Shown here: positions 1 to 64,000 of the stretch, in pieces | Layout: each line of letters opens with the position of its first letter | Numbering within the stretch: the stretch's first letter is position 1 | Source of the DNA: Lewinella sp. LCG006 | GTDB lineage: Bacteria; Bacteroidota; Bacteroidia; Chitinophagales; Saprospiraceae | Assembly: GCF_040784935.1 (NCBI RefSeq) | Contig: NZ_CP160680.1 | Coordinates: 5,995,802-6,059,801, forward strand | Direction of reading: 5' to 3' | Length of the DNA: 64,000 nt | The notes under the pieces: generated by a model | What the model was told of the DNA's origin: nothing | The model's database searches: none | What the model saw: only the letters and a program-made list of their open reading frames with translations | Translations under genes and position numbers: made by a program

Positions 1-829
1 TGGAAATAGTATAGTTACGGCTGAAGACACAATAGCTATTCGCTCCTTTTACGGACGTACCCATAATATGGTACCCTCTGTAATGCCTTATGCTCCATAT
101 GAGTTTATCCTCGAAGGTCCGTTATTTGTCAATCCTGGGGATTACGTAGAGTTCACTATCTCTGTAGGAACCCCAGAAGCCCCAGCGGAAGACCTTTATG
201 GCTTTGTCTTTCCTTTTGTGTACAACCCTGATGCCGTTCGGCCTTCCAGTGTTACGGTCAATTGGCACGACAATAATTTCCTGGCATATGATTCTCCGGT
301 ACTTTTCATGAATCACAATGATTTTAGTGGTCGTTTTGATGCGGGATATACCAGAACCAGTGGGCTGGTAGCCAGTGGTCATGGGGAATTAGGTACTTTA
401 GGGATTGTTATTGATGATATCCAAGGCTTCCGTAGCGAAGAAGAAGAAATATTGTTAACTTTTGGTGGTGAAACGGGTAGTAGCCTTGATCAGTTTGGAG
501 AGTACAATTCCGTTTACGTTCGTCCTTTCCAGGTCCGGGTAAGACTGCGGCCTGAAGATGAAACATTAACTCAAGCGTCATCGCTGGATGATTTGCTTAA
601 AACCTATCCTAACCCTACCAGCGAGTACTTAAACATTCACCTCAATGGGCAGCAAGCATTTGAGCAAATCACCCTACGCACAATGACAGGACAGGTTGTT
701 CATCATCAGGAAACCTCTGGTGTCAACCATGCTGTTCTAAGTGTAGCTGGTCTTACTCCGGGTATGTATATACTAAGTGTCACCAGCGATAAAGGAACGA
801 TCAACCGTAAGATTGAAATCTTGCGATAA
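1..829 (+). CDS. T9SS-sorted secreted protein with cohesin-like domain (5' partial)
   Basis: The frame is open from the first bases of the window, so the N-terminus lies upstream; the ATG at 68 is probably internal. The visible part starts with a beta-rich domain of about 130 residues. It resembles a cohesin fold: a PGDYVEFTISV strand, then LYGFVFPFVYNPDAV, then GELGTLGIVIDD. The last 80 residues are a type A T9SS C-terminal sorting domain, with YPNPTSEYLNIHL, a GQVV turn, LTPGMYILSV and a basic end. The protein should be exported by Sec, moved across the outer membrane by T9SS and attached to the surface or released. The ligand is unknown. The sorting domain is clear; the cohesin resemblance is by pattern only. 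Confidence 0.85.
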   Translation, partial: GNSIVTAEDTIAIRSFYGRTHNMVPSVMPYAPYEFILEGPLFVNPGDYVEFTISVGTPEAPAEDLYGFVFPFVYNPDAVRPSSVTVNWHDNNFLAYDSPVLFMNHNDFSGRFDAGYTRTSGLVASGHGELGTLGIVIDDIQGFRSEEEEILLTFGGETGSSLDQFGEYNSVYVRPFQVRVRLRPEDETLTQASSLDDLLKTYPNPTSEYLNIHLNGQQAFEQITLRTMTGQVVHHQETSGVNHAVLSVAGLTPGMYILSVTSDKGTINRKIEILR

Positions 830-830
830 G

Positions 831-956
831 TGACGGGATAAAAATAGCTGATCCCATTTTTGATTCGCTAAAATTTTCTAAGCAAGTGACTAAAAGGAAC
901 TTGCGTGAAAATATTTGCGAATCTTTGAAAAAAAATGGGATCAGTTATTTCCGTCA
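831..956 (+). repeat. 126-nt hairpin repeat, long copy A
   Basis: This imperfect palindrome begins TGACGG one base after the preceding stop codon and ends CCGTCA. The arms pair through TGATCCCATTTTT against its complement, then GATTCGC, then GCAAGT/ACTTGC, around a loop containing ACTAAAAGGA. The reverse complement of 32636-32760 aligns along the whole length, and 6306-6334 carries only the ends. Differences from the other long copy fall in pairs that keep the stem. It resembles a MITE or REP-like element; no transposase is visible nearby. Confidence 0.85.
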
Positions 957-1037
957 AACACTAAAGACATTCATTGCTTTTTATTTTATTATCTGGCCAG
1001 GGATGGCTAGATAGATTCGTGGAATTATTATCATTGC

Positions 1038-1067
1038 AAAGCCACACCGAGAGGTGTGGCTTTTTTT
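1038..1067 (+). terminator. Rho-independent terminator
   Basis: GCCACACC at 1041-1048, a GAGA loop and GGTGTGGC at 1053-1060 form a perfect 8-bp GC-rich stem followed by seven T. AAA upstream extends the pairing. It should end transcription from the T9SS protein gene after the hairpin repeat. The rest of the 383-bp gap (830-1212) holds the repeat, this terminator and a small hairpin at 1192-1207. Confidence 0.85.
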
Positions 1068-1191
1068 ATATCCCGACCATAACAATTGATTTACCTAAAT
1101 CGTTAAATGGGGTGTCCTTGCTGAGAAAGTAAGAACCATACTAAACTACGCTGCGAAAACTACACACTTCGTAAATCCGCAGCAGCCTTTT

Positions 1192-1207
1192 GGCTGCCTC
1201 TAAAAAC
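1192..1207 (+). promoter_or_regulatory. Hairpin just upstream of a start codon
   Basis: GCAGCC, TTTT, GGCTGC form a perfect 6-bp stem ending five bases before the ATG at 1213. It covers the place where a ribosome binding site would sit, so it may limit translation. No clear TAnnTTTG box was found upstream. Confidence 0.35.
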
Positions 1208-1212
1208 TAGCT

Positions 1213-2043
1213 ATGTTCACTATACGTACGTTTGCACTATGCGCAAGCCTTTTGCTCAGTAGTTTTCTTTTTGCTCAACCACCAGGCAGCAATCTCTCCA
1301 CACGAGATGCTAACCAGGTAAATACACTCGGAGTAACCAATAGTACCCTTTTCGACCAGCTGATGGTGACCGTAGAAGGAGTAGGAAGCAATTCTCGCCT
1401 AACGCAAGAACATCAGGATTTAAAACCCTACCTCATGCCTGTGCGTAAAATGGGATTTCGAGGCTCAGACTGGAGCTATATGCTTGCAAGCTGTTTGGAG
1501 TACTATGTAAACCTTAGTAGAAACTTCAAGGACAATCTTAGCCCCGATTATATTTCCTTGAGTTTACAATCACAGGGGCAGCGATCCTCTCTCGACCAGG
1601 GATTGAAGTTTTTGGTTCAAAATGGTACCGTCAGCGCAGCGATTGTCCCTTACGACGCCGCTCAAATCTCCTCAACCGTTTATGCTACGACAAAGTACCA
1701 GATCAACAACTACCTTCACTTATTTCAACCTTTTGCTTCTCCACGAGAAAAAATATTTGAACTAAGAAAAGCACTTTTAAGAGGTAATCCTGTATTAATA
1801 GAATTTCAGGCGAGCAGTGATTTTCCACGAATTGGACCTACACGTACCTGGGAGCCTGACCGCAACGACGGCAATCTTTCTTACACCTTGTTGGTCATCG
1901 GCTTTGATGAAAACCTACAAGCCTTCGAAGTTCTAAGTAGCTGGGGAAGTACTTGGGCCAATAACGGTTATCTTACCATCAATTATAATGACCTGGCGAA
2001 CCGGGCTAGCAATGGTTACGTAATGATTCCCAACACCTATTAA
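1213..2043 (+). CDS. Secreted papain-fold protein with catalytic residues replaced (pseudopeptidase)
   Basis: A 276-aa protein with a Sec signal peptide (residues 1-22, ending FLFAQ). The remainder follows the order of a C1A papain domain: GSDW at 84-87 where papains have GSCW, SYTLLVIGF at 223-231 where they have HAVLIVGY, and SSWGSTWANNGYLTI at 242-256 where they have NSWG.WG..GY. Read this way, the catalytic Cys is Asp86, the His is Tyr224 and the Asn is Ser242, so no thiol protease activity is expected. It may be a binding protein on the papain scaffold in the periplasm or outside the cell. It lies 3 nt before the phosphoesterase gene and is probably co-transcribed with it. The fold is inferred from motifs only. 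Confidence 0.7.
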   Translation: MFTIRTFALCASLLLSSFLFAQPPGSNLSTRDANQVNTLGVTNSTLFDQLMVTVEGVGSNSRLTQEHQDLKPYLMPVRKMGFRGSDWSYMLASCLEYYVNLSRNFKDNLSPDYISLSLQSQGQRSSLDQGLKFLVQNGTVSAAIVPYDAAQISSTVYATTKYQINNYLHLFQPFASPREKIFELRKALLRGNPVLIEFQASSDFPRIGPTRTWEPDRNDGNLSYTLLVIGFDENLQAFEVLSSWGSTWANNGYLTINYNDLANRASNGYVMIPNTY

Positions 2044-2046
2044 ACA

Positions 2047-2547
2047 ATGAGGATAGGCCTGCTGAGTGATACACACAGTTTTCTTGATCCCAAAATCTTT
2101 AACCACTTTGCCGAGGTAGATGAAATATGGCACGGCGGCGATATTGGCGACCCTAAGCTCATGGATGAATTGGAGGCCTTCAAAACCGTCAGAGCTGTCT
2201 ATGGGAATATTGACGAACCTGCCTTGAGGCACCGCTACCCCGAAGATTTATTGTTTACCGTAGAGGATGTAAGGGTTTTTATCACACATATTGGTGGTTA
2301 TCCTGGCCGGTATAACACCAGAGTTCGTAAATTATTAGATGAGCATAAGCCAAAGCTTTATATCTGCGGCCATTCTCATATCTTGAAAGTGATACCTGAT
2401 GCTAAAAGAGCATTGCTGCACGTCAACCCTGGTGCCTGTGGGCATCACGGATTTCATAAAGTGCGGACATTGGTTCGTTTCTCTTTAACTTCTGGTCGCA
2501 TTCATGATATGGAAGTCATTGAATTAGGGCTCCGTGGTCGTGAATAA
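2047..2547 (+). CDS. YfcE/MJ0936-type metallophosphoesterase
   Basis: A 166-aa cytoplasmic calcineurin-like phosphoesterase of the small single-domain class. The metal-binding motifs are in order: SDTH near the start, HGGDIGD, YGNIDE, THIGG and GHSHILK. Members hydrolyse phosphodiesters with a two-metal centre, usually Mn, and their physiological substrate is mostly unknown. The length is normal for the family. It follows the papain-fold gene by 3 nt, and the DksA-like gene begins inside its 3' end, so the three probably form one transcript. Confidence 0.9.
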   Translation: MRIGLLSDTHSFLDPKIFNHFAEVDEIWHGGDIGDPKLMDELEAFKTVRAVYGNIDEPALRHRYPEDLLFTVEDVRVFITHIGGYPGRYNTRVRKLLDEHKPKLYICGHSHILKVIPDAKRALLHVNPGACGHHGFHKVRTLVRFSLTSGRIHDMEVIELGLRGRE

Positions 2548-2728
2548 TAAAAGCGTGACGGAGGCTGCTTTACGACAATCAAAAGATAAGTTAAGCAAAC
2601 TACGTCACGCTTTACACCGGGTAGACGAAGACAATTTTGGAATTTGTAAACGCTGCAGTAAAGCAATACCCATCATGCGGGTCGTACTCATGCCTCAGAG
2701 TCCCTATTGTGTCAATTGTGCCCAGTAA
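2534..2728 (+). CDS. Mini TraR/DksA-type zinc finger protein
   Basis: A 64-aa protein starting at GTG 2534, with a second GTG at 2540; a stop codon in frame at 2525 excludes a longer form. It overlaps the phosphoesterase gene by 14 nt. Four cysteines are spaced C38-x2-C41-x17-C59-x2-C62, the C4 finger of DksA/TraR. Those proteins bind in the secondary channel of RNA polymerase through a long coiled coil with an acidic tip. Here only a short helix of about 30 residues precedes the finger, so classical DksA action is doubtful. It may act like the shorter TraR-type factors. Confidence 0.75.
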   Translation: MVVNNKSVTEAALRQSKDKLSKLRHALHRVDEDNFGICKRCSKAIPIMRVVLMPQSPYCVNCAQ

Positions 2729-2746
2729 CTTCCATACTACTGGCTA

Positions 2747-2890
2747 CTAGAAACCAGTATAGAGGAAGTACATTAAGATAAGTAAAAGCACTGTTACCCC
2801 AGCTAGGATAAGGAAGAATTTGCTACTTGCCTTTTCGTCTTTTGCTTCGAGACGCTGCTGCTTTCTGGATTTCCGTTTTCTTGTTGACAT
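2747..2890 (-). CDS. 47-aa single-pass membrane protein
   Basis: This short reading frame starts at ATG (complement 2890) and ends in TAG. The product has an N-terminal run rich in Lys and Arg (MSTRKRKSRKQQRLEAKDEK), then one hydrophobic segment (FFLILAGVTVLLLILMYFL) and a four-residue tail, which suggests an inner membrane protein with its N-terminus inside. Such basic single-pass proteins are common in Bacteroidota and poorly characterised. It lies between the DksA-like gene and the Pif1-like gene, 212 nt from the latter. The coherent charge and hydrophobicity pattern is the main support. Confidence 0.6.
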   Translation of the reverse strand: MSTRKRKSRKQQRLEAKDEKASSKFFLILAGVTVLLLILMYFLYTGF

Positions 2891-3101
2891 AATATACGTT
2901 TAACTTTTAATGGATCGATAATTTTGGAGTTAGAAGTAAAACGAAATCAGTTGATTACGTTTTTATGGCTTCAGTAACGCGCAAAAATCGCTCGTGAAGG
3001 TAACTTGTTTGCCCAAATTTATACGGGCTATCAAGAATATCCCAAATTTTCCTTTGGTATTTTCAAAAAAAGAGACTTTTCTTGTGCCGTTTCTTAAGTT
3101 C

Positions 3102-4397
3102 CTATTGCTGCCCTTCATAAAAGGTGACTATCCGCTCATCCGTGATCACATCCTGTGGGCGTAGAGGCTGCCGGAGAATCACTCCTTCCAGGGTTCGGCA
3201 ACGACTCAGTGCTACATAAGTCTGCCCATGTTCAAAGGCGCCTCTACCCATATCTATCACAACTTTATCAAAGGTTTTTCCTTGCGCTTTATGAATGGTT
3301 ACCGACCAAGCCAGACGTAAGGGGAATTGCTTAAAAGACCCCAGACTTTCTGTGCCAATCTCTTCCGGCTTCTGCTCATCAATCTTGTAGCGAAGGATTT
3401 CCCATTCGTGGCGTTCTACTTTTACTTCTTCGCTCTTGTTACCTTCTTCAACAAGGATGGTGATCGCATCATCTTCCATCTTTACCACTTTACCAATCGT
3501 TCCATTGACGTATTTTTTATCGGGATCATTCCGGAGGAACATTACTTGGGCATTTAGCTTCAAATGCAGTAAAGCATCAGTGGGGAAAAGACGATCAGGG
3601 AAATCACCATTCACTTTTGCTAAATAAGTTTTGGCAGGAAAAGGAATGGCATCAAGTTCCTCTTTATTGATTGCATCTACACGCGCGTTACGAGCGGAAA
3701 GGGTGATCGCAAAATCGGGATTAGGCTCTTCCGGTAAGTAACGTGCATTCAGATCCTCAAGGTCTTCATAATCCAGTCGATTGAGTCTAATGCCTTCAAG
3801 TAGCCTTAAAAAATGGCGATTTTCTTGCCGGTAAACGGTATTCAACTCAATCATCTCCATGCTCACCGGTGGTTGAATGACCTTTGCGGAGAAAAAGTAA
3901 GGAGATGGGTAAACCGTGCGGAAAAGCTGTTTTTCTACCTCAGTTGAAACTACTGGAGGTAGCTGAAAAAGATCACCGAAAAAGATCATTTGTACTCCCC
4001 CAAAAGGGCGCGGATTTTCTCGGTGCAGCCTTAAGAAGTAATCAATATTGTCCAACATATCGGCTCGGACCATACTGATTTCATCAATGACGATGGTATC
4101 AAGCTGCTGATACAATTTTCGGTAACGGCGTTTCTTTATGTCCCGCTGAGGGTCCATCAATCGGGGAGGGAAACCAAAGAAGGAATGAATGGTTTGCCCC
4201 TTTACATTCAATGCGGCCACGCCCGTGGGGGCAAGCACCACCACTTTTTTGTGGCTTGTTTGTCGGAAGAGTTGAAGTAAAGTAGATTTACCCGTACCGG
4301 CACGACCCGTAACGAATAGCAAATCCTGACTTTTTTCCATACGTTCCAACGCATACACAAAATCGCTATTAAGAATTAGCGCATTTTTATCTTCCAT
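3102..4397 (-). CDS. Pif1-like SF1B DNA helicase
   Basis: A 431-aa superfamily 1B helicase. Motif I is GRAGTGKST (about 31-39), followed by LAPTGVAALN (Ia), VIDEISMV (II) and FFGDLFQLPPV (III). Near the C-terminus are the UvrD-like part AWSVTIHKAQGKTFD (V) and YVALSRCRTLEGV (VI). Pif1 helicases move 5'-3' and unwind G-quadruplexes, R-loops and replication barriers. This is the helicase core without the extra C-terminal domains seen in longer Bacteroidota relatives. It is transcribed away from the aminotransferase gene with a divergent gap of 185 bp. A RecD2-type assignment is less likely because of the TIHKAQG arrangement and small size. Confidence 0.9.
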   Translation of the reverse strand: MEDKNALILNSDFVYALERMEKSQDLLFVTGRAGTGKSTLLQLFRQTSHKKVVVLAPTGVAALNVKGQTIHSFFGFPPRLMDPQRDIKKRRYRKLYQQLDTIVIDEISMVRADMLDNIDYFLRLHRENPRPFGGVQMIFFGDLFQLPPVVSTEVEKQLFRTVYPSPYFFSAKVIQPPVSMEMIELNTVYRQENRHFLRLLEGIRLNRLDYEDLEDLNARYLPEEPNPDFAITLSARNARVDAINKEELDAIPFPAKTYLAKVNGDFPDRLFPTDALLHLKLNAQVMFLRNDPDKKYVNGTIGKVVKMEDDAITILVEEGNKSEEVKVERHEWEILRYKIDEQKPEEIGTESLGSFKQFPLRLAWSVTIHKAQGKTFDKVVIDMGRGAFEHGQTYVALSRCRTLEGVILRQPLRPQDVITDERIVTFYEGQQ

Positions 4398-4553
4398 TAC
4401 TCAGCATACTTGTCTCACCAAAGGTGCACTTTTATCCTGAGTCCACCCAATCCTCTGCCAGCGGATATTTCACCAAATAGGTACTGCAATTAAAGAAAGC
4501 CCTGATAAAATGCAATTTATAACCGGAAAGCACTACAATTAAAGGCTTAGCAC

Positions 4554-4561
4554 TATCTTTG
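4554..4561 (+). promoter_or_regulatory. Bacteroidota -7 box (TATCTTTG)
   Basis: TATCTTTG matches TAnnTTTG and lies 22 nt before the ATG at 4583. No clear TTTG -33 box was found. Its position rules out the upstream TTG at 4559 as the start of the aminotransferase. Confidence 0.6.
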
Positions 4562-4582
4562 CGGCTTGGAAAAAAAGCGTAT

Positions 4583-5815
4583 ATGCCAAATATATCCCAT
4601 CGTAGTACTACTGTTCCTCTTTCTCCTTTTCGGAAATTGATTCCATTGGCCGATAAAGCCAAGAAGATGGGACGCCATGTTTATCACTTGAACATTGGCC
4701 AACCCGATATTCTTACCCCTCCTAAGGCGATTGAAAAATTTCGGGCAGAACCATTAGAAATTCTGGCTTATAGCCCGGCGGAAGGGCATCAGAACTACCG
4801 TGAAGCACTGGTAGACTACTATGCTCGCTACGATATTAAGTTGAGCTACGAAGATATTTTGGTAACGACTGGTGGGTCGGAGGCAATTTTATTTTTTCTC
4901 TTGGCGTGTCTTGATCCAGGTGATGAAATTATTGTACCTGAGCCTTTTTATGCCAACTACAATGGTTTCGGCCATATTGCAGATATCCGCGTCACGCCAA
5001 TTACCTGCCACATTGAGGATGGTTTTTCACTGCCTCCTATCGAGCAATTTGCCGCTAAAATTACCCCTCGTACCAAAGCAATTTTCATAACCAATCCTAA
5101 TAATCCGACAGGCTGCTGCTACGCTCCGGCTACCTTGGAACAACTGGGTGAACTTGTAAAGGAGAAAGACATTTTCCTTTGTGTCGATGAAGTCTATCGG
5201 GAGTTTTGCTACGGTGAAAACACTTTCCTCTCCGCATTAAGTTTACCAGCAATAGACGACCATGCGGTGGTCATTGATTCCGTATCCAAACGCTACAGTG
5301 CCTGTGGGGCAAGGGTGGGTGCGCTCGTGACTCGCAACCAGGAAGTTACGGCCGCTATTTCGCGTTATGCAAAACTCCGATTAAGCCCCCCTGGTTTGGG
5401 TCAAATGCTTTCTTTGTATATGCTACAAGACGACGAGGCCTATCTCAACGGTGTTAAAGAAGAATACGAACGCCGACGTGATACTGTCTTTCAGCGTTTA
5501 CAAGTAATGCCAGGAGTTGATTCCTACTTACCTGGCGGTGCTTTTTACTGTTTCGCACGGATGCCCGTAGATTCGGCTGAAGATTTCTGTCGTTGGCTAC
5601 TAGAAGACTTTGAGCATGAAGGTGCAACCGTTATGTTATCGCCGGGGCAAGGATTTTATGCTACACCTGGCTTGGGAATCGATGAAGTGCGTATTGCTTA
5701 TGTCCTTAATGAAGAGGATTTACACGCAGCCATGGATTGCCTCGAAGTAGCCTTGTCAACTTATCCTGGGCGTACAGCACTAGCAGGTAATCATTTACAG
5801 CAATCTTCTCTTTAA
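4583..5815 (+). CDS. Class I/II PLP-dependent aminotransferase
   Basis: A 410-aa fold-type I aminotransferase, close in length to AspC-like family members. Visible are NIGQPDI near the N-terminus, VTTGGSEAILF (cofactor phosphate region), NPNNPTGCCY, a VDEVYREF strand carrying the PLP-pyridine Asp, and SVSKRYSACGARVG with the Schiff-base lysine at about residue 236. The substrate cannot be told from sequence; aspartate or a similar amino acid with 2-oxoglutarate is usual. The start at 4583 is set by the -7 box. It overlaps the convergent DUF3293 gene by 4 bp. Confidence 0.9.
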   Translation: MPNISHRSTTVPLSPFRKLIPLADKAKKMGRHVYHLNIGQPDILTPPKAIEKFRAEPLEILAYSPAEGHQNYREALVDYYARYDIKLSYEDILVTTGGSEAILFFLLACLDPGDEIIVPEPFYANYNGFGHIADIRVTPITCHIEDGFSLPPIEQFAAKITPRTKAIFITNPNNPTGCCYAPATLEQLGELVKEKDIFLCVDEVYREFCYGENTFLSALSLPAIDDHAVVIDSVSKRYSACGARVGALVTRNQEVTAAISRYAKLRLSPPGLGQMLSLYMLQDDEAYLNGVKEEYERRRDTVFQRLQVMPGVDSYLPGGAFYCFARMPVDSAEDFCRWLLEDFEHEGATVMLSPGQGFYATPGLGIDEVRIAYVLNEEDLHAAMDCLEVALSTYPGRTALAGNHLQQSSL

Positions 5816-6246
5816 TCTTTACACCAAAGTAGGGTAGGAGGCAGGCCTATTTCAAAAAACACCACCGCATTTTGCTGCCAGTGGCGACCAAGCTGTATAC
5901 CTTCCTCGGCATTCAGCCCCAGAATCAGAAAACTTTCCTCTGGGGGCCACTCGCCCTGTGGGTCTTCGCCACGTCCTTTGAAGAAGATAAGCTGGTTCTC
6001 TTTTATCCATTTTTCTAAAGCCTGATGATTATTCCTGTTTTCCTTAGCAGAATAAATTTGAGAATAAGGATTGTCTGCGGTAGCAAAAATGGCTGTATCT
6101 GCCTTATGAAGAATAAGAAGGTGTTCGAGAGCTGGTGATTTTACACCAATTTTCCAACTAATTGCAGGTTGATCAATACAGTAAAGAGCTTGTTCGTAGG
6201 TCGTTTTAAGCTGCTCGTCGAAACCTTGTGATTTATTCCTTGACAC
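5812..6246 (-). CDS. DUF3293 family protein
   Basis: A 144-aa soluble protein. The conserved centre reads ATADNPYSQIYSAKENRNN, a GRGEDPQGEWPPEESFLILG stretch, and a WQQNAVVFFE strand near the C-terminus. This is the DUF3293 pattern (NP.S...S.EEN.., W.EES.L..G, ..QNA.V). The function of the family is unknown. It converges on the aminotransferase gene with a 4-bp overlap and is divergent from yidC, with the short repeat copy in the gap. Confidence 0.75.
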   Translation of the reverse strand: MSRNKSQGFDEQLKTTYEQALYCIDQPAISWKIGVKSPALEHLLILHKADTAIFATADNPYSQIYSAKENRNNHQALEKWIKENQLIFFKGRGEDPQGEWPPEESFLILGLNAEEGIQLGRHWQQNAVVFFEIGLPPTLLWCKD

Positions 6247-6273
6247 TTTTTTTAATTAGCAGTTTGAAAGTGA

Positions 6274-6281
6274 TACCTTTG
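6274..6281 (+). promoter_or_regulatory. Bacteroidota -7 box (TACCTTTG) for yidC
   Basis: TACCTTTG matches TAnnTTTG. It would start a transcript near 6288 with a leader of about 60 nt that contains the short hairpin repeat copy at 6306-6334. There is only a T-rich tract at the -33 distance. Confidence 0.5.
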
Positions 6282-6305
6282 CGCGACTAATTTACATAAG
6301 TAATT

Positions 6306-6334
6306 TGACGGAACAAAGTTGTGTTATTCCGTCA
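6306..6334. repeat. Short copy C of the TGACGGAA hairpin repeat
   Basis: TGACGGAA and TTCCGTCA lie 13 nt apart, so this is the outer end of the hairpin repeat with its long middle missing. The flanks match copy B: GTAATT on the left and CTAA on the right. It lies in the yidC leader, 14 nt before the ATG. Confidence 0.75.
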
Positions 6335-6348
6335 CTAAGTTTCCATTC

Positions 6349-8247
6349 ATGGATAAGAATCAGGTAGTAGGGATTGTGCTTATTTTTGCGTTGCTGATGG
6401 TTTGGCAACAATTTTTTGCGCCCTCTCCAGAAGCACTAGAAGCAGATCAACGTCGTCAGGACTCCATCGCTAACATAGAGCAGCAATTGGCAGATACTGC
6501 TGATGCAATGGAATTAAATTCTCCAGAGACGGGTGGGACAAGCACACCGGTTGCTGTTTCCGATTCTCTTTTGTTATTACAGCGCAGTGGTAGCTACGGT
6601 GCTTTTGCTCCAGCAACAATAGGCGAGGAGAAGTCAGAAATGCTGGAAAATGACCTGATGACTGTTTCCATCTCCACAAAAGGTGGCTACATTAACAAAG
6701 TGGTACTTAAGGAGCACTTCAAAATACTGCAGGATGCTACAGGTGCTGAGACGAAAGTACCCTTGGAATTACTGGAAGACGAAAAAAATCGCTTTGAATA
6801 TTTACTTCCGGTAAGTACGGTACCTAACGGTATTGTTCGTACCAGTGATTTGTTCTTTAAGCCAGAACTTAGAGGGAACACCCTAAGCATGAAGGCAGAA
6901 ATCGCTCCAGGACAATCTATTGAGCAAATTTATACGCTTGCCGATGGCAATTACCTGCTAGACTACCAGGTGAAATTCAACGGACTACAACAAGTGTTAA
7001 GCAATGATGCTCAACAGATTCAGTTGTCTTGGGTGGACTACCTTGACAAAATAGAAATCAATGAAGCTTACGAGCGGAACTATACCTCCATTTACTACAA
7101 GCCTGTTGATGATGACACCGACCGCTGTTCTTGTACTTCTTCTGATGAAGTAGTATCAGAGAACCAAAAGGTGAAATGGGTAGCAGCAACTAACCAGTTC
7201 TTCAATACAAGTATTATTGCGAAAGAACCGTTTAATGGCGTAACACTAAAAACCGAAGTCCTCCCCGAAGAATCAGATGACCTTAAAAAGGTAAGTGCCG
7301 ATATCCTCATTCCTTATGGTCACAGTCCTAGCGAAACGGTCAACCTTCAGCTGTATGTAGGGCCCAACAATTTTGATCGTCTGCAAGCACTAGGGAATGA
7401 TTTGACAGACATTATCCCCTACGGTCGCAGCATCTTTGGAGCCATCAACCGCTGGATCATTCGCCCCTTGTTTAACTTCTTTGACGGCATTACGGGTAAT
7501 AAAGGGATTGCTATTTTACTCCTTACGCTTTTAGTTAAGCTTATCGTATTCCCTTTGACCTACAAAATGCTTTATTCGCAGTCGAAGATGGCAGCGATGA
7601 AGCCTTACCTTGAAAAGGCCAAAGCAAAGCACAAAGACGATCAGCAAGCCCAGCAAATGGAAACCATGAAGATGTATCGAGAGTATGGCGTAAATCCTCT
7701 CGGAGGCTGCCTACCCATGGTACTACAACTGCCCATTTGGTTTGCGCTTTATCGATTCTTTCCCGCAGCGATAACTTTCCGGCAAGAAGGTTTCCTATGG
7801 GCTACCGACCTTTCCAGCTACGATGTTTTGATGCGTCTGCCTTTTGAAATTCCTCTTGGTTTTGGATCTCACATCAGCCTTTTTGCGGTGCTGTGGGCTA
7901 TTACTACGTTGATCTATACGTATTACAATACCAAGCACATGGACTTCGGGGCTAATCCTATGATGAAGTACTTCCAGTACATTATGCCAGTCATGTTCCT
8001 TGGCTTTTTCAATAGCTTTGCCTCAGGACTTACCTGTTACTTATTGTTCAGTAATATTATCAATATTACCCAAACGGTTGTTACCAAAAACTTCATCATC
8101 GACAATGATAAGATCATTGAAGAATTAGAAGCGAATAAGCGTAAACCCAAGAAAAAGTCTGGTTTCCAGGAACGCCTCCAAGCGGCCATGGAAGAGCAAA
8201 AACGCAAACAAGAAGCACTAGAGGCTGCTAAGAAGAAAAAGAAGTAG
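6349..8247 (+). CDS. yidC: Membrane protein insertase YidC
   Basis: A 632-aa inner membrane insertase that works alone or with SecYEG. The N-terminal helix (VVGIVLIFALLMVWQQF) is followed by a large periplasmic beta domain to about residue 345. Then come the conserved core helices (GNKGIAILLLTLLVKLIVFPLTYK, written here in part; GCLPMVLQLPIWFALYRFF; SGLTCYLLFSNIINITQ) and a basic Lys-rich tail. The tail is typical of Bacteroidota YidC and may help ribosome binding. An upstream TTG at 6319 would add ten residues encoded by the short repeat copy and is rejected. ubiA-like, maf and a membrane protein gene follow with gaps of 11 nt or less, which suggests an operon. Confidence 0.97.
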   Translation: MDKNQVVGIVLIFALLMVWQQFFAPSPEALEADQRRQDSIANIEQQLADTADAMELNSPETGGTSTPVAVSDSLLLLQRSGSYGAFAPATIGEEKSEMLENDLMTVSISTKGGYINKVVLKEHFKILQDATGAETKVPLELLEDEKNRFEYLLPVSTVPNGIVRTSDLFFKPELRGNTLSMKAEIAPGQSIEQIYTLADGNYLLDYQVKFNGLQQVLSNDAQQIQLSWVDYLDKIEINEAYERNYTSIYYKPVDDDTDRCSCTSSDEVVSENQKVKWVAATNQFFNTSIIAKEPFNGVTLKTEVLPEESDDLKKVSADILIPYGHSPSETVNLQLYVGPNNFDRLQALGNDLTDIIPYGRSIFGAINRWIIRPLFNFFDGITGNKGIAILLLTLLVKLIVFPLTYKMLYSQSKMAAMKPYLEKAKAKHKDDQQAQQMETMKMYREYGVNPLGGCLPMVLQLPIWFALYRFFPAAITFRQEGFLWATDLSSYDVLMRLPFEIPLGFGSHISLFAVLWAITTLIYTYYNTKHMDFGANPMMKYFQYIMPVMFLGFFNSFASGLTCYLLFSNIINITQTVVTKNFIIDNDKIIEELEANKRKPKKKSGFQERLQAAMEEQKRKQEALEAAKKKKK

Positions 8248-8258
8248 CATTCTGAACC

Positions 8259-9173
8259 ATGATCATTCTTCGGCTTATACGTTTTCCGAACCTGGTGGTA
8301 GTAGCGCTGACCCAGTGGTTGGTCGCCAGCCAGATGCTCGGCAAAGCGTATATACAGGAAGGGATTGAGGCCGTATTGAGGCCTGAAGAGCTGTTGCTAC
8401 TTATTTTTGCCACATTATGTCTGACGGGAGCTGGCTACGTGATCAATGATCTTTTGGACTATCCTATTGATATGATCAATCGTCCTGAGCGGGTTATCGT
8501 TGGGAAAAGAATAAGTGAGGGTACCGTTAAGTGGCTGGTGGCAAGTTTGATGTTTATGGGCTTTTTCGCCAGTCTATTACTGGCATTTCTCAAGGAAGAG
8601 CTTGCTTGGCTTTGGTTGTTTCCGCTTTTTGCGCTTTTATTAGGGTATTATCCTAAATACCTTAAAACCAGGCCTTTTGCTGGTAATCTTTTCATTGCCT
8701 TAAGTTGCGCAGGTACCGCTGGTTTGATTTGGCTTGCCGAGCGGAACGCTTGGTGTTTGCTTAGTGAACATGCGCAAGCAAAGGTTGGATTTATCATCCT
8801 CCTTTTTATGCTGTATGCTTTTCTTGCAACCTGGATACGAGAAATTGTCAAAGATTTTGAAGACCTATCTGGTGATATTCGTTTAGGACGAAACACCTTG
8901 CCCGCTTATCTTGGCCTTGCATCTTCCAAGCGATTCGTTATCGTATTAAATACCTTGTTAATCATCACCCTAGGTTACGGGCTTATTCCATGGAAGTACT
9001 CCTTTTTTCAAGTTCCCGTTGCTGCGGTAAGTGCTTGCCTGATCATCGCTGTTTTTGTATTAATGAAAAGATTGCTTAGCGCCAGTAATCCCCAACATTA
9101 TTATCAATTAAGTCAGCAATGGAAGTACTTCCTTTTAGGCGGGCTTTTGTTGTTGTTTCTTTATAAAGTATAA
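8259..9173 (+). CDS. UbiA-family prenyltransferase
   Basis: A 304-aa polytopic membrane protein with about eight or nine helices. Motif I is N63-D64-x2-D67-x3-D71 (NDLLDYPID) and motif II is around DFEDLSGDIRLGRNTLP from residue 199; both bind Mg-diphosphate of the prenyl donor. UbiA enzymes move a prenyl chain to an acceptor. The form with GDIRLGRNTLP is frequent in Bacteroidota proteins annotated as geranylgeranylglycerol-phosphate geranylgeranyltransferase-like, but the acceptor here cannot be deduced. It starts 11 nt after yidC and ends 3 nt before maf. Confidence 0.88.
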   Translation: MIILRLIRFPNLVVVALTQWLVASQMLGKAYIQEGIEAVLRPEELLLLIFATLCLTGAGYVINDLLDYPIDMINRPERVIVGKRISEGTVKWLVASLMFMGFFASLLLAFLKEELAWLWLFPLFALLLGYYPKYLKTRPFAGNLFIALSCAGTAGLIWLAERNAWCLLSEHAQAKVGFIILLFMLYAFLATWIREIVKDFEDLSGDIRLGRNTLPAYLGLASSKRFVIVLNTLLIITLGYGLIPWKYSFFQVPVAAVSACLIIAVFVLMKRLLSASNPQHYYQLSQQWKYFLLGGLLLLFLYKV

Positions 9174-9176
9174 ACA

Positions 9177-9761
9177 GTGCCACTAAAAGAAAACTATCGA
9201 ATCATTCTGGCTTCCAAATCACCTCGTCGCCGTCAGTTGTTGGAAGAAGCAGGACTGCCGTTTGAAGTAAAAACCCTCGAAGTGGAGGAAAACTATCCGG
9301 AAGATTTGGCAGTGGAAGATGTCGCCGTCTATCTGGCTCAAAAAAAAGCACGAGCTTCCAGCGCTTTTCTCCAATCTGAACAAGAGGTCATCCTGGCTGC
9401 GGATAGTGTGGTTATCCTCGACGACGTCATTTACGGAAAGCCCGAGGATGAAGCAGAAGCACATGCTATGTTGAGGAAGTTATCAGGGCGGGAGCATCAG
9501 GTGATTACAGGCGTTTGTTTACTTACTCAGCATCAAGAGATTTCCTTTGGTGACTTAACAAAAGTAAAATTTGCTCCTCTCAGTGAAGCAGATATTTATT
9601 ATTACGTCAGCAACTTCAAGCCTTTTGACAAAGCAGGTTCTTACGCTATTCAAGAATGGATCGGCCTGTGTAAAGTAGAAAAAATCGAAGGCACTTATGC
9701 TAATGTAATGGGATTACCCGTTGAACGTGTATGGAAAGCACTTCAAGAATTAACCAACTAA
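9177..9761 (+). CDS. maf: Maf-like nucleoside triphosphate pyrophosphatase
   Basis: A 194-aa house-cleaning enzyme that hydrolyses non-canonical or surplus NTPs to NMP and diphosphate. It starts at GTG 9177. ASKSPRRRQLL near the N-terminus is the signature phosphate-binding motif, followed by AADSVV (metal Asp), GKPEDEAEA, SGREHQVITGV, and DKAGSYAIQEW. The last motif is typical of the YhdE branch acting on dTTP and UTP. It is tightly packed between the UbiA gene (3 nt) and the next membrane protein gene (31-nt overlap). Confidence 0.95.
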   Translation: MPLKENYRIILASKSPRRRQLLEEAGLPFEVKTLEVEENYPEDLAVEDVAVYLAQKKARASSAFLQSEQEVILAADSVVILDDVIYGKPEDEAEAHAMLRKLSGREHQVITGVCLLTQHQEISFGDLTKVKFAPLSEADIYYYVSNFKPFDKAGSYAIQEWIGLCKVEKIEGTYANVMGLPVERVWKALQELTN

Positions 9762-10624
9762 GTCAGCGGTTTTTACAAGCCAGTATTTTCATGCTGCTTT
9801 TGAGTCGCGCCTGGCAGTATCTCTATTGGGACAGCCCATTAAGGACCCTTCTTTGGGACGAAGACCTGGCATCACCTTACTTAGCACGTCTGGGCTGGAC
9901 CTGGACGGAATGGGTGAGTTCTCCCCAAGCAAGTCATTACATCGACGATATGACTGCTGCAATGGGAATTGGCTTTTTAGTTGCTGCATTTGGCGTTTTT
10001 TTAATTGCTAAAGCTCCTTCGGTGGGCAAGCTACTATTGCTGATTGGAGGGGTTTTATGCTTGTTTCATGCGTTTTTAGATACAAAAGCGCATTTTGGTA
10101 GATTAGGCCATTTTGCAGAGTTGAGTTTACAATGGTTCAGTCCGTTTTTACTATTATTTTTGTTTTCCAAATACTACAGTGATCATCGCTTTCATCTTAG
10201 CATCAGGATTACGATTGCGCTTACCTTTATCGGACACGGTCTTTATGCCTGGGGCTACTATCCCGTACCAGGCCATTTTCAACAAATGATGATCAGTGGT
10301 TTTGGGGTCACGAATTCACAAGCTTTAGGTATGCTAAAGGTGGCTGGATTTTTAGATTTCCTGGCAGCTGCCTGCTTGTTTATACCCGTAAAAAAATGGG
10401 CTCATGCTGGTTTGTATTACATCATCATTTGGGGTTTTCTCACGGCTATGGCCAGGTTGTGGAGCAATCTGGAATTGAACTCGATGTCTAATCTAATTGC
10501 TTTTTGGTTGTCTGAAACCACTGTACGATTTGTACATTTTCTCGTTCCCTTGGCATTATTGTTTTGGTGGAAAGAAAAAAATGGTACTTTAACAAGTGAC
10601 AAAGGACCTTCTTTAATAGTCTAA
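9731..10624 (+). CDS. Polytopic membrane protein of unknown function
   Basis: A 297-aa protein with about seven hydrophobic segments. Examples are MGIGFLVAAFGVFLIA, LLLLIGGVLCLFHAFL, FLDFLAAACLFIPV and FLVPLALLFWW. I do not recognise the family. The ATG at 9731 overlaps maf by 31 nt; the ATG at 9791 (MLLLSRAW) is a possible alternative that would leave no overlap. It is probably translated from the yidC-ubiA-maf transcript. A 9-bp inverted repeat (CCTTCTTTA and its complement, 10607-10630) spans its stop codon. Confidence 0.75.
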   Translation: MESTSRINQLSQRFLQASIFMLLLSRAWQYLYWDSPLRTLLWDEDLASPYLARLGWTWTEWVSSPQASHYIDDMTAAMGIGFLVAAFGVFLIAKAPSVGKLLLLIGGVLCLFHAFLDTKAHFGRLGHFAELSLQWFSPFLLLFLFSKYYSDHRFHLSIRITIALTFIGHGLYAWGYYPVPGHFQQMMISGFGVTNSQALGMLKVAGFLDFLAAACLFIPVKKWAHAGLYYIIIWGFLTAMARLWSNLELNSMSNLIAFWLSETTVRFVHFLVPLALLFWWKEKNGTLTSDKGPSLIV

Positions 10625-10630
10625 AGAAGG
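10607..10630 (+). terminator. Hairpin across a stop codon
   Basis: CCTTCTTTA at 10607-10615 and TAAAGAAGG at 10622-10630 pair perfectly around a 6-nt loop. There is no T tract, so it may be an attenuator or RNA-end stabiliser between the membrane protein gene and ompA rather than a true terminator. Confidence 0.4.
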
Positions 10631-10659
10631 AATAAATATCGCTTATCAAACTACCTACC

Positions 10660-12090
10660 ATGAAAAAAATCGTTTCGCTGGTTCCGTTACTATTGTTAAT
10701 AATGCTCACGGGGCTTAAAGCTCAAAATGTCGATAATCGCAACAGTTTTGCCATCCGCTACATCGCTTCCAATTACCAATGGCCTTTAGAGGATGTATCC
10801 ACCTTGAATTTAGATGAATTTACTGCCGGCTTTGAAGCAGAGTATTTTCATACCCTTAATAATATTTTGGATCTATCTTTCCCGCTGCGAGTAGCTAGTG
10901 CTCAGTTACCACAAAACGCTACCGGGGACCCTACCCGACAAGCCCTCAACATTGGCTTGGATGCTTTATTGAACCTTAATATCTACAAAGGGAAAAATTT
11001 CCGCCCACGTCTGTTTGCTGGGGTAGGTGGGTTGATGGAAAATTCTGAACGCCTCACCCTTGATATTCCCTTAGGCTTAGGCCTTGATTTTCGCTTGGCT
11101 AAATCTACCTTCTTAAGTACAACAGCTGCTTATCATCTCAATAACAATGATTTCCGTGATCATCTACAAGCTGGCATCGGCCTGCGCATTATGATCGGCG
11201 AAGACCCTAACAAAGTCCCTGAAGTAGCTGACCGAGATGGAGATGGTATTCCTGATGCTACGGATCTTTGTCCTGACAAAGCTGGTACCGCAGCATTGAA
11301 TGGTTGCCCTGATCGTGATGGTGATGGAGTAGCTGACGGTAGCGACAATTGCCCTGATGTTCCTGGAACACTCAAACTAATGGGATGTCCGGATACTGAT
11401 AACGACGGTATTGCTGACAAGGATGATAAGTGCCCCAATGAGGTAGGCCCAGCAAGTAATGATGGTTGCCCTGTTACGGATCGTGACGGTGACGGGGTAG
11501 CTGATGTGGATGATCTTTGTCCTGATGAAGCAGGAAGTGCAGCTACTAAAGGCTGTCCCGACCGTGATGGCGACGGAGTACCAGACAAAGATGACGCTTG
11601 TCCCAACCAACCTGGTACACCTGCAAATGGTGGCTGCCCTGACTCCGACAACGATGGCCTTGTCGATCGCTTAGACGCCTGCCCCAACTTGGCAGGTCCA
11701 ATTGAGAACAAAGGTTGTCCAGAAATCGCACAAACAGACAGAGAAGTGCTTGCCGAAGCCGTACAAGCTATCGAATTTGAAACAGGAAGCGCAACCCTGC
11801 GCCAGGAGTCTTATGCTGTGCTTGATAAAGTCGTTGATATCCTTCAACGTTACGCGGGCTATAAAGTGCGAATCGGAGGACATACCGACTCTATCGGCTC
11901 TTCTAGCGACAACCTGAACCTCTCTAAGCGTCGGGCCAAAGCCTGTTACGATTACCTACTTAGTAAAGGAATCAACGCAACAAGAATGTCGCACGAAGGT
12001 TACGGCGAAAGCCAACCTATCGGAGACAATCGCTACGCACCTGGGCGAGAGAAAAACCGTAGGGTTGAATTTGATGTATATATCGAATAG
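10660..12090 (+). CDS. OmpA-family outer membrane protein with six TSP type-3 repeats
   Basis: A 476-aa protein. It has a signal peptide (residues 1-21, ending GLKAQ), a beta-barrel-like region to about residue 185, and six calcium-binding thrombospondin type-3 repeats of about 27 residues (pattern DRDGDGVADxxDxCPxxxG). The C-terminal OmpA peptidoglycan-binding domain has EFETGSATLR, GGHTDSIGSSSDN, LSKRRAKAC and GYGESQP. It should anchor the outer membrane to the cell wall, with the repeats acting as a rigid Ca-loaded spacer. This order is typical of Bacteroidota. A strong bidirectional terminator follows. Confidence 0.95.
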   Translation: MKKIVSLVPLLLLIMLTGLKAQNVDNRNSFAIRYIASNYQWPLEDVSTLNLDEFTAGFEAEYFHTLNNILDLSFPLRVASAQLPQNATGDPTRQALNIGLDALLNLNIYKGKNFRPRLFAGVGGLMENSERLTLDIPLGLGLDFRLAKSTFLSTTAAYHLNNNDFRDHLQAGIGLRIMIGEDPNKVPEVADRDGDGIPDATDLCPDKAGTAALNGCPDRDGDGVADGSDNCPDVPGTLKLMGCPDTDNDGIADKDDKCPNEVGPASNDGCPVTDRDGDGVADVDDLCPDEAGSAATKGCPDRDGDGVPDKDDACPNQPGTPANGGCPDSDNDGLVDRLDACPNLAGPIENKGCPEIAQTDREVLAEAVQAIEFETGSATLRQESYAVLDKVVDILQRYAGYKVRIGGHTDSIGSSSDNLNLSKRRAKACYDYLLSKGINATRMSHEGYGESQPIGDNRYAPGREKNRRVEFDVYIE

Positions 12091-12100
12091 ACGTCTCTGC

Positions 12101-12150
12101 TAAACAAAAAATCCCGCTACCTGAATACCAGGTAGCGGGATTTTTTGTTT
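12101..12150. terminator. Strong bidirectional terminator
   Basis: Arms at 12102-12123 and 12129-12150 form a 22-bp stem (core ATCCCGCTACCTG) with a 5-nt loop. A and T tracts lie on both sides, so it works in either direction. It separates the convergent ompA and thioredoxin lipoprotein genes. Confidence 0.92.
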
Positions 12151-12165
12151 CAAGAAACCATTGAA

Positions 12166-13281
12166 TTAGAGCGCCTGCTTCAGGGCTGCTTCAATAGCTG
12201 CTGCACCACGCAGGTTGACTGCTGCAATCTTCCCTTCTCGGTCGATCAGGAAAGTACGTGGAATACTAGAAACGCCATAAGAGCGGCCCGCAGCACTTTC
12301 CCACTTCTTCAGGTCACTGACGTGATACTCCCATACCAGGCCGTCTTGCTCAATAGCACTTACCCAGCGTTGTTTTTGGCCTTCCATTGCCCGTTCCATG
12401 TCCTCTGGCTGGTAGCGAGCCATGCTACGAGAGTCCAAACCGTCTAAGGATACACTGTAGACCGTAAAGCCTTGGTCTTTATAACGTTTATATACCTCTA
12501 CAACACTTGGGTTTTCTCTCCGACAAGGACCACACCAGCTGGCCCAGAAATCGAGTAAAACGACTTTGCCACGTAAATCTGAAAGTGCGTACTCCTTGCC
12601 ATCAGGGCTCGGCATCCGGATATCAGGAGCCTGCATTCCTACTTGGATAGGGCCCATGCTCCGCTGTTGCTGTGCCAACGACTGCTGCTCAAGGTTAGTA
12701 AGGTACTCAGCATAGGCACTGGTACCTTCCGCATCTGGATAAGCCATGGTAAGACGTTCCAAAGCTTTCTTCTGAGTAGGAATAAATTGGCCGTTTGTTC
12801 CTAAAGAAGTGAAAGCAATGTAAGCAGCAAGGTGAGGATTACTTACAGAATCTACGAAAGCAGCAATGTCTTCCGGCTTGTATTCACGACGGAACAAGCC
12901 TTGCATCGTCCGAACTAAAGTCTTTGAATCGCCTGATCCGCTGATCTCAAAGTTATATGTCTGCAAATTTTCCAGGTTGCCATTAAGTACCACATTGGAT
13001 TCGCTTCCATCGAGAACAAAATTCACTTTTTTGGCACCAATCCTAAGGTTGTAAATACCAGAGGGGAGGCCTTCTGGGAAAGTAAGACTGAAATGGCCGT
13101 CTGCGCCCAAATCCGTACTTTGTAATGGTGTACTCGCTTTTCCAAGCTTCACTTCATCCACAAACACCTGTAAATTAGCTGCATTCTGGATATTTCCGTC
13201 AATCGTCAGGCCTTGTTCTTGACAAGCCTGGGCTATTAGCATTATCAGCAGCATTCCGCTGAGTCTTAGTATTGATTTCAT
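12166..13281 (-). CDS. TlpA/ResA-type thioredoxin lipoprotein with DUF4369-like N-terminus
   Basis: A 371-aa protein. Residues 1-20 are a lipoprotein signal with lipobox LIAQAC. The beta-rich domain that follows (IDGNIQNAANLQVFVDEVKLG) matches the DUF4369 pattern. A helical linker leads to a thioredoxin fold from about residue 220, with GMQAPDIRMPSPDG, VVLLDFWASWCGPCRREN (CGPC active site), SIPRTFLIDREGKI and a cis-Pro loop. It probably reduces disulfides or supports cytochrome maturation in the periplasm. Many Bacteroidota carry several paralogs with unknown partners. The promoter is 13438-13469 on the same strand. Confidence 0.93.
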   Translation of the reverse strand: MKSILRLSGMLLIMLIAQACQEQGLTIDGNIQNAANLQVFVDEVKLGKASTPLQSTDLGADGHFSLTFPEGLPSGIYNLRIGAKKVNFVLDGSESNVVLNGNLENLQTYNFEISGSGDSKTLVRTMQGLFRREYKPEDIAAFVDSVSNPHLAAYIAFTSLGTNGQFIPTQKKALERLTMAYPDAEGTSAYAEYLTNLEQQSLAQQQRSMGPIQVGMQAPDIRMPSPDGKEYALSDLRGKVVLLDFWASWCGPCRRENPSVVEVYKRYKDQGFTVYSVSLDGLDSRSMARYQPEDMERAMEGQKQRWVSAIEQDGLVWEYHVSDLKKWESAAGRSYGVSSIPRTFLIDREGKIAAVNLRGAAAIEAALKQAL

Positions 13282-13437
13282 AATCTATTTGGTTGATCAG
13301 AATTGATAATATTATTGCTTAACAAGTTCACCTTGGATATGGTCGTAGGTAGATTTTATAAAATCTCGTCCTCCAATAGAAACATAACTCACTAATCGTA
13401 GGTTGTGTAATTGGTTTGAGTTGGAATTTTGCGAGGA

Positions 13438-13469
13438 CAAAGATAACACAGATAGTGCATTACCTCAAA
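13438..13469 (-). promoter_or_regulatory. Full Bacteroidota promoter, TTTG-N20-TATCTTTG
   Basis: Read on the minus strand, TTTG (13469-13466) is followed after 20 nt by TATCTTTG (13445-13438). Both boxes match consensus. It would give the thioredoxin lipoprotein gene a leader of about 150 nt. Confidence 0.65.
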
Positions 13470-13477
13470 GTTAGCTC

Positions 13478-13485
13478 TACATTTG
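13478..13485 (+). promoter_or_regulatory. -7 box (TACATTTG) for the secreted endonuclease-family gene
   Basis: TACATTTG matches TAnnTTTG and lies 29 nt before the ATG at 13515. It is divergent from the thioredoxin promoter, and the two share a 40-bp core. No good -33 box was seen. Confidence 0.5.
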
Positions 13486-13514
13486 TGCATTGATCTAATC
13501 ACAATTTTCAGTTA

Positions 13515-14525
13515 ATGAATAAATTCTCTTTCTTCCTGGGTTTGGTTTTGATAATTTGTAGCTCAGCGACCTTTGCTCAACCAGCACAATTTCGTGTCGC
13601 TTTCTATAATGTAGAAAATCTCTTTGATCTGGAGGACAATCCTGAGAAGTTAGATGACGATTTCACCCCGATGGGTAAGCAGCAGTGGACCCAAGAACGC
13701 TATGACACCAAACTTGATCACATTGGCCAGGTAATCAGTGCTTTGGATTTCCCCGCAGTAGTAGGAGTCTGTGAGGTGGAAAATGAAAAGGTGCTGGATG
13801 ACCTTTGTAAGCAGCAACGGCTAGCGGATCATTCCTACGAGGCCGTAAGCTATGACAGCCCCGACCAGCGAGGAATTGATGTGGGATTGCTGTACGATAC
13901 TGATCAATTTGACTTTTTACTGGCCACAACCATCCAAATCGCATTTCCATCATGGCTTGAGCCAGAGGAATACACTAGCCGGGATATTCTCGAAGTACAA
14001 CTTCGACACAAGATGAGTCGCGACACCTTTCATTTCTTTGTCAATCACTGGCCATCGCGTCGTGGAGGCGAGGAGGCCAGTGAATACCGTCGCTTATGGG
14101 TGGCTGCTCATTTGCGCTATAGCGTAGCAGAAAGGATATTTAATAATCCTTTGGCCAAGATCATCATCATGGGAGACTTCAACGACGAGCCTTCTAACAA
14201 GAGCGTGGCACAGGCGCTGGGTACGCTGCCCGTCACTGATCAGATGCAACTTCCTGGACTACTCTACAATCCTTTCCAGGCTATTGACAACCAAGTTGAG
14301 GGTTCCTATAATTACAAAGGAAATTGGAACGTACTGGATCAGATCATCTATGCAGGCTTACAGGCACCCAATAAGTGGCGCATGGAAGCATTTGGTATCT
14401 TCCGCAAAGACTGGTTACTGTATGAAGGTAAAAGCCCTAACCGCACCTACGGAGGAAGCAATTATTACGGCGGTTACAGTGACCACTTGCCCGTTTTTAT
14501 GGATGTGGAAAAAGTAGGGGAGTAA
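13515..14525 (+). CDS. Secreted endonuclease/exonuclease/phosphatase family protein
   Basis: A 336-aa protein with a signal peptide (residues 1-22, ending SSATFAQ) and an EEP domain. Metal and catalytic motifs are YNVENLFD, CEVEN (metal Glu), FVNHWPSRRGG (His), IIMGDFNDEPSN and a final SDHLPVFM (Asp-His pair). EEP enzymes cleave phosphodiesters in DNA, RNA or phospholipid headgroups. The export signal and NVENLFD form suggest an extracellular or periplasmic nuclease that recovers phosphate or nucleotides. It is monocistronic and faces tamB across a long inverted repeat. Confidence 0.92.
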   Translation: MNKFSFFLGLVLIICSSATFAQPAQFRVAFYNVENLFDLEDNPEKLDDDFTPMGKQQWTQERYDTKLDHIGQVISALDFPAVVGVCEVENEKVLDDLCKQQRLADHSYEAVSYDSPDQRGIDVGLLYDTDQFDFLLATTIQIAFPSWLEPEEYTSRDILEVQLRHKMSRDTFHFFVNHWPSRRGGEEASEYRRLWVAAHLRYSVAERIFNNPLAKIIIMGDFNDEPSNKSVAQALGTLPVTDQMQLPGLLYNPFQAIDNQVEGSYNYKGNWNVLDQIIYAGLQAPNKWRMEAFGIFRKDWLLYEGKSPNRTYGGSNYYGGYSDHLPVFMDVEKVGE

Positions 14526-14526
14526 T

Positions 14527-14688
14527 AGACTTGTTCTGCCGGGACCATTTCGGGGGCAAATCGCGCCTTATCTTCCCACACTGTGCCTTTTTTAAGTCAC
14601 TTAGCTATGGCTAAGCTCCTCAAAAAAGGCTTCGCGTGATCGATAATGCATCAATTTTCCCACCAAACTGCCCCGGCAGAACAAGTCT
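14527..14688. repeat. 162-bp nested inverted repeat between convergent genes
   Basis: The outer arms 14527-14543 and 14672-14688 are perfect 17-bp complements (AGACTTGTTCTGCCGGG). Inside is a second hairpin, GCCTTTTTT...CTTAGC against GCTAAG...AAAAAAGGC, centred near 14610. The region fills the space between the stop codons of the endonuclease gene and tamB. It may terminate transcription in both directions or be a small palindromic mobile element. It is unrelated in sequence to the TGACGGAA repeat. Confidence 0.75.
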
Positions 14689-14693
14689 AATCG

Positions 14694-17600
14694 TTATTTC
14701 TTGCCCTTAATACTTTGCCAGAACTCGCTGAAGGAATTGAACTCCTTGCGTAAACTTAGGCCAGTACCTACCTGGATACGTCGGTTTCCTCCGATGTCTT
14801 GATCTCGCCGTTCATATAGCCGGATCTTGAGGTCGCGGTTTTCACTGATGGCATATTCAAAGACGATATTCTCTCCAAAAAAGGTACCGTTGGTTGTCGT
14901 TTGCCCAAACTCAAAGTTACCTCCGATGTCTAATGACAGGCGTTCATTGAGGAATCCTGAGCGTAAACTGATTTCCACTGCATCCCCAAAAGTGGTGCTT
15001 TGATTATTGGTCAAATCCTCACTGGTGACCCGGTTGTAATCAAATTCAAAATCCAGGCTGGAAATGGTTTTTCCATTACCAATAACCTCACTAAAGAGGT
15101 CTGTCAGTAACAAACTCAGCTGATTACTGAAGTATTCACTCAGCGTATTGGCGAGTAGTTCCGTACTATTAAACGAAAGGTCGGAAGGGAGAAACTGCCC
15201 AAGTACAATGAGGCCAAAAACCTGTTTGTTCATCTCGTTTTGTTCCTGCCGCAAGACATTCAATTTATTCTCTGCCAGGTTGGCCATCACTCCCTGGAGG
15301 TTGGGGAAACGAATGTCGAAAGAGATTTCCGGTGAAAATAGGTCGCCTTCCAAACCAAGGATGAGGTTCACATCCGTAGCTTGCTTGGCCTGTAACTGTT
15401 CCTCAGGAGGAGCATTCACCAGATATTCCTGGATTAAGGTTGTCAAGGAGGTTTTTAAGTCTTTGTACTCTGCCGAGATGTCTATTTGTGCATTGAGAGG
15501 GTCACCGTTCCAATTGATCTTTCCGCCGGGGCGGATTCGGAAGTCTTTATTGATAACGTCATAGAGGGTGAACAAGTAGTTACCACTAGATACCGTTATC
15601 TCTCCGTACATTTGAAAGGCTTGAGCACGCGGTAAGAGTATGCGCAAATTTCCACGTCCCCGCCCCTTGAGAATATCCCCTGCTTTCTCATCAAAAATCA
15701 GTTCTAATTCAGCCACTTCCGTAATTTGAAGATCCATCTCCAGGTTGAGGCCTTTGATTTTCGTGTCCACATTGCTGGAGGTCTGCTGGCTTCCCTGGTG
15801 TTTGTTGACAAACTTGACGAAGTTGAGGTCATTGCGCTCGGCCTGATCAGTTACAGGGATGACGATATAAGTGCTGTCGACAACGGTGGCATTGACATAG
15901 ACATTGGGCCTTTGAAAATCCCCGGTAAAGACAACTTCTCCCGAGCCTAGTGCTCGGCCATAGAACAGGTCGTTATCCCCTTTTGCCAGGTCTAAACCCA
16001 AGAAACGGCGCGTTCGCATCCGGGCATTTAAGCCCATACGGCGCAGGTGATCATGGGTAATTCCTCCTTCAACCACAGCACTGTTGCCGTATTTATCATA
16101 GATGACGGTTCCTGTGGCATCAAAAAGGTCAGGCATCATTTTGATGGTTCCTTCCTGGAAGGTGTAGTGGGTCTTTAGTGCATTTACAGTAATACCACCA
16201 TCGCGGGCTACAATGGCTCCCGTTGCATTGAGTTCATTGGTGAAGCCTTTTATTTGTAAGTCTGCGGTAAAAGCCCCGTGGGTTTCTGAGATTCCTCCAG
16301 CCAACCAGTATTCGGCAATAGATAGGGGGAAGCCACCAAATTTTGCATTGATATCCAGGTAATTCTTTTGCTTTGGTAAGGGCACTGCCCGACGGAGCAG
16401 CGTTTTTTCTTCCAAATCGGCAAGATTGTACTTGGCTTGTAGTTCCATCCAGGTAGTATCCTTGCGCAAGCTGACCAAGGCATTCAATTGACTCTTGATA
16501 TTTGGAGCCGTTGCTTCCAGGTTAAAGCGACCAAAGTTTTCTTTGTTGATAAAAAATTCTTCGCCTGTGATCACCGCATTCAGCCCTTCCATTTTGAAGA
16601 TATCATCTACCTGCACAAGCATGTCAAAATGCCCCGCGAAATTCAAGGGGTCATAATCCCACAAGTCATCAATGAAGCTAAAGTGGAAGTTGGCCAGTTG
16701 AACACGCAAACCCTTCGTACCATTGTTTCTGATATGAATCTTTCTATCCTGATTACTCAAGGAGAAATTTTCGGCAGAGATCTGCCCTTGTCCAAAGCGG
16801 ATGAGGTTATCTTCGTCAATGGCCCAAGGGGTTTGTAGCAGACTCAGGTTGGATCTCCTCAGCTGCAAAGCATAGTCTACTGAATCGGGCAAGTAGAACA
16901 GACCATTAAGGTTGACCTGATCAAAAAGATTGGGGGTGTCCGTGCTAATATTGATGGCAAAATCAATGGTGTCAGACTGAAGTATACTCAAAAAGGTAAA
17001 GGTATTCAGGCGAGGTTTTCCATTGATTATTGTAGAATCAACAACGATATCGAGGTCCCCCTCGCTTTTGAGGGCATCCATGTGTACGTATACGTCGGCG
17101 AGTCGGATTTTATCATAAGTAATTTGAGGTACTTCCAGATAAAAAATCAACGAATCACTGTTGCCATTGTAACGGCCATTAAGATCAATTCCTTTGAGTG
17201 ATCCTAGCTTGGGATCAAGTAAATAGTTCAAACCTTTGGAATCAGCCAGGTGAAAATCAAAGGAGAATTGATTGATATCAGGAATCCGGCGTGGTTCTTT
17301 GAACCCTAATCGGTTAGCAAAACCAGGATAATTACGCAAAAGGAAAAGCTGGAGCGAAGCGGGCAATTCGTTAAGGTCATAAGCACCACGAATCTCTCCA
17401 CGAGCAATATCCGAATCCAGGCGGAATACCTTTTCCCCATTTTGGTCGAAGAAGGTAAAAGCCCTGATATACTCGATATTATATTCCTCTTCTTTGTTTT
17501 TGGTAAGTTTGATGTTTGAGAGGTTAACGTCGCCTTCCATCTTAGAAAATTGAGTATTCCTAAGTTTGAGCTCGATATCTCCTTGGAGCACCAAATCTGC

Positions 17601-19559
17601 GGGAGAAAGATTGAGAGGTTGAAGGGCAAGGCGATTCAGTACTGCGTTGAAGTCAAACTTAGGGATGGTATCCGTAAAATCAATTTCTCCGGTAAAGGCA
17701 AAATCAATATTTTCATCCTTGATACTCATGTCCCCATTAAAGAAGTTCTTGTTCAGCTGGCCGGTAATGGTCGCGTTCTCGTAGGTATAATCTTTGATGG
17801 TGATGCTCTCGATCGCAGCGGTAAGTTTTGCGGAAGCGAGGTCACCCGTTAGCCCAATCCCATCTTCTACTTTAGAGGTAAAATTGACCAATCCGAAAGC
17901 AGGGTTTCCTGTCCAGCCACCGAGGTCGAAGTTCACCAAATTCAAGTTTCCGCTGTAGCGGGCTCGTTGTGCGCCTCCCGTGAGTACCATCTGCATGTCC
18001 AAGCTCGCTCGCCCCAGGTCGGTGCGAAGATTACCGTTTGCTACAAAATCCACAAAGAAGCCAATGAAACTACCGTCGAAAGACAAACGGCCCAGTTTGT
18101 CGAAATTAGAAGGAGGGTTGAAATTAGGGATAAGTTGACGGAGGGTTTTTACCCTGGTCGTAAAGTTCTTCAGGTCCAGGGTGAGAAATTCTTCGTGTTT
18201 GACTGCCAGATTTCGAGAGGTAAAATTACCCGACAAGGAGGTTCCATCCGCCAGGTTTATTTCCAGATCATTTCCCCGTAGGTTATTGACCGTTCCGCGA
18301 ACGCGTCCATCTATTTGAAGGTTGGTATTCCGATTTGTTGAGAAGAAGATGTTGTCATTGAGCTTTGGCACGAAAGCCATAATATCTTTTAAGGTAACAT
18401 CCGCTCCATTAAAGCGGGCATCCATCCTTACTTTCTCCTCGAAGGAGCCCCAATCGTCGAAAGACTTATATTTGAAGGTGAGTGTATCGCCCAGGCTACT
18501 GGTAGGCGTGATGATAGAAAGCCCATTGAGGGTCAACTCACGGGGAGAAATGATGGTCTCCTTTGAAGATAACCTTTCCAGTTGAAAGCCACTTCGATCC
18601 TTGGCGGCAATCCAGTTGACCCTTCCCCGGTACTCATCTCCTCTGAGAAGAAAGCTATCAATTTCCACCTGAATATCATACAGGTCGAGATGCCTTAAAT
18701 CCAGCTGATCATCAGGTGTTATTTTTACGGGTGCTTTATTATAGGCATGGCGACTAAATTGGCCGCGGCTCAACTGGAATTCACCGATACTAAGCTCCAG
18801 TCCACTTTCCTGGGTATTGGCCTGGACCAAAGAATCTAAAATTACGAGCGGTTCTGGAATTGGAAGCGCATTCCAACTACTCAGTGCCACGATAGGACGT
18901 CGAATATTGATGGAGCTGATGTCGATTTTTTGCTCTGCCAGGTTCATGTTATTGACATAAATCTGACTTTCAGTCAAGTAGACCCCCAGGTAACTTCCTT
19001 TGATACTGTCGCGTTGAGTAAATTGAACATCCTTGAGATAAAGCTCTTTAAGATTGAGTGGGAGAGGACGCTTCCCGGTGGAGTCTACCTCTGCTTTCGG
19101 AGGAAAAAGCTTCAATAAGGTCACCTGAAGGTTGGATAGAGAATCGCCTACCGCTCTTTGGATATTGAAGCGGGCACCTTGTAAATCGAGGGCTTCTATT
19201 TCAATCCCCCGACGGTAAATTGCCAAAGGGTTGAGGTTGAAATCAGCAATCAGTGAACCACTGGCCAATAGCGTATCTCCATAGACATCTTCGAGATAGA
19301 GATTTTTCAAGGTAAGCTCATCAAACCAGGCGATTTTTACGCTTTCGAGTGACACGGGCGTGCCCAGGGTTTGTTCCATGCGTTTTACAACATACTGCGC
19401 GATATGTTGCTGAACAAAAGGGAGCTGTAAAGCAATGAAAACGGTCAAGAAAAAGAGGAATAACCATCTCAAGACTTTACCCCACCAGCGTTTTTTCCGA
19501 GGCACTGGGCCATCGGGTTCTGGAGTAGGATCAGTAAATGGAGTAGTTGTATCGCTCAT
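14694..19559 (-). CDS. tamB: TamB-like translocation and assembly protein
   Basis: A 1621-aa protein that spans the periplasm as a long hydrophobic beta groove. After a basic N-terminus, one transmembrane anchor (WLFLFFLTVFIALQLPF, about residues 35-52) leads into repeated AsmA/DUF490-type beta segments. The C-terminal DUF490 domain includes RGRGNLRILLPRAQAFQMYG, GKINWNGDPLNAQIDISAEY and LILGLEGDLFSPEISFDIRFP. Family members work with TamA or other Omp85 proteins and are linked to lipid transport to the outer membrane. I place the start at ATG 19559, because the in-frame GTG at 19574 lies inside the promoter box. No TamA gene is adjacent in the window. Confidence 0.93.
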   Translation of the reverse strand: MSDTTTPFTDPTPEPDGPVPRKKRWWGKVLRWLFLFFLTVFIALQLPFVQQHIAQYVVKRMEQTLGTPVSLESVKIAWFDELTLKNLYLEDVYGDTLLASGSLIADFNLNPLAIYRRGIEIEALDLQGARFNIQRAVGDSLSNLQVTLLKLFPPKAEVDSTGKRPLPLNLKELYLKDVQFTQRDSIKGSYLGVYLTESQIYVNNMNLAEQKIDISSINIRRPIVALSSWNALPIPEPLVILDSLVQANTQESGLELSIGEFQLSRGQFSRHAYNKAPVKITPDDQLDLRHLDLYDIQVEIDSFLLRGDEYRGRVNWIAAKDRSGFQLERLSSKETIISPRELTLNGLSIITPTSSLGDTLTFKYKSFDDWGSFEEKVRMDARFNGADVTLKDIMAFVPKLNDNIFFSTNRNTNLQIDGRVRGTVNNLRGNDLEINLADGTSLSGNFTSRNLAVKHEEFLTLDLKNFTTRVKTLRQLIPNFNPPSNFDKLGRLSFDGSFIGFFVDFVANGNLRTDLGRASLDMQMVLTGGAQRARYSGNLNLVNFDLGGWTGNPAFGLVNFTSKVEDGIGLTGDLASAKLTAAIESITIKDYTYENATITGQLNKNFFNGDMSIKDENIDFAFTGEIDFTDTIPKFDFNAVLNRLALQPLNLSPADLVLQGDIELKLRNTQFSKMEGDVNLSNIKLTKNKEEEYNIEYIRAFTFFDQNGEKVFRLDSDIARGEIRGAYDLNELPASLQLFLLRNYPGFANRLGFKEPRRIPDINQFSFDFHLADSKGLNYLLDPKLGSLKGIDLNGRYNGNSDSLIFYLEVPQITYDKIRLADVYVHMDALKSEGDLDIVVDSTIINGKPRLNTFTFLSILQSDTIDFAINISTDTPNLFDQVNLNGLFYLPDSVDYALQLRRSNLSLLQTPWAIDEDNLIRFGQGQISAENFSLSNQDRKIHIRNNGTKGLRVQLANFHFSFIDDLWDYDPLNFAGHFDMLVQVDDIFKMEGLNAVITGEEFFINKENFGRFNLEATAPNIKSQLNALVSLRKDTTWMELQAKYNLADLEEKTLLRRAVPLPKQKNYLDINAKFGGFPLSIAEYWLAGGISETHGAFTADLQIKGFTNELNATGAIVARDGGITVNALKTHYTFQEGTIKMMPDLFDATGTVIYDKYGNSAVVEGGITHDHLRRMGLNARMRTRRFLGLDLAKGDNDLFYGRALGSGEVVFTGDFQRPNVYVNATVVDSTYIVIPVTDQAERNDLNFVKFVNKHQGSQQTSSNVDTKIKGLNLEMDLQITEVAELELIFDEKAGDILKGRGRGNLRILLPRAQAFQMYGEITVSSGNYLFTLYDVINKDFRIRPGGKINWNGDPLNAQIDISAEYKDLKTSLTTLIQEYLVNAPPEEQLQAKQATDVNLILGLEGDLFSPEISFDIRFPNLQGVMANLAENKLNVLRQEQNEMNKQVFGLIVLGQFLPSDLSFNSTELLANTLSEYFSNQLSLLLTDLFSEVIGNGKTISSLDFEFDYNRVTSEDLTNNQSTTFGDAVEISLRSGFLNERLSLDIGGNFEFGQTTTNGTFFGENIVFEYAISENRDLKIRLYERRDQDIGGNRRIQVGTGLSLRKEFNSFSEFWQSIKGKK

Positions 19560-19573
19560 TAATATTCGGCTCA

Positions 19574-19581
19574 CAAAGATA
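19574..19581 (-). promoter_or_regulatory. -7 box (TATCTTTG) for tamB
   Basis: On the minus strand TATCTTTG ends 14 nt before the ATG at 19559, which leaves a leader of about 8 nt. A TTTG at 19600-19597 is only 15 nt away, short for a -33 box. The box overlaps the alternative GTG start and argues against it. Confidence 0.6.
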
Positions 19582-19642
19582 GAACCTTAAGTGCAACAAA
19601 TAAGTGTTATCAGGGTATTAATATAACATCATTTTAACGCAA

Positions 19643-20614
19643 TCAATCGAGTACTTTTTCCTCAAGAAATGATAATGCCCGCCGCTCTGTCCACCAGCTG
19701 CCGTCTTTATTGCTGGAATAGAAGCCACAATGGCCACCGTAGGCGGGTGTTTCGAGATAAACAAAGGGGTGTTTTGCTGCCATTTCACGAGGAAAACAAG
19801 TGGGTGCAAGAAAGGTGTCATCCAGTGCATTGATAACGAGAACAGGTCGGCAAATATTGGGCATAAAGTGGATACTGGAACACGATTGCCAATAATCCTG
19901 CGCACCGCTGTAGCCGTGAATAGGACCGGTAAATTGTTCGTCGAATTCGTAAAAGCTTTTAGGAAGGGGAGCAGATAAATCGAGGTAAGTAGGGTAGAGG
20001 CTGGCCTTTTCTAAGAGCTTCTCGTTGAGGGTACTCATAAAGCGCTTCAGGTATATCCGGTTGCGCCAATGGGCAATAGCAACGTTGGCCGCGGGAATAT
20101 CACAAGGGACTGAAAAAACTACTCCTCCACGAATTTGTGGAGACAGCTGATTTCCACTTTCGCCGAGGTATTTCAGCACTACATTGCCCCCCAGGCTAAA
20201 GCCACTAAGCACAATCTCGTCGTAAGCCCCCTGCTTAAGTACATATTGAATAACCAAGGCCAAATCATTGGTTTCCCCCATGTTGTACATACGCAAGCGC
20301 TTGTTCATACGGCCGCTGCACGAGCGGAAGTTCATCCCTAACGTATTCCAGCCGTTTTTGCCAAAAAAAGAAAACAGTCCCCGCAAATAATGCCGATCGG
20401 CATTGCCTTCCAGGCCGTGCAAGCCAATCAACAATCTACGGGAAGAGGTCTTTTGCCAATCCAGGTCCAGAAAGTCGCCATCAGGAGTAGCAATGGTTTC
20501 CCGCTCGTAAGCAAGTGCAGGCACCTTCCGGAAAAGCGCCGGATAGATGGTGTTTACATGAGCATTGGTAAAGGGCCAACTTGCACGGTAGGAAGATGCT
20601 GATACAAACGGCAT
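19643..20614 (-). CDS. YheT-like alpha/beta hydrolase
   Basis: A 323-aa alpha/beta hydrolase of the YheT/ABHD1-3 group. The opening RASWPFTNAHVNTIYPALFR is the typical family start. The oxyanion region LIGLHGLEGNADRHY follows, then nucleophile elbow LSGFSLGGNVVLKYLG with the catalytic Ser, Asp in VINALDDTFL, and His in YGGHCGFY. The length fits the family. The bacterial substrate is unknown; esterase or lipase activity is assumed. It is the third gene of a minus-strand series folP, membrane protein, hydrolase, with a 29-nt gap to the second. Confidence 0.92.
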   Translation of the reverse strand: MPFVSASSYRASWPFTNAHVNTIYPALFRKVPALAYERETIATPDGDFLDLDWQKTSSRRLLIGLHGLEGNADRHYLRGLFSFFGKNGWNTLGMNFRSCSGRMNKRLRMYNMGETNDLALVIQYVLKQGAYDEIVLSGFSLGGNVVLKYLGESGNQLSPQIRGGVVFSVPCDIPAANVAIAHWRNRIYLKRFMSTLNEKLLEKASLYPTYLDLSAPLPKSFYEFDEQFTGPIHGYSGAQDYWQSCSSIHFMPNICRPVLVINALDDTFLAPTCFPREMAAKHPFVYLETPAYGGHCGFYSSNKDGSWWTERRALSFLEEKVLD

Positions 20615-20643
20615 AATTGAGGATTATTTTTTTCTTTAAATGC

Positions 20644-22086
20644 CTATTCCACCTTATTCGTAATCGGATAAAATTTCTGCAACTTTAATCGCCTATCGGT
20701 GCTATCCAGCATTAGCTGTAGACTATCCAAGAGCTGGGCTGCTCCGGTGCTGTCCACCAACAATTCATCGACGTAAACCAGGAAACCTTTACCTGTACCG
20801 CCCAAACAGGGAGGCCAAACGGCAGTGGCTGAAAGCCCCAATTCGTTGAGCTGGACCAAACGCTGACGCGCACCGCTGAGTTGACTGTATACCGAATCCG
20901 CCAATAGATAAAAGGTTTGGTGAAGCCCATTGTACCGATCGCAGGTGTAGTAAAGCGCAATTTCATCGCCTGGTTCAGCAATAATAATTCTGAGGGGAGG
21001 AGCTGCCGCTTGTTCTGAATCATCGGTCTCTTCGGATTGGATCATTCCCGAAAATTGTTCCTCATTAAAACGCATCTCATAGGGCGTGAAAGTGCTGTCA
21101 TAAAATCCTGCTATGGGGGCATCTACAATAAAATAGGAGGGCTCTACGCGTTCATCTTTATTATCGGCGATAACTCTTTTTTTATATCGTTTTTCGTTGG
21201 GGAAATTGGTTGGCAGTTTTTGGTACTCAATGCGGATCAAAAAACTAGTGATCATCAGGCCCAGCAAGACCAAGGCCCATTGGTTGTAATAAGTGCGGGG
21301 AAACCAGCGGAAATAGCGGTTTTGAACAGGCAAAAATTGCTCACGCAGAAATTTCTTCAGCTTCTGCCAAGGGCCCAAAGTCATGGATTGTAGCCTTTTC
21401 TGCCATTCCCCTTGCGGTAAAAAATCAAAAACAGACCGTTTGGGTACAAAAATTTCGGCTCGGCTGGGTGCCATGATCAACTTGGGTAAACGCTGTGCAT
21501 TGATTTCGACCAAGCCAAAGCCAAAACGCGAACACTGCCGAATGAGTTCAAGTCGGTACTTCTCTTTCATACCACTAAAGGCATCATAGCCAAAGGCTAT
21601 CCACTGGTCATCGGCTTTGTATTGCTTGAATTGCTCTATTGCGAAAATGTAGCGGTAGCGGGGCAGCCTGCGGAAAGTCATAAAGTAAATACCCATCCAG
21701 ATCGGTAAAGTGGACGATAAATAGAGCAGGCGAACCCAGAAATTTTCGGCAGCTAATGGATACCAATGAGCAATGTGCGCAATAGCAAGAAAGGTAGGCA
21801 ACAACAGGCAGGCAAAGGCCAGACTGTCCCAGACCACATGACTGAGCCGGGGGCGGTAACAAATCTCATCTTTGGTAGCCTGTGAAGTAGCCTCAAAAGT
21901 GGCGGTGAAAACTTTCCCGTCTTCTTGGGTAAAGTGCAGGAAACCATCGGCGATAATGTTGTTGGAACCGCGCATGTCGGTGCCCGTGATCGTGACGGTA
22001 TTGAACGCCCGCGGCCGCAAACGGTAGAAACTCTTGAGGTAGCCGAGGGCGATTTGCTTGATGGTATTTTCGGAGAGGGAAGACAT
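20644..22086 (-). CDS. Membrane protein of unknown function
   Basis: A 480-aa protein I do not recognise. An N-terminal soluble part of about 75 residues precedes two close hydrophobic helices (SLAFACLLLPTFLAIAHIA and LLYLSSTLPIWMGIYFMTF). Next is a cytosolic region with DDQWIAFGYDAF and LIRQCSRFGFGLVEI, a pattern I have seen in predicted nuclease-like folds but cannot confirm. A third helix (WALVLLGLMITSFLIRI, about residue 275) leads to a C-terminal region of about 190 residues, probably periplasmic. Its ATG directly follows the folP stop codon, so the two are translationally linked. Confidence 0.7.
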   Translation of the reverse strand: MSSLSENTIKQIALGYLKSFYRLRPRAFNTVTITGTDMRGSNNIIADGFLHFTQEDGKVFTATFEATSQATKDEICYRPRLSHVVWDSLAFACLLLPTFLAIAHIAHWYPLAAENFWVRLLYLSSTLPIWMGIYFMTFRRLPRYRYIFAIEQFKQYKADDQWIAFGYDAFSGMKEKYRLELIRQCSRFGFGLVEINAQRLPKLIMAPSRAEIFVPKRSVFDFLPQGEWQKRLQSMTLGPWQKLKKFLREQFLPVQNRYFRWFPRTYYNQWALVLLGLMITSFLIRIEYQKLPTNFPNEKRYKKRVIADNKDERVEPSYFIVDAPIAGFYDSTFTPYEMRFNEEQFSGMIQSEETDDSEQAAAPPLRIIIAEPGDEIALYYTCDRYNGLHQTFYLLADSVYSQLSGARQRLVQLNELGLSATAVWPPCLGGTGKGFLVYVDELLVDSTGAAQLLDSLQLMLDSTDRRLKLQKFYPITNKVE

Positions 22087-22944
22087 CTATTGCGGGGTAT
22101 TTTTCAAGTCTTCCATAAATTGCCAGATCTTGACAACTTCACGAGCCTCTTTCACATCGTGTACCCGTAGGATACTGGCACCATTTTGCAAGGCCAACAA
22201 GTGTACGACAGAGGTTCCATTGAGGGCTTCGGAGGGGCCGATGCCAAGCAATTTATTGATCATGGATTTTCGGGATACACCTGCCAGCACGGGGGCTTCC
22301 AGTATTTGAAATAGATTAAGCCCTTGGAGGAGTTCATAATTTTGACGGACGGTTTTCCCAAAACCAAACCCTGGGTCCACGACGATATCTTTTACCCCTT
22401 TTTGGCGAAGGAGTGCCACTTCTTGAATAAAAAAATCGAGAATTTCCCTCACAACATCTTCGTAATCTGGCTGCTGCTGCATAGTGGCTGGCGTACCTCT
22501 CATGTGCATCAGAATGTAGGGAACGCCAAGCTTAGCTACCGTATCGTACATTTCCTGATCGATACGTCCAGCAGAGATATCGTTGATGATCGATGCACCA
22601 ACCTTGACCGCTTCACTGGCGACGCTAGCATGTACGGTATCAATAGAGATGATTGCTTCGGGAAAGCGTTCTTTGATCGCCTTGATGGGCGCAATGACTC
22701 TTTGTAGTTCTTGGTCCACCGTAATGATTTCGGCACCTGGGCGTGAGGACATTCCTCCAATATCCAGGATATCGGCACCAGCTTCCAGCATTTGTTCTGC
22801 GACGAGCAAAATATCCGCTAAAGCCTCCTGGCGACTATCGGCAAAGAAGGAGTCAGGCGTAACGTTGATTACGCCCATTATTTTGGGTGTACCCAAATCC
22901 AGCAATTTACCGTCACAATTAAGTGTTTGTTGGGGAAAAATCAT
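22087..22944 (-). CDS. folP: Dihydropteroate synthase
   Basis: A 285-aa TIM-barrel enzyme that condenses 6-hydroxymethyl-dihydropterin diphosphate with p-aminobenzoate in folate synthesis. Signatures are IMGVINVTPDSFFADSR, GADILDIGGMSSRPGA, ISIDTVHASVA, IINDISAGR, MHMRGTPATMQ, DPGFGFGKT and the C-terminal LRVHDVKEAREVV. The frame continues 36 codons upstream, but that extension covers the promoter region of the divergent gene and lacks family similarity, so ATG 22944 is chosen. It heads the minus-strand series ending at 19643. Confidence 0.95.
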   Translation of the reverse strand: MIFPQQTLNCDGKLLDLGTPKIMGVINVTPDSFFADSRQEALADILLVAEQMLEAGADILDIGGMSSRPGAEIITVDQELQRVIAPIKAIKERFPEAIISIDTVHASVASEAVKVGASIINDISAGRIDQEMYDTVAKLGVPYILMHMRGTPATMQQQPDYEDVVREILDFFIQEVALLRQKGVKDIVVDPGFGFGKTVRQNYELLQGLNLFQILEAPVLAGVSRKSMINKLLGIGPSEALNGTSVVHLLALQNGASILRVHDVKEAREVVKIWQFMEDLKNTPQ

Positions 22945-22953
22945 ATCCCACCG

Positions 22954-22982
22954 TTTGGTGCGCGCTAAAGTTATTAAATTTG
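22954..22982 (+). promoter_or_regulatory. Full Bacteroidota promoter, TTTG-N17-TAAATTTG
   Basis: TTTG at 22954-22957 and TAAATTTG at 22975-22982 are both consensus, with a 17-nt spacer, 23 nt before the ATG at 23006. It drives the DUF4230 gene and supports that start. A weaker TAACTTTA on the opposite strand may serve folP. Confidence 0.75.
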
Positions 22983-23005
22983 CTGCACAAGACTTCAAAA
23001 ACAAT

Positions 23006-24199
23006 ATGGCTGTTAATTTAAACAAAGCAAACAAGATCGGAAGAGTCCTCATTCTGATCTGTCTTTTGGGGATCGCGGTAATCGTAGTGAGCCGTTATTA
23101 CAAGAGTAAACCTGGTAGTTTTCTGGGTGCCCCTAAGGAATACGAACTTAACTACATGCCTGCGGATTACGAGATGACCATTGATCCCGAAGACGCTCTG
23201 GCCATTGCTACCAACCCTCAGCGTTACCGTAAGGAGTTCAACCAGATGATCTACGACATCAACACCAGCGTGTTGCGCCACGTGAGTACGCGAATGGGTC
23301 TTTCTGACAGTCTACAGAGGGCGGTCATCAAAGAGTATGAAGACAACCACCATGAATACCTTGAAAAACTTTACTACAACGACTTTGTTAGACTCAAAGA
23401 CTCTACGGCCAATATTTACGAAACCTGGTACGACAATGAAGGAGGGAGTGCTACCAAGGTTTTTGAAGAAATTACTTCCAAATACACTTGTTATCTCATC
23501 AATCAAATTCTGGCCACCGTCATTCCCACCGATGGAGGAAAAATCTACGCCAAAGGTAGTGGGCTGGAAACCCCCTGTGGCATTGCACTGACCGAAGCAT
23601 TGGGGCCAATGATTGCCCGGATGGAAGAACGAGCCGCTATTGATGACTTCAGTAAATCAAGGGGGCTATTGCAAGAAAAAGTCGAAACCGTCATCGCGGA
23701 ATTGGCGACCATGGAAGTTCGAGACAAAAAAGGGATCAACAAGCAGATGCAGACGAAAATCTGGGGGGTCAATGTTTCCAGTTCCGACTTGGAAATAACA
23801 GCGATCTCTATCCTCAAAGTGGGCTTTCGCCTGAATGATTATTTCGATATTCAGCTTAATCCTAAAGCCAATTTAGTGACCATCACACTGCCCGAACCAG
23901 TGATCCTGAGCCACGAGGTTTATCCAAAGATTGAAAAGCTCGACATCGGTTGGCTGCGGGAGGTGGAGACCGTCAATTTTAATGAAAGCTTCAATGCGTT
24001 GCGCAAAGAATTTCGCAGGGAAGCGGTGGAAAGCAATATTATGAGAAGCTCTGAACAGCAGGCGGTAAAGTTGATGAACACCATGTTTAGCCCGCTGATA
24101 AAAAGCATGAACAACCGCTACGAACTGAAGGTGGAATTTCGCCCGGCAGCGAATGTAGCACCCGAAGAAAATTTGGCGAATGACGACATTAGAGGCTAA
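23006..24199 (+). CDS. DUF4230 family membrane-anchored protein
   Basis: A 397-aa protein. One N-terminal helix (VLILICLLGIAVIVVS, about residues 14-29) anchors a large domain probably outside the inner membrane. The C-terminal 200 residues match the DUF4230 pattern: LQEKVETVIAELATMEVR, a beta segment ending LVTITLPEPVILSHEVYPK, and a long helix FNALRKEFRREAVESN. The family function is unknown. The frame is open for 141 codons upstream, antisense to folP, but the promoter at 22954-22982 fixes the start. Channel and exonuclease genes follow after 30 and 8 nt and may share the transcript. Confidence 0.82.
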   Translation: MAVNLNKANKIGRVLILICLLGIAVIVVSRYYKSKPGSFLGAPKEYELNYMPADYEMTIDPEDALAIATNPQRYRKEFNQMIYDINTSVLRHVSTRMGLSDSLQRAVIKEYEDNHHEYLEKLYYNDFVRLKDSTANIYETWYDNEGGSATKVFEEITSKYTCYLINQILATVIPTDGGKIYAKGSGLETPCGIALTEALGPMIARMEERAAIDDFSKSRGLLQEKVETVIAELATMEVRDKKGINKQMQTKIWGVNVSSSDLEITAISILKVGFRLNDYFDIQLNPKANLVTITLPEPVILSHEVYPKIEKLDIGWLREVETVNFNESFNALRKEFRREAVESNIMRSSEQQAVKLMNTMFSPLIKSMNNRYELKVEFRPAANVAPEENLANDDIRG

Positions 24200-24229
24200 C
24201 AAGTCTACTTAAGAAACCAACAAGAACCC

Positions 24230-25003
24230 ATGTTTAAACGCTTCTTTTTGCGCGAGGAAAATATGCTTTTAGCAATCATCCTCAATTCCATCGTCATTTT
24301 TGCGCTTTACTTTCCGTCATTGGAAGACGAGAAATGGCTGGAGTATATCGATCATTTTTTCATTACGATCTTCACCATCGAAGCCGTCACAAAAATCCGT
24401 CATCACGGTTGGAAAAAGTACTGGGAAAGTTCCTGGAATCGATTTGACTTTTTCATTGTCATAGGTAGTATACCTACGTTGCTTACGGGTTTTTTACCCG
24501 TTCCAGACACTTCCTTGCTGATCGTATTCCGTTTGTTTCGGTTGTTGCGCCTCGTGCGGTTTTTACGGTTTGTTCCCGATATGGGCAAGATTCTTAATGG
24601 CTTGGGGCGAGCACTCAAAGCTTCTGTATTCGTGATCTTGGCTTTGATCTTTTTGAACATCCTTTTGGCAATGATGACTTGTCAATTTTACGGCGATATT
24701 GCCCCGGAATATTTCGGCAACCCTTTGTCTGCCTCGTACGCGATCTTCCAGTTATTTACCGTCGAAGGTTGGAATGATATTGCTCAATCGGTAGCCGAAA
24801 GAACGGATAGCCCTTTTTTAGTAGGCGTCACTAGATTTTACTTCGTTCTGATCGTTTTGCTGGGTGGAATATTTGGAATGTCGCTGGCAAATGCCGTTTT
24901 TGTAGACGAGATGACCATGGACAACAACAATGAGTTGGAAGCCAAGATCGATCGCTTGCACCATGAGATACAGGAGCTGAAAGCGCTCTTGAAAAATAAA
25001 TAA
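24230..25003 (+). CDS. Voltage-gated cation channel with a Cav-like selectivity filter
   Basis: A 257-aa six-helix channel subunit of the NaChBac/BacNav type, expected to form tetramers. S4 carries five arginines every third residue (R101, R104, R107, R110, R113 in RLFRLLRLVRFLR). The pore loop reads FTVEGWND with filter T177-V-E179-G-W-N-D183, and S6 is VLLGGIFGMSLANAVFVDEM. A C-terminal coiled coil (about 235-255, LEAKIDRLHHEIQELKALL) would hold the tetramer. Bacterial sodium channels have TLESW in the filter. TVEGWND is closer to domain I of eukaryotic calcium channels (TMEGWTD), so calcium permeability is possible. Confidence 0.92.
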   Translation: MFKRFFLREENMLLAIILNSIVIFALYFPSLEDEKWLEYIDHFFITIFTIEAVTKIRHHGWKKYWESSWNRFDFFIVIGSIPTLLTGFLPVPDTSLLIVFRLFRLLRLVRFLRFVPDMGKILNGLGRALKASVFVILALIFLNILLAMMTCQFYGDIAPEYFGNPLSASYAIFQLFTVEGWNDIAQSVAERTDSPFLVGVTRFYFVLIVLLGGIFGMSLANAVFVDEMTMDNNNELEAKIDRLHHEIQELKALLKNK

Positions 25004-25011
25004 CATCTCCA

Positions 25012-25554
25012 TTGAACTTTATCATTTACGACATTGAGGCGACGTGTTGGGAAGGAAGGCCTCCGTCGATGACACCAGAAACTATCGAAATTGGTGCCTT
25101 AAAAATGAATCGTTATGGCGAGGTACTCAGTACGTTCCAACGCTTCATCAAACCCACGCTGCATCCTCAGCTTTCTCACTTTTGTCGAGAACTCACTAAT
25201 ATCGATCAGGTAGATATCAACCGGGCCAATACTTTCCCCAAAGTAATCGAAAGCTTCATCGATTGGATCGATATTTGGGACGAAGAATACCTCCTTTGTG
25301 CCTGGGGGAATTTTGATCAGAAAATCTTCCAACGCGACTGCGCCCTCCACAACCTAGAAGACGACTGGACGGACAACTACCTCAATATCCGAAGACAATA
25401 CTTTGATCTGAAGCGCCTCCACCGCCCCCGTGGCCTCAAAAAAAGCGTTAAGATGGAAGGCTTTGAATGGGATGGCGAACACCATCGCGCCTTTGACGAT
25501 GCGCAGAATTTGGCGAAGATTTTCCAGAAGTATATTGATGTCTGGCAGTATTAA
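25012..25554 (+). CDS. DEDDh-type 3'-5' exonuclease (ERI-1/KapD-like)
   Basis: A 180-aa RNase T/DnaQ-fold exonuclease. Exo I is YDIEATCWEG (Asp and Glu), exo II LCAWGNFDQKIF (Asp), and exo III EHHRAFDDAQNLAKIF (His and Asp). The opening FIIYDIEATCWEG...ETIEIGA is typical of the ERI-1/KapD group, which trims RNA 3' ends in eukaryotes; bacterial members are little studied. The only sensible start is TTG 25012, giving MNFIIYDIEAT, 8 nt after the channel gene. I infer co-transcription with the channel from the spacing. Confidence 0.88.
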   Translation: MNFIIYDIEATCWEGRPPSMTPETIEIGALKMNRYGEVLSTFQRFIKPTLHPQLSHFCRELTNIDQVDINRANTFPKVIESFIDWIDIWDEEYLLCAWGNFDQKIFQRDCALHNLEDDWTDNYLNIRRQYFDLKRLHRPRGLKKSVKMEGFEWDGEHHRAFDDAQNLAKIFQKYIDVWQY

Positions 25555-25570
25555 ACGCAATAATTTAAAC

Positions 25571-26383
25571 ATGGAGGAAACAGTGATTGATGACAAATGG
25601 ATATTCCTATTTGTCTATCCTCTTTTTGTGATTTTTGTCTGTCACGTAGGTAATGACAATACCTTATCTCAATTATTGCGGCTACCTAGTTATTACACGG
25701 ATATAGTTTTGGCAATCATTTGCACGTACACAGCGGGCATTTATTGGAAAAAGCTCTTTGCAAAACTTGATAAACGATTTGATTGGTACTCGAACCTGAA
25801 ACAACGATTGATCTACCAGCTGATACTCGGCTTTGTACTTCCTATTTTAGTGATAATAGGTATTGAAGTAGTGTATTTATTCTTAATTGACATTAAGCTG
25901 TCAGAAAGTGCTATTTTCTATTTAGACCTCCCAATGATAGCTGTGTTATCATTATTAATAAATATATGCTATTTGTTTCTATACAACAGAGCTCATTTGA
26001 TGACTTTGAGAAATACCAATGAGCTACCAAGTTCGTCTAGTTTCCAGGAAAATTTTGTAGTAAAATTGGGTACGGTTATCCTTAAAATACCCATTGACGA
26101 AGTAGCGTATTTCATAATACAGGAAAAGATCACCTTTCTGGTAACGATAGAAGGCAAAAAATATATCTATGATTTCACCTTAGAGCAGATCATGAAAAAG
26201 ATCTCGCCCAAAGAATTCTTTCAACTGAACAGGCAGGTTATTGCCAGAAAAAACAGCATCGTAAAATGCAAACAAACCGAGACTAGAAGGCTTGAGATCA
26301 CGCTTACTCCGAATCTGCCCGAGCCTTTATTTGTAGCCAAAACAAAATCAACCAAGCTTCTTACCTGGCTGAATAAATACTAG
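25571..26383 (+). CDS. Membrane-bound LytTR-domain transcription regulator
   Basis: A 270-aa protein starting at ATG 25571. Four hydrophobic helices occupy residues 10-150 (for example WIFLFVYPLFVIFVC and LIYQLILGFVLPILVIIG). The C-terminal 100 residues form a LytTR DNA-binding domain, with VVKLGTVILKIPIDEVAYFIIQ (shown in part), ITFLVTIEGKKYIYDFTLEQI and FFQLNRQVIARKNSI. There is no receiver domain, so signalling would pass from the membrane part directly to DNA. It begins an AT-richer patch and could regulate the beta-barrel and hydrolase genes downstream. Confidence 0.88.
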   Translation: MEETVIDDKWIFLFVYPLFVIFVCHVGNDNTLSQLLRLPSYYTDIVLAIICTYTAGIYWKKLFAKLDKRFDWYSNLKQRLIYQLILGFVLPILVIIGIEVVYLFLIDIKLSESAIFYLDLPMIAVLSLLINICYLFLYNRAHLMTLRNTNELPSSSSFQENFVVKLGTVILKIPIDEVAYFIIQEKITFLVTIEGKKYIYDFTLEQIMKKISPKEFFQLNRQVIARKNSIVKCKQTETRRLEITLTPNLPEPLFVAKTKSTKLLTWLNKY

Positions 26384-26492
26384 CTGTCCGCTTCAGTCGG
26401 TTCTTTGTCCTTTTTAGTTTTTATTGGTTCTTTTTGCCACCAATCGCCTTTCTAGCACCGTTTCTTTGAGCGAATCAAAATAAACGACAACC

Positions 26493-27092
26493 ATGAAGTG
26501 CTACTTTTTGCAGCTCACGACCGTTACTTTTTTATGGCTGATGACCTCTCAACTTAATGCCCAACAGGCAGTAACTGTTTCTGTTTTTAACGAATCAACG
26601 ACCATTCCTTTTACCACTTTTATTAATTCTCCTCTTCATCCAGGTGTTCAGGTTGGAACCGAGTTTGAAGGACATGTAAAAAACCATTTTAGATTGTATC
26701 CCTCAATAACTGTGGGCTACATGTTTCACAAGAAACTATTCCAGGGACTATATGCCGATGCCAATATAGGGGTAGATTATCAAACAGGTTTTGGGGTAAA
26801 CATTAAGACTAAACTTGGTTTAGGTTACCTGCACACTTTCACCACACAGGAGGAGTACCAATTTAACGGGAGTACGTATGAAAGCAAAGGTGACCGGGGA
26901 AATGCTCGTGTGATGCCTTCTTTTACCATTGGACTGGGATATAATCTTCAAAAGAATAATCCGCTTTCTACGGAGATATTTTTCTTATACCAATCATGGA
27001 TTGAATATCCTTATTCACCAGGATTCATACCTCTAATGTCCCACACCAATATTCATTTTGGGACTAAGTTCTACCCGTCAAAAGCTAAATAA
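26493..27092 (+). CDS. Small outer membrane beta-barrel-like protein
   Basis: A 199-aa protein with a signal peptide (residues 1-24, ending SQLNAQ) followed by alternating amphipathic beta strands with aromatic ends, such as FRLYPSITVGYMF, GLYADANIGVDYQ and MPSFTIGLGYNLQ, and a C-terminal strand ending KFYPSKAK. This is the composition of eight- to ten-stranded outer membrane barrels in Bacteroidota. No specific family was recognised. The serine hydrolase gene begins 1 nt after its stop codon, so the two are co-translated and may function together. Confidence 0.75.
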   Translation: MKCYFLQLTTVTFLWLMTSQLNAQQAVTVSVFNESTTIPFTTFINSPLHPGVQVGTEFEGHVKNHFRLYPSITVGYMFHKKLFQGLYADANIGVDYQTGFGVNIKTKLGLGYLHTFTTQEEYQFNGSTYESKGDRGNARVMPSFTIGLGYNLQKNNPLSTEIFFLYQSWIEYPYSPGFIPLMSHTNIHFGTKFYPSKAK

Positions 27093-27093
27093 G

Positions 27094-28278
27094 ATGAAAA
27101 TAATAAGATTGATTATGGCTGTTTTCATAATGGCCATCGCTGTTAGTTGCGAGAAAGACGAAATTTTTCCTGAGTCGTATTACGCTTGTGGTGATTTGGA
27201 AGCCAACCCCAATCATCCGCAGGAAGCTGATTTTAGTAAGCTCATTAAAGACATCGTGATTTCTGGCGTACCAAGCATGATGCTCACCGTTCACGACAAT
27301 CAATATGGATACTGGTCCGATGCTCAGGGATTTGCGGATCTTGCATCGGGTATCCCACTTCGGCCATGTAATATCACAAGGGTTGGTAGCACTGTGAAAA
27401 CCTTTACTGCAGTTACTATGCTGTTATTACAAGAAGAGGGCTTATTGAATTTGGATGATCCAATTTCGGATTATCTCACTGATAGTGAAATTGTTGGGTT
27501 AGAAAATGCTAAGCAATCCACCATCAGACAACTGCTACTCCATTCAAGTGGCATCTTCAATTACATTCAGAGTTTGAAGTTCCAAACTGCTTCGCTAAAT
27601 GATTTGATAAAGTCATGGACCCCCGATGAGTTATTGGACTACGCCCGTGGTGAAGGTGCCTATTTCGCCCCTGGTACTGATGTGTTGTATTCAAATACTG
27701 GCTATGTACTACTAGGAATGATTATAGAAAACATAACGGGAAAGCCATTCTATGAAGTTTTTGAAGAAAAGATTTTCATTCCTTATGAACTGACTTTTAC
27801 TCAATTTGCTGCTATCGATCCAGTACCTGCTGGTATCATTCGTGGCTATGTTGATCTCTATAGTAATCTAAATCTTATCAACGCCACCTACTACAGTGGT
27901 TGGGACTACTACACCGCAGATGGTGGGCTCATTTCTAACTCGTATGACCTAAATAAATTCATGACTAACCTATTCCAAGGGGAAATACTTTCAGAGCAGT
28001 CACTCAACGAAATGATGACATGGATCGAGCCTTCTGGTGATTATGGAGATGGATTCAAAACATTTTATGGGATGGGGATTTTTAAAATTGAAACAGAATT
28101 CGGGCCGGCTTACCTGCATAGCGGTGATGCCATTGGATATTTTGCCACCATGGCATATTTTCCTAACCAACAGGTAACAATCACCTGGGCGGTAAATGCC
28201 AATTATGGCAAAGTGGATGAGTTTACACAGTCAAAAGAAGCCATGGAAAACATTTTCAGCGTTGTGCTAGATCAGTAA
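27094..28278 (+). CDS. Beta-lactamase-fold serine hydrolase lipoprotein
   Basis: A 394-aa protein of the class C beta-lactamase/DD-peptidase fold. The signal is a lipoprotein type (IMAIAVSC, Cys19). Active-site motifs are S99-T-V-K102 (SxxK), Y199-S-N201 (YxN), and HSGDAIGY near residue 350, which replaces the KTG box with HSG as in esterase- or peptidase-like members. Such proteins cleave D-amino acid peptides or esters at the cell surface; true beta-lactamase activity is unlikely. The ATG at 27094 lies one base after the barrel gene and is preferred to upstream in-frame codons inside that gene. Confidence 0.9.
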   Translation: MKIIRLIMAVFIMAIAVSCEKDEIFPESYYACGDLEANPNHPQEADFSKLIKDIVISGVPSMMLTVHDNQYGYWSDAQGFADLASGIPLRPCNITRVGSTVKTFTAVTMLLLQEEGLLNLDDPISDYLTDSEIVGLENAKQSTIRQLLLHSSGIFNYIQSLKFQTASLNDLIKSWTPDELLDYARGEGAYFAPGTDVLYSNTGYVLLGMIIENITGKPFYEVFEEKIFIPYELTFTQFAAIDPVPAGIIRGYVDLYSNLNLINATYYSGWDYYTADGGLISNSYDLNKFMTNLFQGEILSEQSLNEMMTWIEPSGDYGDGFKTFYGMGIFKIETEFGPAYLHSGDAIGYFATMAYFPNQQVTITWAVNANYGKVDEFTQSKEAMENIFSVVLDQ

Positions 28279-28821
28279 GGCCATATCCTCACCGCCAATA
28301 ACCATTACCTTGGCGCCATAGATATCTATAAATTTGATTTAGACGGAAACCTGATTTGGCAAAAGCCCCTTGCGGAGTCAGCTACGCTTTGGCCATCTAG
28401 CAGTCATTTGAAAAAGGTAGCTGCTGATCACTTTATGGCCATGTTCACGGCTAACAACAATGTAGTATTGATGAACATCGATAGTGATGGGGAGATCGCA
28501 TGGGAAAAAACTTACGGAGGTCGCGAATCTGATGTTGCACAAGACCTCGTACAGACCCTGGATGGGCAATATGTATTGCTGTCCAACACATCTAGTTTTG
28601 GTAATGGTGGTCTGGATGTAATGTTGACGAAGATTGATACGGAGGGAAATGCTGTATGGAAAAAGGTCTATGGAAGTGCGTCTTCTGACCAAGGTGGCAA
28701 GCTGGTAGAACTAAGCAATGGCGACTTGGTCGTAATGGGCAACAGCAATGAAGGCAGTAGCTCCAATTCTCACTATGATCTGTTTCTCCTAAAAACGGAT
28801 AGTGAGGGAGTGCCTAAGTAG
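28279..28821 (+). pseudogene. 5'-truncated remnant of a repeat (beta-propeller-like) protein
   Basis: The reading frame is open from the base after the hydrolase stop codon, in the same frame. It encodes about 180 residues without an ATG in the first 150 bases. The content is repeats of the type IAWEKTYGG..SDVAQDLVQTLDGQYVLLS and DVMLTKIDTEGNAVWKKVYG, which form propeller-like secreted proteins in Bacteroidota. It lacks a signal peptide and N-terminal blades. It is most simply the end of a gene whose front was lost, although readthrough of the single TAA or a TTG start at 28408 cannot be excluded. Confidence 0.6.
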
Positions 28822-28935
28822 GTGTCTTTGGAGATTTTACAAAAACATCAGTCCGAAACAGATAAGTCCTTTGAGGAATTCAAAACAAGGAACCCTAAGG
28901 GGAATGATCAAGAACGGCAGGCTAAATTGAATTAA
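28822..28935 (+). pseudogene. Short remnant reading frame (37 codons)
   Basis: Directly after the TAG of the preceding remnant, and again in the same frame, GTG 28822 opens a 37-codon frame with polar, coding-like composition (SLEILQKHQSETDKSFEEF). No similarity is recognised. It may be a small protein or part of the same decayed region. Confidence 0.25.
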
Positions 28936-28957
28936 TAGTCAATCAATAATTTGCACG

Positions 28958-30604
28958 CTAATACAGTAGCACCACCTCCCCACTTATTTTTTTTCGGGTG
29001 CCGTTATTCCGCTCCAGCAGGAGTTGATAACTGTAAATACCCTGGGCCGCTGGTTGCCCTTCTATTAATCCATCCCAACCAATAAAACGGTTGTTCAAGT
29101 CTTGCTCAGCAGCTTCATAAACGAGCCCACCCCAACGATCAAAAACCCGCCAGGAAAGGAGGCGGGTAAAACACTCTTCTGCAAACAACTCAAAGGAATC
29201 ATTCATATTGTCAAAGTTGGGGCTGAACGCATTGGGAACATATACCTTTTCACAGGTTTGAACCGTCACTTGTATCCTTGCACTATCGGTACAGCCAGTG
29301 AGGTTGTCCGTGGCAATAAGCTGGTAAACGCCAGAATTTACTGGTTGGAACAGGGGAGAGGAGCAGTCCGTGCAAGAGAAAGCACCAGCTGGTTGCCAAG
29401 ACAAGTTGTAGTCGTTTGATGAACTCACTATGCTCATGAGTTGTACCCATTCGCCAAATGGGACATCGACTACGTTTGGCATCACTTCCACTTCAATATT
29501 GCTGGTACTGATCGTTGTAACGACTACACTATCACAGCCAGCAGACGTAGTGAGAGCATCCATGTAAATGCCAGCTTCGGTATACCAGTTAGCCCCTACT
29601 TGCAGGCTTTCGCCAGAACAAAGGGCTACTTCCTGGTTGATGGTTTGCAGAGGTTGTGCCGTAATCACATAGGGTTGATACTGTGGACAATTGTCGGTAG
29701 TGCCCACCAAGGTATCCACAAAACTGGTACTGGCTGTAAATTGGCGCCCATCAATTTCGAGTGTTTCTCCTTCACAGAAGGTGTAACTTATTGTAGGAAG
29801 CAAGCGGGTATCACCGGTCAGGGTGGTCGTAATTAAGGTGTCATTACAAGAGTTGGGTACGGGAAGGGCATCGAGGTAGACACCCGCTTGGGTATAAGTG
29901 CTGGTGCCCACAGACAAGCTCCCGTCCGGCAAATCACAAAGATCGAAGGATTGCTCCAGTTGCACATTACAAAGGCGAAGGCTGATGTCATCAATGGCCA
30001 GGTCATTGCCGCAGCCACCGGGAGCATTGTTGATCAATTGCAGGAGCAGGGTTGTTTGGTTAGGACCCGTACGAAATTTGAGGGTATAAGGTCTCCAGGT
30101 AAGAAAACTGCTGTAGAAGATTTCACCAGTTGTCATCGTTGCCAGCGTAGTGCCATTGCCCGGGTCGACGACAGAAAATCGAATATCGGGTTTCTCGGCA
30201 TCTCCAATACAGCCAATAGGTACTACAACATTGGCAATGTAACAGGAGAAAAGATAGTCGGTATGCTCACATAAATCCATCAGCGTTTTTTGGTAAAAAA
30301 TTCCCGCACCTTCCGTTGCATTGACCAGGAACATATAGCCACCGGTATCTCCCTCGGTGTGGTCAAAACCCTCGTGCCAAAATCCTCCATTGATACCTGT
30401 TACATTCGAAATGACGTAGCTGCCATCATTGATACTCCCAAAATTGTAAGTTGTTGTACCACTCGCTAAAGCTAGCCCCTGACCGAAACCACTCCCGAAG
30501 TCCTCAAAAAAGATAGCAGGCCCGGGATCGGGGGTACACTCCTGTGCGGTGAGCAGGTGTTGAAAAAAAAAGAATAGAAAACCAAATGCCAAAAAACGCA
30601 TCAT
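28958..30604 (-). CDS. Secreted protein with gliding-motility-type (T9SS type B) C-terminal domain
   Basis: A 548-aa protein. After the signal peptide (ending LLTAQ) a beta-sandwich of about 190 residues (FFEDFG..., ending NDLAIDDISLRLC) resembles carbohydrate- or metalloprotease-associated jelly rolls. Cys-containing adhesion-like repeats follow (LCSGESLQVGANWYTEAG and similar). The last 90 residues are the CHU_C/gliding motility-associated domain: YVPNAFSPNFDNMNDSFELF, VFDRWGGLVYEA, GIYSYQLLLE and GEVVLLY. This signal directs T9SS export and usually surface attachment. A near-consensus -7 box TATCTTCG lies at complement 30651-30658. Confidence 0.9.
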   Translation of the reverse strand: MMRFLAFGFLFFFFQHLLTAQECTPDPGPAIFFEDFGSGFGQGLALASGTTTYNFGSINDGSYVISNVTGINGGFWHEGFDHTEGDTGGYMFLVNATEGAGIFYQKTLMDLCEHTDYLFSCYIANVVVPIGCIGDAEKPDIRFSVVDPGNGTTLATMTTGEIFYSSFLTWRPYTLKFRTGPNQTTLLLQLINNAPGGCGNDLAIDDISLRLCNVQLEQSFDLCDLPDGSLSVGTSTYTQAGVYLDALPVPNSCNDTLITTTLTGDTRLLPTISYTFCEGETLEIDGRQFTASTSFVDTLVGTTDNCPQYQPYVITAQPLQTINQEVALCSGESLQVGANWYTEAGIYMDALTTSAGCDSVVVTTISTSNIEVEVMPNVVDVPFGEWVQLMSIVSSSNDYNLSWQPAGAFSCTDCSSPLFQPVNSGVYQLIATDNLTGCTDSARIQVTVQTCEKVYVPNAFSPNFDNMNDSFELFAEECFTRLLSWRVFDRWGGLVYEAAEQDLNNRFIGWDGLIEGQPAAQGIYSYQLLLERNNGTRKKISGEVVLLY

Positions 30605-30717
30605 AGCTCGTTGGTAATTGCCTGCTGCGGAACGAAATAGTTCGCTTTAGCGAAGATACGAAAACTACCTGCTGCGAAATTGCCGCCAAAGCGACTTTTC
30701 CACCTCCCTAAATCATT

Positions 30718-30725
30718 TACCTTTG
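30718..30725 (+). promoter_or_regulatory. -7 box (TACCTTTG) for the deiodinase-like gene
   Basis: TACCTTTG matches TAnnTTTG and lies 30 nt before ATG 30756. It excludes the in-frame start at 30723, which overlaps the box. Confidence 0.6.
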
Positions 30726-30755
30726 TCATTCTTATTTTGTGAATCAACAGTATTA

Positions 30756-31457
30756 ATGACTATGGCCAAGGACCACACCATTGAAATAAACGGACACCGC
30801 CACGTTGCATTTCACCTCGACCGCCTGGAGCCAACAGAAATGGAAGCGAAAAGCGATGCGTTCTACCATTGGCTTGACACGCGGCGTTCGGTACGGGAAT
30901 TTACCAGCGAACCCGTTTCCAAAACAGTGATCGAAAACATCATCAAAGCTGCTTCTACCGCCCCTTCGGGCGCACACAAGCAGCCGTGGACCTTCTGTGC
31001 TATCAGCGACCCGGTACTGAAAAAGCAGATTCGAATTGCCGCCGAAGCGGAAGAAAAAGAGAGCTACGAAAGCCGTATGAGTGAGCGTTGGAAAGACGAC
31101 CTCAAGCCCATGGCCACCAACATGTACAAGCCCTTTCTGGAAGAGGCACCCTGGTTGATCATCGTCTGCAAAAGGGCCTACGAGCTAGATGCTGACGGCA
31201 ACAAGCACAACAATTATTACGTCAACGAATCGGTAGGTATCGCCTGCGGCATGCTCATCACGGCCATCCATAATGCTGGCCTCGTGACACTCACGCATAC
31301 CCCCAGCCCCATGAATTTTCTGACGAACATTCTGAACCGACCTAAAAACGAACGCGCTTACCTGCTGCTGCCAGTTGGCTATCCCAAACAACCGGTTTAT
31401 GTGCCCGATTTAGAACGAAAAGGACTGGACGAAATGGCGGTATTTTACGCAGGGTGA
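30756..31457 (+). CDS. Iodotyrosine deiodinase-like flavoprotein
   Basis: A 233-aa FMN protein of the nitroreductase fold. RRSVREFTSEPV and STAPSGAHKQPWTF are FMN-binding. The substrate lid keeps the three residues that clamp the zwitterion of iodotyrosine in human IYD (Glu157, Tyr161, Lys182). Here they are E100, Y104 and K125 with identical spacing. NYYVNESVGIACGMLI and LLLPVGYP with VPDLERKGLDE also match the deiodinase subgroup. The expected reaction is reductive dehalogenation of mono- or diiodotyrosine. It is soluble, without the membrane anchor of animals. Start ATG 30756 or 30762. A perfect hairpin terminator follows. Confidence 0.88.
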   Translation: MTMAKDHTIEINGHRHVAFHLDRLEPTEMEAKSDAFYHWLDTRRSVREFTSEPVSKTVIENIIKAASTAPSGAHKQPWTFCAISDPVLKKQIRIAAEAEEKESYESRMSERWKDDLKPMATNMYKPFLEEAPWLIIVCKRAYELDADGNKHNNYYVNESVGIACGMLITAIHNAGLVTLTHTPSPMNFLTNILNRPKNERAYLLLPVGYPKQPVYVPDLERKGLDEMAVFYAG

Positions 31458-31462
31458 TGATG

Positions 31463-31514
31463 TATATATTTGTATTAGAGACGCGATGCATCACGTCTCT
31501 AATACAAATATATA
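31463..31514. terminator. Perfect 21-bp hairpin between convergent genes
   Basis: Arms 31463-31483 and 31494-31514 are perfect complements containing TGTATTAGAGACG. The 10-nt loop holds the palindrome GATGCATC, so the centre can pair further. The gene ends on both sides point to bidirectional termination. The core AGAGACG...GATGCATC...CGTCTCT has the look of a dispersed repeat; only one copy is in the window. Confidence 0.75.
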
Positions 31515-31540
31515 ACACGGCCCCAAAAGATAGGTGCCCC

Positions 31541-32035
31541 TTACGCCTTACTCAACTGATCTGCTAATTTCACCAAATTGGGCAAACGATAATCACCCGC
31601 CATTTCTTTGATTCTATCCGTGGCCCAAGTGGCTTCACACCCAATAGCCGTCACAAACAGTGCCTTGCTGCTATCACCGCGTAACAAACGGACCTCCACT
31701 TCCTCAGCGGCTCGGAAATGGTTTTTTGCTAGCCCAATGACCGGCACTTTGACGTCCAGCACTTCGTAAAGATAAACACCTAGACCAGGCTTGTCTTTAC
31801 CTAAATAAACATAACTGTCGACAAGAATGAAATCTAGCGGTTCACTCACTTCGCGTAGGAGGGCCAGCAGTGCAGGGAGTTCTCGTTTGTAAAATTTGCC
31901 GGGTTCGTATTCTCCTGCCAGTGGTGTTTGAATGGTGTAGGTCTTGTAGGCTTCTTCGTCGGTCCAGTCCTTGAACAAGACACCTGCTACTTGCGCAAAA
32001 TCATCGCGGTAATGAACATCTATACAAATGATCAT
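31541..32035 (-). CDS. Compact endonuclease V-like protein
   Basis: A 164-aa protein matching the endonuclease V plan: IDVHY (D6), a YEPGKFYKRELPALLALL stretch with E52, FILVDSYVYLG (D73), and VPVIGLAKNHF. These correspond to the metal-binding Asp, Glu and Asp of Nfi, which nicks DNA or RNA one base 3' of inosine. It is shorter than usual (about 220 aa) and the HP motif after the third acid is replaced by GKDKPG, so it is a divergent member. The start at 32035 forms an ATGA overlap with the rluE stop codon, showing translational coupling. Confidence 0.75.
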   Translation of the reverse strand: MIICIDVHYRDDFAQVAGVLFKDWTDEEAYKTYTIQTPLAGEYEPGKFYKRELPALLALLREVSEPLDFILVDSYVYLGKDKPGLGVYLYEVLDVKVPVIGLAKNHFRAAEEVEVRLLRGDSSKALFVTAIGCEATWATDRIKEMAGDYRLPNLVKLADQLSKA

Positions 32036-32625
32036 GGCCGTAATTTTAAGGCACGCAGCAATTCCGGAGCCTGCCATTCGCGTACATCACCGGGCTGCAT
32101 ATCGCCCAGCGTCAGGTTTTCAATGGCGGCCCGAACCAGTCGTAAGACCGGGAATCCTACCGTAGCGCACATCCTTCTGACCTGGCGGTTTTTACCTTCG
32201 GTCAAGCGCAATTCTATCCAGCTATCCGGGATGCTTTTTCTGACCCGAATGGGTGGGTCGCGATCCGGCAGGGTAGGGAAGGGGTCCAGCAGTTTTGCTT
32301 TGGCTGGCCGCGTGCGGTAATCCCGCTTTTTGATCCGAATATTGACGCCGTTGTTCAAGCGGGTCAATGCCTCCTCGTTTGGGATCCCCTCTACCTGTAC
32401 CCAATAAGAGCGCTCGTGGGCCCAACGTGGGTTCAGTAGTTGACTGTTCAGCCGTTTATCATTGGTGATAATCAGCAGCCCTTCGCTGTCTTGATCGAGA
32501 CGGCCTACCGGGTAAACATCTTTGGGGAAATCGTACAAATCTGCTAGTGTACGATGATGTGGAGCCTCCCGCGAAAACTGCGAAAGCACTCCATAAGGTT
32601 TATATATGACGTAATAATAGAACAC
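32032..32625 (-). CDS. rluE: 23S rRNA pseudouridine synthase RluE-like
   Basis: A 197-aa RsuA-family pseudouridine synthase. It opens with YYYVIYKPYGVLSQFS. The catalytic Asp lies in VYPVGRLDQDSEGLLIITND, and the C-terminal motif is LRLTEGKNRQVRRMCATVG. It lacks the N-terminal S4 domain of RsuA and RluB, as RluE does; RluE modifies U2457 of 23S rRNA in E. coli. The endonuclease V-like gene overlaps its stop codon. The long hairpin repeat copy B lies 10 nt upstream of its start codon. Confidence 0.92.
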   Translation of the reverse strand: MFYYYVIYKPYGVLSQFSREAPHHRTLADLYDFPKDVYPVGRLDQDSEGLLIITNDKRLNSQLLNPRWAHERSYWVQVEGIPNEEALTRLNNGVNIRIKKRDYRTRPAKAKLLDPFPTLPDRDPPIRVRKSIPDSWIELRLTEGKNRQVRRMCATVGFPVLRLVRAAIENLTLGDMQPGDVREWQAPELLRALKLRP

Positions 32626-32635
32626 TAAGGTAATT

Positions 32636-32760
32636 TGACGGAAATAATTTATTCCATTTTTTCCAACGATTCGCGAATATTTTCACGCAAGCTCCTTTTA
32701 GTTGCTTGCTTAGAAAATTTTAGCGAATCAAAAATGGAATAAATTATTTTTGTTCCGTCA
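32636..32760 (-). repeat. 125-nt hairpin repeat, long copy B
   Basis: TGACGGAA and TTCCGTCA form the ends. Inside, pairing continues with ATAATTTATTCCATTTTT, GATTCGC and GCAAGC/GCTTGC. The reverse complement matches copy A (831-956) base for base except at paired stem positions and a few loop sites. On the minus strand it begins directly after the ychF stop codon TAG. It lies between ychF and rluE, both on the minus strand. Confidence 0.85.
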
Positions 32761-33858
32761 CTAAACGTTGAAGCGGAAGTGCATCACATCGCCATCATTT
32801 ACGACGTATTCTTTGCCTTCTACACTCAATTTTCCAGCTTCTTTAACTGCTTGTTCTGAACCGTATTTGACATAATCGTCATAAGCAATAACTTCCGCCC
32901 GAATGAAGCCTTTTTCGAAATCACTGTGAATCACACCAGCAGCACCAGGTGCTTTTGTGCCATTCACGATGGTCCAGGCACGTACTTCTTTAACGCCCGC
33001 CGTAAAGTAGGTGATCAGGTTCAGCAAAGCGTAAGCACCGCGAATAACCCGATTAACACCGGGTTCAGGAAGACCCATTTCGGCGATAAATTCGTCGCGT
33101 TCCTCCTTGGTCTCCAATTCAGCAATGTCTGCTTCAATGGCGGCCGAAATCAAGATAACTTCGGCATTCTCTTCAGCTACGGCAGCTTTGAAGCGTTCGG
33201 TATATTCATTGCCACTTTCTACGGAATCCATGTCTACATTACAAACATAGAGGATGGGCTTGGCGGTCAGCAACATCATTTCTTTGAGCAAAGCATAACC
33301 ATCTTCAGGTAAGGATACACTACGGGCAGGTTTTCCGCTTTCGAGGTGAGCCTGGATCATGTCTCCAATCTCAACGAATCGCTTGGCTTCTTTCTCGCCA
33401 CTTCTAGCGGCTTTGCGCAGCTTGTCTATGCGCTTTTCAACGGTCTCTAAATCTTTAAAAATCAGCTCCGTATCGATGATTTCCTTGTCGCGAACTGGGT
33501 CGATGTTGCCATCAACGTGGACGATATTGTCGTCATCAAAACAACGGACAACGTGGATGATGGCATCCACCTCACGGATGTTACCCAGGAATTGGTTGCC
33601 CAAACCTTCGCCTTTACTCGCGCCTTTGATCAGACCAGCAATATCAACAATGTCTACATTGGTAGGCAAAATCCGCTGAGGATTCACAAACTCCGCCAGC
33701 TTGTCCAAGCGTGGATCGGGTACGGTGATGACCCCCACATTGGGTTCCTTGGTTGCAAAAGGATAATTAGCCGCCAACGCTTTCGCGGAGGTCAAGGCGT
33801 TGAAGAGGGTAGATTTTCCTACGTTGGGCAAGCCCACAATACCACACTGAAGTCCCAT
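32761..33858 (-). CDS. ychF: Redox-regulated ATPase YchF
   Basis: A 365-aa Obg-related P-loop protein that prefers ATP. GIVGLPNVGKSTLFNALT is the P-loop, then DIVDIAGLIKGASKGEGLGNQFL (shown in part) the switch region, and YVCNVD stands in the place of NKxD, which explains the ATP preference. The C-terminal TGS-like domain has RAWTIVNGTKAPGAAGVIHS and ends GDVMHFRFNV. It binds the ribosome and takes part in translation and stress response. Length and motifs are standard. The stop codon TAG abuts hairpin repeat copy B. Confidence 0.97.
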   Translation of the reverse strand: MGLQCGIVGLPNVGKSTLFNALTSAKALAANYPFATKEPNVGVITVPDPRLDKLAEFVNPQRILPTNVDIVDIAGLIKGASKGEGLGNQFLGNIREVDAIIHVVRCFDDDNIVHVDGNIDPVRDKEIIDTELIFKDLETVEKRIDKLRKAARSGEKEAKRFVEIGDMIQAHLESGKPARSVSLPEDGYALLKEMMLLTAKPILYVCNVDMDSVESGNEYTERFKAAVAEENAEVILISAAIEADIAELETKEERDEFIAEMGLPEPGVNRVIRGAYALLNLITYFTAGVKEVRAWTIVNGTKAPGAAGVIHSDFEKGFIRAEVIAYDDYVKYGSEQAVKEAGKLSVEGKEYVVNDGDVMHFRFNV

Positions 33859-33935
33859 TCGATGATTTCTTTTTTATCGGCCGCGAATATACAAGTAATT
33901 CTCCTGTTTGACCGATTATTCCTTACCTTTCCTTT

Positions 33936-34517
33936 ATGAACTTTCTAGCACACCTTCTTCTTTCCTGTGAACAGGAAGAACTCATGATCGGGAACTTCCT
34001 CGGCGATTTTGTCAAAAACCGGGAATTGCCTCAGTTTTCGGAGGCTATACAGCAAGGAGTACGCCTGCACCGTTTGATTGACACTTTCACCGATGCTCAC
34101 CCATTGGTACGGCAAGCCACCAAGCGGATTCATCATCGCCACGGCAAATACGCCGGTGTCGTCATTGATGTGCTTTACGATTATGTGTTGGCAAATCATT
34201 GGACAAGTTTTGGTCCCGGCAGCCTCGAAGTCTTCACCCAGCGTACTTATCGTACCCTCGAGAAGTATCTCACTGTCATGCCAAAACGCCTTCATACCGT
34301 CGTTCCCAACATGATTGCCGATGACTGGCTCGTAAGGTATGGTACCTTAGATGGTATTGCCTACACCTTCAGTCGCCTCCAAAAACGCATTTCCCGCCCT
34401 GAATTTCTTGAGGATACGCTTATTACCCTCCAGGAAGAAGAAGCCGCTTTGACCGAAGAGTTTACCTATTTCTTTCCAGAAATCGCTAGCGAGGTAAAAG
34501 TGTTTTGTGCTTGTTAA
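33936..34517 (+). CDS. Acyl carrier protein phosphodiesterase-like (AcpH family)
   Basis: A 193-aa protein of the AcpH/DUF479 family, HD-domain-like. It begins MNFLAHLLLS, followed by MIGNFLGDFVKNRELPQF, VRLHRLIDTFTDAHPLV, GVVIDVLYDYVLANHW and MIADDWLVRYGTLDGI, with the metal-binding His and Asp of the family. E. coli AcpH removes phosphopantetheine from ACP; the role in Bacteroidota is unproven. A near -7 box TACCTTTC lies just before the start, 78 nt from the divergent ychF. The 203-bp gap that follows holds only a small hairpin near 34629-34655. Confidence 0.9.
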   Translation: MNFLAHLLLSCEQEELMIGNFLGDFVKNRELPQFSEAIQQGVRLHRLIDTFTDAHPLVRQATKRIHHRHGKYAGVVIDVLYDYVLANHWTSFGPGSLEVFTQRTYRTLEKYLTVMPKRLHTVVPNMIADDWLVRYGTLDGIAYTFSRLQKRISRPEFLEDTLITLQEEEAALTEEFTYFFPEIASEVKVFCAC

Positions 34518-34720
34518 ACTTTGGGGCTATGCCTTGGGGTTGTGTAAAAAGCCAAGCTACCAGACTTGTCTTCTTAGTGGTTCCCTACTAGGTTCCGCGG
34601 GCTTCAGTACGCACAGTTATTTACCTGAATTATTCACTTTGTCTTAGTGAAATAATCGTCAGCATTTATTTCCCAGTAACTTCTTGAAGAGCGTGCTGAA
34701 GTCCACGCAACCTGATAAAA

Positions 34721-36061
34721 TTACCCCCCAAAGAAGATCCGCTTAATATCCAACCCATTGGCGAAGACCACCAAGCCAATCACGATCACGAAACCTACGA
34801 TGGTAGCATATTCCATAAATTTGTCGCTCGGCTTGCGGCCAGAAACAGCTTCGTATAGTAAAAACATCACATGTCCACCGTCAAGCGCAGGAATAGGCAG
34901 CAAGTTCATAAAGGCCAAAATCAGGGAGAGGATGGCCGTCATGGTCCAGAAGCGCTCCCAATCCCAAACAGCGCCAAACATGGAGCCGATAGATGCAAAA
35001 CCGCCTAAACTCTCAGAAGCTTTGATACGGCCACGGAACATCTGACCAAAAGCTTTCAACTGGTCATTGAGGGTAGCAATACCCAGTGCTGCTCCGGCAG
35101 GCATGGCTTCGGCAAAGGAATATTCCTGGCGTTCGGTACCGAAAAAATAGGTAGGATCAGCAGGCGCAACACCAATTTTCCCTTCTTCCGTGGTGGTTAC
35201 TTTGATGCTCTTTTCTACACCATTCCGAACCAGTCCAACGGTAACTTCTTGGCTGACGAAAGGCTTTATCTCATTGACGAAATCAGAAAAGAAAGGGGTA
35301 GTGGTGCCATTCAGCGAAATAATGCTGTCTTTTTCTAAAATCCCTGCCGCTTTTGCCGGAGAATCTTTGGAAAAACCAGCAGCCACAAAAGGTACACGCG
35401 GCACAAAAAGCATGGCTCCTTTGTTTTCATAACTTGACAACTCTCCCACAAAACGCTGGTCAATTGCAATGTTGACGACCTCGCCATTGCGGCGTACCTG
35501 CATGTCCTGCGCATTATTGATGACAATCTCCCGCAAGAGGGTACGGCTGTTGAATTTGTCGAAATCCTGGCCATTGATAGAAAGCACTTGATCACCATCA
35601 CGCAGGCCAATTTCTCGACCTAGTGAATCAACAGCAATACCGTATTCAATGCGTTCATTCGGCAGGTATTCCTGACCGTAATACCAGAGCACACAACCAA
35701 AAATAAGTAGCCCCAAGATAAAATTGACGGTTACACCACCCAACATGATGATGAGTCGCTGCCATGCTGGTTTTGAGCGAAATTCCCATTCCTGGGGTTC
35801 ACCCGCCATTTGTTCTTTGTCGAAGCTCTCGTCGATCATTCCGCTGATTTTGACGTAGCCACCTAGGGGCAACCAGCCAATACCGTATTCTGTTTCACCA
35901 ATCTTCTTTTTGAACAAAGAAAAACCAGGGTCAAAAAAGAGGTAGAATTTTTCCACACGGGTACCAAAAAGGCGAGCGGGGAAGAAGTGACCTCCTTCGT
36001 GCAAAACAATCAAAATAGAGAGGCTCAGCATCAGCTGGCCAGCCATGATCAAAATATCCAT
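34721..36061 (-). CDS. rseP: RseP-type site-2 metalloprotease
   Basis: A 446-aa inner membrane zinc protease for regulated intramembrane proteolysis. The first helix carries H21-E-G-G-H25 (HExxH). GIGWLPLGGYVKISGM follows, then a second helix (LIIMLGGVTVNFILGLLIFG). One or two PDZ domains occupy about residues 150-330 (GLRDGDQVLSINGQ and AAGILEKDSIISLNG). The C-terminal part has MNLLPIPALDGGHVMFLLYE with the third zinc ligand Asp. In E. coli RseP cleaves anti-sigma factors and signal peptide remnants; here the substrate is unknown. Confidence 0.95.
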   Translation of the reverse strand: MDILIMAGQLMLSLSILIVLHEGGHFFPARLFGTRVEKFYLFFDPGFSLFKKKIGETEYGIGWLPLGGYVKISGMIDESFDKEQMAGEPQEWEFRSKPAWQRLIIMLGGVTVNFILGLLIFGCVLWYYGQEYLPNERIEYGIAVDSLGREIGLRDGDQVLSINGQDFDKFNSRTLLREIVINNAQDMQVRRNGEVVNIAIDQRFVGELSSYENKGAMLFVPRVPFVAAGFSKDSPAKAAGILEKDSIISLNGTTTPFFSDFVNEIKPFVSQEVTVGLVRNGVEKSIKVTTTEEGKIGVAPADPTYFFGTERQEYSFAEAMPAGAALGIATLNDQLKAFGQMFRGRIKASESLGGFASIGSMFGAVWDWERFWTMTAILSLILAFMNLLPIPALDGGHVMFLLYEAVSGRKPSDKFMEYATIVGFVIVIGLVVFANGLDIKRIFFGG

Positions 36062-36156
36062 ATGCTAGCGGGTAGGTTTGCTTAGAAAACCCATTTTATT
36101 GTTATTTAGAGCTTACTGAAGTTTTCGTATTTGGTGGCCAAAAACAAAACTCCAAC

Positions 36157-36170
36157 AAGTTCCGACCGGG
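36157..36170 (+). repeat. 14-nt shared motif AAGTTCCGACCGGG, copy 1
   Basis: The same 14 bases occur at 39945-39958. Here they begin a hairpin-like stretch: CAACATT and AATGTTG pair, flanked by CGGG and CCCG, ending near 36213. It lies between rseP and rsmE. It could be part of a dispersed palindromic repeat. Confidence 0.4.
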
Positions 36171-36242
36171 ATGTACAACATTGTCTGAGAAAGAAATGTT
36201 GCCCGTAAAAGCGGCAAAGGTATTCGATTTTGATTAATTCTT

Positions 36243-36250
36243 TAGTTTTG
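36243..36250 (+). promoter_or_regulatory. -7 box (TAGTTTTG) for rsmE
   Basis: TAGTTTTG fits TAnnTTTG only 6 nt before ATG 36257, so the rsmE transcript would have almost no leader. This supports ATG 36257 over the ATT-region start at 36230. Confidence 0.4.
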
Positions 36251-36256
36251 CAGTCT

Positions 36257-36967
36257 ATGCAATTGTTTTTTATACCACAGATTGACCAGGAAATCATCGA
36301 CCTCCCCGCCGAAGAGGCTCGCCACGCCGTGCAAGTACTGCGCAAGCGGGTCGGGGATGAGTTGGATATTGTCGACGGAAAAGGCGGCTGGTACCGGGGG
36401 CTGATCACCGAGGTCACCAAGCGCTCCTGTACGGTGCTGCTTACGCAAACGCGTAAAGAAACCCTACGGGCCAACTACCATTTGACCATGGCCGTTTCCC
36501 CCACGAAAAGCAATGATCGCTTCGAGTGGTTTTTGGAAAAGGCTACGGAAATAGGTGTGGATACCATCATTCCGCTTCAATGTAGTCGTACCGAGCGCCC
36601 CAGGGTAAGAATTGATCGCTACGAAAAGGTCTTGGTTGCAGCGATGAAGCAAAGCCTGCAAGCTTGGCTACCGGAACTAAAGGAATTGACCCCCTTTGAG
36701 GAAGTTGTCCAGCAATTCCAGGAAAACCAGGCGACGTATATTGGTTGGTGTAATGAAGAGGTAAAAAGCCCACTCATTGACAACTACCAGCCCTCTACTA
36801 ACGTTCTTATTCTGATTGGTCCGGAAGGTGATTTTACGGAGGAGGAAGTGCAGATGGCACGCGCCAAAGGCTGCCAACCCATCACTTTGGGGCCCACCCG
36901 CTTGCGTACAGAAACCGCAGCCCTGGTAGCTACCCAAAGTATTGCTTTACTAAATCAACTGCGCTGA
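36257..36967 (+). CDS. rsmE: 16S rRNA m3U1498 methyltransferase RsmE
   Basis: A 236-aa SPOUT methyltransferase. An N-terminal PUA-like domain (LPAEEARHAVQVLRKRVGDE) binds RNA. The C-terminal knot has LTMAVSPTKSNDRFEWFLEK, KATEIGVDTIIPLQCSRTER (partly shown), LILIGPEGDFTEEEVQMA and LGPTRLRTETAALVAT, which form the SAM site. It methylates N3 of U1498 of 16S rRNA in assembled 30S subunits. The longer reading from 36230 adds nine residues not found in the family. The DUF4159 gene follows after 39 nt. Confidence 0.95.
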   Translation: MQLFFIPQIDQEIIDLPAEEARHAVQVLRKRVGDELDIVDGKGGWYRGLITEVTKRSCTVLLTQTRKETLRANYHLTMAVSPTKSNDRFEWFLEKATEIGVDTIIPLQCSRTERPRVRIDRYEKVLVAAMKQSLQAWLPELKELTPFEEVVQQFQENQATYIGWCNEEVKSPLIDNYQPSTNVLILIGPEGDFTEEEVQMARAKGCQPITLGPTRLRTETAALVATQSIALLNQLR

Positions 36968-37006
36968 TAATTTTAATAAACAGTGCATTAAAATCGAAGA
37001 GAAATC

Positions 37007-37693
37007 GTGAAGATTCCACAGCGTCTGCTTTTTGTAATAATAATTGTACTGCTCGCCGGCAGTAGTTGGTCATGGGCTCCCTTACCCCCAGCAACTGCAC
37101 CGATGAAACTGGGCCTGCTCAAGTACCGGGGTGGGGGAGACTGGTACGCCAACCCTACAGCACTCCCCAATTTGGCATCCTTTTGCAATACCCTTCTCAA
37201 TACCAATTTTGATGAGACAGAATATGCTGTTGTGGAAGTAGGCAGCGCTGAATTATTTAATTATCCCTGGATTCACATGACAGGGCATGGCAACGTGGTC
37301 TTTTCAGACTCAGAAGCCGACAATTTGCGCAATTATTTGCTAGCCGGTGGTTTTTTGCATATTGATGACAACTACGGCATGGATGCCTTTGTACGTACCG
37401 CGATGAAGAAAGTGTTTCCGGAGCTGGATTTCATCGAATTGCCTTTCCAGCACCCTATCTACCATCAACGGTTTGATTTCAACAATGGCTTACCAAAAGT
37501 CCACGAACATGATGGCGGTGCAGCCCGCGGCTATGGATTGATCTTCGAAGGTCGTCTGGTTTGCTTTTATTCTGCTGAATGCGACCTTGGTGATGGTTGG
37601 GAAGACCCCGCAGTCCATAAAGACCCCGAAGAAATTCGTCAGTTGGCCTTGCGCATGGGAGCTAACATTATTCAGTTTGCGTTTGAGCAGTAA
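37007..37693 (+). CDS. DUF4159 family secreted or periplasmic protein
   Basis: A 228-aa protein starting at GTG 37007. It has a signal peptide-like start (LLFVIIIVLLAGSSWSWA) and then the DUF4159 pattern: KLGLLKYRGGGDWYANPTAL, PWIHMTGHGNVVFSD, LRNYLLAGGFLHIDDNYG, FPFQHPIYH-like ELPFQHPIYHQRF, and GLIFEGRLVCFYSAECDLGDGWEDP. The class I glutamine amidotransferase-like fold is suggested by the HGNVVFS/GGFLHIDDN arrangement. The biochemical role is unknown. It ends 18 nt before the promoter of the B12 locus. Confidence 0.82.
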   Translation: MKIPQRLLFVIIIVLLAGSSWSWAPLPPATAPMKLGLLKYRGGGDWYANPTALPNLASFCNTLLNTNFDETEYAVVEVGSAELFNYPWIHMTGHGNVVFSDSEADNLRNYLLAGGFLHIDDNYGMDAFVRTAMKKVFPELDFIELPFQHPIYHQRFDFNNGLPKVHEHDGGAARGYGLIFEGRLVCFYSAECDLGDGWEDPAVHKDPEEIRQLALRMGANIIQFAFEQ

Positions 37694-37710
37694 ACTGTAA
37701 ATATCTTTCC

Positions 37711-37718
37711 TATCTTTG
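37711..37718 (+). promoter_or_regulatory. -7 box (TATCTTTG) of the B12 locus
   Basis: TATCTTTG lies directly upstream of the riboswitch, so transcription would start near 37724, just before its first stem. A TTTG at 37682-37685 is 25 nt away, a little far for a -33 box. Confidence 0.6.
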
Positions 37719-37733
37719 CCTTGCTTTACGGTA

Positions 37734-37894
37734 GCTGATGCCATGCATTAGCTTTAAAAGGGAATCCGGTGGAAATCCGGAGCAGTCCCCGCTGCTGTAA
37801 GCTTCGTTTAAAGCATTATTATTTATGCCACTGTTAACACGGGAAGGCAATAATGCACAGAAGTGAGCCAGAAGACCTGCCAGTAATGCATCAT
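37734..37894 (+). ncRNA. Cobalamin riboswitch
   Basis: The conserved core is plain: AAAAGGGAATCCGGTGGAAA, the box AGCAGTCCCCGCTGCTGTAA at 37781-37800, GCCACTG, GGGAAGGC, and GAAGTGAGCCAGAAGACCTG at 37860-37879. TGATGC...GCATTA at the start and TAATGCATCA at 37883-37892 form the closing stem P1. It binds adenosyl- or another cobalamin and should lower expression of the downstream TonB receptor. About 130 nt lie between it and the probable start codon. No T-run terminator is evident there, so control of translation is more likely. Confidence 0.97.
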
Positions 37895-38027
37895 AATTCT
37901 TCAAATCTTTCGGAGGAAAAGAAGGAGGAAATGCTAACCTTTACTGGTGTGCCCTTGCTATATCGTGAGGGTGATTACCCAGTATGCATTTTCCTTGTGT
38001 TTTTCTCCAAAGGGAAATGTCATCAAT

Positions 38028-39926
38028 TTGCTTCGTTTTGTAATTATATTGGTGTTGTTTTTGCCTTTTCTGCTCTTTGCGCAGGAAGGAGAGCAGAGAG
38101 ACAGTCTACGCCAGGCTGAACTTCCGTTGATTACGGTGAAGTCTAATTTGACGAGGCCAGTTATCGACCTGACACCTTCACTGAAGACGGAAGCGAGTAC
38201 TGCCTATTCAAGTCTAGTGAACGCTTTGGAAGACAGTGGTTTACTATTCATTAAAAGTTATGGTTTAGGAAGCTTGGCGACGGCTTCCCTTCGTGGAGGT
38301 GCTGCTGGGCAAACCGCTATCAGCTGGAATGGCATCGCGCTGCAAAGCCCCATGCTAGGTCTGGTGGACCTCTCCCTTATTCCAACCATTCATATCGATC
38401 AAGCTACCGTAGATGGAGGAGGCCAGAGTGCTGCCATGGGAAGTGGAGCGGTAGCCGGAAGTATTTCTTTCGGCAGCTTCCGACCAGATACTGCTTTTCG
38501 GATATCTCATCATTTTACCACGGGGAGTTTTGGCTTGTTTCACAGTGCTCATCGACTAGGTGGTGGTACGGAGAAGCTACGCTTTAAGCTAAGTACACAA
38601 TTTGACAAGGCGACCAACAATTTTCCCTTCCGCTTACGCGATGATCTTCCTGAGCAACGCCTGACACACGCCGAATTTCAGCAACAAGCCTGGCAGCAAT
38701 CCGTGTTTTGGGATGTTCATTCCAAGCATCGGTTGACGATACACGCTTGGCAGCAAACTACCAACCGAAATCTTCCTCCTACAGCCGTAGAAAATGTCAG
38801 TCTAGCTACCCAAAAGGATCAATTTTGGCGGCAACAACTGATTTGGCAAGCACGGGGAGCTAAAGCCGTTTGGGAAAACCAATTGGCCTATAATTTAGAA
38901 GATATCCACTATCAGGACCCACTAGCGGGTATAGATGCACCGAGTACTTTTAACCAGCTGACCTGGCAAAGCAAACGCAGTCAAAGTATGGGTAATTTTG
39001 ACCTGGAAAGCGGTCTCCAATACATCCGCGCTAGTGCGGAGGCCAAGGAATACCGACAGTTACGATTGCAAGAACAAAAAGGGTTTTACCAACGGCTTAC
39101 CTACCATTTTACACCCACCTTCAGGAATACACTTCTGGCCCGCATTCATCAAATAGATGACCATAACCCGCTTTGGGCCTTGCGTGCGGAGATGAACAAA
39201 GAATTTTCACACGATTGGCGCTTAAGCGGAGCCATTAGTCGGGATTTTCGCGTACCCACCCTCAATGACCTCTACTGGATACCAGGAGGAAACCATAACC
39301 TGAAGACGGAACTATCCTGGGCGCAAGAACTGAAATTGTACAAATACGATGAGGAGGGACGCTACTATTTTGGAGCTACCGCTTACAACCGGATGGTAGA
39401 TAACTGGATACAGTGGGCCCAACAGGACGGCAATGCTTTTTGGTCTGCTGGCAATGTGACCCGCGTATGGAGTCGTGGCCTTGAATTTAATGGAGGAGTA
39501 TTTTTTCCTACATCTTCGGGTTCATTGAGCATTGATGCAAGGTATCATTTTACCAAATCGACCTACGAAGAAGCCATAGCCAATCCAGCTATTGAGAAAG
39601 GAACGCAACTTTGGTACACGCCCGTCCATTTAGCAAACCTACAACTGAGTTTTGAGACGGGGAATTTGCTCTTTAAGTACACCCACCGCTACATCAGTGA
39701 AACCGAAGGGGTCAACGCTGATTTAGCGGCTTACCAATTGGGTGATTTTCATCTCATTTGGCGAAAGCTTGAGAAAGCGACCAGTTTTCGCTGCTTCCTG
39801 GAAATCAACAACCTCTGGAACGCTTCTTATCGCGTCATTGAAAGAAGACCGATGCCTGGACGACACCTCCGTATCGGGATACAAACCGATTTTTCATTGC
39901 AGGAGAATAAAACGGAAGGCTTTTAA
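38028..39926 (+). CDS. BtuB-like TonB-dependent cobalamin receptor
   Basis: An outer membrane TonB-dependent receptor controlled by the riboswitch, so corrinoids are the expected ligand. The signal peptide core is FVIILVLFLPFLLFAQ. The plug has LPLITVKSN, GLGSLATASLRGGAAGQTA (typical plug turn), and MGSGAVAGSISFG. The 22-strand barrel runs to the end, with RDFRVPTLNDLYWIPGGN and the C-terminal strand RPMPGRHLRIGIQTDF. There is no in-frame ATG before the signal peptide. TTG 38028, with AAGGGAAA 11 nt upstream, is my choice, giving 632 aa; GTG 37947 gives 659 aa with an odd N-terminus. Confidence 0.88.
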   Translation: MLRFVIILVLFLPFLLFAQEGEQRDSLRQAELPLITVKSNLTRPVIDLTPSLKTEASTAYSSLVNALEDSGLLFIKSYGLGSLATASLRGGAAGQTAISWNGIALQSPMLGLVDLSLIPTIHIDQATVDGGGQSAAMGSGAVAGSISFGSFRPDTAFRISHHFTTGSFGLFHSAHRLGGGTEKLRFKLSTQFDKATNNFPFRLRDDLPEQRLTHAEFQQQAWQQSVFWDVHSKHRLTIHAWQQTTNRNLPPTAVENVSLATQKDQFWRQQLIWQARGAKAVWENQLAYNLEDIHYQDPLAGIDAPSTFNQLTWQSKRSQSMGNFDLESGLQYIRASAEAKEYRQLRLQEQKGFYQRLTYHFTPTFRNTLLARIHQIDDHNPLWALRAEMNKEFSHDWRLSGAISRDFRVPTLNDLYWIPGGNHNLKTELSWAQELKLYKYDEEGRYYFGATAYNRMVDNWIQWAQQDGNAFWSAGNVTRVWSRGLEFNGGVFFPTSSGSLSIDARYHFTKSTYEEAIANPAIEKGTQLWYTPVHLANLQLSFETGNLLFKYTHRYISETEGVNADLAAYQLGDFHLIWRKLEKATSFRCFLEINNLWNASYRVIERRPMPGRHLRIGIQTDFSLQENKTEGF

Positions 39927-39944
39927 GAACAGAATGAAAAAAAT

Positions 39945-39958
39945 AAGTTCCGACCGGG
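39945..39958 (+). repeat. 14-nt shared motif AAGTTCCGACCGGG, copy 2
   Basis: Identical to 36157-36170. Here it runs into GGGCT-GA-AGCCC (39956-39967), a tight 5-bp hairpin, in the gap between the receptor gene and the DUF4465 gene. Confidence 0.4.
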
Positions 39959-39998
39959 CTGAAGCCCAGTCTACTTTTAGAACAAAAAAACCATTTTT

Positions 39999-40964
39999 AT
40001 GAAAAACAATCTACTATTTATCGCACTGTTTTGTGCCGGTGCACTTGCTGCCCAAACCACCACTGATTTTGAAAATTTTGGGCTGACTCCGGGAGAATTT
40101 ATCAACCAAACTCCTGATGGTGCCTTTGTGAGTGGAAATGTGAGTCTGAACAATTTTTATGATGAAGTTTATGATTACTGGGATGGTTGGGCCATTTCCG
40201 CTACAACGGACAACGTTACGCCTGGCTTTATGAACCAATATTCTTCCGCCTCGGGAGCTGGCGCTAATGGTAGTGCTACATATGCCCTCACGTATGCGTT
40301 TACTGAGCAGCGCATTCAGTTGACAGGTGATGCAGCAGGTGCTCCCGTAATTGGCATGTACGTCAACAACAGCACTTTTGCTTACCTCAACATGCTGAAT
40401 GGCGGCGCTCCCGGAAAACGTTTTGGTGGGGAAACGGGTGATGATCCTGACTTTTTCCTACTCACGATTCAGGGCGAACTTGCGGGTGAACGTACGGAAG
40501 AAGTCATCGAGTTTTATCTAGCCGATTACCGCTTTGCGGACAACAGCCAGGACTATATTGTTACCGACTGGACACTCATTGACTTGACCTCCCTGGGAAA
40601 TGTCGATCACTTGATCCTTTCGCTGAGTTCTTCTGATAATGGAGATTTTGGTATGAATACGCCCGCTTACGTTTGTGTGGATGATATCACAACCAGCGAT
40701 ATGCCCTTGAACGTTCGCGACCAGCAACTGGATTGGAACATTACGCTTTATCCAAATCCTGCTCATGATTATCTGCAATTGGAATGGCCCCTAAGCCAAA
40801 CAGGAACGGCCAGTATTTTCAATGCGCAAGGGCAATTGGTGAAATCAGTTTCTTTAGCCGCTGGTGCAAATTCGATAGCTATCGAAACACTTCCCAGTGG
40901 TAATTATTTGCTAAGATTTACCGATGGCAACGCGTGGAATGCTCAGCGTTTTATTAAGCTGTAA
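39999..40964 (+). CDS. DUF4465-like T9SS-sorted surface protein of the B12 locus
   Basis: A 321-aa protein. The signal peptide (ending GALAAQ) is followed by a jelly-roll-like domain of about 200 residues: TDFENFGLTPGEFINQ, YDYWDGWAISATTDN, ALTYAFTEQRIQL, IGMYVNNSTFAYLNML and YVCVDDITT. I assign this to DUF4465. The C-terminus is a type A T9SS sorting domain (LYPNPAHDYLQLEW, SIFNAQGQLVKS, LPSGNYLLRFTDG). It is 72 nt after the receptor gene and probably in its transcript. DUF4465 proteins occur beside cobalamin receptors in Bacteroidota, so a surface corrinoid-capture role is plausible but unproven. Confidence 0.82.
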   Translation: MKNNLLFIALFCAGALAAQTTTDFENFGLTPGEFINQTPDGAFVSGNVSLNNFYDEVYDYWDGWAISATTDNVTPGFMNQYSSASGAGANGSATYALTYAFTEQRIQLTGDAAGAPVIGMYVNNSTFAYLNMLNGGAPGKRFGGETGDDPDFFLLTIQGELAGERTEEVIEFYLADYRFADNSQDYIVTDWTLIDLTSLGNVDHLILSLSSSDNGDFGMNTPAYVCVDDITTSDMPLNVRDQQLDWNITLYPNPAHDYLQLEWPLSQTGTASIFNAQGQLVKSVSLAAGANSIAIETLPSGNYLLRFTDGNAWNAQRFIKL

Positions 40965-40965
40965 A

Positions 40966-40993
40966 AGCAGGTTTTACCCGCAAAATACCTGCT
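40966..40993 (+). terminator. Hairpin after the B12 locus
   Basis: AGCAGGT at 40966-40972 and ACCTGCT at 40987-40993 pair around a 14-nt loop. No T tract follows, so termination strength is uncertain. Confidence 0.35.
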
Positions 40994-41057
40994 GGCTAGA
41001 CCAAACATTCCCTCTCTTGTCGTTGTTGTTATTTGGTGTTTAACAAAACAAAAAACA

Positions 41058-41564
41058 ATGAAAACGAAAGTCAAAAACAGCTCTAATGAGCCAAATATAG
41101 AGATTGGAATAAAAGCAAATCATCGGGCAGCCGTAGTGAAAATGCTGGGCCAGCTATTGGCTGATGAAACAGTCTTGTATATCAAACTGCGCAACTACCA
41201 TTGGAACGTAGAAGGGATACATTTCCAACAATTGCACGCCCTATTCCAGGAGCAGTATACCGTTTTGGAAGAACAGATTGATGATGTGGCCGAAAGAATC
41301 CGTAGCCTGGGACACTATTCTCCAGGTTCGATGGCAGCTTTCCGGGAATTGAGTCGTCTGAAAGAAAGTGATAACCTGGGAGGCGATGGTGTCTTGATGT
41401 TGCAAAACATCCTGGCGGATCACGAAATGATCATCCAGGTGCTGCGCCATGACCTGGAAGCGGCGATGGAGGAATACAAAGATGCCGGCACCAGTGATTT
41501 TCTGACCGCCTTGATGGAGGTACACGAAAAAATGGCCTGGATGGTGCGTAGCCACTTGAGATAA
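41058..41564 (+). CDS. dps: Dps ferritin-like DNA protection protein
   Basis: A 168-aa four-helix protein forming dodecamers that oxidise ferrous iron with peroxide. The ferroxidase ligands are H48 (in RNYHWNVEG), H60, D75 and E79 (DDVAERIRSLG), with spacing equal to E. coli H51, H63, D78 and E82. The position of E. coli D67 is Q64 here, with E65 next to it. The basic N-terminus (MKTKVKNS) may contact DNA. It is monocistronic, with a hairpin at 41568-41593 after the stop. Confidence 0.95.
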   Translation: MKTKVKNSSNEPNIEIGIKANHRAAVVKMLGQLLADETVLYIKLRNYHWNVEGIHFQQLHALFQEQYTVLEEQIDDVAERIRSLGHYSPGSMAAFRELSRLKESDNLGGDGVLMLQNILADHEMIIQVLRHDLEAAMEEYKDAGTSDFLTALMEVHEKMAWMVRSHLR

Positions 41565-41567
41565 GCA

Positions 41568-41593
41568 CGACTTTCGCTATAGGGCGAAAGTTG
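41568..41593 (+). terminator. Hairpin after dps
   Basis: ACTTTCGC at 41570-41577 and GCGAAAGT at 41584-41591 pair perfectly around a 6-nt loop. There is no T tract; it may protect the mRNA end or slow transcription. Confidence 0.4.
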
Positions 41594-41671
41594 TATAGAG
41601 ACTTATGGTAGATGGTATAGGGACGCAAAGTGAACCGCATTCCTCAACACTTAACCTAAAGTCCAGCCAAG

Positions 41672-41707
41672 AAAAAAAGCCTTTCCTTACGAGGAGAGGC
41701 TTTTTTT
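41672..41707. terminator. Bidirectional terminator
   Basis: AAAAAAAGCCTTTCC and GGAGAGGCTTTTTTT form a 15-bp stem with one G-T pair and a 6-nt loop. A and T tracts on either side make it usable on both strands. It insulates dps from the next gene. Confidence 0.85.
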
Positions 41708-41761
41708 GTGTTTTTAATGTCAAATCTTATTTAGACTAAATCGAAATAAGGGATCGTTTGT

Positions 41762-41769
41762 TATATTTG
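41762..41769 (+). promoter_or_regulatory. -7 box (TATATTTG)
   Basis: TATATTTG matches TAnnTTTG 17 nt before ATG 41787 of the 110-aa protein gene. No -33 TTTG at the usual spacing. Confidence 0.5.
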
Positions 41770-41786
41770 CATCACAATAACAAGAG

Positions 41787-42119
41787 ATGAATCATCTTAG
41801 TAAACAGCTCGCATCCGTCTGCATTGCCGATCTTGCTGACCAAGAACGGGCAGATCCTTTGGCACTGGGCATGGGCATGCAAAAGGCCGAATTCAATGAG
41901 CAACTCGCTAGTGCTAAGCCTATTGCCATAAAACAGGCCGATAACAAATGGTTGTCTGCACTTTGGGTGACTTGTCCCACGGATGGTATTACCGGAGAGC
42001 TTATGTATGTTGCCAAAGACTGCCGCACCCAAAAGCTGGCGCTCATCACGGCAAATTATTATCGCTTACACGCTTTGATCAATAAGAGCAATACTGACTT
42101 CTATACTTCTCAACAGTAA
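41787..42119 (+). CDS. 110-aa protein of unknown function
   Basis: A soluble protein with no signal peptide or membrane segment. The composition is normal for coding sequence: an N-terminal helix (HLSKQLASVCIADLADQERA), then beta-like segments (SALWVTCPTDGITGELMYVA, KLALITANYYRLHALI). I do not recognise the family. A clear -7 box and an upstream terminator support a real gene. The 50-aa Lys/Cys-rich gene follows after 10 nt, suggesting a two-gene unit. Confidence 0.65.
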   Translation: MNHLSKQLASVCIADLADQERADPLALGMGMQKAEFNEQLASAKPIAIKQADNKWLSALWVTCPTDGITGELMYVAKDCRTQKLALITANYYRLHALINKSNTDFYTSQQ

Positions 42120-42129
42120 TTTTTAAGTT

Positions 42130-42282
42130 ATGGCGGTTAAAAAAGCTAAGCAGCAGGATATCCTTACGACCGAAGTTCGTTTCCCTTGTCCAATCGCTAC
42201 GGTGCAGGGCAAGAAACTCAAAAAGAAATGCTGTAAAAAATACAAAAAAGGAAAGCGCTGTGGGCGTTGTCCTAATGGTTAA
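42130..42282 (+). CDS. 50-aa Lys/Cys-rich small protein
   Basis: ATG 42130 to TAA gives a 50-aa basic protein with six cysteines: CP near the middle, then KKKCCKKYKKGKRCGRCPNG at the end. The paired cysteines suggest metal binding, and the many lysines suggest nucleic acid or ribosome contact. It lies between the 110-aa protein gene (10 nt) and sbcD (20 nt). I think similar short proteins are present in other Bacteroidota, but I cannot name a family. Confidence 0.65.
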   Translation: MAVKKAKQQDILTTEVRFPCPIATVQGKKLKKKCCKKYKKGKRCGRCPNG

Positions 42283-42302
42283 TCTTTTCCTATCTTGGCA
42301 GG

Positions 42303-43523
42303 ATGAAAATCCTGCACACTTCTGATTGGCATCTTGGGCAGCGACTCCTGCAAATGGACCGGCACGAAGAGTTTCGGCTGGCCTTGGATTGGCTCTACGC
42401 CGTCATTGAAAAAGAGGAAATTGAGGTGCTTTTGGTGGCTGGTGATATTTTTGACATTGGCAACCCTCCCAACCAGGCGCGTCAGCTGTATTATCGTTTT
42501 CTCCGTCGCTTGCTTGGTTCTACCTGCCGCCACATTGTTATCACAGGAGGCAACCATGATTCACCGGCGATGCTCAATGCGCCGCGGGAACTTTTAGAGA
42601 GTTTCAATATCCACGTCATTGGTGCCGCTACCGATAACATTGAGGAGGAGCTTCTGGTCTTAAAAAACGATGCGGGGACACCAGAACTAGTCGTGGCCGC
42701 CGTTCCTTTTTTACGTGATCGTGATTTGCGGATCTCCAAAGTAGGAGAGGAGCAGCAGAGTCGTCAAGCTCGCCTACAGGAAGGTTTGCTGCAGCATTAC
42801 CAAAGCCTCGCGGAATTGGCCCAGCCCTACGTTGAACAAGGCTTACCCATCATCGCAATGGGCCATCTCTACGCCAAAGGATCCGTGGCTTCTGACAAAC
42901 AAGACAATATCTACGTTGGTAATAGAGAAAACATGGAAGCAGGGCAGTTTCCCGCTGTTTTTGACTACGTGGCCCTGGGGCATATCCACCGCGCACAGAA
43001 AGTAGAAGGGGTGGAGCACGTTCGCTATGCTGGCTCGCTCATCCCGCTCAGTTTTAGTGAAACCAAAGACGACAAGCAGGTCTTTATTCTTCATTTTTCC
43101 GGCAAGGAACTAACGCAAATAGCCACCCATTCCGTCGAAAACTTCCGTCGATTAAAAACAATCCAAGGAGACCTGGAGGACGTGCAAAAGAAATTAGATC
43201 GCTTTGCCGCAAAGCAAGATCGTCCCCTGCCTTCCTGGGTAGAGGTGATCATCGATACCGAAGATTACGTTCCCCAACTGGATCAAATCCTGCGAGATTA
43301 TTGCCAGGAAATGCCGCTGGAATTGGTGAAAATAAGGATCAACCGCCCGTACCGGGAGCTGACCCACGCATTAACCGAGGTGCCTGACCTGGAAGACCTG
43401 GAAGTAGAGGAAGTCTTTCGACAAAAGTGCCTGAGCCAAGGAGAGATCCCGGAAGAGAAGCTGGACGAATTGATGACTACCTTTCGGGAATTACAAAACT
43501 GGATGGCGGAACAAGAAGCATGA
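42303..43523 (+). CDS. sbcD: Nuclease SbcCD subunit D
   Basis: A 406-aa Mre11-type nuclease subunit. Metal-binding motifs are TSDWHLGQ (5-12), LVAGDIFDIGNP, ITGGNHDSPAML, MGHLYAKGS and ALGHIHRAQ. The C-terminal part contains the capping and SbcC-binding region. With SbcC it cleaves hairpins and protein-blocked DNA ends in an ATP-dependent way. This activity bears on the long palindromes in this window, which are its natural targets. The sbcC start codon overlaps its stop as ATGA. Confidence 0.97.
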   Translation: MKILHTSDWHLGQRLLQMDRHEEFRLALDWLYAVIEKEEIEVLLVAGDIFDIGNPPNQARQLYYRFLRRLLGSTCRHIVITGGNHDSPAMLNAPRELLESFNIHVIGAATDNIEEELLVLKNDAGTPELVVAAVPFLRDRDLRISKVGEEQQSRQARLQEGLLQHYQSLAELAQPYVEQGLPIIAMGHLYAKGSVASDKQDNIYVGNRENMEAGQFPAVFDYVALGHIHRAQKVEGVEHVRYAGSLIPLSFSETKDDKQVFILHFSGKELTQIATHSVENFRRLKTIQGDLEDVQKKLDRFAAKQDRPLPSWVEVIIDTEDYVPQLDQILRDYCQEMPLELVKIRINRPYRELTHALTEVPDLEDLEVEEVFRQKCLSQGEIPEEKLDELMTTFRELQNWMAEQEA

Positions 43524-46500
43524 GGATACTACGTATACACATTAAAAACCTGAATTCCCTCCGGCTGCAAACGACCATCGACTTTGAGCAGCCGCCATTG
43601 GCCCATGCTGATATTTTTGCCATAACCGGAAATACAGGGGCGGGTAAGACTACTATTTTGGATGCGATCACCCTGGCTTTGTATGGCCAGGTGGCCAGAG
43701 ATAAACAAGCTCATAAAGAAGTATTGAGTTACGGGAGTACCGAATGCCTGGCCGAAGTAGAATTCCTGGCTGATGGCGAGCGCTACCTGGCACGCTGGGG
43801 CATGCGCCGTGCGCGCAACAAGGTAGACGGCAACCTGCTGGCCCCGGAAAGAGAGCTGGCCAAATGGTCGGAGGCGCAGCAAAATTTCCTCCCCATCGCG
43901 GAAAAGGTCAGAGAGGTAGAAGAGGCCGTAAAGGAAATTACCAAACTTGATTTTGAGCGGTTTACCCGTTCGGTGTTATTATCGCAAGGCGATTTTGCCG
44001 CTTTTCTGAAGGCCAGCGATAAAGAGCAGAGTGACTTGCTGGAGCGGATCACGGGGACCGCTATTTACTCGCAAATCTCAACAGCCGCTTTCGAGCGCTA
44101 TCGCCTAGAAGAACAAACGCTGAAGAACCTTCAGGAGCAGCAGGCTCAGTTAGGGCTATTAGCTGGCGAATCTGTTTCAGAGGAAATGCTAACTACCGCT
44201 CGGGAGGAGGTCGCAACACAGACCAAGCAGTTGGAGGCCATTCAGGCCATTGTGCAGCAGTTTGAACGCTGGCAAGAAGCTTCGCAAAAAATACAGACGA
44301 TCACTGCAGAGCAAACGCAACTACAGCAAGAACAATTGGCTTTTGCGCCGGAGGCATTGCGTTTGGAAAAATCGCTTAAGCTACAATCGCAGCGACAAGC
44401 CTTCCAGGAGATGGGCTTTCGTCAACAAAAAAATACCTCTTTGAAGGATCAGATAATGGTCCTAAAGGAGAGGGAGCAAACTCAGCAAACGCGTTTAAAA
44501 GCATTAACGGATCAGCTAAAAACCGCAAAAGAGTCGCACGATCAACTAAAGTCAACAGCTAAAGAGAAAGAGGTAGTTTTCCGGCAAGCCGAGCTTTTAG
44601 AAGCGCAAATCAAAGGTATTACCGTTCAAATAACAGCACTGCATGCGGAACTGGAAAGTGGTGCACAAGAAGAAGCGAAGTTACAGACCTCATTAACAAC
44701 CCTCACTGAGAAGCAGGCTTCCTTGGTCAAAGAAAAGGATACTCACCAGGCCTGGCTCCAGGAGCATGATCGGTACCAAGCACTTCCCGCACAATTGCCA
44801 CTCATTGAACGCGAAAGAGAGCGTTTGAGAGAAGTTTATGTTGAATTGGATCGGTACCAAAAACAACAATTGTCATTGCGGGAAGAAAAAAAACAGCAAG
44901 TCGCGCAGACAGAAGCCCTGGAAAAAGCCTACGTAGCCCTGGAAAAAAGACATCTCCAGGAGCAACGCGCTTTCGACGAATTGCTTCCGCAAAATTTCAG
45001 TCAGGAAGAGCAGGACCATACGCAGCGATTGAACAATGCCATCATTGAGCTGCAAGAAAAGAAACAGTTGCTCCTTCAGTTGAAAACACTTGATGAAGCT
45101 TATCAGCAATTGTTGGTCGAACAAGAACAGTACGAAGAACGACTTTCCGGGTTGATCACCAGACAGCAATTTAATAACAAGTTGCTCTTGAATCTGGTGG
45201 AAGAAAGGGAGCAGGTTCAGCAAGCGCTCGACTACCGCAGAAATATTTACCAACAACAGCAATTGATTGCGAATTACGAGAAGGATCGACAAAACTTGCA
45301 AGCGGGTGATCCTTGCCCCCTATGTTTATCAACAGACCATCCTTTCCACGAGCATCCCGTCAAGCCGTTTGTGGATCAGGCCAAGGAAGATCTCGCCAAA
45401 GTAGAAAGCCAGTTTCAGCAACTGAAAGAACAGGAAAGAAAAGTTTTGCAAGAGGAATCAGAACTTAGTCAGGAGATTGAGTTGCTACACGGTGATGATT
45501 TGAAACCACTCAATGGCAGGATCAACGAGCAGCGAGCCAAACTCATCAAGTACGAAGAACAGATCGCCGGATTGGTCAACCCTAACGACGACGAAGTGGT
45601 CAAGGCGCGTGGCCAGGTACTTGCTGCCCAAATTGATGCCATTGAAGCACAGCTTACGCAGTGGCGAAGTATACAGGCGGCCTTGGAGGCCTTGGACAAG
45701 AAACTGCGCAAAAGCACGGAAGAACTTCAGGCAACAGAGCGTAACTATCTGAATAACAAAGCTAAACTAGAAACACTAGAGGTACAACTTCAACACGCAG
45801 AAGCCAACTTGCAGCAGGAACAACATAAATTCACCCAAGCGCAAGCAGAGCTGCAAGGGTTCCTGACGCCACTTGGGCATACCTTTACCCTGGAAACAGC
45901 CCGCGATACTTTTTCTCATTTGACACAATTGGCTACCGCTTTCCAGCAGCATACTGATCGCTACCAGGAAGTTGTCAATGAATTAACGCTTACCCTTTCT
46001 AAAAAAGAAGCGGCAGAAATCGCCTTGGAACGACATCAGCTGAGCCAAGGAAAAAGTAAAGAAGAATGGGCTAGTTTATCCGAACAAGAAGCCCAATTGC
46101 AAGCACAGCGAGCACAATTACTGGAAGGCAAACAGGTAGAAGCAGCCCGCCAGGAACTCGAAGACCAACTCCATCAGGCAGAAAGTACCTGGGAGAATTT
46201 ACAAAAGCAAACCCAGGAACAGAAAGAAACCAATGCCGCTACGAGCCAATCCATAAAAGACATTCAAGAGCAGTTGATAGAAGGAGAGAAGACGATCGAG
46301 GAAATTGGGAATCAACTGATGCTTGCCGTAAAAAATCTGGGGTATTCTGATCTGGAGCTGGCCCAAAAAGATTTGCTCTCGGTTGAGGAAGAACAAGCTT
46401 TGCAAGCTCAACAGCAAGCGCTACAGCAAAAGTTGGCAGAAACCAGTCGGGCACTGAAAGAAGCTACAAAAGAGGAAGAGAAATTCCGTCCTGAAGCTAA

Positions 46501-47176
46501 TGAAGCCAAGGCTCAGGAGGAAAAATACGAGCAACTGCAAACGGCCAAAACCTTGCAAGAACAAGCATTACGGGCACTAGGTCAATTGGAGCAGCAACAC
46601 CAGCAGCAACTTGCCCGGGAAGCTCAATTCAAAGAACTCCTGGAAAAGATAGAAGACCAGCGGCAGAATTTCAATCGCTGGGCACAGCTCAACGAAGTGA
46701 TTGGGCAAAAGGATGGTAAAAAATTCCGAAGTTTCGCCCAAGGACTGACGCTCCAGCGGTTGGTGGTTTTGGCCAACCAGCACTTGGAAAGGCTCAATGG
46801 CCGCTACTTGATCAGCAAGAAACCACAAGCAGATTTGGAGCTCGAAATCATCGATACTTTTCAAGCGGATAATCGCCGCAGCATGTTTACCCTCAGCGGA
46901 GGCGAGTCCTTTCTGATCAGCCTGGCACTGGCTTTAGGGCTATCTGATTTGGCCGGAAGGCACGCCCAGATTCAATCCTTGTTTATTGATGAAGGCTTCG
47001 GCACCCTGGATGAGCATAGCCTGGACCTGGCCATCAGCACCTTGGAAAATTTGCAGTCGAGTGGAAAAACCATTGGCATCATCTCTCACGTTAAAGCACT
47101 GAAGGAACGAATTGGGGTACAGATCCAGTTGCAAAAGCAGAGTAATGGGTTTAGTCATCTGGAAATTCAGGGGTAG
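43520..47176 (+). CDS. sbcC: Nuclease SbcCD subunit C
   Basis: A 1218-aa Rad50-type SMC ATPase. The Walker A is GNTGAGKT (37-44) with VLLSQGDFAAFLKA (Q-loop region). Two long coiled-coil arms meet at a zinc hook CPLC at about residues 599-602. The C-terminal lobe has the signature FTLSGGESFLISLALALGLS, Walker B SLFIDEGFGTLDE and the switch His in IISHVKALKERI. The coils are unusually rich in Gln and Glu. Start ATG 43520 overlaps the sbcD stop; a longer frame from 43427 lies inside sbcD and is rejected. Confidence 0.97.
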   Translation: MRILRIHIKNLNSLRLQTTIDFEQPPLAHADIFAITGNTGAGKTTILDAITLALYGQVARDKQAHKEVLSYGSTECLAEVEFLADGERYLARWGMRRARNKVDGNLLAPERELAKWSEAQQNFLPIAEKVREVEEAVKEITKLDFERFTRSVLLSQGDFAAFLKASDKEQSDLLERITGTAIYSQISTAAFERYRLEEQTLKNLQEQQAQLGLLAGESVSEEMLTTAREEVATQTKQLEAIQAIVQQFERWQEASQKIQTITAEQTQLQQEQLAFAPEALRLEKSLKLQSQRQAFQEMGFRQQKNTSLKDQIMVLKEREQTQQTRLKALTDQLKTAKESHDQLKSTAKEKEVVFRQAELLEAQIKGITVQITALHAELESGAQEEAKLQTSLTTLTEKQASLVKEKDTHQAWLQEHDRYQALPAQLPLIERERERLREVYVELDRYQKQQLSLREEKKQQVAQTEALEKAYVALEKRHLQEQRAFDELLPQNFSQEEQDHTQRLNNAIIELQEKKQLLLQLKTLDEAYQQLLVEQEQYEERLSGLITRQQFNNKLLLNLVEEREQVQQALDYRRNIYQQQQLIANYEKDRQNLQAGDPCPLCLSTDHPFHEHPVKPFVDQAKEDLAKVESQFQQLKEQERKVLQEESELSQEIELLHGDDLKPLNGRINEQRAKLIKYEEQIAGLVNPNDDEVVKARGQVLAAQIDAIEAQLTQWRSIQAALEALDKKLRKSTEELQATERNYLNNKAKLETLEVQLQHAEANLQQEQHKFTQAQAELQGFLTPLGHTFTLETARDTFSHLTQLATAFQQHTDRYQEVVNELTLTLSKKEAAEIALERHQLSQGKSKEEWASLSEQEAQLQAQRAQLLEGKQVEAARQELEDQLHQAESTWENLQKQTQEQKETNAATSQSIKDIQEQLIEGEKTIEEIGNQLMLAVKNLGYSDLELAQKDLLSVEEEQALQAQQQALQQKLAETSRALKEATKEEEKFRPEANEAKAQEEKYEQLQTAKTLQEQALRALGQLEQQHQQQLAREAQFKELLEKIEDQRQNFNRWAQLNEVIGQKDGKKFRSFAQGLTLQRLVVLANQHLERLNGRYLISKKPQADLELEIIDTFQADNRRSMFTLSGGESFLISLALALGLSDLAGRHAQIQSLFIDEGFGTLDEHSLDLAISTLENLQSSGKTIGIISHVKALKERIGVQIQLQKQSNGFSHLEIQG

Positions 47177-47177
47177 A

Positions 47178-47232
47178 GCGTAGGTGCAACCTACACTGAA
47201 CAAGGCGTAGGGGCAACCTAAGACTGAACAGG
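47178..47232 (+). repeat. Two-copy tandem repeat of 27-28 bp
   Basis: GCGTAGGTGCAACCTACACTG (first 20 bases GCGTAGGTGCAACCTACACT) at 47178 recurs with a few changes at 47205. Each unit ends in GAACAAG or GAACAGG. Unit 1 contains the inverted repeat GTAGGT-GCA-ACCTAC. It directly follows the sbcC stop codon. Confidence 0.6.
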
Positions 47233-47373
47233 GACTAAGGATCAGTTTTTTCGCTACCAGTCGAAAAACATCTTCTACTGGTCTATTTTTAGCATCTTTT
47301 CGCCCCGGTTTAGGTTTCTTCGTTAGGAACAATTATTATTGTGGAGTTGTATTTTTTTCAAAACATAGTTTAG

Positions 47374-47913
47374 ATGAAAGACTTTTTTGGTGCCCACCAC
47401 GGCCTGGACGAACGCAGCATGGAATCGCTGGTTGGTGCTTTAGAGCGCGAAAACCTTCCCGGGTTCGATTATTTGGAGTTTAAGCAATCCCTCGAACGGC
47501 TACAGGACTTGAACATGGAAGAGGAAGTAGCTTTCAAATCGGCCTTTGCAACGGCTTCAACGATGGGCCTGACCAAGGAGAAGTTACTGAAAACAGCAGC
47601 GCACTACAAAACGGTGCTGGACAAAGAAAAAACCAGCTTTGATGCTGCCCTGAAGAAGCAGATAAAAGCAAAAGTTGATGGAAAACGCAAAGAAGTAGAA
47701 ATGCTCCGTACCAAATTGACGGAGTACGAAGCTAAAATCGAAGAGCTGCAACGACTAAAAGCCGCAGCTGAAAAAACCATTTCGGAAGCCGATGCGACCA
47801 TTGAAGCTGCTCAAGAGAGTATCAATGATGTGCACCAGCGTTTCGAAGCTACACTCAAAGCATTGCATAACCAAATAGATCAGGACGTTATCGATATCAA
47901 TCGGTTCCTCTAA
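47374..47913 (+). CDS. Coiled-coil protein of unknown function, partner of the PspA-like protein
   Basis: A 179-aa protein without signal peptide or membrane segment. Residues 1-85 form a compact helical domain (SMESLVGALERENLPGFDYL, FKSAFATASTMGLTKEKLL). Residues 88-170 are one long coiled coil (KKQIKAKVDGKRKEVEMLRT and onward) with a DATIEAAQESINDVHQRF tail. The next gene, 30 nt on, encodes a membrane-anchored PspA-like coiled coil, and the two probably bind each other. I do not recognise the family; proteins of this shape accompany PspA/ESCRT-III-like proteins in other bacteria. Confidence 0.72.
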   Translation: MKDFFGAHHGLDERSMESLVGALERENLPGFDYLEFKQSLERLQDLNMEEEVAFKSAFATASTMGLTKEKLLKTAAHYKTVLDKEKTSFDAALKKQIKAKVDGKRKEVEMLRTKLTEYEAKIEELQRLKAAAEKTISEADATIEAAQESINDVHQRFEATLKALHNQIDQDVIDINRFL

Positions 47914-47943
47914 TTTACTACCCAACATCTTAAAATAAATAAT

Positions 47944-48960
47944 ATGTCTACGGAAATGCCAAATATGGGTAAAGAAAAATCCTTCTGGAAACGCCCTGAA
48001 GGAGTTACAGGCTTAATTTTTCTCGCGGCTTTGGTCGCTGGTGCAGGCTATGTAATTTCTGTTGTCAACTGGCCACTTATTTTCGCCAACACCCTCTATC
48101 TAGCAGGTACACTAGCCGTGGTAGGTGTAGTCGCCTACATGGTGCTTGATCCCAAAATGCGAAACTTGATTGGCTACGCCTACAAAAGCTTCATGCGTGG
48201 GCTAACTGGCATGTTTGTCAATATTGATCCGATCGGGATTTTAAAAAGCTACATCGAAGACCTGGAAAACAACCTCGTCAAGATGCGTACTCAGATTGGA
48301 AAGCTACGTGGACAGATGCGACAGATGCTTAGCTTGATCGAGGGCAATGAAGCTGAAATCAATAAGCAGATGAAACTGGCTAGTGCTGCCAAGGATAAGA
48401 ATATGGACCAGCAAATGGTGCTTTCTTCTCGTAAGGCTGCCCGCTTGAAGGAAAGCAATGAAAAATACCGGGTACTTCACCAACGTATGGAAGTAATGTC
48501 GCGCATCCTGAACAAGATGCATGACAATTCAGAAATCCTGTTGGAAGATACCAAAGATCAGGTGAAACTAAAAGAACAGGAGCGTAAGGCCATCCGTGCT
48601 TCGCATTCAGCCATGCAATCGGCCATGAGTATCATTTCTGGCGATCCAGACAAACGCGCTATGTTTGATATGGCCATGGAGGCCGTTGCAGAAGATGTGG
48701 CCAGCAAAGTAGGGGAGATGGAGCGTTTTATGGAAATGTCGGCCAACTTTATGGACTCGGTTGACTTGCAAAACGGTGTCTTTGAAGAAGATGGTCTCCG
48801 GATGCTCGAGCAGTGGGAGCAGCAAAGTACCTTGATGTTATTGGGGGAAGGACAGCGCAAAAGCAATACGCTCGACCTGGATTCCGCGCCATCACAACTT
48901 GCTGAAGGCCAGGAGCGCTCAAATAAAAGCGCGGAGGGCTACGACAACTTATTTAAGTAA
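47944..48960 (+). CDS. Membrane-anchored PspA/ESCRT-III-like coiled-coil protein
   Basis: A 338-aa protein. Two hydrophobic segments (21-41, GLIFLAALVAGAGYVISVV; 46-68) form a hairpin anchor. A long alpha-helical region of about 230 residues then begins NIDPIGILKSYIEDLENN and continues VKMRTQIGKLRGQMRQMLSL. This recalls the helix alpha1-alpha2 hairpin of PspA/Vipp1, where D..R.L..YI.D.E..L is typical. PspA proteins are soluble, so the added anchor is unusual. The C-terminal 50 residues are low complexity, polar and probably flexible. A role in membrane protection or remodelling is inferred. Confidence 0.65.
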   Translation: MSTEMPNMGKEKSFWKRPEGVTGLIFLAALVAGAGYVISVVNWPLIFANTLYLAGTLAVVGVVAYMVLDPKMRNLIGYAYKSFMRGLTGMFVNIDPIGILKSYIEDLENNLVKMRTQIGKLRGQMRQMLSLIEGNEAEINKQMKLASAAKDKNMDQQMVLSSRKAARLKESNEKYRVLHQRMEVMSRILNKMHDNSEILLEDTKDQVKLKEQERKAIRASHSAMQSAMSIISGDPDKRAMFDMAMEAVAEDVASKVGEMERFMEMSANFMDSVDLQNGVFEEDGLRMLEQWEQQSTLMLLGEGQRKSNTLDLDSAPSQLAEGQERSNKSAEGYDNLFK

Positions 48961-48975
48961 ATCCCACGCTATTAT

Positions 48976-51900
48976 CTACTTGAACGGTGTGTACCCTGGT
49001 TCTTCTTCCAGGTACACACCGTTTTCCATGGAGGAATAATTAAGTTCTTCCAGCAATTGTTTTGCTTTGTTAGCTCTACGCCGGGGGCTTATGCTGTAGA
49101 GCGTATAGTTGACCAACTGCTCGTCCAGAAACGCTCGTTGTTGTTGATCTCCCGAGAAAAAGCCAACGACCCCCAATCGATTCTCTTCTTCATCAAGGTC
49201 AAAAGAGAAAACGTAGGCCCGGCGAACTTCTCCTCTAAACAAAACTTTGACGATGTCTACGACCTCCAAATCAGCAACTACACCCAGAGGGGAAACTTCT
49301 TCCAGAAACAAGTAACGGGCGATCGCTTCTTGTTCGTAATACTTACGACCTACTTCTTCCAGCAGCCCGTACTCATTGAGCAGTCTCAAAAAGGGGACTT
49401 GCAAACTATCCACTTTCAAGATTTGCTTCCAGTTGCGTTTGGCTGCTGCTTCTCCCTTACTGAATAGATAAGCTGCGGCTGACAAAGTGGCCCAATTGAC
49501 TTCTGGCTGGTCGTAGAAGGCGTTGGCTAATTCGAGTATTACAGGCTGTGTTGTAAACATCCGGTAGAGGCCAAAGATGGTCTCCGGCAGGTCTTTCCCC
49601 GCTGCTGGCGTCCAATGAGCTAAACGCTCACGACCACGATCAATAAACAGCTGTTGACTGGCCAATATGTCCCTATTATCAAGAGAATCCTGCTCCAACA
49701 CCTGCCGTGCAAGTTCCCAAACAAGCAGGGGCTCTTTTCCCTGAGTAAGTAATCGGTTAAAGCTGGGCCAATACGCAACAATCAATGAAGTCTTCTGGTC
49801 AAAGGCGGCCAGTGCAGCTTCCGAAAGGGCAGGCGTTGACGAGTCGTCATCCTCCAGCAATCGGAACAGCAATGCGTATCCTTCAGGTTGGTCAGCGGCG
49901 GCCAGGGAGGTAATAATAACTTTTCTGAGTGCAGCATCAAGATTGTCATCTTGGTAGATTTGCTGAAGTACTTGCTGGCCGTATTCTCCTGCTCTTAGAA
50001 AGGCGGGTAAAAGCTTGTCGATGATACTTTTTGCTTGCCCATAGGTCAACCACGAATTGTCTAAAAAGACCTTTCTTAAGGCAGGTAAATCATGCTGATC
50101 AAGCGACAAATCAGGATCGAGGACTTTTATAGCGTCTGTCAGCAGCAACGAATCCTGCGTTTGTAAACCTTCAAAAAGTGTTGCTGTCCGAGGAGCAAGC
50201 AAGTTGAAAGTAGCAGGAAGCTGCCAATCATCTTCTTCGAAAAACTGCTGAGCATTTAGTCCTTGGAGCACCTCTTCAGAGGCAATCATTTGCTTGCGTA
50301 CCCAATAACGTCCACGGTGATAGTATTGAATTCGTTTGAGCAGTTGCTCATGCCCTGTTGTGTAAGTTCTTTCATAAACTTCCTGGGTGGATTTCAGGTA
50401 ATTAATGCTTTCTTCTTGAAGTTCATCTTTGGTTTGCACTAAATGAGCAAGTCCCTTTTCTAAAAAAGCTACACTGTCTTTTATGCTAATGAGAGAGGGG
50501 TAAAAGAAGACATCGACAAGATAATTGGCACTAGTGGCTGGATCTACTGCATGTAATTGGTATTGTAGTTTTGCAGGTTGGTCATAGGCCCTTCTCAAAT
50601 CAATAATTTCGGGATCTGCTTTAACGGGTAGCGCGATTGACAACTGGTCCTTAATAATTTCCACCCTATTTACTGGTGGTGAAACCATCGGTGTAAGGTG
50701 GAATGAAGGAAAAAACTTCTTGGTTGTTTTGCCATTTTCTACATCGACCTGACTAAGCAGATACAAGCGGTTGGCCCTAGCAATCACTTGACCGGAAAAC
50801 AACAAGCCATTCTCTGCAAATTCTCCTTGCAGCAACCAGCGAGGGCACCCCTCAAAAGTATCGCGACGTGTCACTTGTAGCTCTAAATTATAAAGTGCTT
50901 CGAGGTAAGAACGTCCTTCTTGAAGCTGAGTGGCTTCGTTTTCCCATTGTCCTGCTGGCAAATAATCATAATACTGGCACCACACAGAGGCCATGGGCGC
51001 TTCAAAACCTGCCCGATAAGTATGGAGTGGGTATTCCGTGGCTTTGTCGTACGGAAATTCGTCATTGATCAGCGCACGACCATAGGTGTAATGATGGGGT
51101 AGCTTCAATTCAAAACCACCTAAGGTATCATGTACCGTCACCCATTTTGCCTGGCTCTTTTTCCGCAAATGAAATTTCTGCAAAAAGGTATCGACACCAG
51201 CCAGTTCTTCCAGCGTGCTTTCCTCATAAGCCCCCACCTGAAGGTAGTACAGCGTTTGATCAAAATGGAAGGTATAAGCCTGGTAATACTTAAACTCTTC
51301 GGCTGGTTTGGTCAATTTGTAGGAGAAACCCTCTATCCCTTCATGAACAATAGGGGTCTTTTCCTCTATTTCATAACCATCTTGCACAAAAAACTGGTCA
51401 TCAAAGTCATCGTAATCCAGGGGAAGGATACTCGAATTCATCAGCAAATAGGAGGCTCCACGACCAATATCGAAAGAGAAGTAACTCGTTGAGGCTGGTT
51501 CTGAATTCTCGTAAACAAAACCAAGGGGCATGGCAAAAGAATAAACATCATTATGGCTCGTGATTTCAGGCCAGGGGCGTACTGTTGTTGGAATTAGAAA
51601 GCTATCGCGTAAGCCAGTGAAAGTAGGGGTGACCCTACGCAAGGTATAGCCGGCTTTTCTCAATAATTCAAGCACGCCTTCTTCTCCCGGCAAGTGGGCA
51701 GCCCCCACGATGCTGAACAAGCGCTCTTGCGGCATAATTTGGGCCATCCGCTCGACCATGATGTAGTTGCGAGCAATGAGAGACAGCTGATTAAACTCGG
51801 TGGGGTCCGATTCGATGAAAGCGGCAATTGGCTCAAGCTCACCGGTATAGTACAAGCGCAATAATTCATCAGGGTTTCGGCTAAACCAGGAAAAATTCAA

Positions 51901-52500
51901 TTGATTGTTAGGAAACGGAGCATTGTCTTTTTCGTAAAGATGATTTTCAATTTCTTCAAGACCATAATGCTTTTTACCCAGACTGCGCCCCACGTCCATA
52001 AGGTAAGCGTCCAACATGGTTGGCATAAAACCACTGTTGCGGAGTTCCATCCCCTGACCAAGCCCTTTGAGTAGCGTCCGAAAATCAGCGGCCGAAGCAT
52101 CTTCCTCCGCTACCTGATTACTGTCTGGTATAAATATTTTCTCATGGATGAACCGAATATAAGACGAATCGACAGTGACCTCTTTTTTCCCTATGTAAAG
52201 CGCTACAATGCGCTGCATCGCTGAATCGAGATGAATTTCGTTAGCAACTGCATCCACAGCCTGAAGACACAATAATAGCGAGTCTGGAAATTCAAAAACA
52301 GACTTGTACCTAACATGCATGGAGCCAAAGACATAGGAAGGTGCAGGCAAATCCTTTCCGGAAATTTCCCATAGGAGTGCATAGTTACTGCGTGAGCTAT
52401 CCTGCACGGATTGTGATAGGAGAGGGGCGCTTAATGCCAATAAAATTCCTAAGGAACTGAAGGAACTTAAGAAATCAATACGGCCAAACCAAGAATGCAT
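48976..52500 (-). CDS. Large TraB/GumN-family protein with C-terminal helical repeats
   Basis: A 1174-aa protein with a signal peptide (ending SAPLLSQ). Residues about 40-305 are a TraB/GumN (TIKI) domain: LLWEISGKDLPAPSYVFGSM with GSMHV, DAVANEIHLD, DVGRSLGKKHYGLEE and FSIVGAAHLPGEEGVLELL. The GxxH motifs belong to a proposed metal-dependent protease fold. After it come two similar beta domains (about 310-440 and 450-620), then about 450 residues of HEAT-like helices (ALRKVIITSLAAADQPEGYA). Usual GumN proteins have about 300 residues, so most of this protein is additional. It converges on the PspA-like gene across 15 bp. Confidence 0.8.
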   Translation of the reverse strand: MHSWFGRIDFLSSFSSLGILLALSAPLLSQSVQDSSRSNYALLWEISGKDLPAPSYVFGSMHVRYKSVFEFPDSLLLCLQAVDAVANEIHLDSAMQRIVALYIGKKEVTVDSSYIRFIHEKIFIPDSNQVAEEDASAADFRTLLKGLGQGMELRNSGFMPTMLDAYLMDVGRSLGKKHYGLEEIENHLYEKDNAPFPNNQLNFSWFSRNPDELLRLYYTGELEPIAAFIESDPTEFNQLSLIARNYIMVERMAQIMPQERLFSIVGAAHLPGEEGVLELLRKAGYTLRRVTPTFTGLRDSFLIPTTVRPWPEITSHNDVYSFAMPLGFVYENSEPASTSYFSFDIGRGASYLLMNSSILPLDYDDFDDQFFVQDGYEIEEKTPIVHEGIEGFSYKLTKPAEEFKYYQAYTFHFDQTLYYLQVGAYEESTLEELAGVDTFLQKFHLRKKSQAKWVTVHDTLGGFELKLPHHYTYGRALINDEFPYDKATEYPLHTYRAGFEAPMASVWCQYYDYLPAGQWENEATQLQEGRSYLEALYNLELQVTRRDTFEGCPRWLLQGEFAENGLLFSGQVIARANRLYLLSQVDVENGKTTKKFFPSFHLTPMVSPPVNRVEIIKDQLSIALPVKADPEIIDLRRAYDQPAKLQYQLHAVDPATSANYLVDVFFYPSLISIKDSVAFLEKGLAHLVQTKDELQEESINYLKSTQEVYERTYTTGHEQLLKRIQYYHRGRYWVRKQMIASEEVLQGLNAQQFFEEDDWQLPATFNLLAPRTATLFEGLQTQDSLLLTDAIKVLDPDLSLDQHDLPALRKVFLDNSWLTYGQAKSIIDKLLPAFLRAGEYGQQVLQQIYQDDNLDAALRKVIITSLAAADQPEGYALLFRLLEDDDSSTPALSEAALAAFDQKTSLIVAYWPSFNRLLTQGKEPLLVWELARQVLEQDSLDNRDILASQQLFIDRGRERLAHWTPAAGKDLPETIFGLYRMFTTQPVILELANAFYDQPEVNWATLSAAAYLFSKGEAAAKRNWKQILKVDSLQVPFLRLLNEYGLLEEVGRKYYEQEAIARYLFLEEVSPLGVVADLEVVDIVKVLFRGEVRRAYVFSFDLDEEENRLGVVGFFSGDQQQRAFLDEQLVNYTLYSISPRRRANKAKQLLEELNYSSMENGVYLEEEPGYTPFK

Positions 52501-52684
52501 GTGTAGTGAATTTGCAGATAGAACGTAATTAGCCGCCGCTTAGTGAAAAGTGGTTGCTTAAAATTAGAAAATTTTAGTAATAATATTTCTCAGGGGCATT
52601 TTTACTTAGTACTTTGACGAAAATAAACACATTAGGCTTTCTCTGGCGATTTTTAAAAATTACTTTTTTTGATTATTCCTGATT

Positions 52685-55684
52685 ATGCCTCCAAATTTAC
52701 AAAAATGGTTCCTAGGAATAGGATCACTTCTATGGATATGCTGGGTTGTAATGATGTACATTGGGTACCACCCTCAGCATATACAGCTCTTTAAGGAGCA
52801 TCCCTATTTGTTGTTGATCGTGTCGACAATAACCGTGGGTGCTGGGAGCGCTTATTACTCGTATAAACGGTTGAAACAAAAAAAAATCTGGGTCATTCCT
52901 ATTCGAGGAGTAGTACTTATTGTAGTTTTTTTGCTTGCAGGTTTGTTGGTGCTTTTTCAATTCCGGGCAGCCATTACATTAGATCGCCCAACAGCAGTTA
53001 GTGCTGGTGTTTTCTTTGTATTAAACAGCAGTTGGTATTTACTTTTATTCCTAATAATTGGAGCAGGCCTTGCTTCTATAGGGCATTTTATCACGAAAAG
53101 AATTGGCCTCCACCAAGGGAGTCGCCTTTTTGATATAGCGGTTGGTTGTGCTATGGGAATTATCCTTAGTACCTTTTTGGGGCTCTTTGGGGTATTATAT
53201 GGTGCAGTTTTAGGTGTAGTTATGTTAATATTTGCTTTTTTTGAACGCCAATACTTACTAACTGCTTCCCAGGAATGGCTACTCAAAAAACAGCAATGGA
53301 GAATTACTAAATGGTGGGAGTTGTCAATTGCATTAGTGGGGATGCTTTTGTTGGGGATTTATTGGATTGGTGGGATAAAAGCATTTGCAACAGGTTTTGA
53401 TGGTTCAGCACTTTATGCTAATCTAGCCCAATTGATTCCTCAATATCATGGTTTGCCAGGAGCCTACCAAGCTTTTGGGTGGTCGGTTGTCATGAGTTGG
53501 GGCGAGTTGTTGTTTGGCAGTACCACTTTCAGCTTACTTCTTTCACAGGCCGTTTACTTCCCCGCTTTAGTATTAGCATATCAACTTGTTCGAAAATGGC
53601 TAAAGGAACCCTATGCCCTTCTTCTTATAGTATTAGTGCTTAGCTTGCCGATGGTTAATTTTCAAGCCATGGTAGATGAAAAAGTTGATTTTGGTCTTTT
53701 GTTCATCAGCTTAGCTATTCTCTACCAGTTGTTTCATTGGCCAGTTCCAACCCAAAAATACACGTTAGCTTATTGCTTGCTACTAGGAGGACTAATGGGT
53801 GTTGGTTTTAGTATCAAGTACACTGCCATTTTCCTATTTGTGGCAGTCGCTGGTATACTTTGCTTTAGAGCGGGAAGAGCACTACTTCTCTGGTCATCTA
53901 TAATGATTCTTTTAGGTATCTTTTTCTTAGCAGGCTTTTACGAATGGGGTAATCTACCTCTTTCGCTTGTAGAAGCCCGAATATTGGGTGCAGCCACTAC
54001 AGGTGCCGGATTGCTTATTGCGGTCATAAGTATTCGGCGCACACAGATGGAATTTATTCCCTTTTTACGCTCACTGACAGTAATTGGATGCGCATTTTTT
54101 TTAGCATTTCTTCCATGGGGAATTAAGCATTTGGGAGAACATCAATACCAGCTTTCACTAAATAATTTCCTGCAAGGAAAACCAGATCGCATTGAAATAA
54201 GCGTTCCCCCTGAGTTGCTTTCTAATCATTTCAATAGGTCCCCTTTAGAAACAGGAACCCTGCGTAATCTAGTGCTCCTGACCAGCGATCAAAACACACC
54301 TGTACAACATGAGCAAATCGATATAACAGACAAAGAAGAAAAGGCACTGGAAGGAAACGCTCGGCGCGAAGAATTGCAGCGTTATCTAGGTTATGAAGAA
54401 GGAATTTGGCGCTATTTAAGTATCCCTTTTGACCTCACGCTCAACCTAAACGTCAGCGGGTTAAGACACCAGGAGATAGGTTTCATTTTTCTGGCTTTAT
54501 TTCCGCTACTGTTGTTATTCTTTGGAACAGGTAGTTGGTGGAAGAATAGTCTTTTAGTAGTAATGATGGGTTTCTGGATAGGAAGTTGTTTTTGGTCCCT
54601 TGCTGAAGGTAGTACAGCCATCGCTCAGCAAGAAGGAATGGCCGCTTATCAATCTGGTTTCTGGAAAGTTTATCCTGAAAATATAGACGGCACTTTTTAT
54701 CAAGTCTGGATAAACATACAAAGCCCATTTGTGGGAATAAGCGCCTTGTTTTCAACGGTTTATGATGCTGTTTCAACGTTACCAGCAACCATCTACCTAC
54801 CTTTGTTATTAATTGTGATTTTCTTACTGAGCTACCTATTGAAAGAGACAAAAAAATCCTGGCCCCAGAGTCTCAAAGAGCTACTTGCCGGTTTGCTTGC
54901 ATTTTCCATTGTCTGGATAATTTTAGGCAATGGCATTACTTGGTACGCCATGTTGCTGTGGGTTCTTTTTCCCGTGCTGTTATTTTATGAAATGCAATCT
55001 ACAGCTAGAGAGCGTAAAGAAAAAGTTACCCTTTCCAGCTCACCGGCACAACAATGGATAGCCAGCCTTATCGGTATAGCAGCAGTTGTTCAAATAGTAA
55101 TTAACTTGGGCATTGTACTTAGTAGCTCACAACCCGCTCAACCCGCCGCTTATATCTATAATTGGCCCATGGTAGCATATTTATCCGATGGTAGCTTAAC
55201 CCGTGAAAAGACTTATCGCCTTTTCGATAATATATCGCAAGATATTTGCAATGTCATCAATGGCGATAAAAACAGTAAGGTTTATAGGGTCAATACTTAT
55301 TTAAATTATCATATTGACCGCAACGATCAACGTGTATATGAGGACAATCAACTGCAGTATTTTGCTGAACTAAGCCATATCACCAACAGCGAAACAGCGT
55401 TTTTAGACATCCTGAAAACTAATGGGATAAATTACTTACTTTACGATATCAATACACCTTCTTTGGATCAGACGCCAGAACAATCCCTACGTAAAAAATG
55501 CAGTAATCTGCTGCGTCTCCTTCTACAAAGTGGGAGGGCCGAGATTGTAATGACAGACAACTATGTGGCGGCTCCTGATGCAGATTTTATCCAACTCCCT
55601 AATGGACAGCGAGCTCAAGCTCGCCAAGGCTTGATGGGACAGACCGTTTATCAGGGGAGGATTGTTTTGTTTAAGATCAACTAA
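52685..55684 (+). CDS. Large GT-C-like polytopic membrane glycosyltransferase
   Basis: A 999-aa protein with about twenty hydrophobic segments through residue 800 (for example VVLIVVFLLAGLLVLFQF and SIALVGMLLLGIYWIGGI), a short soluble insertion near 500-580, and a soluble C-terminal domain of about 180 residues. An Asp in the first large external loop (FATGFDGSALYANLAQL) sits where GT-C enzymes have their catalytic acid. The architecture is that of lipid-linked sugar transferases or dolichol-phosphate-sugar-dependent enzymes. The GT2 and DUF2304 genes follow within 12 nt, which could supply a polyprenyl-phosphate sugar donor. Confidence 0.7.
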   Translation: MPPNLQKWFLGIGSLLWICWVVMMYIGYHPQHIQLFKEHPYLLLIVSTITVGAGSAYYSYKRLKQKKIWVIPIRGVVLIVVFLLAGLLVLFQFRAAITLDRPTAVSAGVFFVLNSSWYLLLFLIIGAGLASIGHFITKRIGLHQGSRLFDIAVGCAMGIILSTFLGLFGVLYGAVLGVVMLIFAFFERQYLLTASQEWLLKKQQWRITKWWELSIALVGMLLLGIYWIGGIKAFATGFDGSALYANLAQLIPQYHGLPGAYQAFGWSVVMSWGELLFGSTTFSLLLSQAVYFPALVLAYQLVRKWLKEPYALLLIVLVLSLPMVNFQAMVDEKVDFGLLFISLAILYQLFHWPVPTQKYTLAYCLLLGGLMGVGFSIKYTAIFLFVAVAGILCFRAGRALLLWSSIMILLGIFFLAGFYEWGNLPLSLVEARILGAATTGAGLLIAVISIRRTQMEFIPFLRSLTVIGCAFFLAFLPWGIKHLGEHQYQLSLNNFLQGKPDRIEISVPPELLSNHFNRSPLETGTLRNLVLLTSDQNTPVQHEQIDITDKEEKALEGNARREELQRYLGYEEGIWRYLSIPFDLTLNLNVSGLRHQEIGFIFLALFPLLLLFFGTGSWWKNSLLVVMMGFWIGSCFWSLAEGSTAIAQQEGMAAYQSGFWKVYPENIDGTFYQVWINIQSPFVGISALFSTVYDAVSTLPATIYLPLLLIVIFLLSYLLKETKKSWPQSLKELLAGLLAFSIVWIILGNGITWYAMLLWVLFPVLLFYEMQSTARERKEKVTLSSSPAQQWIASLIGIAAVVQIVINLGIVLSSSQPAQPAAYIYNWPMVAYLSDGSLTREKTYRLFDNISQDICNVINGDKNSKVYRVNTYLNYHIDRNDQRVYEDNQLQYFAELSHITNSETAFLDILKTNGINYLLYDINTPSLDQTPEQSLRKKCSNLLRLLLQSGRAEIVMTDNYVAAPDADFIQLPNGQRAQARQGLMGQTVYQGRIVLFKIN

Positions 55685-55696
55685 GCTACTTGTATT

Positions 55697-56386
55697 ATGA
55701 CTGCGAGAACTTTCCCGATTCACCTAATGCTACCCGCTTATAACGAGGGTAAAGTCATTGCAGAAGTGATTCGAGAAATAAAAATGATCATTGAATGCCC
55801 CATTATCGTTATTGATGATGGGAGTACCGATGATACAGCTCTGTGCGCGCGACAGGCGGGCGCACGGGTTATCAGTCATCCAATCAATAGGGGAGCAGGG
55901 GCCGCCTGTATGACAGGTATTAGCCTGGCACGCCAAGAAGGCTATACTTGTCTTGTCTTCATGGATGCCGATGGACAGCATGATCCCAAGGATGTAGATA
56001 CCTTGGTAAATGCTCAACAAGAACAAAACCTAGATCTGGTTATTGGAAGTAGATTTATGCAAAAGAATGAAGGTATCCCTTTATTGAGACGATTCTTCAA
56101 TTTACTGGCAAATCTGCTAACGAATAGCTTCTCAACTCATCGCTATTCTGATACTCAATCAGGCTTTCGCTTGTTAAACCAAAATGCAATTGATCGACTA
56201 GAGTTGGTTCAGGATGATTTTAGCTACTGCAGTGAAATGATCATCCAAGCGGAAAGAGCAAAGATAAGGGTAGGGGAGTGCCCGATCAGTGTGAGGTACA
56301 CCGATTATTCGATTCGTAAAGGCCAGGATTTCCAGGTAGGGTTATTTACAGCCTTTCATTTTTTGTGGAAATTAATCTTTAAGTAA
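55697..56386 (+). CDS. Family 2 glycosyltransferase (polyprenyl-phosphate sugar synthase type)
   Basis: A 229-aa GT-A enzyme. The nucleotide-sugar site has PAYNEGKVI, VIDDGSTDDTA and GAGAACMTGISLARQEGYTC (partial), with DxD in VFMDADGQHDPKD, and RYSDTQSGFRLLN as in DPM1-like synthases. There is no C-terminal membrane part; that role is likely taken by the DUF2304 protein, whose gene starts at the next base. Expected product: a polyprenyl-phosphate hexose used by a GT-C enzyme such as the upstream 999-aa protein. Confidence 0.92.
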   Translation: MTARTFPIHLMLPAYNEGKVIAEVIREIKMIIECPIIVIDDGSTDDTALCARQAGARVISHPINRGAGAACMTGISLARQEGYTCLVFMDADGQHDPKDVDTLVNAQQEQNLDLVIGSRFMQKNEGIPLLRRFFNLLANLLTNSFSTHRYSDTQSGFRLLNQNAIDRLELVQDDFSYCSEMIIQAERAKIRVGECPISVRYTDYSIRKGQDFQVGLFTAFHFLWKLIFK

Positions 56387-56737
56387 ATGGTAGAGATAAG
56401 ACTATTTCAATGGTTGGTGCCATTAGTCATTTCCTTATTTATTCTCAATCAGTTTCTTCGGTATCGGCGAGGAAGAATTAATCTAGGTGAAGCTGTTTTT
56501 GCCGTTTTACTTTGGTTGAGTGTAGCACTACTAGCTGTTTTTCCAGACGAAATCTCCTCTTTTATTGCTCGTTTGTTTGGCATCAAGAGCAATACCAATG
56601 CGGTATTGTTTCTGGGTTTAGGCTGCCTGTTTTATTTTCAGTATCGTCTATACCAGTTACAGGTAAAACAACGGAGGGATTTAACACAACTTAGTAGAAA
56701 GATAGCCTTGCTCAAGTTCAAAGAAGAAGGCAAATGA
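56387..56737 (+). CDS. DUF2304 membrane protein
   Basis: A 116-aa protein with three hydrophobic helices (LFQWLVPLVISLFILNQFL, LGEAVFAVLLWLSVALLAVF, NAVLFLGLGCLFYFQYRLY) and a basic cytosolic tail with a short coil. The RRGRINLGEAVFAVLLWLSV pattern is that of DUF2304. The family is repeatedly found next to GT2 enzymes lacking membrane anchors and probably recruits them to the membrane. It starts at the base after the GT2 stop codon and overlaps the GT4 start as ATGA. Confidence 0.85.
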   Translation: MVEIRLFQWLVPLVISLFILNQFLRYRRGRINLGEAVFAVLLWLSVALLAVFPDEISSFIARLFGIKSNTNAVLFLGLGCLFYFQYRLYQLQVKQRRDLTQLSRKIALLKFKEEGK

Positions 56738-57822
56738 AAATTTTGTTCGTTTTGGAACATTATTACCCCTACTTAGGTGGAGCAGAGAAGCTTTTCCAGC
56801 AAGTAGCAGAGGCTTTTGCAGAAGATGGACACCAAGTTACCATAGTCACAACTTTATTTAAGCGAGAGCTTCCAAAACAAGAGATGATCAATGGTGTGAA
56901 AATTCATCGACTCGCATGTCAGTCTCGCTTTCTGTTTACTTTTTTGAGTATGCCATTGGTATGGAAACATGCCTCTTCAACAGACCTACTAATAACTACG
57001 ACCTACAATGCCGCCTTACCCAGTTGGATTATTGGAAAGTTGAGAAGAAAGAAAACGATACTCGTCTTTCATGAGTACTGGGGTAAATTATGGTTTTCGC
57101 TACCTTATCTAAACCTGTTCCAGCAGACTATGTTTTTTGCTTATGAATGGTTGATTATCCATTTGCCTTTCTATCAGTACATTGCTGTTTCAAAATCTAC
57201 CCAACAGCGATTGATAGGGGTAGGCGTTCCCCGCAAGCGAATAAGCCAAATTTACAATGGTATAGATTACAACAGTTTTCGTTCTTATCCGTGGGCCCCA
57301 CAGGGCGATTTCACTTTGTTGTACTATGGTCGATTGGGTATTTCAAAAGGATTGAATTTACTTTTACCTGCTTGGAAAGCGTTTAAAGAACTTGGCTATA
57401 CAGGGCAGTTGCAACTGGTCATACCTAAATATCCACAGTTGCTTTACCGAGAGGTTTGTGATATGATAAGAAAACTGAATTTTTCAGGGGGAGACGTCCA
57501 GCTTTTTCACGAATTAGAAGAGCATATCTTATTTACTCAAGTAAGCAAAGCTCACGCGGTAATCATTCCCTCTTACAGTGAAGGTTTTTGCTTTGTAGCT
57601 GTAGAAACAATGGCCATTGGCACCCCGATTATTTCTTCAGGAAAAGGATCACTGAAAGAGGTAGTCAATGGCACATTCATAGAGATTAGAGAACTTACCA
57701 CAGAAGGAATCCTTGAGGCACTAGAAAAAAGTATTAAAGGAGATTGGCTGCATACTCCAAATCAGCTATTCCCTTTAGAAGAAGCCAGGAAAAAATACAT
57801 TCAACTTATCTCCCAAATATAA
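56734..57822 (+). CDS. Family 4 glycosyltransferase
   Basis: A 362-aa GT-B enzyme. The N-terminal glycine loop is YYPYLGGAEKLFQQVAEAF. The nucleotide-sugar domain starts near YNGIDYNSFR, followed by LLYYGRLGISKGLNLLLPA, and HAVIIPSYSEGFCFVAVETM contains the E-x7-E motif (E-GFCFVAV-E). GT4 enzymes transfer sugars from nucleotide donors with retention. It is translationally coupled to the DUF2304 gene. The specific sugar cannot be predicted. Confidence 0.94.
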   Translation: MKILFVLEHYYPYLGGAEKLFQQVAEAFAEDGHQVTIVTTLFKRELPKQEMINGVKIHRLACQSRFLFTFLSMPLVWKHASSTDLLITTTYNAALPSWIIGKLRRKKTILVFHEYWGKLWFSLPYLNLFQQTMFFAYEWLIIHLPFYQYIAVSKSTQQRLIGVGVPRKRISQIYNGIDYNSFRSYPWAPQGDFTLLYYGRLGISKGLNLLLPAWKAFKELGYTGQLQLVIPKYPQLLYREVCDMIRKLNFSGGDVQLFHELEEHILFTQVSKAHAVIIPSYSEGFCFVAVETMAIGTPIISSGKGSLKEVVNGTFIEIRELTTEGILEALEKSIKGDWLHTPNQLFPLEEARKKYIQLISQI

Positions 57823-57856
57823 AGTGCGAACTAAACCTGCGTAACATAGCCAAAGA

Positions 57857-58252
57857 CTAGTTTCGCTGTTGATTGCGAATTCTGCGTTCTTCCATATATT
57901 TATCCAGTGCTGCGGCTTGTTCTGTCGTCAAAATGGTCGTACTGATTGTATTTCTGAGGCCCGGCCGAACCTCGCGCTGTGCTAAACGTGTTAAATTTTG
58001 AAAATTAGCTTCTTCCATCAATTTGGTAATAGCCATTTTCTGTTCTTCAGTTAATGGACTTGCAACGGAGACAGCTTTGTCAGTATTGTTGATAAAATCC
58101 TCTATCACCTGCGGTGGGCGACTACTAATATCAGGAGCTGATTGTGTTTTTTCTGTAGCCTGAACTGCGCTAGCACTTTCTGGAGAAGAACTGTTACAAG
58201 AGAAAGCAAACATCAAGGCTGAAACGATGAATATAAAGTGAAGGGATTTCAT
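57857..58252 (-). CDS. Small lipoprotein of unknown function
   Basis: A 131-aa protein with lipoprotein signal (ALMFAFSC, Cys19) and a low-complexity Ser/Ala/Gln linker. The helical domain has LTEEQKMAITKLMEEANFQN and ILTTEQAAALDKYMEERRIR. The LT.EQ...L.K.. repeats recall the helical Spy/CpxP-type or LTXXQ chaperone motif, though the match is weak. It is the only minus-strand gene in the first half of the glycan locus and is convergent to the GT4 gene. It may be unrelated to glycan synthesis. Confidence 0.7.
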   Translation of the reverse strand: MKSLHFIFIVSALMFAFSCNSSSPESASAVQATEKTQSAPDISSRPPQVIEDFINNTDKAVSVASPLTEEQKMAITKLMEEANFQNLTRLAQREVRPGLRNTISTTILTTEQAAALDKYMEERRIRNQQRN

Positions 58253-58298
58253 AAAAAAGGTTTTCTAGCTTGTGAAGGACAAAAGTAACCAGATTATC

Positions 58299-58306
58299 TA
58301 ACTTTG
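58299..58306 (+). promoter_or_regulatory. -7 box (TAACTTTG) for the ABC exporter genes
   Basis: TAACTTTG matches TAnnTTTG 18 nt before ATG 58325. No convincing -33 box. Confidence 0.5.
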
Positions 58307-58324
58307 GGGCAAAGTATTTGAGAT

Positions 58325-59131
58325 ATGTCAAGAGCAAAGACCAATACTATTGGTCATTTTACTTCTTATTGGTATTTAGCAAAACAACTTATTCGTGTCT
58401 CACTCACCGTTGAGTTTAAAAAATCATTTATAGGGTTATTCTGGTTGTTTCTAAGTCCCATTTTAGCAGTAATTATATGGATTTTTCTTCATAGTGCTGG
58501 AGTAGTTACACCAGGAGAAACGGTAATTCCTTATCCTGCTTATGTACTCCTAAGTACTTCTATTTGGGGATTTTTCATTGAACTGTACCGCCAGGTTTCG
58601 CTCCTATTATCGACCAATAACCAAGTACTCGTAAGCGTTTCTTTTCCTATTGAGGCCTTGATTATTGAACGCATAGCCGTGCACCTTATTCGCTTCGTTA
58701 TTCCCTTAATTATCAACATAATTGTACTAGTACTTTTTGGGATAAAATTACATTGGATCAGCTTTTTGTTTCCATTAGCCTTACTGCCTTTACTTTGCCT
58801 CGGGTTATCACTTGGTTTAATAACCGCCATATTCAGGATAGTAATGGTTGATATTGCGCGTTTGATGGATCAAGGACTAGGCTTGTTGATGTACTTTACC
58901 CCTGTTATTTACAGCCCTGATATTCCTATTTCGTGGTTGCAAGATTTGGTGTTACTCAACCCACTTACCTATTTGGTGGGAGTGCCTCGGGATTTACTAA
59001 CTCAAGGAACCTACAGTAACCTACCAGCTTTTGCAGCCGGTAGTGTCTTTAGCTTTTTACTTCTCCTTTTGACTTTTACCCTTTTTAAGAAAACACAAAA
59101 AAAAGTCCTTGAGCGTTTTATTAACAATTAA
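58325..59131 (+). CDS. Polysaccharide ABC exporter permease (Wzm/KpsM-type)
   Basis: A 268-aa ABC-2 permease with six helices. KKSFIGLFWLFLSPILAVII near residue 34 is the typical first re-entrant region of Wzm proteins (..K..LG..W..L.P). Later segments include FIELYRQVSLLLSTNNQVLV, RFVIPLIINIIVLVLFGI and LNPLTYLVGVPRDLL. It should export an undecaprenyl-linked glycan across the inner membrane. The ATPase gene starts 6 nt later. Sulfotransferase genes follow, so the cargo is probably a sulfated glycan. Confidence 0.92.
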   Translation: MSRAKTNTIGHFTSYWYLAKQLIRVSLTVEFKKSFIGLFWLFLSPILAVIIWIFLHSAGVVTPGETVIPYPAYVLLSTSIWGFFIELYRQVSLLLSTNNQVLVSVSFPIEALIIERIAVHLIRFVIPLIINIIVLVLFGIKLHWISFLFPLALLPLLCLGLSLGLITAIFRIVMVDIARLMDQGLGLLMYFTPVIYSPDIPISWLQDLVLLNPLTYLVGVPRDLLTQGTYSNLPAFAAGSVFSFLLLLLTFTLFKKTQKKVLERFINN

Positions 59132-59137
59132 ATAAGC

Positions 59138-59992
59138 ATGGAAAAGAATCAATACAAAAAGCACGGGGACATACTATTATCTGTAAGACATTTGAATAAG
59201 AAATTCTGTAAAGATATTTCTCATAACATGCGCTATGGGATTAGAGATATATGGCAAGCCATTTTACCTATCAAATCAGATTACGCTACTTTAAGGGAAA
59301 AAGAGTTTTGGGTGTTGAAAGATATTAATTTCGACCTTTACGAAGGTGAAATATTAGGCATCGTAGGTGCAAATGGCTCAGGAAAGACAAGCTTAATGCG
59401 AATCATTGGGAATATCTACACCAACGATTCAGGAGAAGTTTGGACCAAAGAGGGCGTGAAAACAACGGCCGTATTTGCACTTCGTTCGGGTATGCAACCT
59501 TTGTACACAGGTAGAGAAAATATTTACCTAAAAGGGGCTCTTTTTGGCATGAGTAAAGAAAAGATAGATCAGCGTATTCAATTTATCGAATCTTTTTCGG
59601 AGTTAGCAGAGGCAATTGATCAGCCTCTGGGTAATTATTCTTCAGGAATGGCAGCTCGCCTCGCTTATGCTATTGCGATTGCAACCGACCCTAATATTTT
59701 TATTTTAGATGAGGCTTTGGCCGTAGGAGATTCGGTTTTCAAGGCAAAATGTTTTGATCACCTTAAAGATTGGGTGCAGCAGCCCGCCAAAAGTGTCCTT
59801 TTTGTCTCTAACAATATCCGCAAAATTCTGAAGGTTGCTACCAGAGTATTGGTGATCGATAAAGGTCGAATCGTTTACGATGATAGTGATGTTACGGCGG
59901 CCCTTAACTATTACGTAATGAATTGTTTAAAAGACCTTACGCCAGAAGAAAGAGAAATACGCTTCCAAAAAATACAAATGTATGACTACTAA
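59138..59992 (+). CDS. Polysaccharide ABC exporter ATPase (Wzt/TagH-type)
   Basis: A 284-aa ATPase. Walker A is GIVGANGSGKTSLMR; an atypical signature GNYSSGMAARLAYAIA replaces LSGGQ, as in Wzt, TagH and KpsT; Walker B is IFILDEALAVGD. The N-terminus has an extra 60 residues before the nucleotide domain (MRYGIRDIWQAILPI, normal for Wzt). There is no C-terminal carbohydrate-binding domain of the kind found in long Wzt proteins, so substrate recognition by a capped chain end is not expected. It overlaps the sulfotransferase gene by 11 nt. Confidence 0.95.
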   Translation: MEKNQYKKHGDILLSVRHLNKKFCKDISHNMRYGIRDIWQAILPIKSDYATLREKEFWVLKDINFDLYEGEILGIVGANGSGKTSLMRIIGNIYTNDSGEVWTKEGVKTTAVFALRSGMQPLYTGRENIYLKGALFGMSKEKIDQRIQFIESFSELAEAIDQPLGNYSSGMAARLAYAIAIATDPNIFILDEALAVGDSVFKAKCFDHLKDWVQQPAKSVLFVSNNIRKILKVATRVLVIDKGRIVYDDSDVTAALNYYVMNCLKDLTPEEREIRFQKIQMYDY

Positions 59993-60638
59993 CTGGTTAG
60001 CCGAAGACAGATTGGAAAAATTTCCTGCTTACAAACAGTTTCCTTCAGGAATAGACGTTTTTTTTATTCATATTACAAAAACAGCTGGTACCAGTATTCG
60101 TCATTGCTTGGATTTTCCTCGCCCAAGGAAATCGGAAGGCCTTTTTAAAAAACATTATAATCATCAAGAAATTCAGCAATTGGTTGATCCGGTACTTTGG
60201 CACAATTCTTTCAAGTTTAGTTTTGTGCGCAACCCTTGGGACAGGTTATTTTCCTACTATCATTACCGCAAAAGAAACTTCTTTAGCAAACGCCCAACGC
60301 TTGATCCATCTAATCCCAATCTATTTCCCAACTTTGCAGATTGGCTGGAAACTTATGTTGTAAAAAGGGATATTAGTCAAACAAATCTGCGCCCTCAGTA
60401 CAATTGGATTTATGACAATAATGGCAATCTGGTGGTTGACTTTTTAGGAAGGTTTGAAAACCTACATCCTGATTTTGAGAAGCTTAAAAAAATACTTGAA
60501 GTACCTCACCTTCAATTAGAACACGAAAACAAAACGGAACGCCCTTGTGACTTTCGGATGGCTTATAACAATAGAACAAAAGACATTATCACCACCCTAT
60601 ATAAAAAAGATATCGAACTGTTCAATTACACATTTTAG
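59982..60638 (+). CDS. Sulfotransferase family 2-like protein
   Basis: A 218-aa enzyme likely to move sulfate from PAPS to a glycan hydroxyl. The 5'-phosphosulfate loop is VFFIHITKTAGTSIRH (residues 26-41) and the 3'-phosphate site is FSFVRNPWDRLFSYYHYR. This resembles heparan sulfate 2-O- and chondroitin-type sulfotransferases (Sulfotransfer_2). It overlaps the exporter ATPase gene by 11 nt and is probably translated with it. No signal peptide, so sulfation would take place in the cytosol before export. It converges on the next sulfotransferase with a 17-nt overlap. Confidence 0.9.
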   Translation: MTTNWLAEDRLEKFPAYKQFPSGIDVFFIHITKTAGTSIRHCLDFPRPRKSEGLFKKHYNHQEIQQLVDPVLWHNSFKFSFVRNPWDRLFSYYHYRKRNFFSKRPTLDPSNPNLFPNFADWLETYVVKRDISQTNLRPQYNWIYDNNGNLVVDFLGRFENLHPDFEKLKKILEVPHLQLEHENKTERPCDFRMAYNNRTKDIITTLYKKDIELFNYTF

Positions 60639-61335
60639 ACAATCTATTTTCTCGCATCTCTAGGGCAGTATGATATAAGTCCATGTCTAGTGTATTCAAC
60701 CGAGCGATCTCATCTCTTGTGCCCTTATCTACCTCATAGCTACTTCCGGTAACATTATGTAAGAAAGCCTTTGCAGTAGGCCAGTCTAACAGGTTTGCTA
60801 AATCAGCTAGATCTGCATCATAATGCTCCTGAATACCCACAAAGATAAAATCTGTTAATTGGGCTCCTGAAAGAAACTTTGAAATACGATTTCGGCTTAT
60901 TTCATCTCTTGCGTATTCAATTAGCGAACGCTGGAGCTTGCTTAGAATATTGAGTCCTTTCTTTTCTTCTTCCAATTCCTCTGCTAAGCGTTTGCACAAG
61001 TAAAAATAATTGGAAATAACCCGGTCAACAGGGTCTCTAAGCCAGGTTATCATAGGAGTGCACTCATCAATAAAAAAGCATTGCTTCAAATTTGCAATCG
61101 AAAAATGCCCATGAATAACCTTGATTTTCGATGGTAATTCCGGTTTTGTGAATAGGAGTTCATTTATCCGTACTTCCTTTGAACTTCTATTGATATCAAG
61201 GCGAACTACTTTTTCCTCTCCATATACTTGCTTTAGTGTATTTCGGAATGAAGTTCCAGCAGTTTTAGGGATATGAATTGAAATCAATTCAAGTGCAGTA
61301 TCACTTTTCTGTTTTTTAAGGAAATCAAACATCAC
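60622..61335 (-). CDS. Sulfotransferase family 2-like protein, opposite strand
   Basis: A 237-aa sulfotransferase with ISIHIPKTAGTSFRNTL (5'-phosphosulfate loop, from about residue 18) and MITWLRDPVDRVISNYFYLC (3'-phosphate site). It belongs to the same broad class as its neighbour, but the remaining sequence is quite different, so the two are not a recent duplication. It is the only gene of this part on the minus strand, and its last 17 bases overlap the end of the plus-strand sulfotransferase. Confidence 0.9.
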   Translation of the reverse strand: MMFDFLKKQKSDTALELISIHIPKTAGTSFRNTLKQVYGEEKVVRLDINRSSKEVRINELLFTKPELPSKIKVIHGHFSIANLKQCFFIDECTPMITWLRDPVDRVISNYFYLCKRLAEELEEEKKGLNILSKLQRSLIEYARDEISRNRISKFLSGAQLTDFIFVGIQEHYDADLADLANLLDWPTAKAFLHNVTGSSYEVDKGTRDEIARLNTLDMDLYHTALEMRENRLSKMCN

Positions 61336-61388
61336 GAGGTTGTATTAAGAGGAATATCAAAAGGGGAAAGTAAGCGCTAGTTCATACA

Positions 61389-63491
61389 ATGATAAAAAAT
61401 TATTGCGATATTCCGCCTATGATATGGTTAGCCTCTTTTCCACGATCAGGAAACACCTTTTTTCGCAATGTGCTTTATGAAGTGTATGGGATATCGTCTA
61501 GTACCTATCACCAGGATTCAACTCGTCCATTGGAGGAAGGTTTTGCCAGTTTTCCCGTAGTGAAAACCCATTTACTACCTGATCAATTACCGCCAAATTT
61601 GCGGAATTGCAAGTCGGTATATATCGTTCGTGATGGGAGAGATGCCCTTGTTTCGATTGCCCATCATCGCAAAGATATCGTAACTCCTGGGAGCGATTAT
61701 TTTAACAATCTCCTCTTGGCTATTTTAGCACTAAATGATAGCTATTTTGGTGGTTGGTCAGCGAATGTTGAAGCCTGGACATCAAAAGCGGATATCATTA
61801 TAAAATTTGAAGATTTAATCAAGAATCCTATTGGTGAAATCAGCAAATTAAGTGCGATCATTGACCTACCTGCACCTGATCTGAGTAGGTTACCAAGCTT
61901 CGAAACACTTAAATTTGGCAATCCTCAATACGGAGCTGGAGGAGAAGATGTTAAGAAAGAAAAGTTAGCTGAAAAGCATTTCAGAAAAGGTAAAGTCGCT
62001 GGTTATAAAACAGAAATGCCCGTTGATTTACAACAACTTTTTTGGGATTTGCATGGAGCCACAATGCTAAGTCAAGGCTATCAAGATGATCAATTGAAAG
62101 CTTCTAGTGTTAAGCCAGAAAAAAAAATCCTCCTAGAAGTATCCAAAGCTTTTTCAAACGACAACGATGGTGTTAAGCGATACTTAACAGAATTAATTGA
62201 GCACTTAATCCAATTCTCTACCATTAGACGAGATATTCATATTGACTTATTCTTCAATAATACTATTTGGCCAATAAATTCTTCTATAACAAGTACTTAT
62301 CTTAAAAAATACGCAATAACTGAAAGCCATGAACAGGAACACCCTTTAGCACAGGTTGTAAAAGTTGCTGACCAACAAAAAGAAGCGTTACAAGGCACTC
62401 ATCTATATGAAAATCGGCTTTTAGCACTAAAAGCATATATCAAAGCGAAGCTTCCAACTAACATTTATGATTTCTTTAGTAGGTTATACAGAAAAGGCCC
62501 GTTTCGCCGATTCCTGAATTATCTGCACCGAAAAACAACAGCCAGGAAATCAGTTAAAGCCTTTAGAAAACTTCAAAAAAACATTGACAGTTATGACCTT
62601 GTCCATCTTCCTCTTCCTCAAAACATGCATTTGATACAACACGCAAATACAAAGTTTTTAGTAACTGCACACGATTTCACTCATCATCTTTTTCCAGCGT
62701 ATCATACCGAAAACAATATTGTACATTCAGAGGAAGGAATACAATGCGCACTAGCGAAGAATGCTGATTTTATTGCCATTTCAAAGGCTACCGCCAGGGA
62801 TCTTTCCCTTCTTTATCGAGTTCCCAGAGAAAAAATAAAAGTCATATACGAAGGTGCTAATGGTGCGTTTTCCAGGGAGAGTATAGGTAAAGAGAATGAA
62901 GCAAGAATTCTCGAAAAATACAAGGTCAATGATGGGACACCATATTTTATGACCTTATCAACAATAGAACCTCGAAAAAATTTAAAGGGTGTAATCGCTG
63001 CTTTTCTTCAACTGAAAGAAGAGCAAGGCTTTAATCAAAAGCTCAGCTTACTCATCGGGGGGAAAAAAGGATGGAAATACCATGACTTGGAAAAATCGGA
63101 AGAAGATTTAAAGAAACAAAATGTATATTTTACTGGATTCATTCCGGATAGTGAGCTTCCAGTTTTATATAATAATGCAATAGCTTTGTGCTATTTATCT
63201 CATTACGAAGGGTTTGGCTTGCCATTATTAGAGGCTATGCAATCAGGAACTACCGTAATATTTGGCAGTAATAGTTCTATGCCTGAGGTAGTAGGAGAGG
63301 GTGGCTTAGGAGTCAATACCAAGGATGTATCGGCAATTGCCAAAGCGATGAAGCAGTTACTCCTAGATCCGGAAATGAGGTTATCATTAGTTGAAAAAGC
63401 ACGAATTCAATCTTACAAATTTTCATGGTTGAAAGCCGCCTTCGAAACGATCAATTATTATGAAAAACTGATTAGTAATAATAAACCATGA
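61389..63491 (+). CDS. Fusion of a sulfotransferase domain and a GT4 glycosyltransferase
   Basis: A 700-aa protein. Residues 1-235 are a Sulfotransfer_1-type domain: MIWLASFPRSGNTFFRNVLY (5'-phosphosulfate loop), SVYIVRDGRDALVSIAHHRK (3'-phosphate site), and the C-terminal ...HFRKGKVAGYKTEMP motif. Residues about 245-700 are a complete GT-B glycosyltransferase: FLVTAHDFTHHLFP, FIAISKATARDLSLLY, MTLSTIEPRKNLKGVIAAF, and LSHYEGFGLPLLEAMQSGTT with E-x7-E. A polar linker joins them. The protein could add a sugar and sulfate it, or couple two steps on one chain. No internal stop or frameshift is present. Confidence 0.9.
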   Translation: MIKNYCDIPPMIWLASFPRSGNTFFRNVLYEVYGISSSTYHQDSTRPLEEGFASFPVVKTHLLPDQLPPNLRNCKSVYIVRDGRDALVSIAHHRKDIVTPGSDYFNNLLLAILALNDSYFGGWSANVEAWTSKADIIIKFEDLIKNPIGEISKLSAIIDLPAPDLSRLPSFETLKFGNPQYGAGGEDVKKEKLAEKHFRKGKVAGYKTEMPVDLQQLFWDLHGATMLSQGYQDDQLKASSVKPEKKILLEVSKAFSNDNDGVKRYLTELIEHLIQFSTIRRDIHIDLFFNNTIWPINSSITSTYLKKYAITESHEQEHPLAQVVKVADQQKEALQGTHLYENRLLALKAYIKAKLPTNIYDFFSRLYRKGPFRRFLNYLHRKTTARKSVKAFRKLQKNIDSYDLVHLPLPQNMHLIQHANTKFLVTAHDFTHHLFPAYHTENNIVHSEEGIQCALAKNADFIAISKATARDLSLLYRVPREKIKVIYEGANGAFSRESIGKENEARILEKYKVNDGTPYFMTLSTIEPRKNLKGVIAAFLQLKEEQGFNQKLSLLIGGKKGWKYHDLEKSEEDLKKQNVYFTGFIPDSELPVLYNNAIALCYLSHYEGFGLPLLEAMQSGTTVIFGSNSSMPEVVGEGGLGVNTKDVSAIAKAMKQLLLDPEMRLSLVEKARIQSYKFSWLKAAFETINYYEKLISNNKP

Positions 63492-63495
63492 GGAC

Positions 63496-64000
63496 TTGAG
63501 TAACAACAAGCGAATCGCAATCTTAGCTGACCCCTTAGATAATCAATCTGCCGGTGTACATGTATTCACTAAAGAATTAATTAATGCTTTAATCAACATG
63601 GGCAAAGCGGATCAACTGCTACTCATTCGAGAAAAGTACGATCCTGACTTAAACATAGAACAAATTGTTGTTCCAAATATTCATCTACCTATTGGCTTTG
63701 CTTCTTTACGGCTGTTCTTTATTATCCCTTGGATACTCAGCAATAGGGGAGTGGCCGCTGTTTTTGAACCCGCCCACTTTGGTCCTTTTAATCTCCCACA
63801 TAGCATAAAACGGATGACGATGATCCACGATCTTACGCCCTTGATTTTTCCGCATCATCATCGATGGCACAGCCAGTTGTTGCAAAAGATTTTCTTGAAA
63901 GGTATTCTGCGCAGAACGGATTGGGTGTTTACCAATTCCAAGCATACAAGCAAGGATGTTGAGCAATTTTTTCCCTTTACGGAAAACAAAATTAAACACT
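63496..64000 (+). CDS. GT4-like glycosyltransferase (3' partial)
   Basis: The frame runs to the window edge. TTG 63496 is the only start candidate near the fusion gene stop (63491). The product begins NNKRIAILADPLDNQSAGVH with the donor-side glycine region SAGVHVFTKELINAL. It continues EPAHFGPFNLPHSIKRMTMI, HDLTPLIFPHHHRWH and WVFTNSKHTSKDVEQFF, typical of the N-terminal half of GT4 enzymes (H-D-L and S..T..D). The C-terminal catalytic half is outside the window. It is the sixth gene for glycan assembly in a row on the plus strand, apart from the minus-strand genes at 57857 and 60622. Confidence 0.82.
   Translation, partial: MSNNKRIAILADPLDNQSAGVHVFTKELINALINMGKADQLLLIREKYDPDLNIEQIVVPNIHLPIGFASLRLFFIIPWILSNRGVAAVFEPAHFGPFNLPHSIKRMTMIHDLTPLIFPHHHRWHSQLLQKIFLKGILRRTDWVFTNSKHTSKDVEQFFPFTENKIKH

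Follow-up and report, generated by a model that had tools for sequence, protein, structure and literature searches.

A dispersed family of miniature transposable elements with a conserved hairpin fold in Lewinella sp. LCG006

The stretch of DNA analysed here, a window of 64 kb from the 7.5-Mb single-contig genome of Lewinella sp. LCG006, lies at a GC-skew switch taken as the replication terminus. It carries two full-length copies (A and B) of a hairpin element and one short derivative (C), all three flanked by the triplet TAA (Table 1). A cobalamin riboswitch is also present in the window, at 37713-37898 (Rfam RF00174, 111.6 bits). Comparison of the predicted folds with those of shuffled sequence gave z-scores of -12.15 for A, -10.38 for B and -4.20 for C. 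A covariance model run within the window, with a rough calibration and with A and B among its training sequences, returned B at 7e-35, A at 3e-31 and C at 3e-4, the next match standing at 0.0045 once opposite-strand echoes of A and B were set aside. An earlier sequence-only reading had aligned A and B end to end as one hairpin of about 126 nt; the hairpin is real, but its ends lie a few bases further out and its true length is 132 nt. The paired stem substitutions named in that reading as distinguishing A from B are present. The position of both copies downstream of a stop codon, in the same orientation, was also correctly described for A and B, but it is no rule among the 65 copies for which both neighbouring genes were called.

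Table 1. Features of the hairpin element; positions are those of the window unless a locus label is given.
Feature	Position	Strand	Basis
Full-length element A, type 1, 132 nt	830..961	+	ends G...C, fold, covariance-model match
Left target duplication TAA of A, stop codon of ORF 68-829	827..829	+	sequence, ORF
Right target duplication TAA of A	962..964	+	sequence
A: conserved internal loop, CTAA side	878..881	+	columns invariant in 37 A1 rows
A: conserved internal loop, GTG side	905..907	+	columns invariant in 37 A1 rows
A: apical loop, 11 nt, GACTAAAAGGA	888..898	+	
A: asymmetric bulge on 3' side	924..930	+	
Full-length element B, type 1, 132 nt	32630..32761	-	ends G...C, fold, covariance-model match
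B: target duplication TAA at left (5') end	32762..32764	+	
B: target duplication TAA at right (3') end, one extra G (32629) between	32626..32628	+	
Short derivative C, 36 nt, both ends and terminal helix only	6300..6335	-	
C: target duplication TAA, + strand left	6297..6299	+	
C: target duplication TAA, + strand right	6336..6338	+	
Copies with GC-rich palindrome CCTGCCTGC...GCAGGCAGG	L032, L043, L060, L036, L175, L201, L211, L252:19759-19918, L259:4017-4176		

A genome-wide search for further copies revealed a family far larger than A, B and the short copy. With A as BLAST query, the canonical strand of the element was recovered in at least 40 places at 86-100% identity (best 40 of 96 candidates), and the right-end pattern TTCCGTCAAATTAC, with one mismatch allowed, was found in 82 places against 2 for a control pattern. 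A covariance model, R1, gave 131 genome matches, opposite-strand echoes included; 74 canonical R1 copies, taken from among the matches listed, were used together with 19 short derivatives, making a set of 93. The short copies resemble internal deletions in which both ends are retained. An 800-kb sample of the genome, picked by position and lying half near the GC-skew switches, contained 14 canonical matches (18 less 4 echoes), which suggests approximately 130 copies genome-wide. Taken on these searches, the family appears to comprise about 100 or more copies of an element of about 131 nt.

The element has exact ends (G...C), and a target duplication of 3 bp, in most cases TAA or TTA, lies on either side. 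Among the 84 copies with GACGG-type ends, which formed the test set, the flanking 3-mers are identical in 65, whereas 27.0 were expected and the maximum in 10000 shuffles was 40. Flank identity reaches 79, 73 and 73 of 84 at the three positions of the duplication, compared with 22-50 of 84 at six other positions. There are 35 TAA/TAA and 22 TTA/TTA pairs, and further identical pairs are TAT, TTT, TTG, AAA and TAG; in the 24 copies without TAA or TTA on both sides, the 3-mers are identical in only 8. Moreover, a 132-nt type-1 copy is inserted within a TAA in the loop of a type-3 copy (L013), and an uninterrupted sibling of the host copy exists elsewhere (L093). Exact ends, a 3-bp duplication and a nested copy argue for a miniature transposable element rather than a gene for a 3' RNA, and the identification of A and B as copies of such an element can be regarded as secure at the level of sequence. 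The MITE-like nature suggested by the sequence-only reading is thereby upheld by the 65 identical flanks of 84, the nested copy and the high copy number, and the TAA target accounts for the adjacency of copies to stop codons.

Several copies have a composite structure. One locus (L098) is a mosaic in which the outer stem of one subfamily is joined to the inner loop of another, and at two others (L118, L208) IS elements have apparently inserted within hairpin copies. GC-rich palindromes of the form CCTGCCTGC...GCAGGCAGG occupy loops or junctions of many copies, bringing the hairpin to some 159-160 nt, and this second repeat family seems to land in hairpin copies. A module resembling GCGCCTGCCGCGCCACGCGG occupies a similar place in the stem, on the left arm in some copies and, inverted, on the right arm in others (L068 and L070 versus L061, L065 and L189), and the same is seen in another species. 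In genome G002, copies of a class of 116-121 nt neighbour each other on the same strand (L185, L173, L182); L185 holds three of them in tandem with a period of 121 bp, the two that were read being identical.

Conservation of the fold was examined in two alignments. A1 contains 37 of 44 rows, six near-duplicates and one reverse echo having been left out, and A3 contains 44 sequences from the own and other genera, hand-picked (14 of 24 outside loci) and without near-duplicates, odd-length copies and the 116-121 nt classes. In A1, 93.9% of cells pair, against 78.6% in shuffled alignments, both sides have changed in 30 of 49 pairs (shuffled mean 23.8), and the covariation score is 0.423, compared with 0.141 for shuffled and at most 0.144 for slid alignments. 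The corresponding figures for A3 are 86.0% against 65.5%, 44 of 49 pairs against 32.8, and 0.524 against 0.178 and at most 0.199, the covariation scores of both alignments being 2.9-3 times those of the shuffles. Substitutions are paired, and the strong compensatory change anticipated from A and B alone extends across the hairpin family.

Unpaired parts of the element are conserved as well. All 37 A1 rows have the same C-TAA / GT-G (CTAA/GTG) internal loop; also retained are the apical loop of 11 nt, for example GACTAAAAGGA, and, on the 3' side, a bulge of about 7 nt. Within the internal loop, A3 keeps both A of TAA as well as the GT at 90% or more; some rows depart, among them one that pairs there (L267) and two that read TGAA (L271, L282). 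The outer helix, which brings the two ends together, varies by class and is mostly still paired (TGACGG/CCGTCA, GAGC/GCTC, TAACGG/CCGTTA, GGGAC/GTCCC, GGGGC/GCCCC); it is shifted by about 5 nt from one element end to the other and is the weakest helix in A3, with 77.5% of cells paired and changes on both sides in 3 of 7 pairs. Selection for the folded form of the element can be considered secure on the strength of these alignments, and it seems to be the shape, not the letters, that counts.

The mispairs tolerated in the stems indicate which strand folds. In A1, with three poorly kept pairs left out of the counts, G-U occurs in 44 cells at 19 pairs, A-C in 5 cells at 4 pairs and other mispairs in 39 cells; removal of pair 8-121 leaves 35 G-U against 5 A-C cells. 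Single stem changes in 30 type-1 copies comprise 8 G-U, 1 A-C and 13 other cells, and no corresponding strand bias is seen at the unpaired sites of these copies (19 vs 23 cells), which makes mutation bias alone an unlikely source of the G-U excess. The ratio of G-U to A-C is weaker in A3, at 116 to 53. Compared with its complement, the canonical strand gives the better fold in 41 of the 44 A3 rows with RNA parameters (2 worse, 1 equal) and in 40 of 44 with DNA parameters. The canonical strand is therefore the predicted folding strand; since the alignment rows are related, the strand tests and the p-values overstate independence.

The GC skew of the genome switches near 2.32 and 6.03 Mb, half a genome apart, and these points were treated as the origin and the terminus. 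In 66 of 93 copies the canonical strand runs along the leading strand (p=6.5e-5, in one genome and by a test chosen after the strand pattern had been seen), and the canonical strand is thus the lagging-strand template. This count, which left out 10 of the 82 right-end places as IS-interrupted, split, doubtful or due to chance, stays at 64-68 of 93 under other replichore boundaries, and 22 of 38 control PF01609 genes lie along the leading strand. Copies between divergent or convergent genes follow the leading strand in 19 of 25 cases (p=0.015), as do 5 of 6 copies met later, all in one replichore. A simple ORF rule called both neighbours for 65 of the 74 copies, and gene context was assigned to these: 27 copies run sense and 13 antisense to both adjacent genes, 21 have divergent genes on their two sides and 4 have convergent ones. 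Between co-directional genes, sense prevails over antisense by 27 to 13 overall (p=0.038), by 21 to 6 where the genes are on the leading strand, and stands at 6 to 7 where they are on the lagging strand. Because orientation appears to follow replication at least as well as transcription, we infer that the fold likely acts as single-stranded DNA at the replication fork during mobilisation; the bias of 27 to 13 is what a role as RNA would also give. Several IS families likewise show replication-linked orientation, according to PMC5371812.

The covariance model detected the element in four of four genomes of the genus, and a BLAST search over 60 genomes placed it only in the genus, two matches of 29-32 nt in G033 being taken as chance. 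A survey of the family with the covariance model, in which the best 22 candidates were scored per genome and E-values are rough, identified 13 carriers among 150 genomes (E<=1e-5), own genome included. These carriers are the own genome (G000), G003 and 11 genomes in 10 other genera; two of the 11 (G019 and G021) were also among the 60 genomes of the BLAST search, without a match there, and G019 has a single weak model match. The single copy of G174 (L272) and a copy of G093 (L290) have identical flanks and share several neighbouring genes, so the two may not be independent; the genomes are labelled as different genera, and recent transfer, close kinship or mis-binning could be involved. An exact core match occurs in Phaeodactylibacter xiamenensis (order Saprospirales). 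In a sample of the phylum, none of 295 other genomes matched the model (E<=1e-6, best 11 candidates scored per genome), and plasmid records yielded no element match. One exact match to the right-end pattern in viral contigs had no model support and was taken as chance. As judged from these matches, the same shape is present in related genera while its stems have been rewritten.

No mobilising enzyme was found among the Y1, PF01609, PF13340 and PF13586 genes and the neighbour genes that were looked at. None of the 23 Y1 (RAYT-type) loci examined in carrier genomes (11 + 12, out of 53 Y1 matches there) has a copy within about 1.5 kb, and 14 Y1 loci of comparison genomes, also looked at, say little. 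Y1 genes occur in 15 of 15 carrier and 14 of 15 comparison genomes, and PF13586 in 4 of 15 genomes with the element and 4 of 15 without it, that is, with no co-occurrence; ten of the comparison genomes have zero model matches and five were judged by BLAST alone (four without a match and G033 with its two 29-32 nt matches treated as chance), so that 'without' is partly assumed. Comparison of six multi-copy PF01609 IS groups revealed none with a GNGACGG terminus. The motif GGGACGG does occur in one of the PF01609 groups (L140-L143), though only on the left and some bases in from the end; nothing in this group resembles the right end of the element. The one copy of an IS5-type (PF13340) element in the genome (L144) is flanked by TAA, as judged by eye, and ends in GAGCCTGTTT, unlike the hairpin element; PF13340 is present in two of the four genus genomes. 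With neither a matching terminus nor co-occurrence in the copies compared, PF01609, PF13340 and PF13586 transposases were set aside as candidates. Inspection by eye of the sequence close to the 82 right-end matches revealed no element carrying its own transposase. A PF13586 locus in another genus (L298) contains a truncated right half of an element, at a distance of about 300 bp from an IS whose ends differ, and is not regarded as an autonomous copy. Finally, 23 clusters of neighbour genes common to at least two genomes, inspected by eye from one sequence start per cluster, included none that looked like a mobiliser, and the largest cluster looks like a translation of the element itself.

We consider it fairly probable that A and B are non-autonomous miniature elements moved in trans and recognised as a folded single strand. 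An enzyme supplied in trans would move the element, and this enzyme, or a partner at the replication fork, would recognise the folded single strand exposed on the lagging-strand template. The object recognised would be the hairpin together with its internal and apical loops and the 3' bulge, which would account for stem letters drifting in pairs under a constant shape. The insertion step would act on TWA, often CTWAG, with a stagger of 3 bp, and the target duplication plus the leading G can leave a TAA or TAG intact, as seen by eye at A and B. The TAA/TTA target and the TAA or TAG left in place would together allow landing beside stop codons with little harm. The main rival is a conventional MITE mobilised by a DDE transposase, for instance of the IS5/IS1031 kind; its hairpin shape would have a role only once inserted, at the RNA level within host transcripts, or would be a by-product. 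This is possible but on balance unlikely. Transposases of the IS5/IS1031 kind make 3-bp TNA duplications, and the TWA duplication found here points to an ordinary double-strand, DDE-type transposase and argues against a single-strand route, for which, to our knowledge, a 3-bp duplication is unusual. The TAA flanks noted by eye at the IS5-type element of this genome agree with such a transposase, as does the replication-linked orientation of several IS families described in PMC5371812. The ends of that IS5-type element are different, however, the six PF01609 groups lack a GNGACGG terminus, and PF13586 is as frequent without the element as with it (the set 'without' being partly assumed). A DDE-type MITE also leaves unexplained the conserved loops and an outer helix that is shifted by about 5 nt between the element ends and varies from class to class.

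The other explanations are less probable. A REPIN-like element moved as a single-strand hairpin by a RAYT (Y1 transposase), as the sequence-only reading had proposed, would share with REPINs, as described in PMC3116915, a hairpin with compensatory changes and a single-strand logic, and Y1 genes do occur in all 15 carriers. They occur also in 14 of the 15 comparison genomes, and with no copy near any of the 23 carrier loci examined among 53 matches, a 3-bp target duplication, and an outer helix that itself differs between classes, this proposal now looks quite improbable. The suggestion that pairing reflects either selection on the fold or gene conversion within each copy stands in its former part. 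Copying within a palindrome, by template switching or hairpin mismatch repair, is a known mutational process, and the perfect outer arms of many copies are what it would produce; conversion alone leaves unexplained the unpaired CTAA/GTG kept in 37 of 37 A1 rows, the 3' bulge that has not been ironed out, the preference for G-U over A-C among tolerated mispairs and the persistence of imperfect inner stems; it may contribute, but is improbable as the whole source of the pairing. The spread, through recombination, of a structured regulatory RNA gene or of an element resembling a 3' terminator would fit the stop codons upstream of A and B and the sense bias of 27 to 13 between co-directional genes. 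Target duplications, the nested insertion and the presence of copies in all gene contexts, with 4 convergent against 21 divergent sites, make it very unlikely, and the adjacency to stop codons that had prompted the idea of a structured 3' RNA is explained by the TAA target. A search of Rfam at gathering score returned only the cobalamin riboswitch for the window and no match to the element, and eight loci gave 11 weaker matches, all below gathering scores, of which 8 are microRNA families.

Elements of comparable organisation are known in other bacteria. PMC2229807 describes MITEs of the ERIC, RUP and NEMIS type as intergenic imperfect palindromes of 100-200 bp with target duplications and long stem-loop transcripts, gives 127 bp for ERIC and lists in its Table 1 MITE families of which most end in 5'-TA-3'. 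The present family is like those, as there described, in being a small imperfect palindrome with a target duplication, and differs in that the duplication is of 3 bp, that stems and outer helix differ by class and genus while the architecture persists, and that orientation follows replication in one genome. REPINs, according to PMC3116915, are hairpin-forming replicative units with compensatory changes and a proposed single-strand intermediate. A hairpin with compensatory changes occurs here too, but no RAYT adjoins the copies at the examined loci, the target duplication is of 3 bp, an invariant terminal 16-mer is absent and the element is about 131 nt long with specific internal loops. For IS200/IS605, PMC5371812 describes single-strand hairpin recognition and an orientation linked to the lagging-strand template. 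The orientation of 66 of 93 copies in one genome recalls that description. We know of no IS200/IS605 transposon that duplicates its target, whereas the elements found here duplicate 3 bp and are too short for a transposase gene. Integron attC sites work alike in principle, with conservation of shape in place of sequence and folding of one strand; the attC core GTTRRRY/RYYYAAC is absent from the conserved A1 and A3 ends, and the present sites are dispersed and carry target duplications. IS5/IS1031 and PIF-like elements duplicate TWA at CTWAG-like targets, which resembles the TNA-type 3-bp duplication of the present copies (35 TAA/TAA and 22 TTA/TTA of 84), but the element ends differ and PF13586 does not co-occur. 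A literature search found no description of this hairpin family, which is not proof of absence.

It has long been suspected that palindromic repeats in bacteria are maintained for their fold, and sequence and fold are hard to separate within one species. In the family described here the fold is kept across genera while stems are rewritten, and loops, strand and replication orientation can all be read. A tentative further possibility is that these elements form a new mobile class recognised by folded shape, a single-strand hairpin at the replication fork with conserved internal and apical loops and an enzyme that makes 3-bp target duplications. If this were true, stems and even the terminal helix could be rewritten as long as pairing holds, and the element would diversify across a bacterial family. 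The family makes directly testable the question of whether letters, RNA shape or single-strand DNA shape are selected, and points to a mobilising enzyme.
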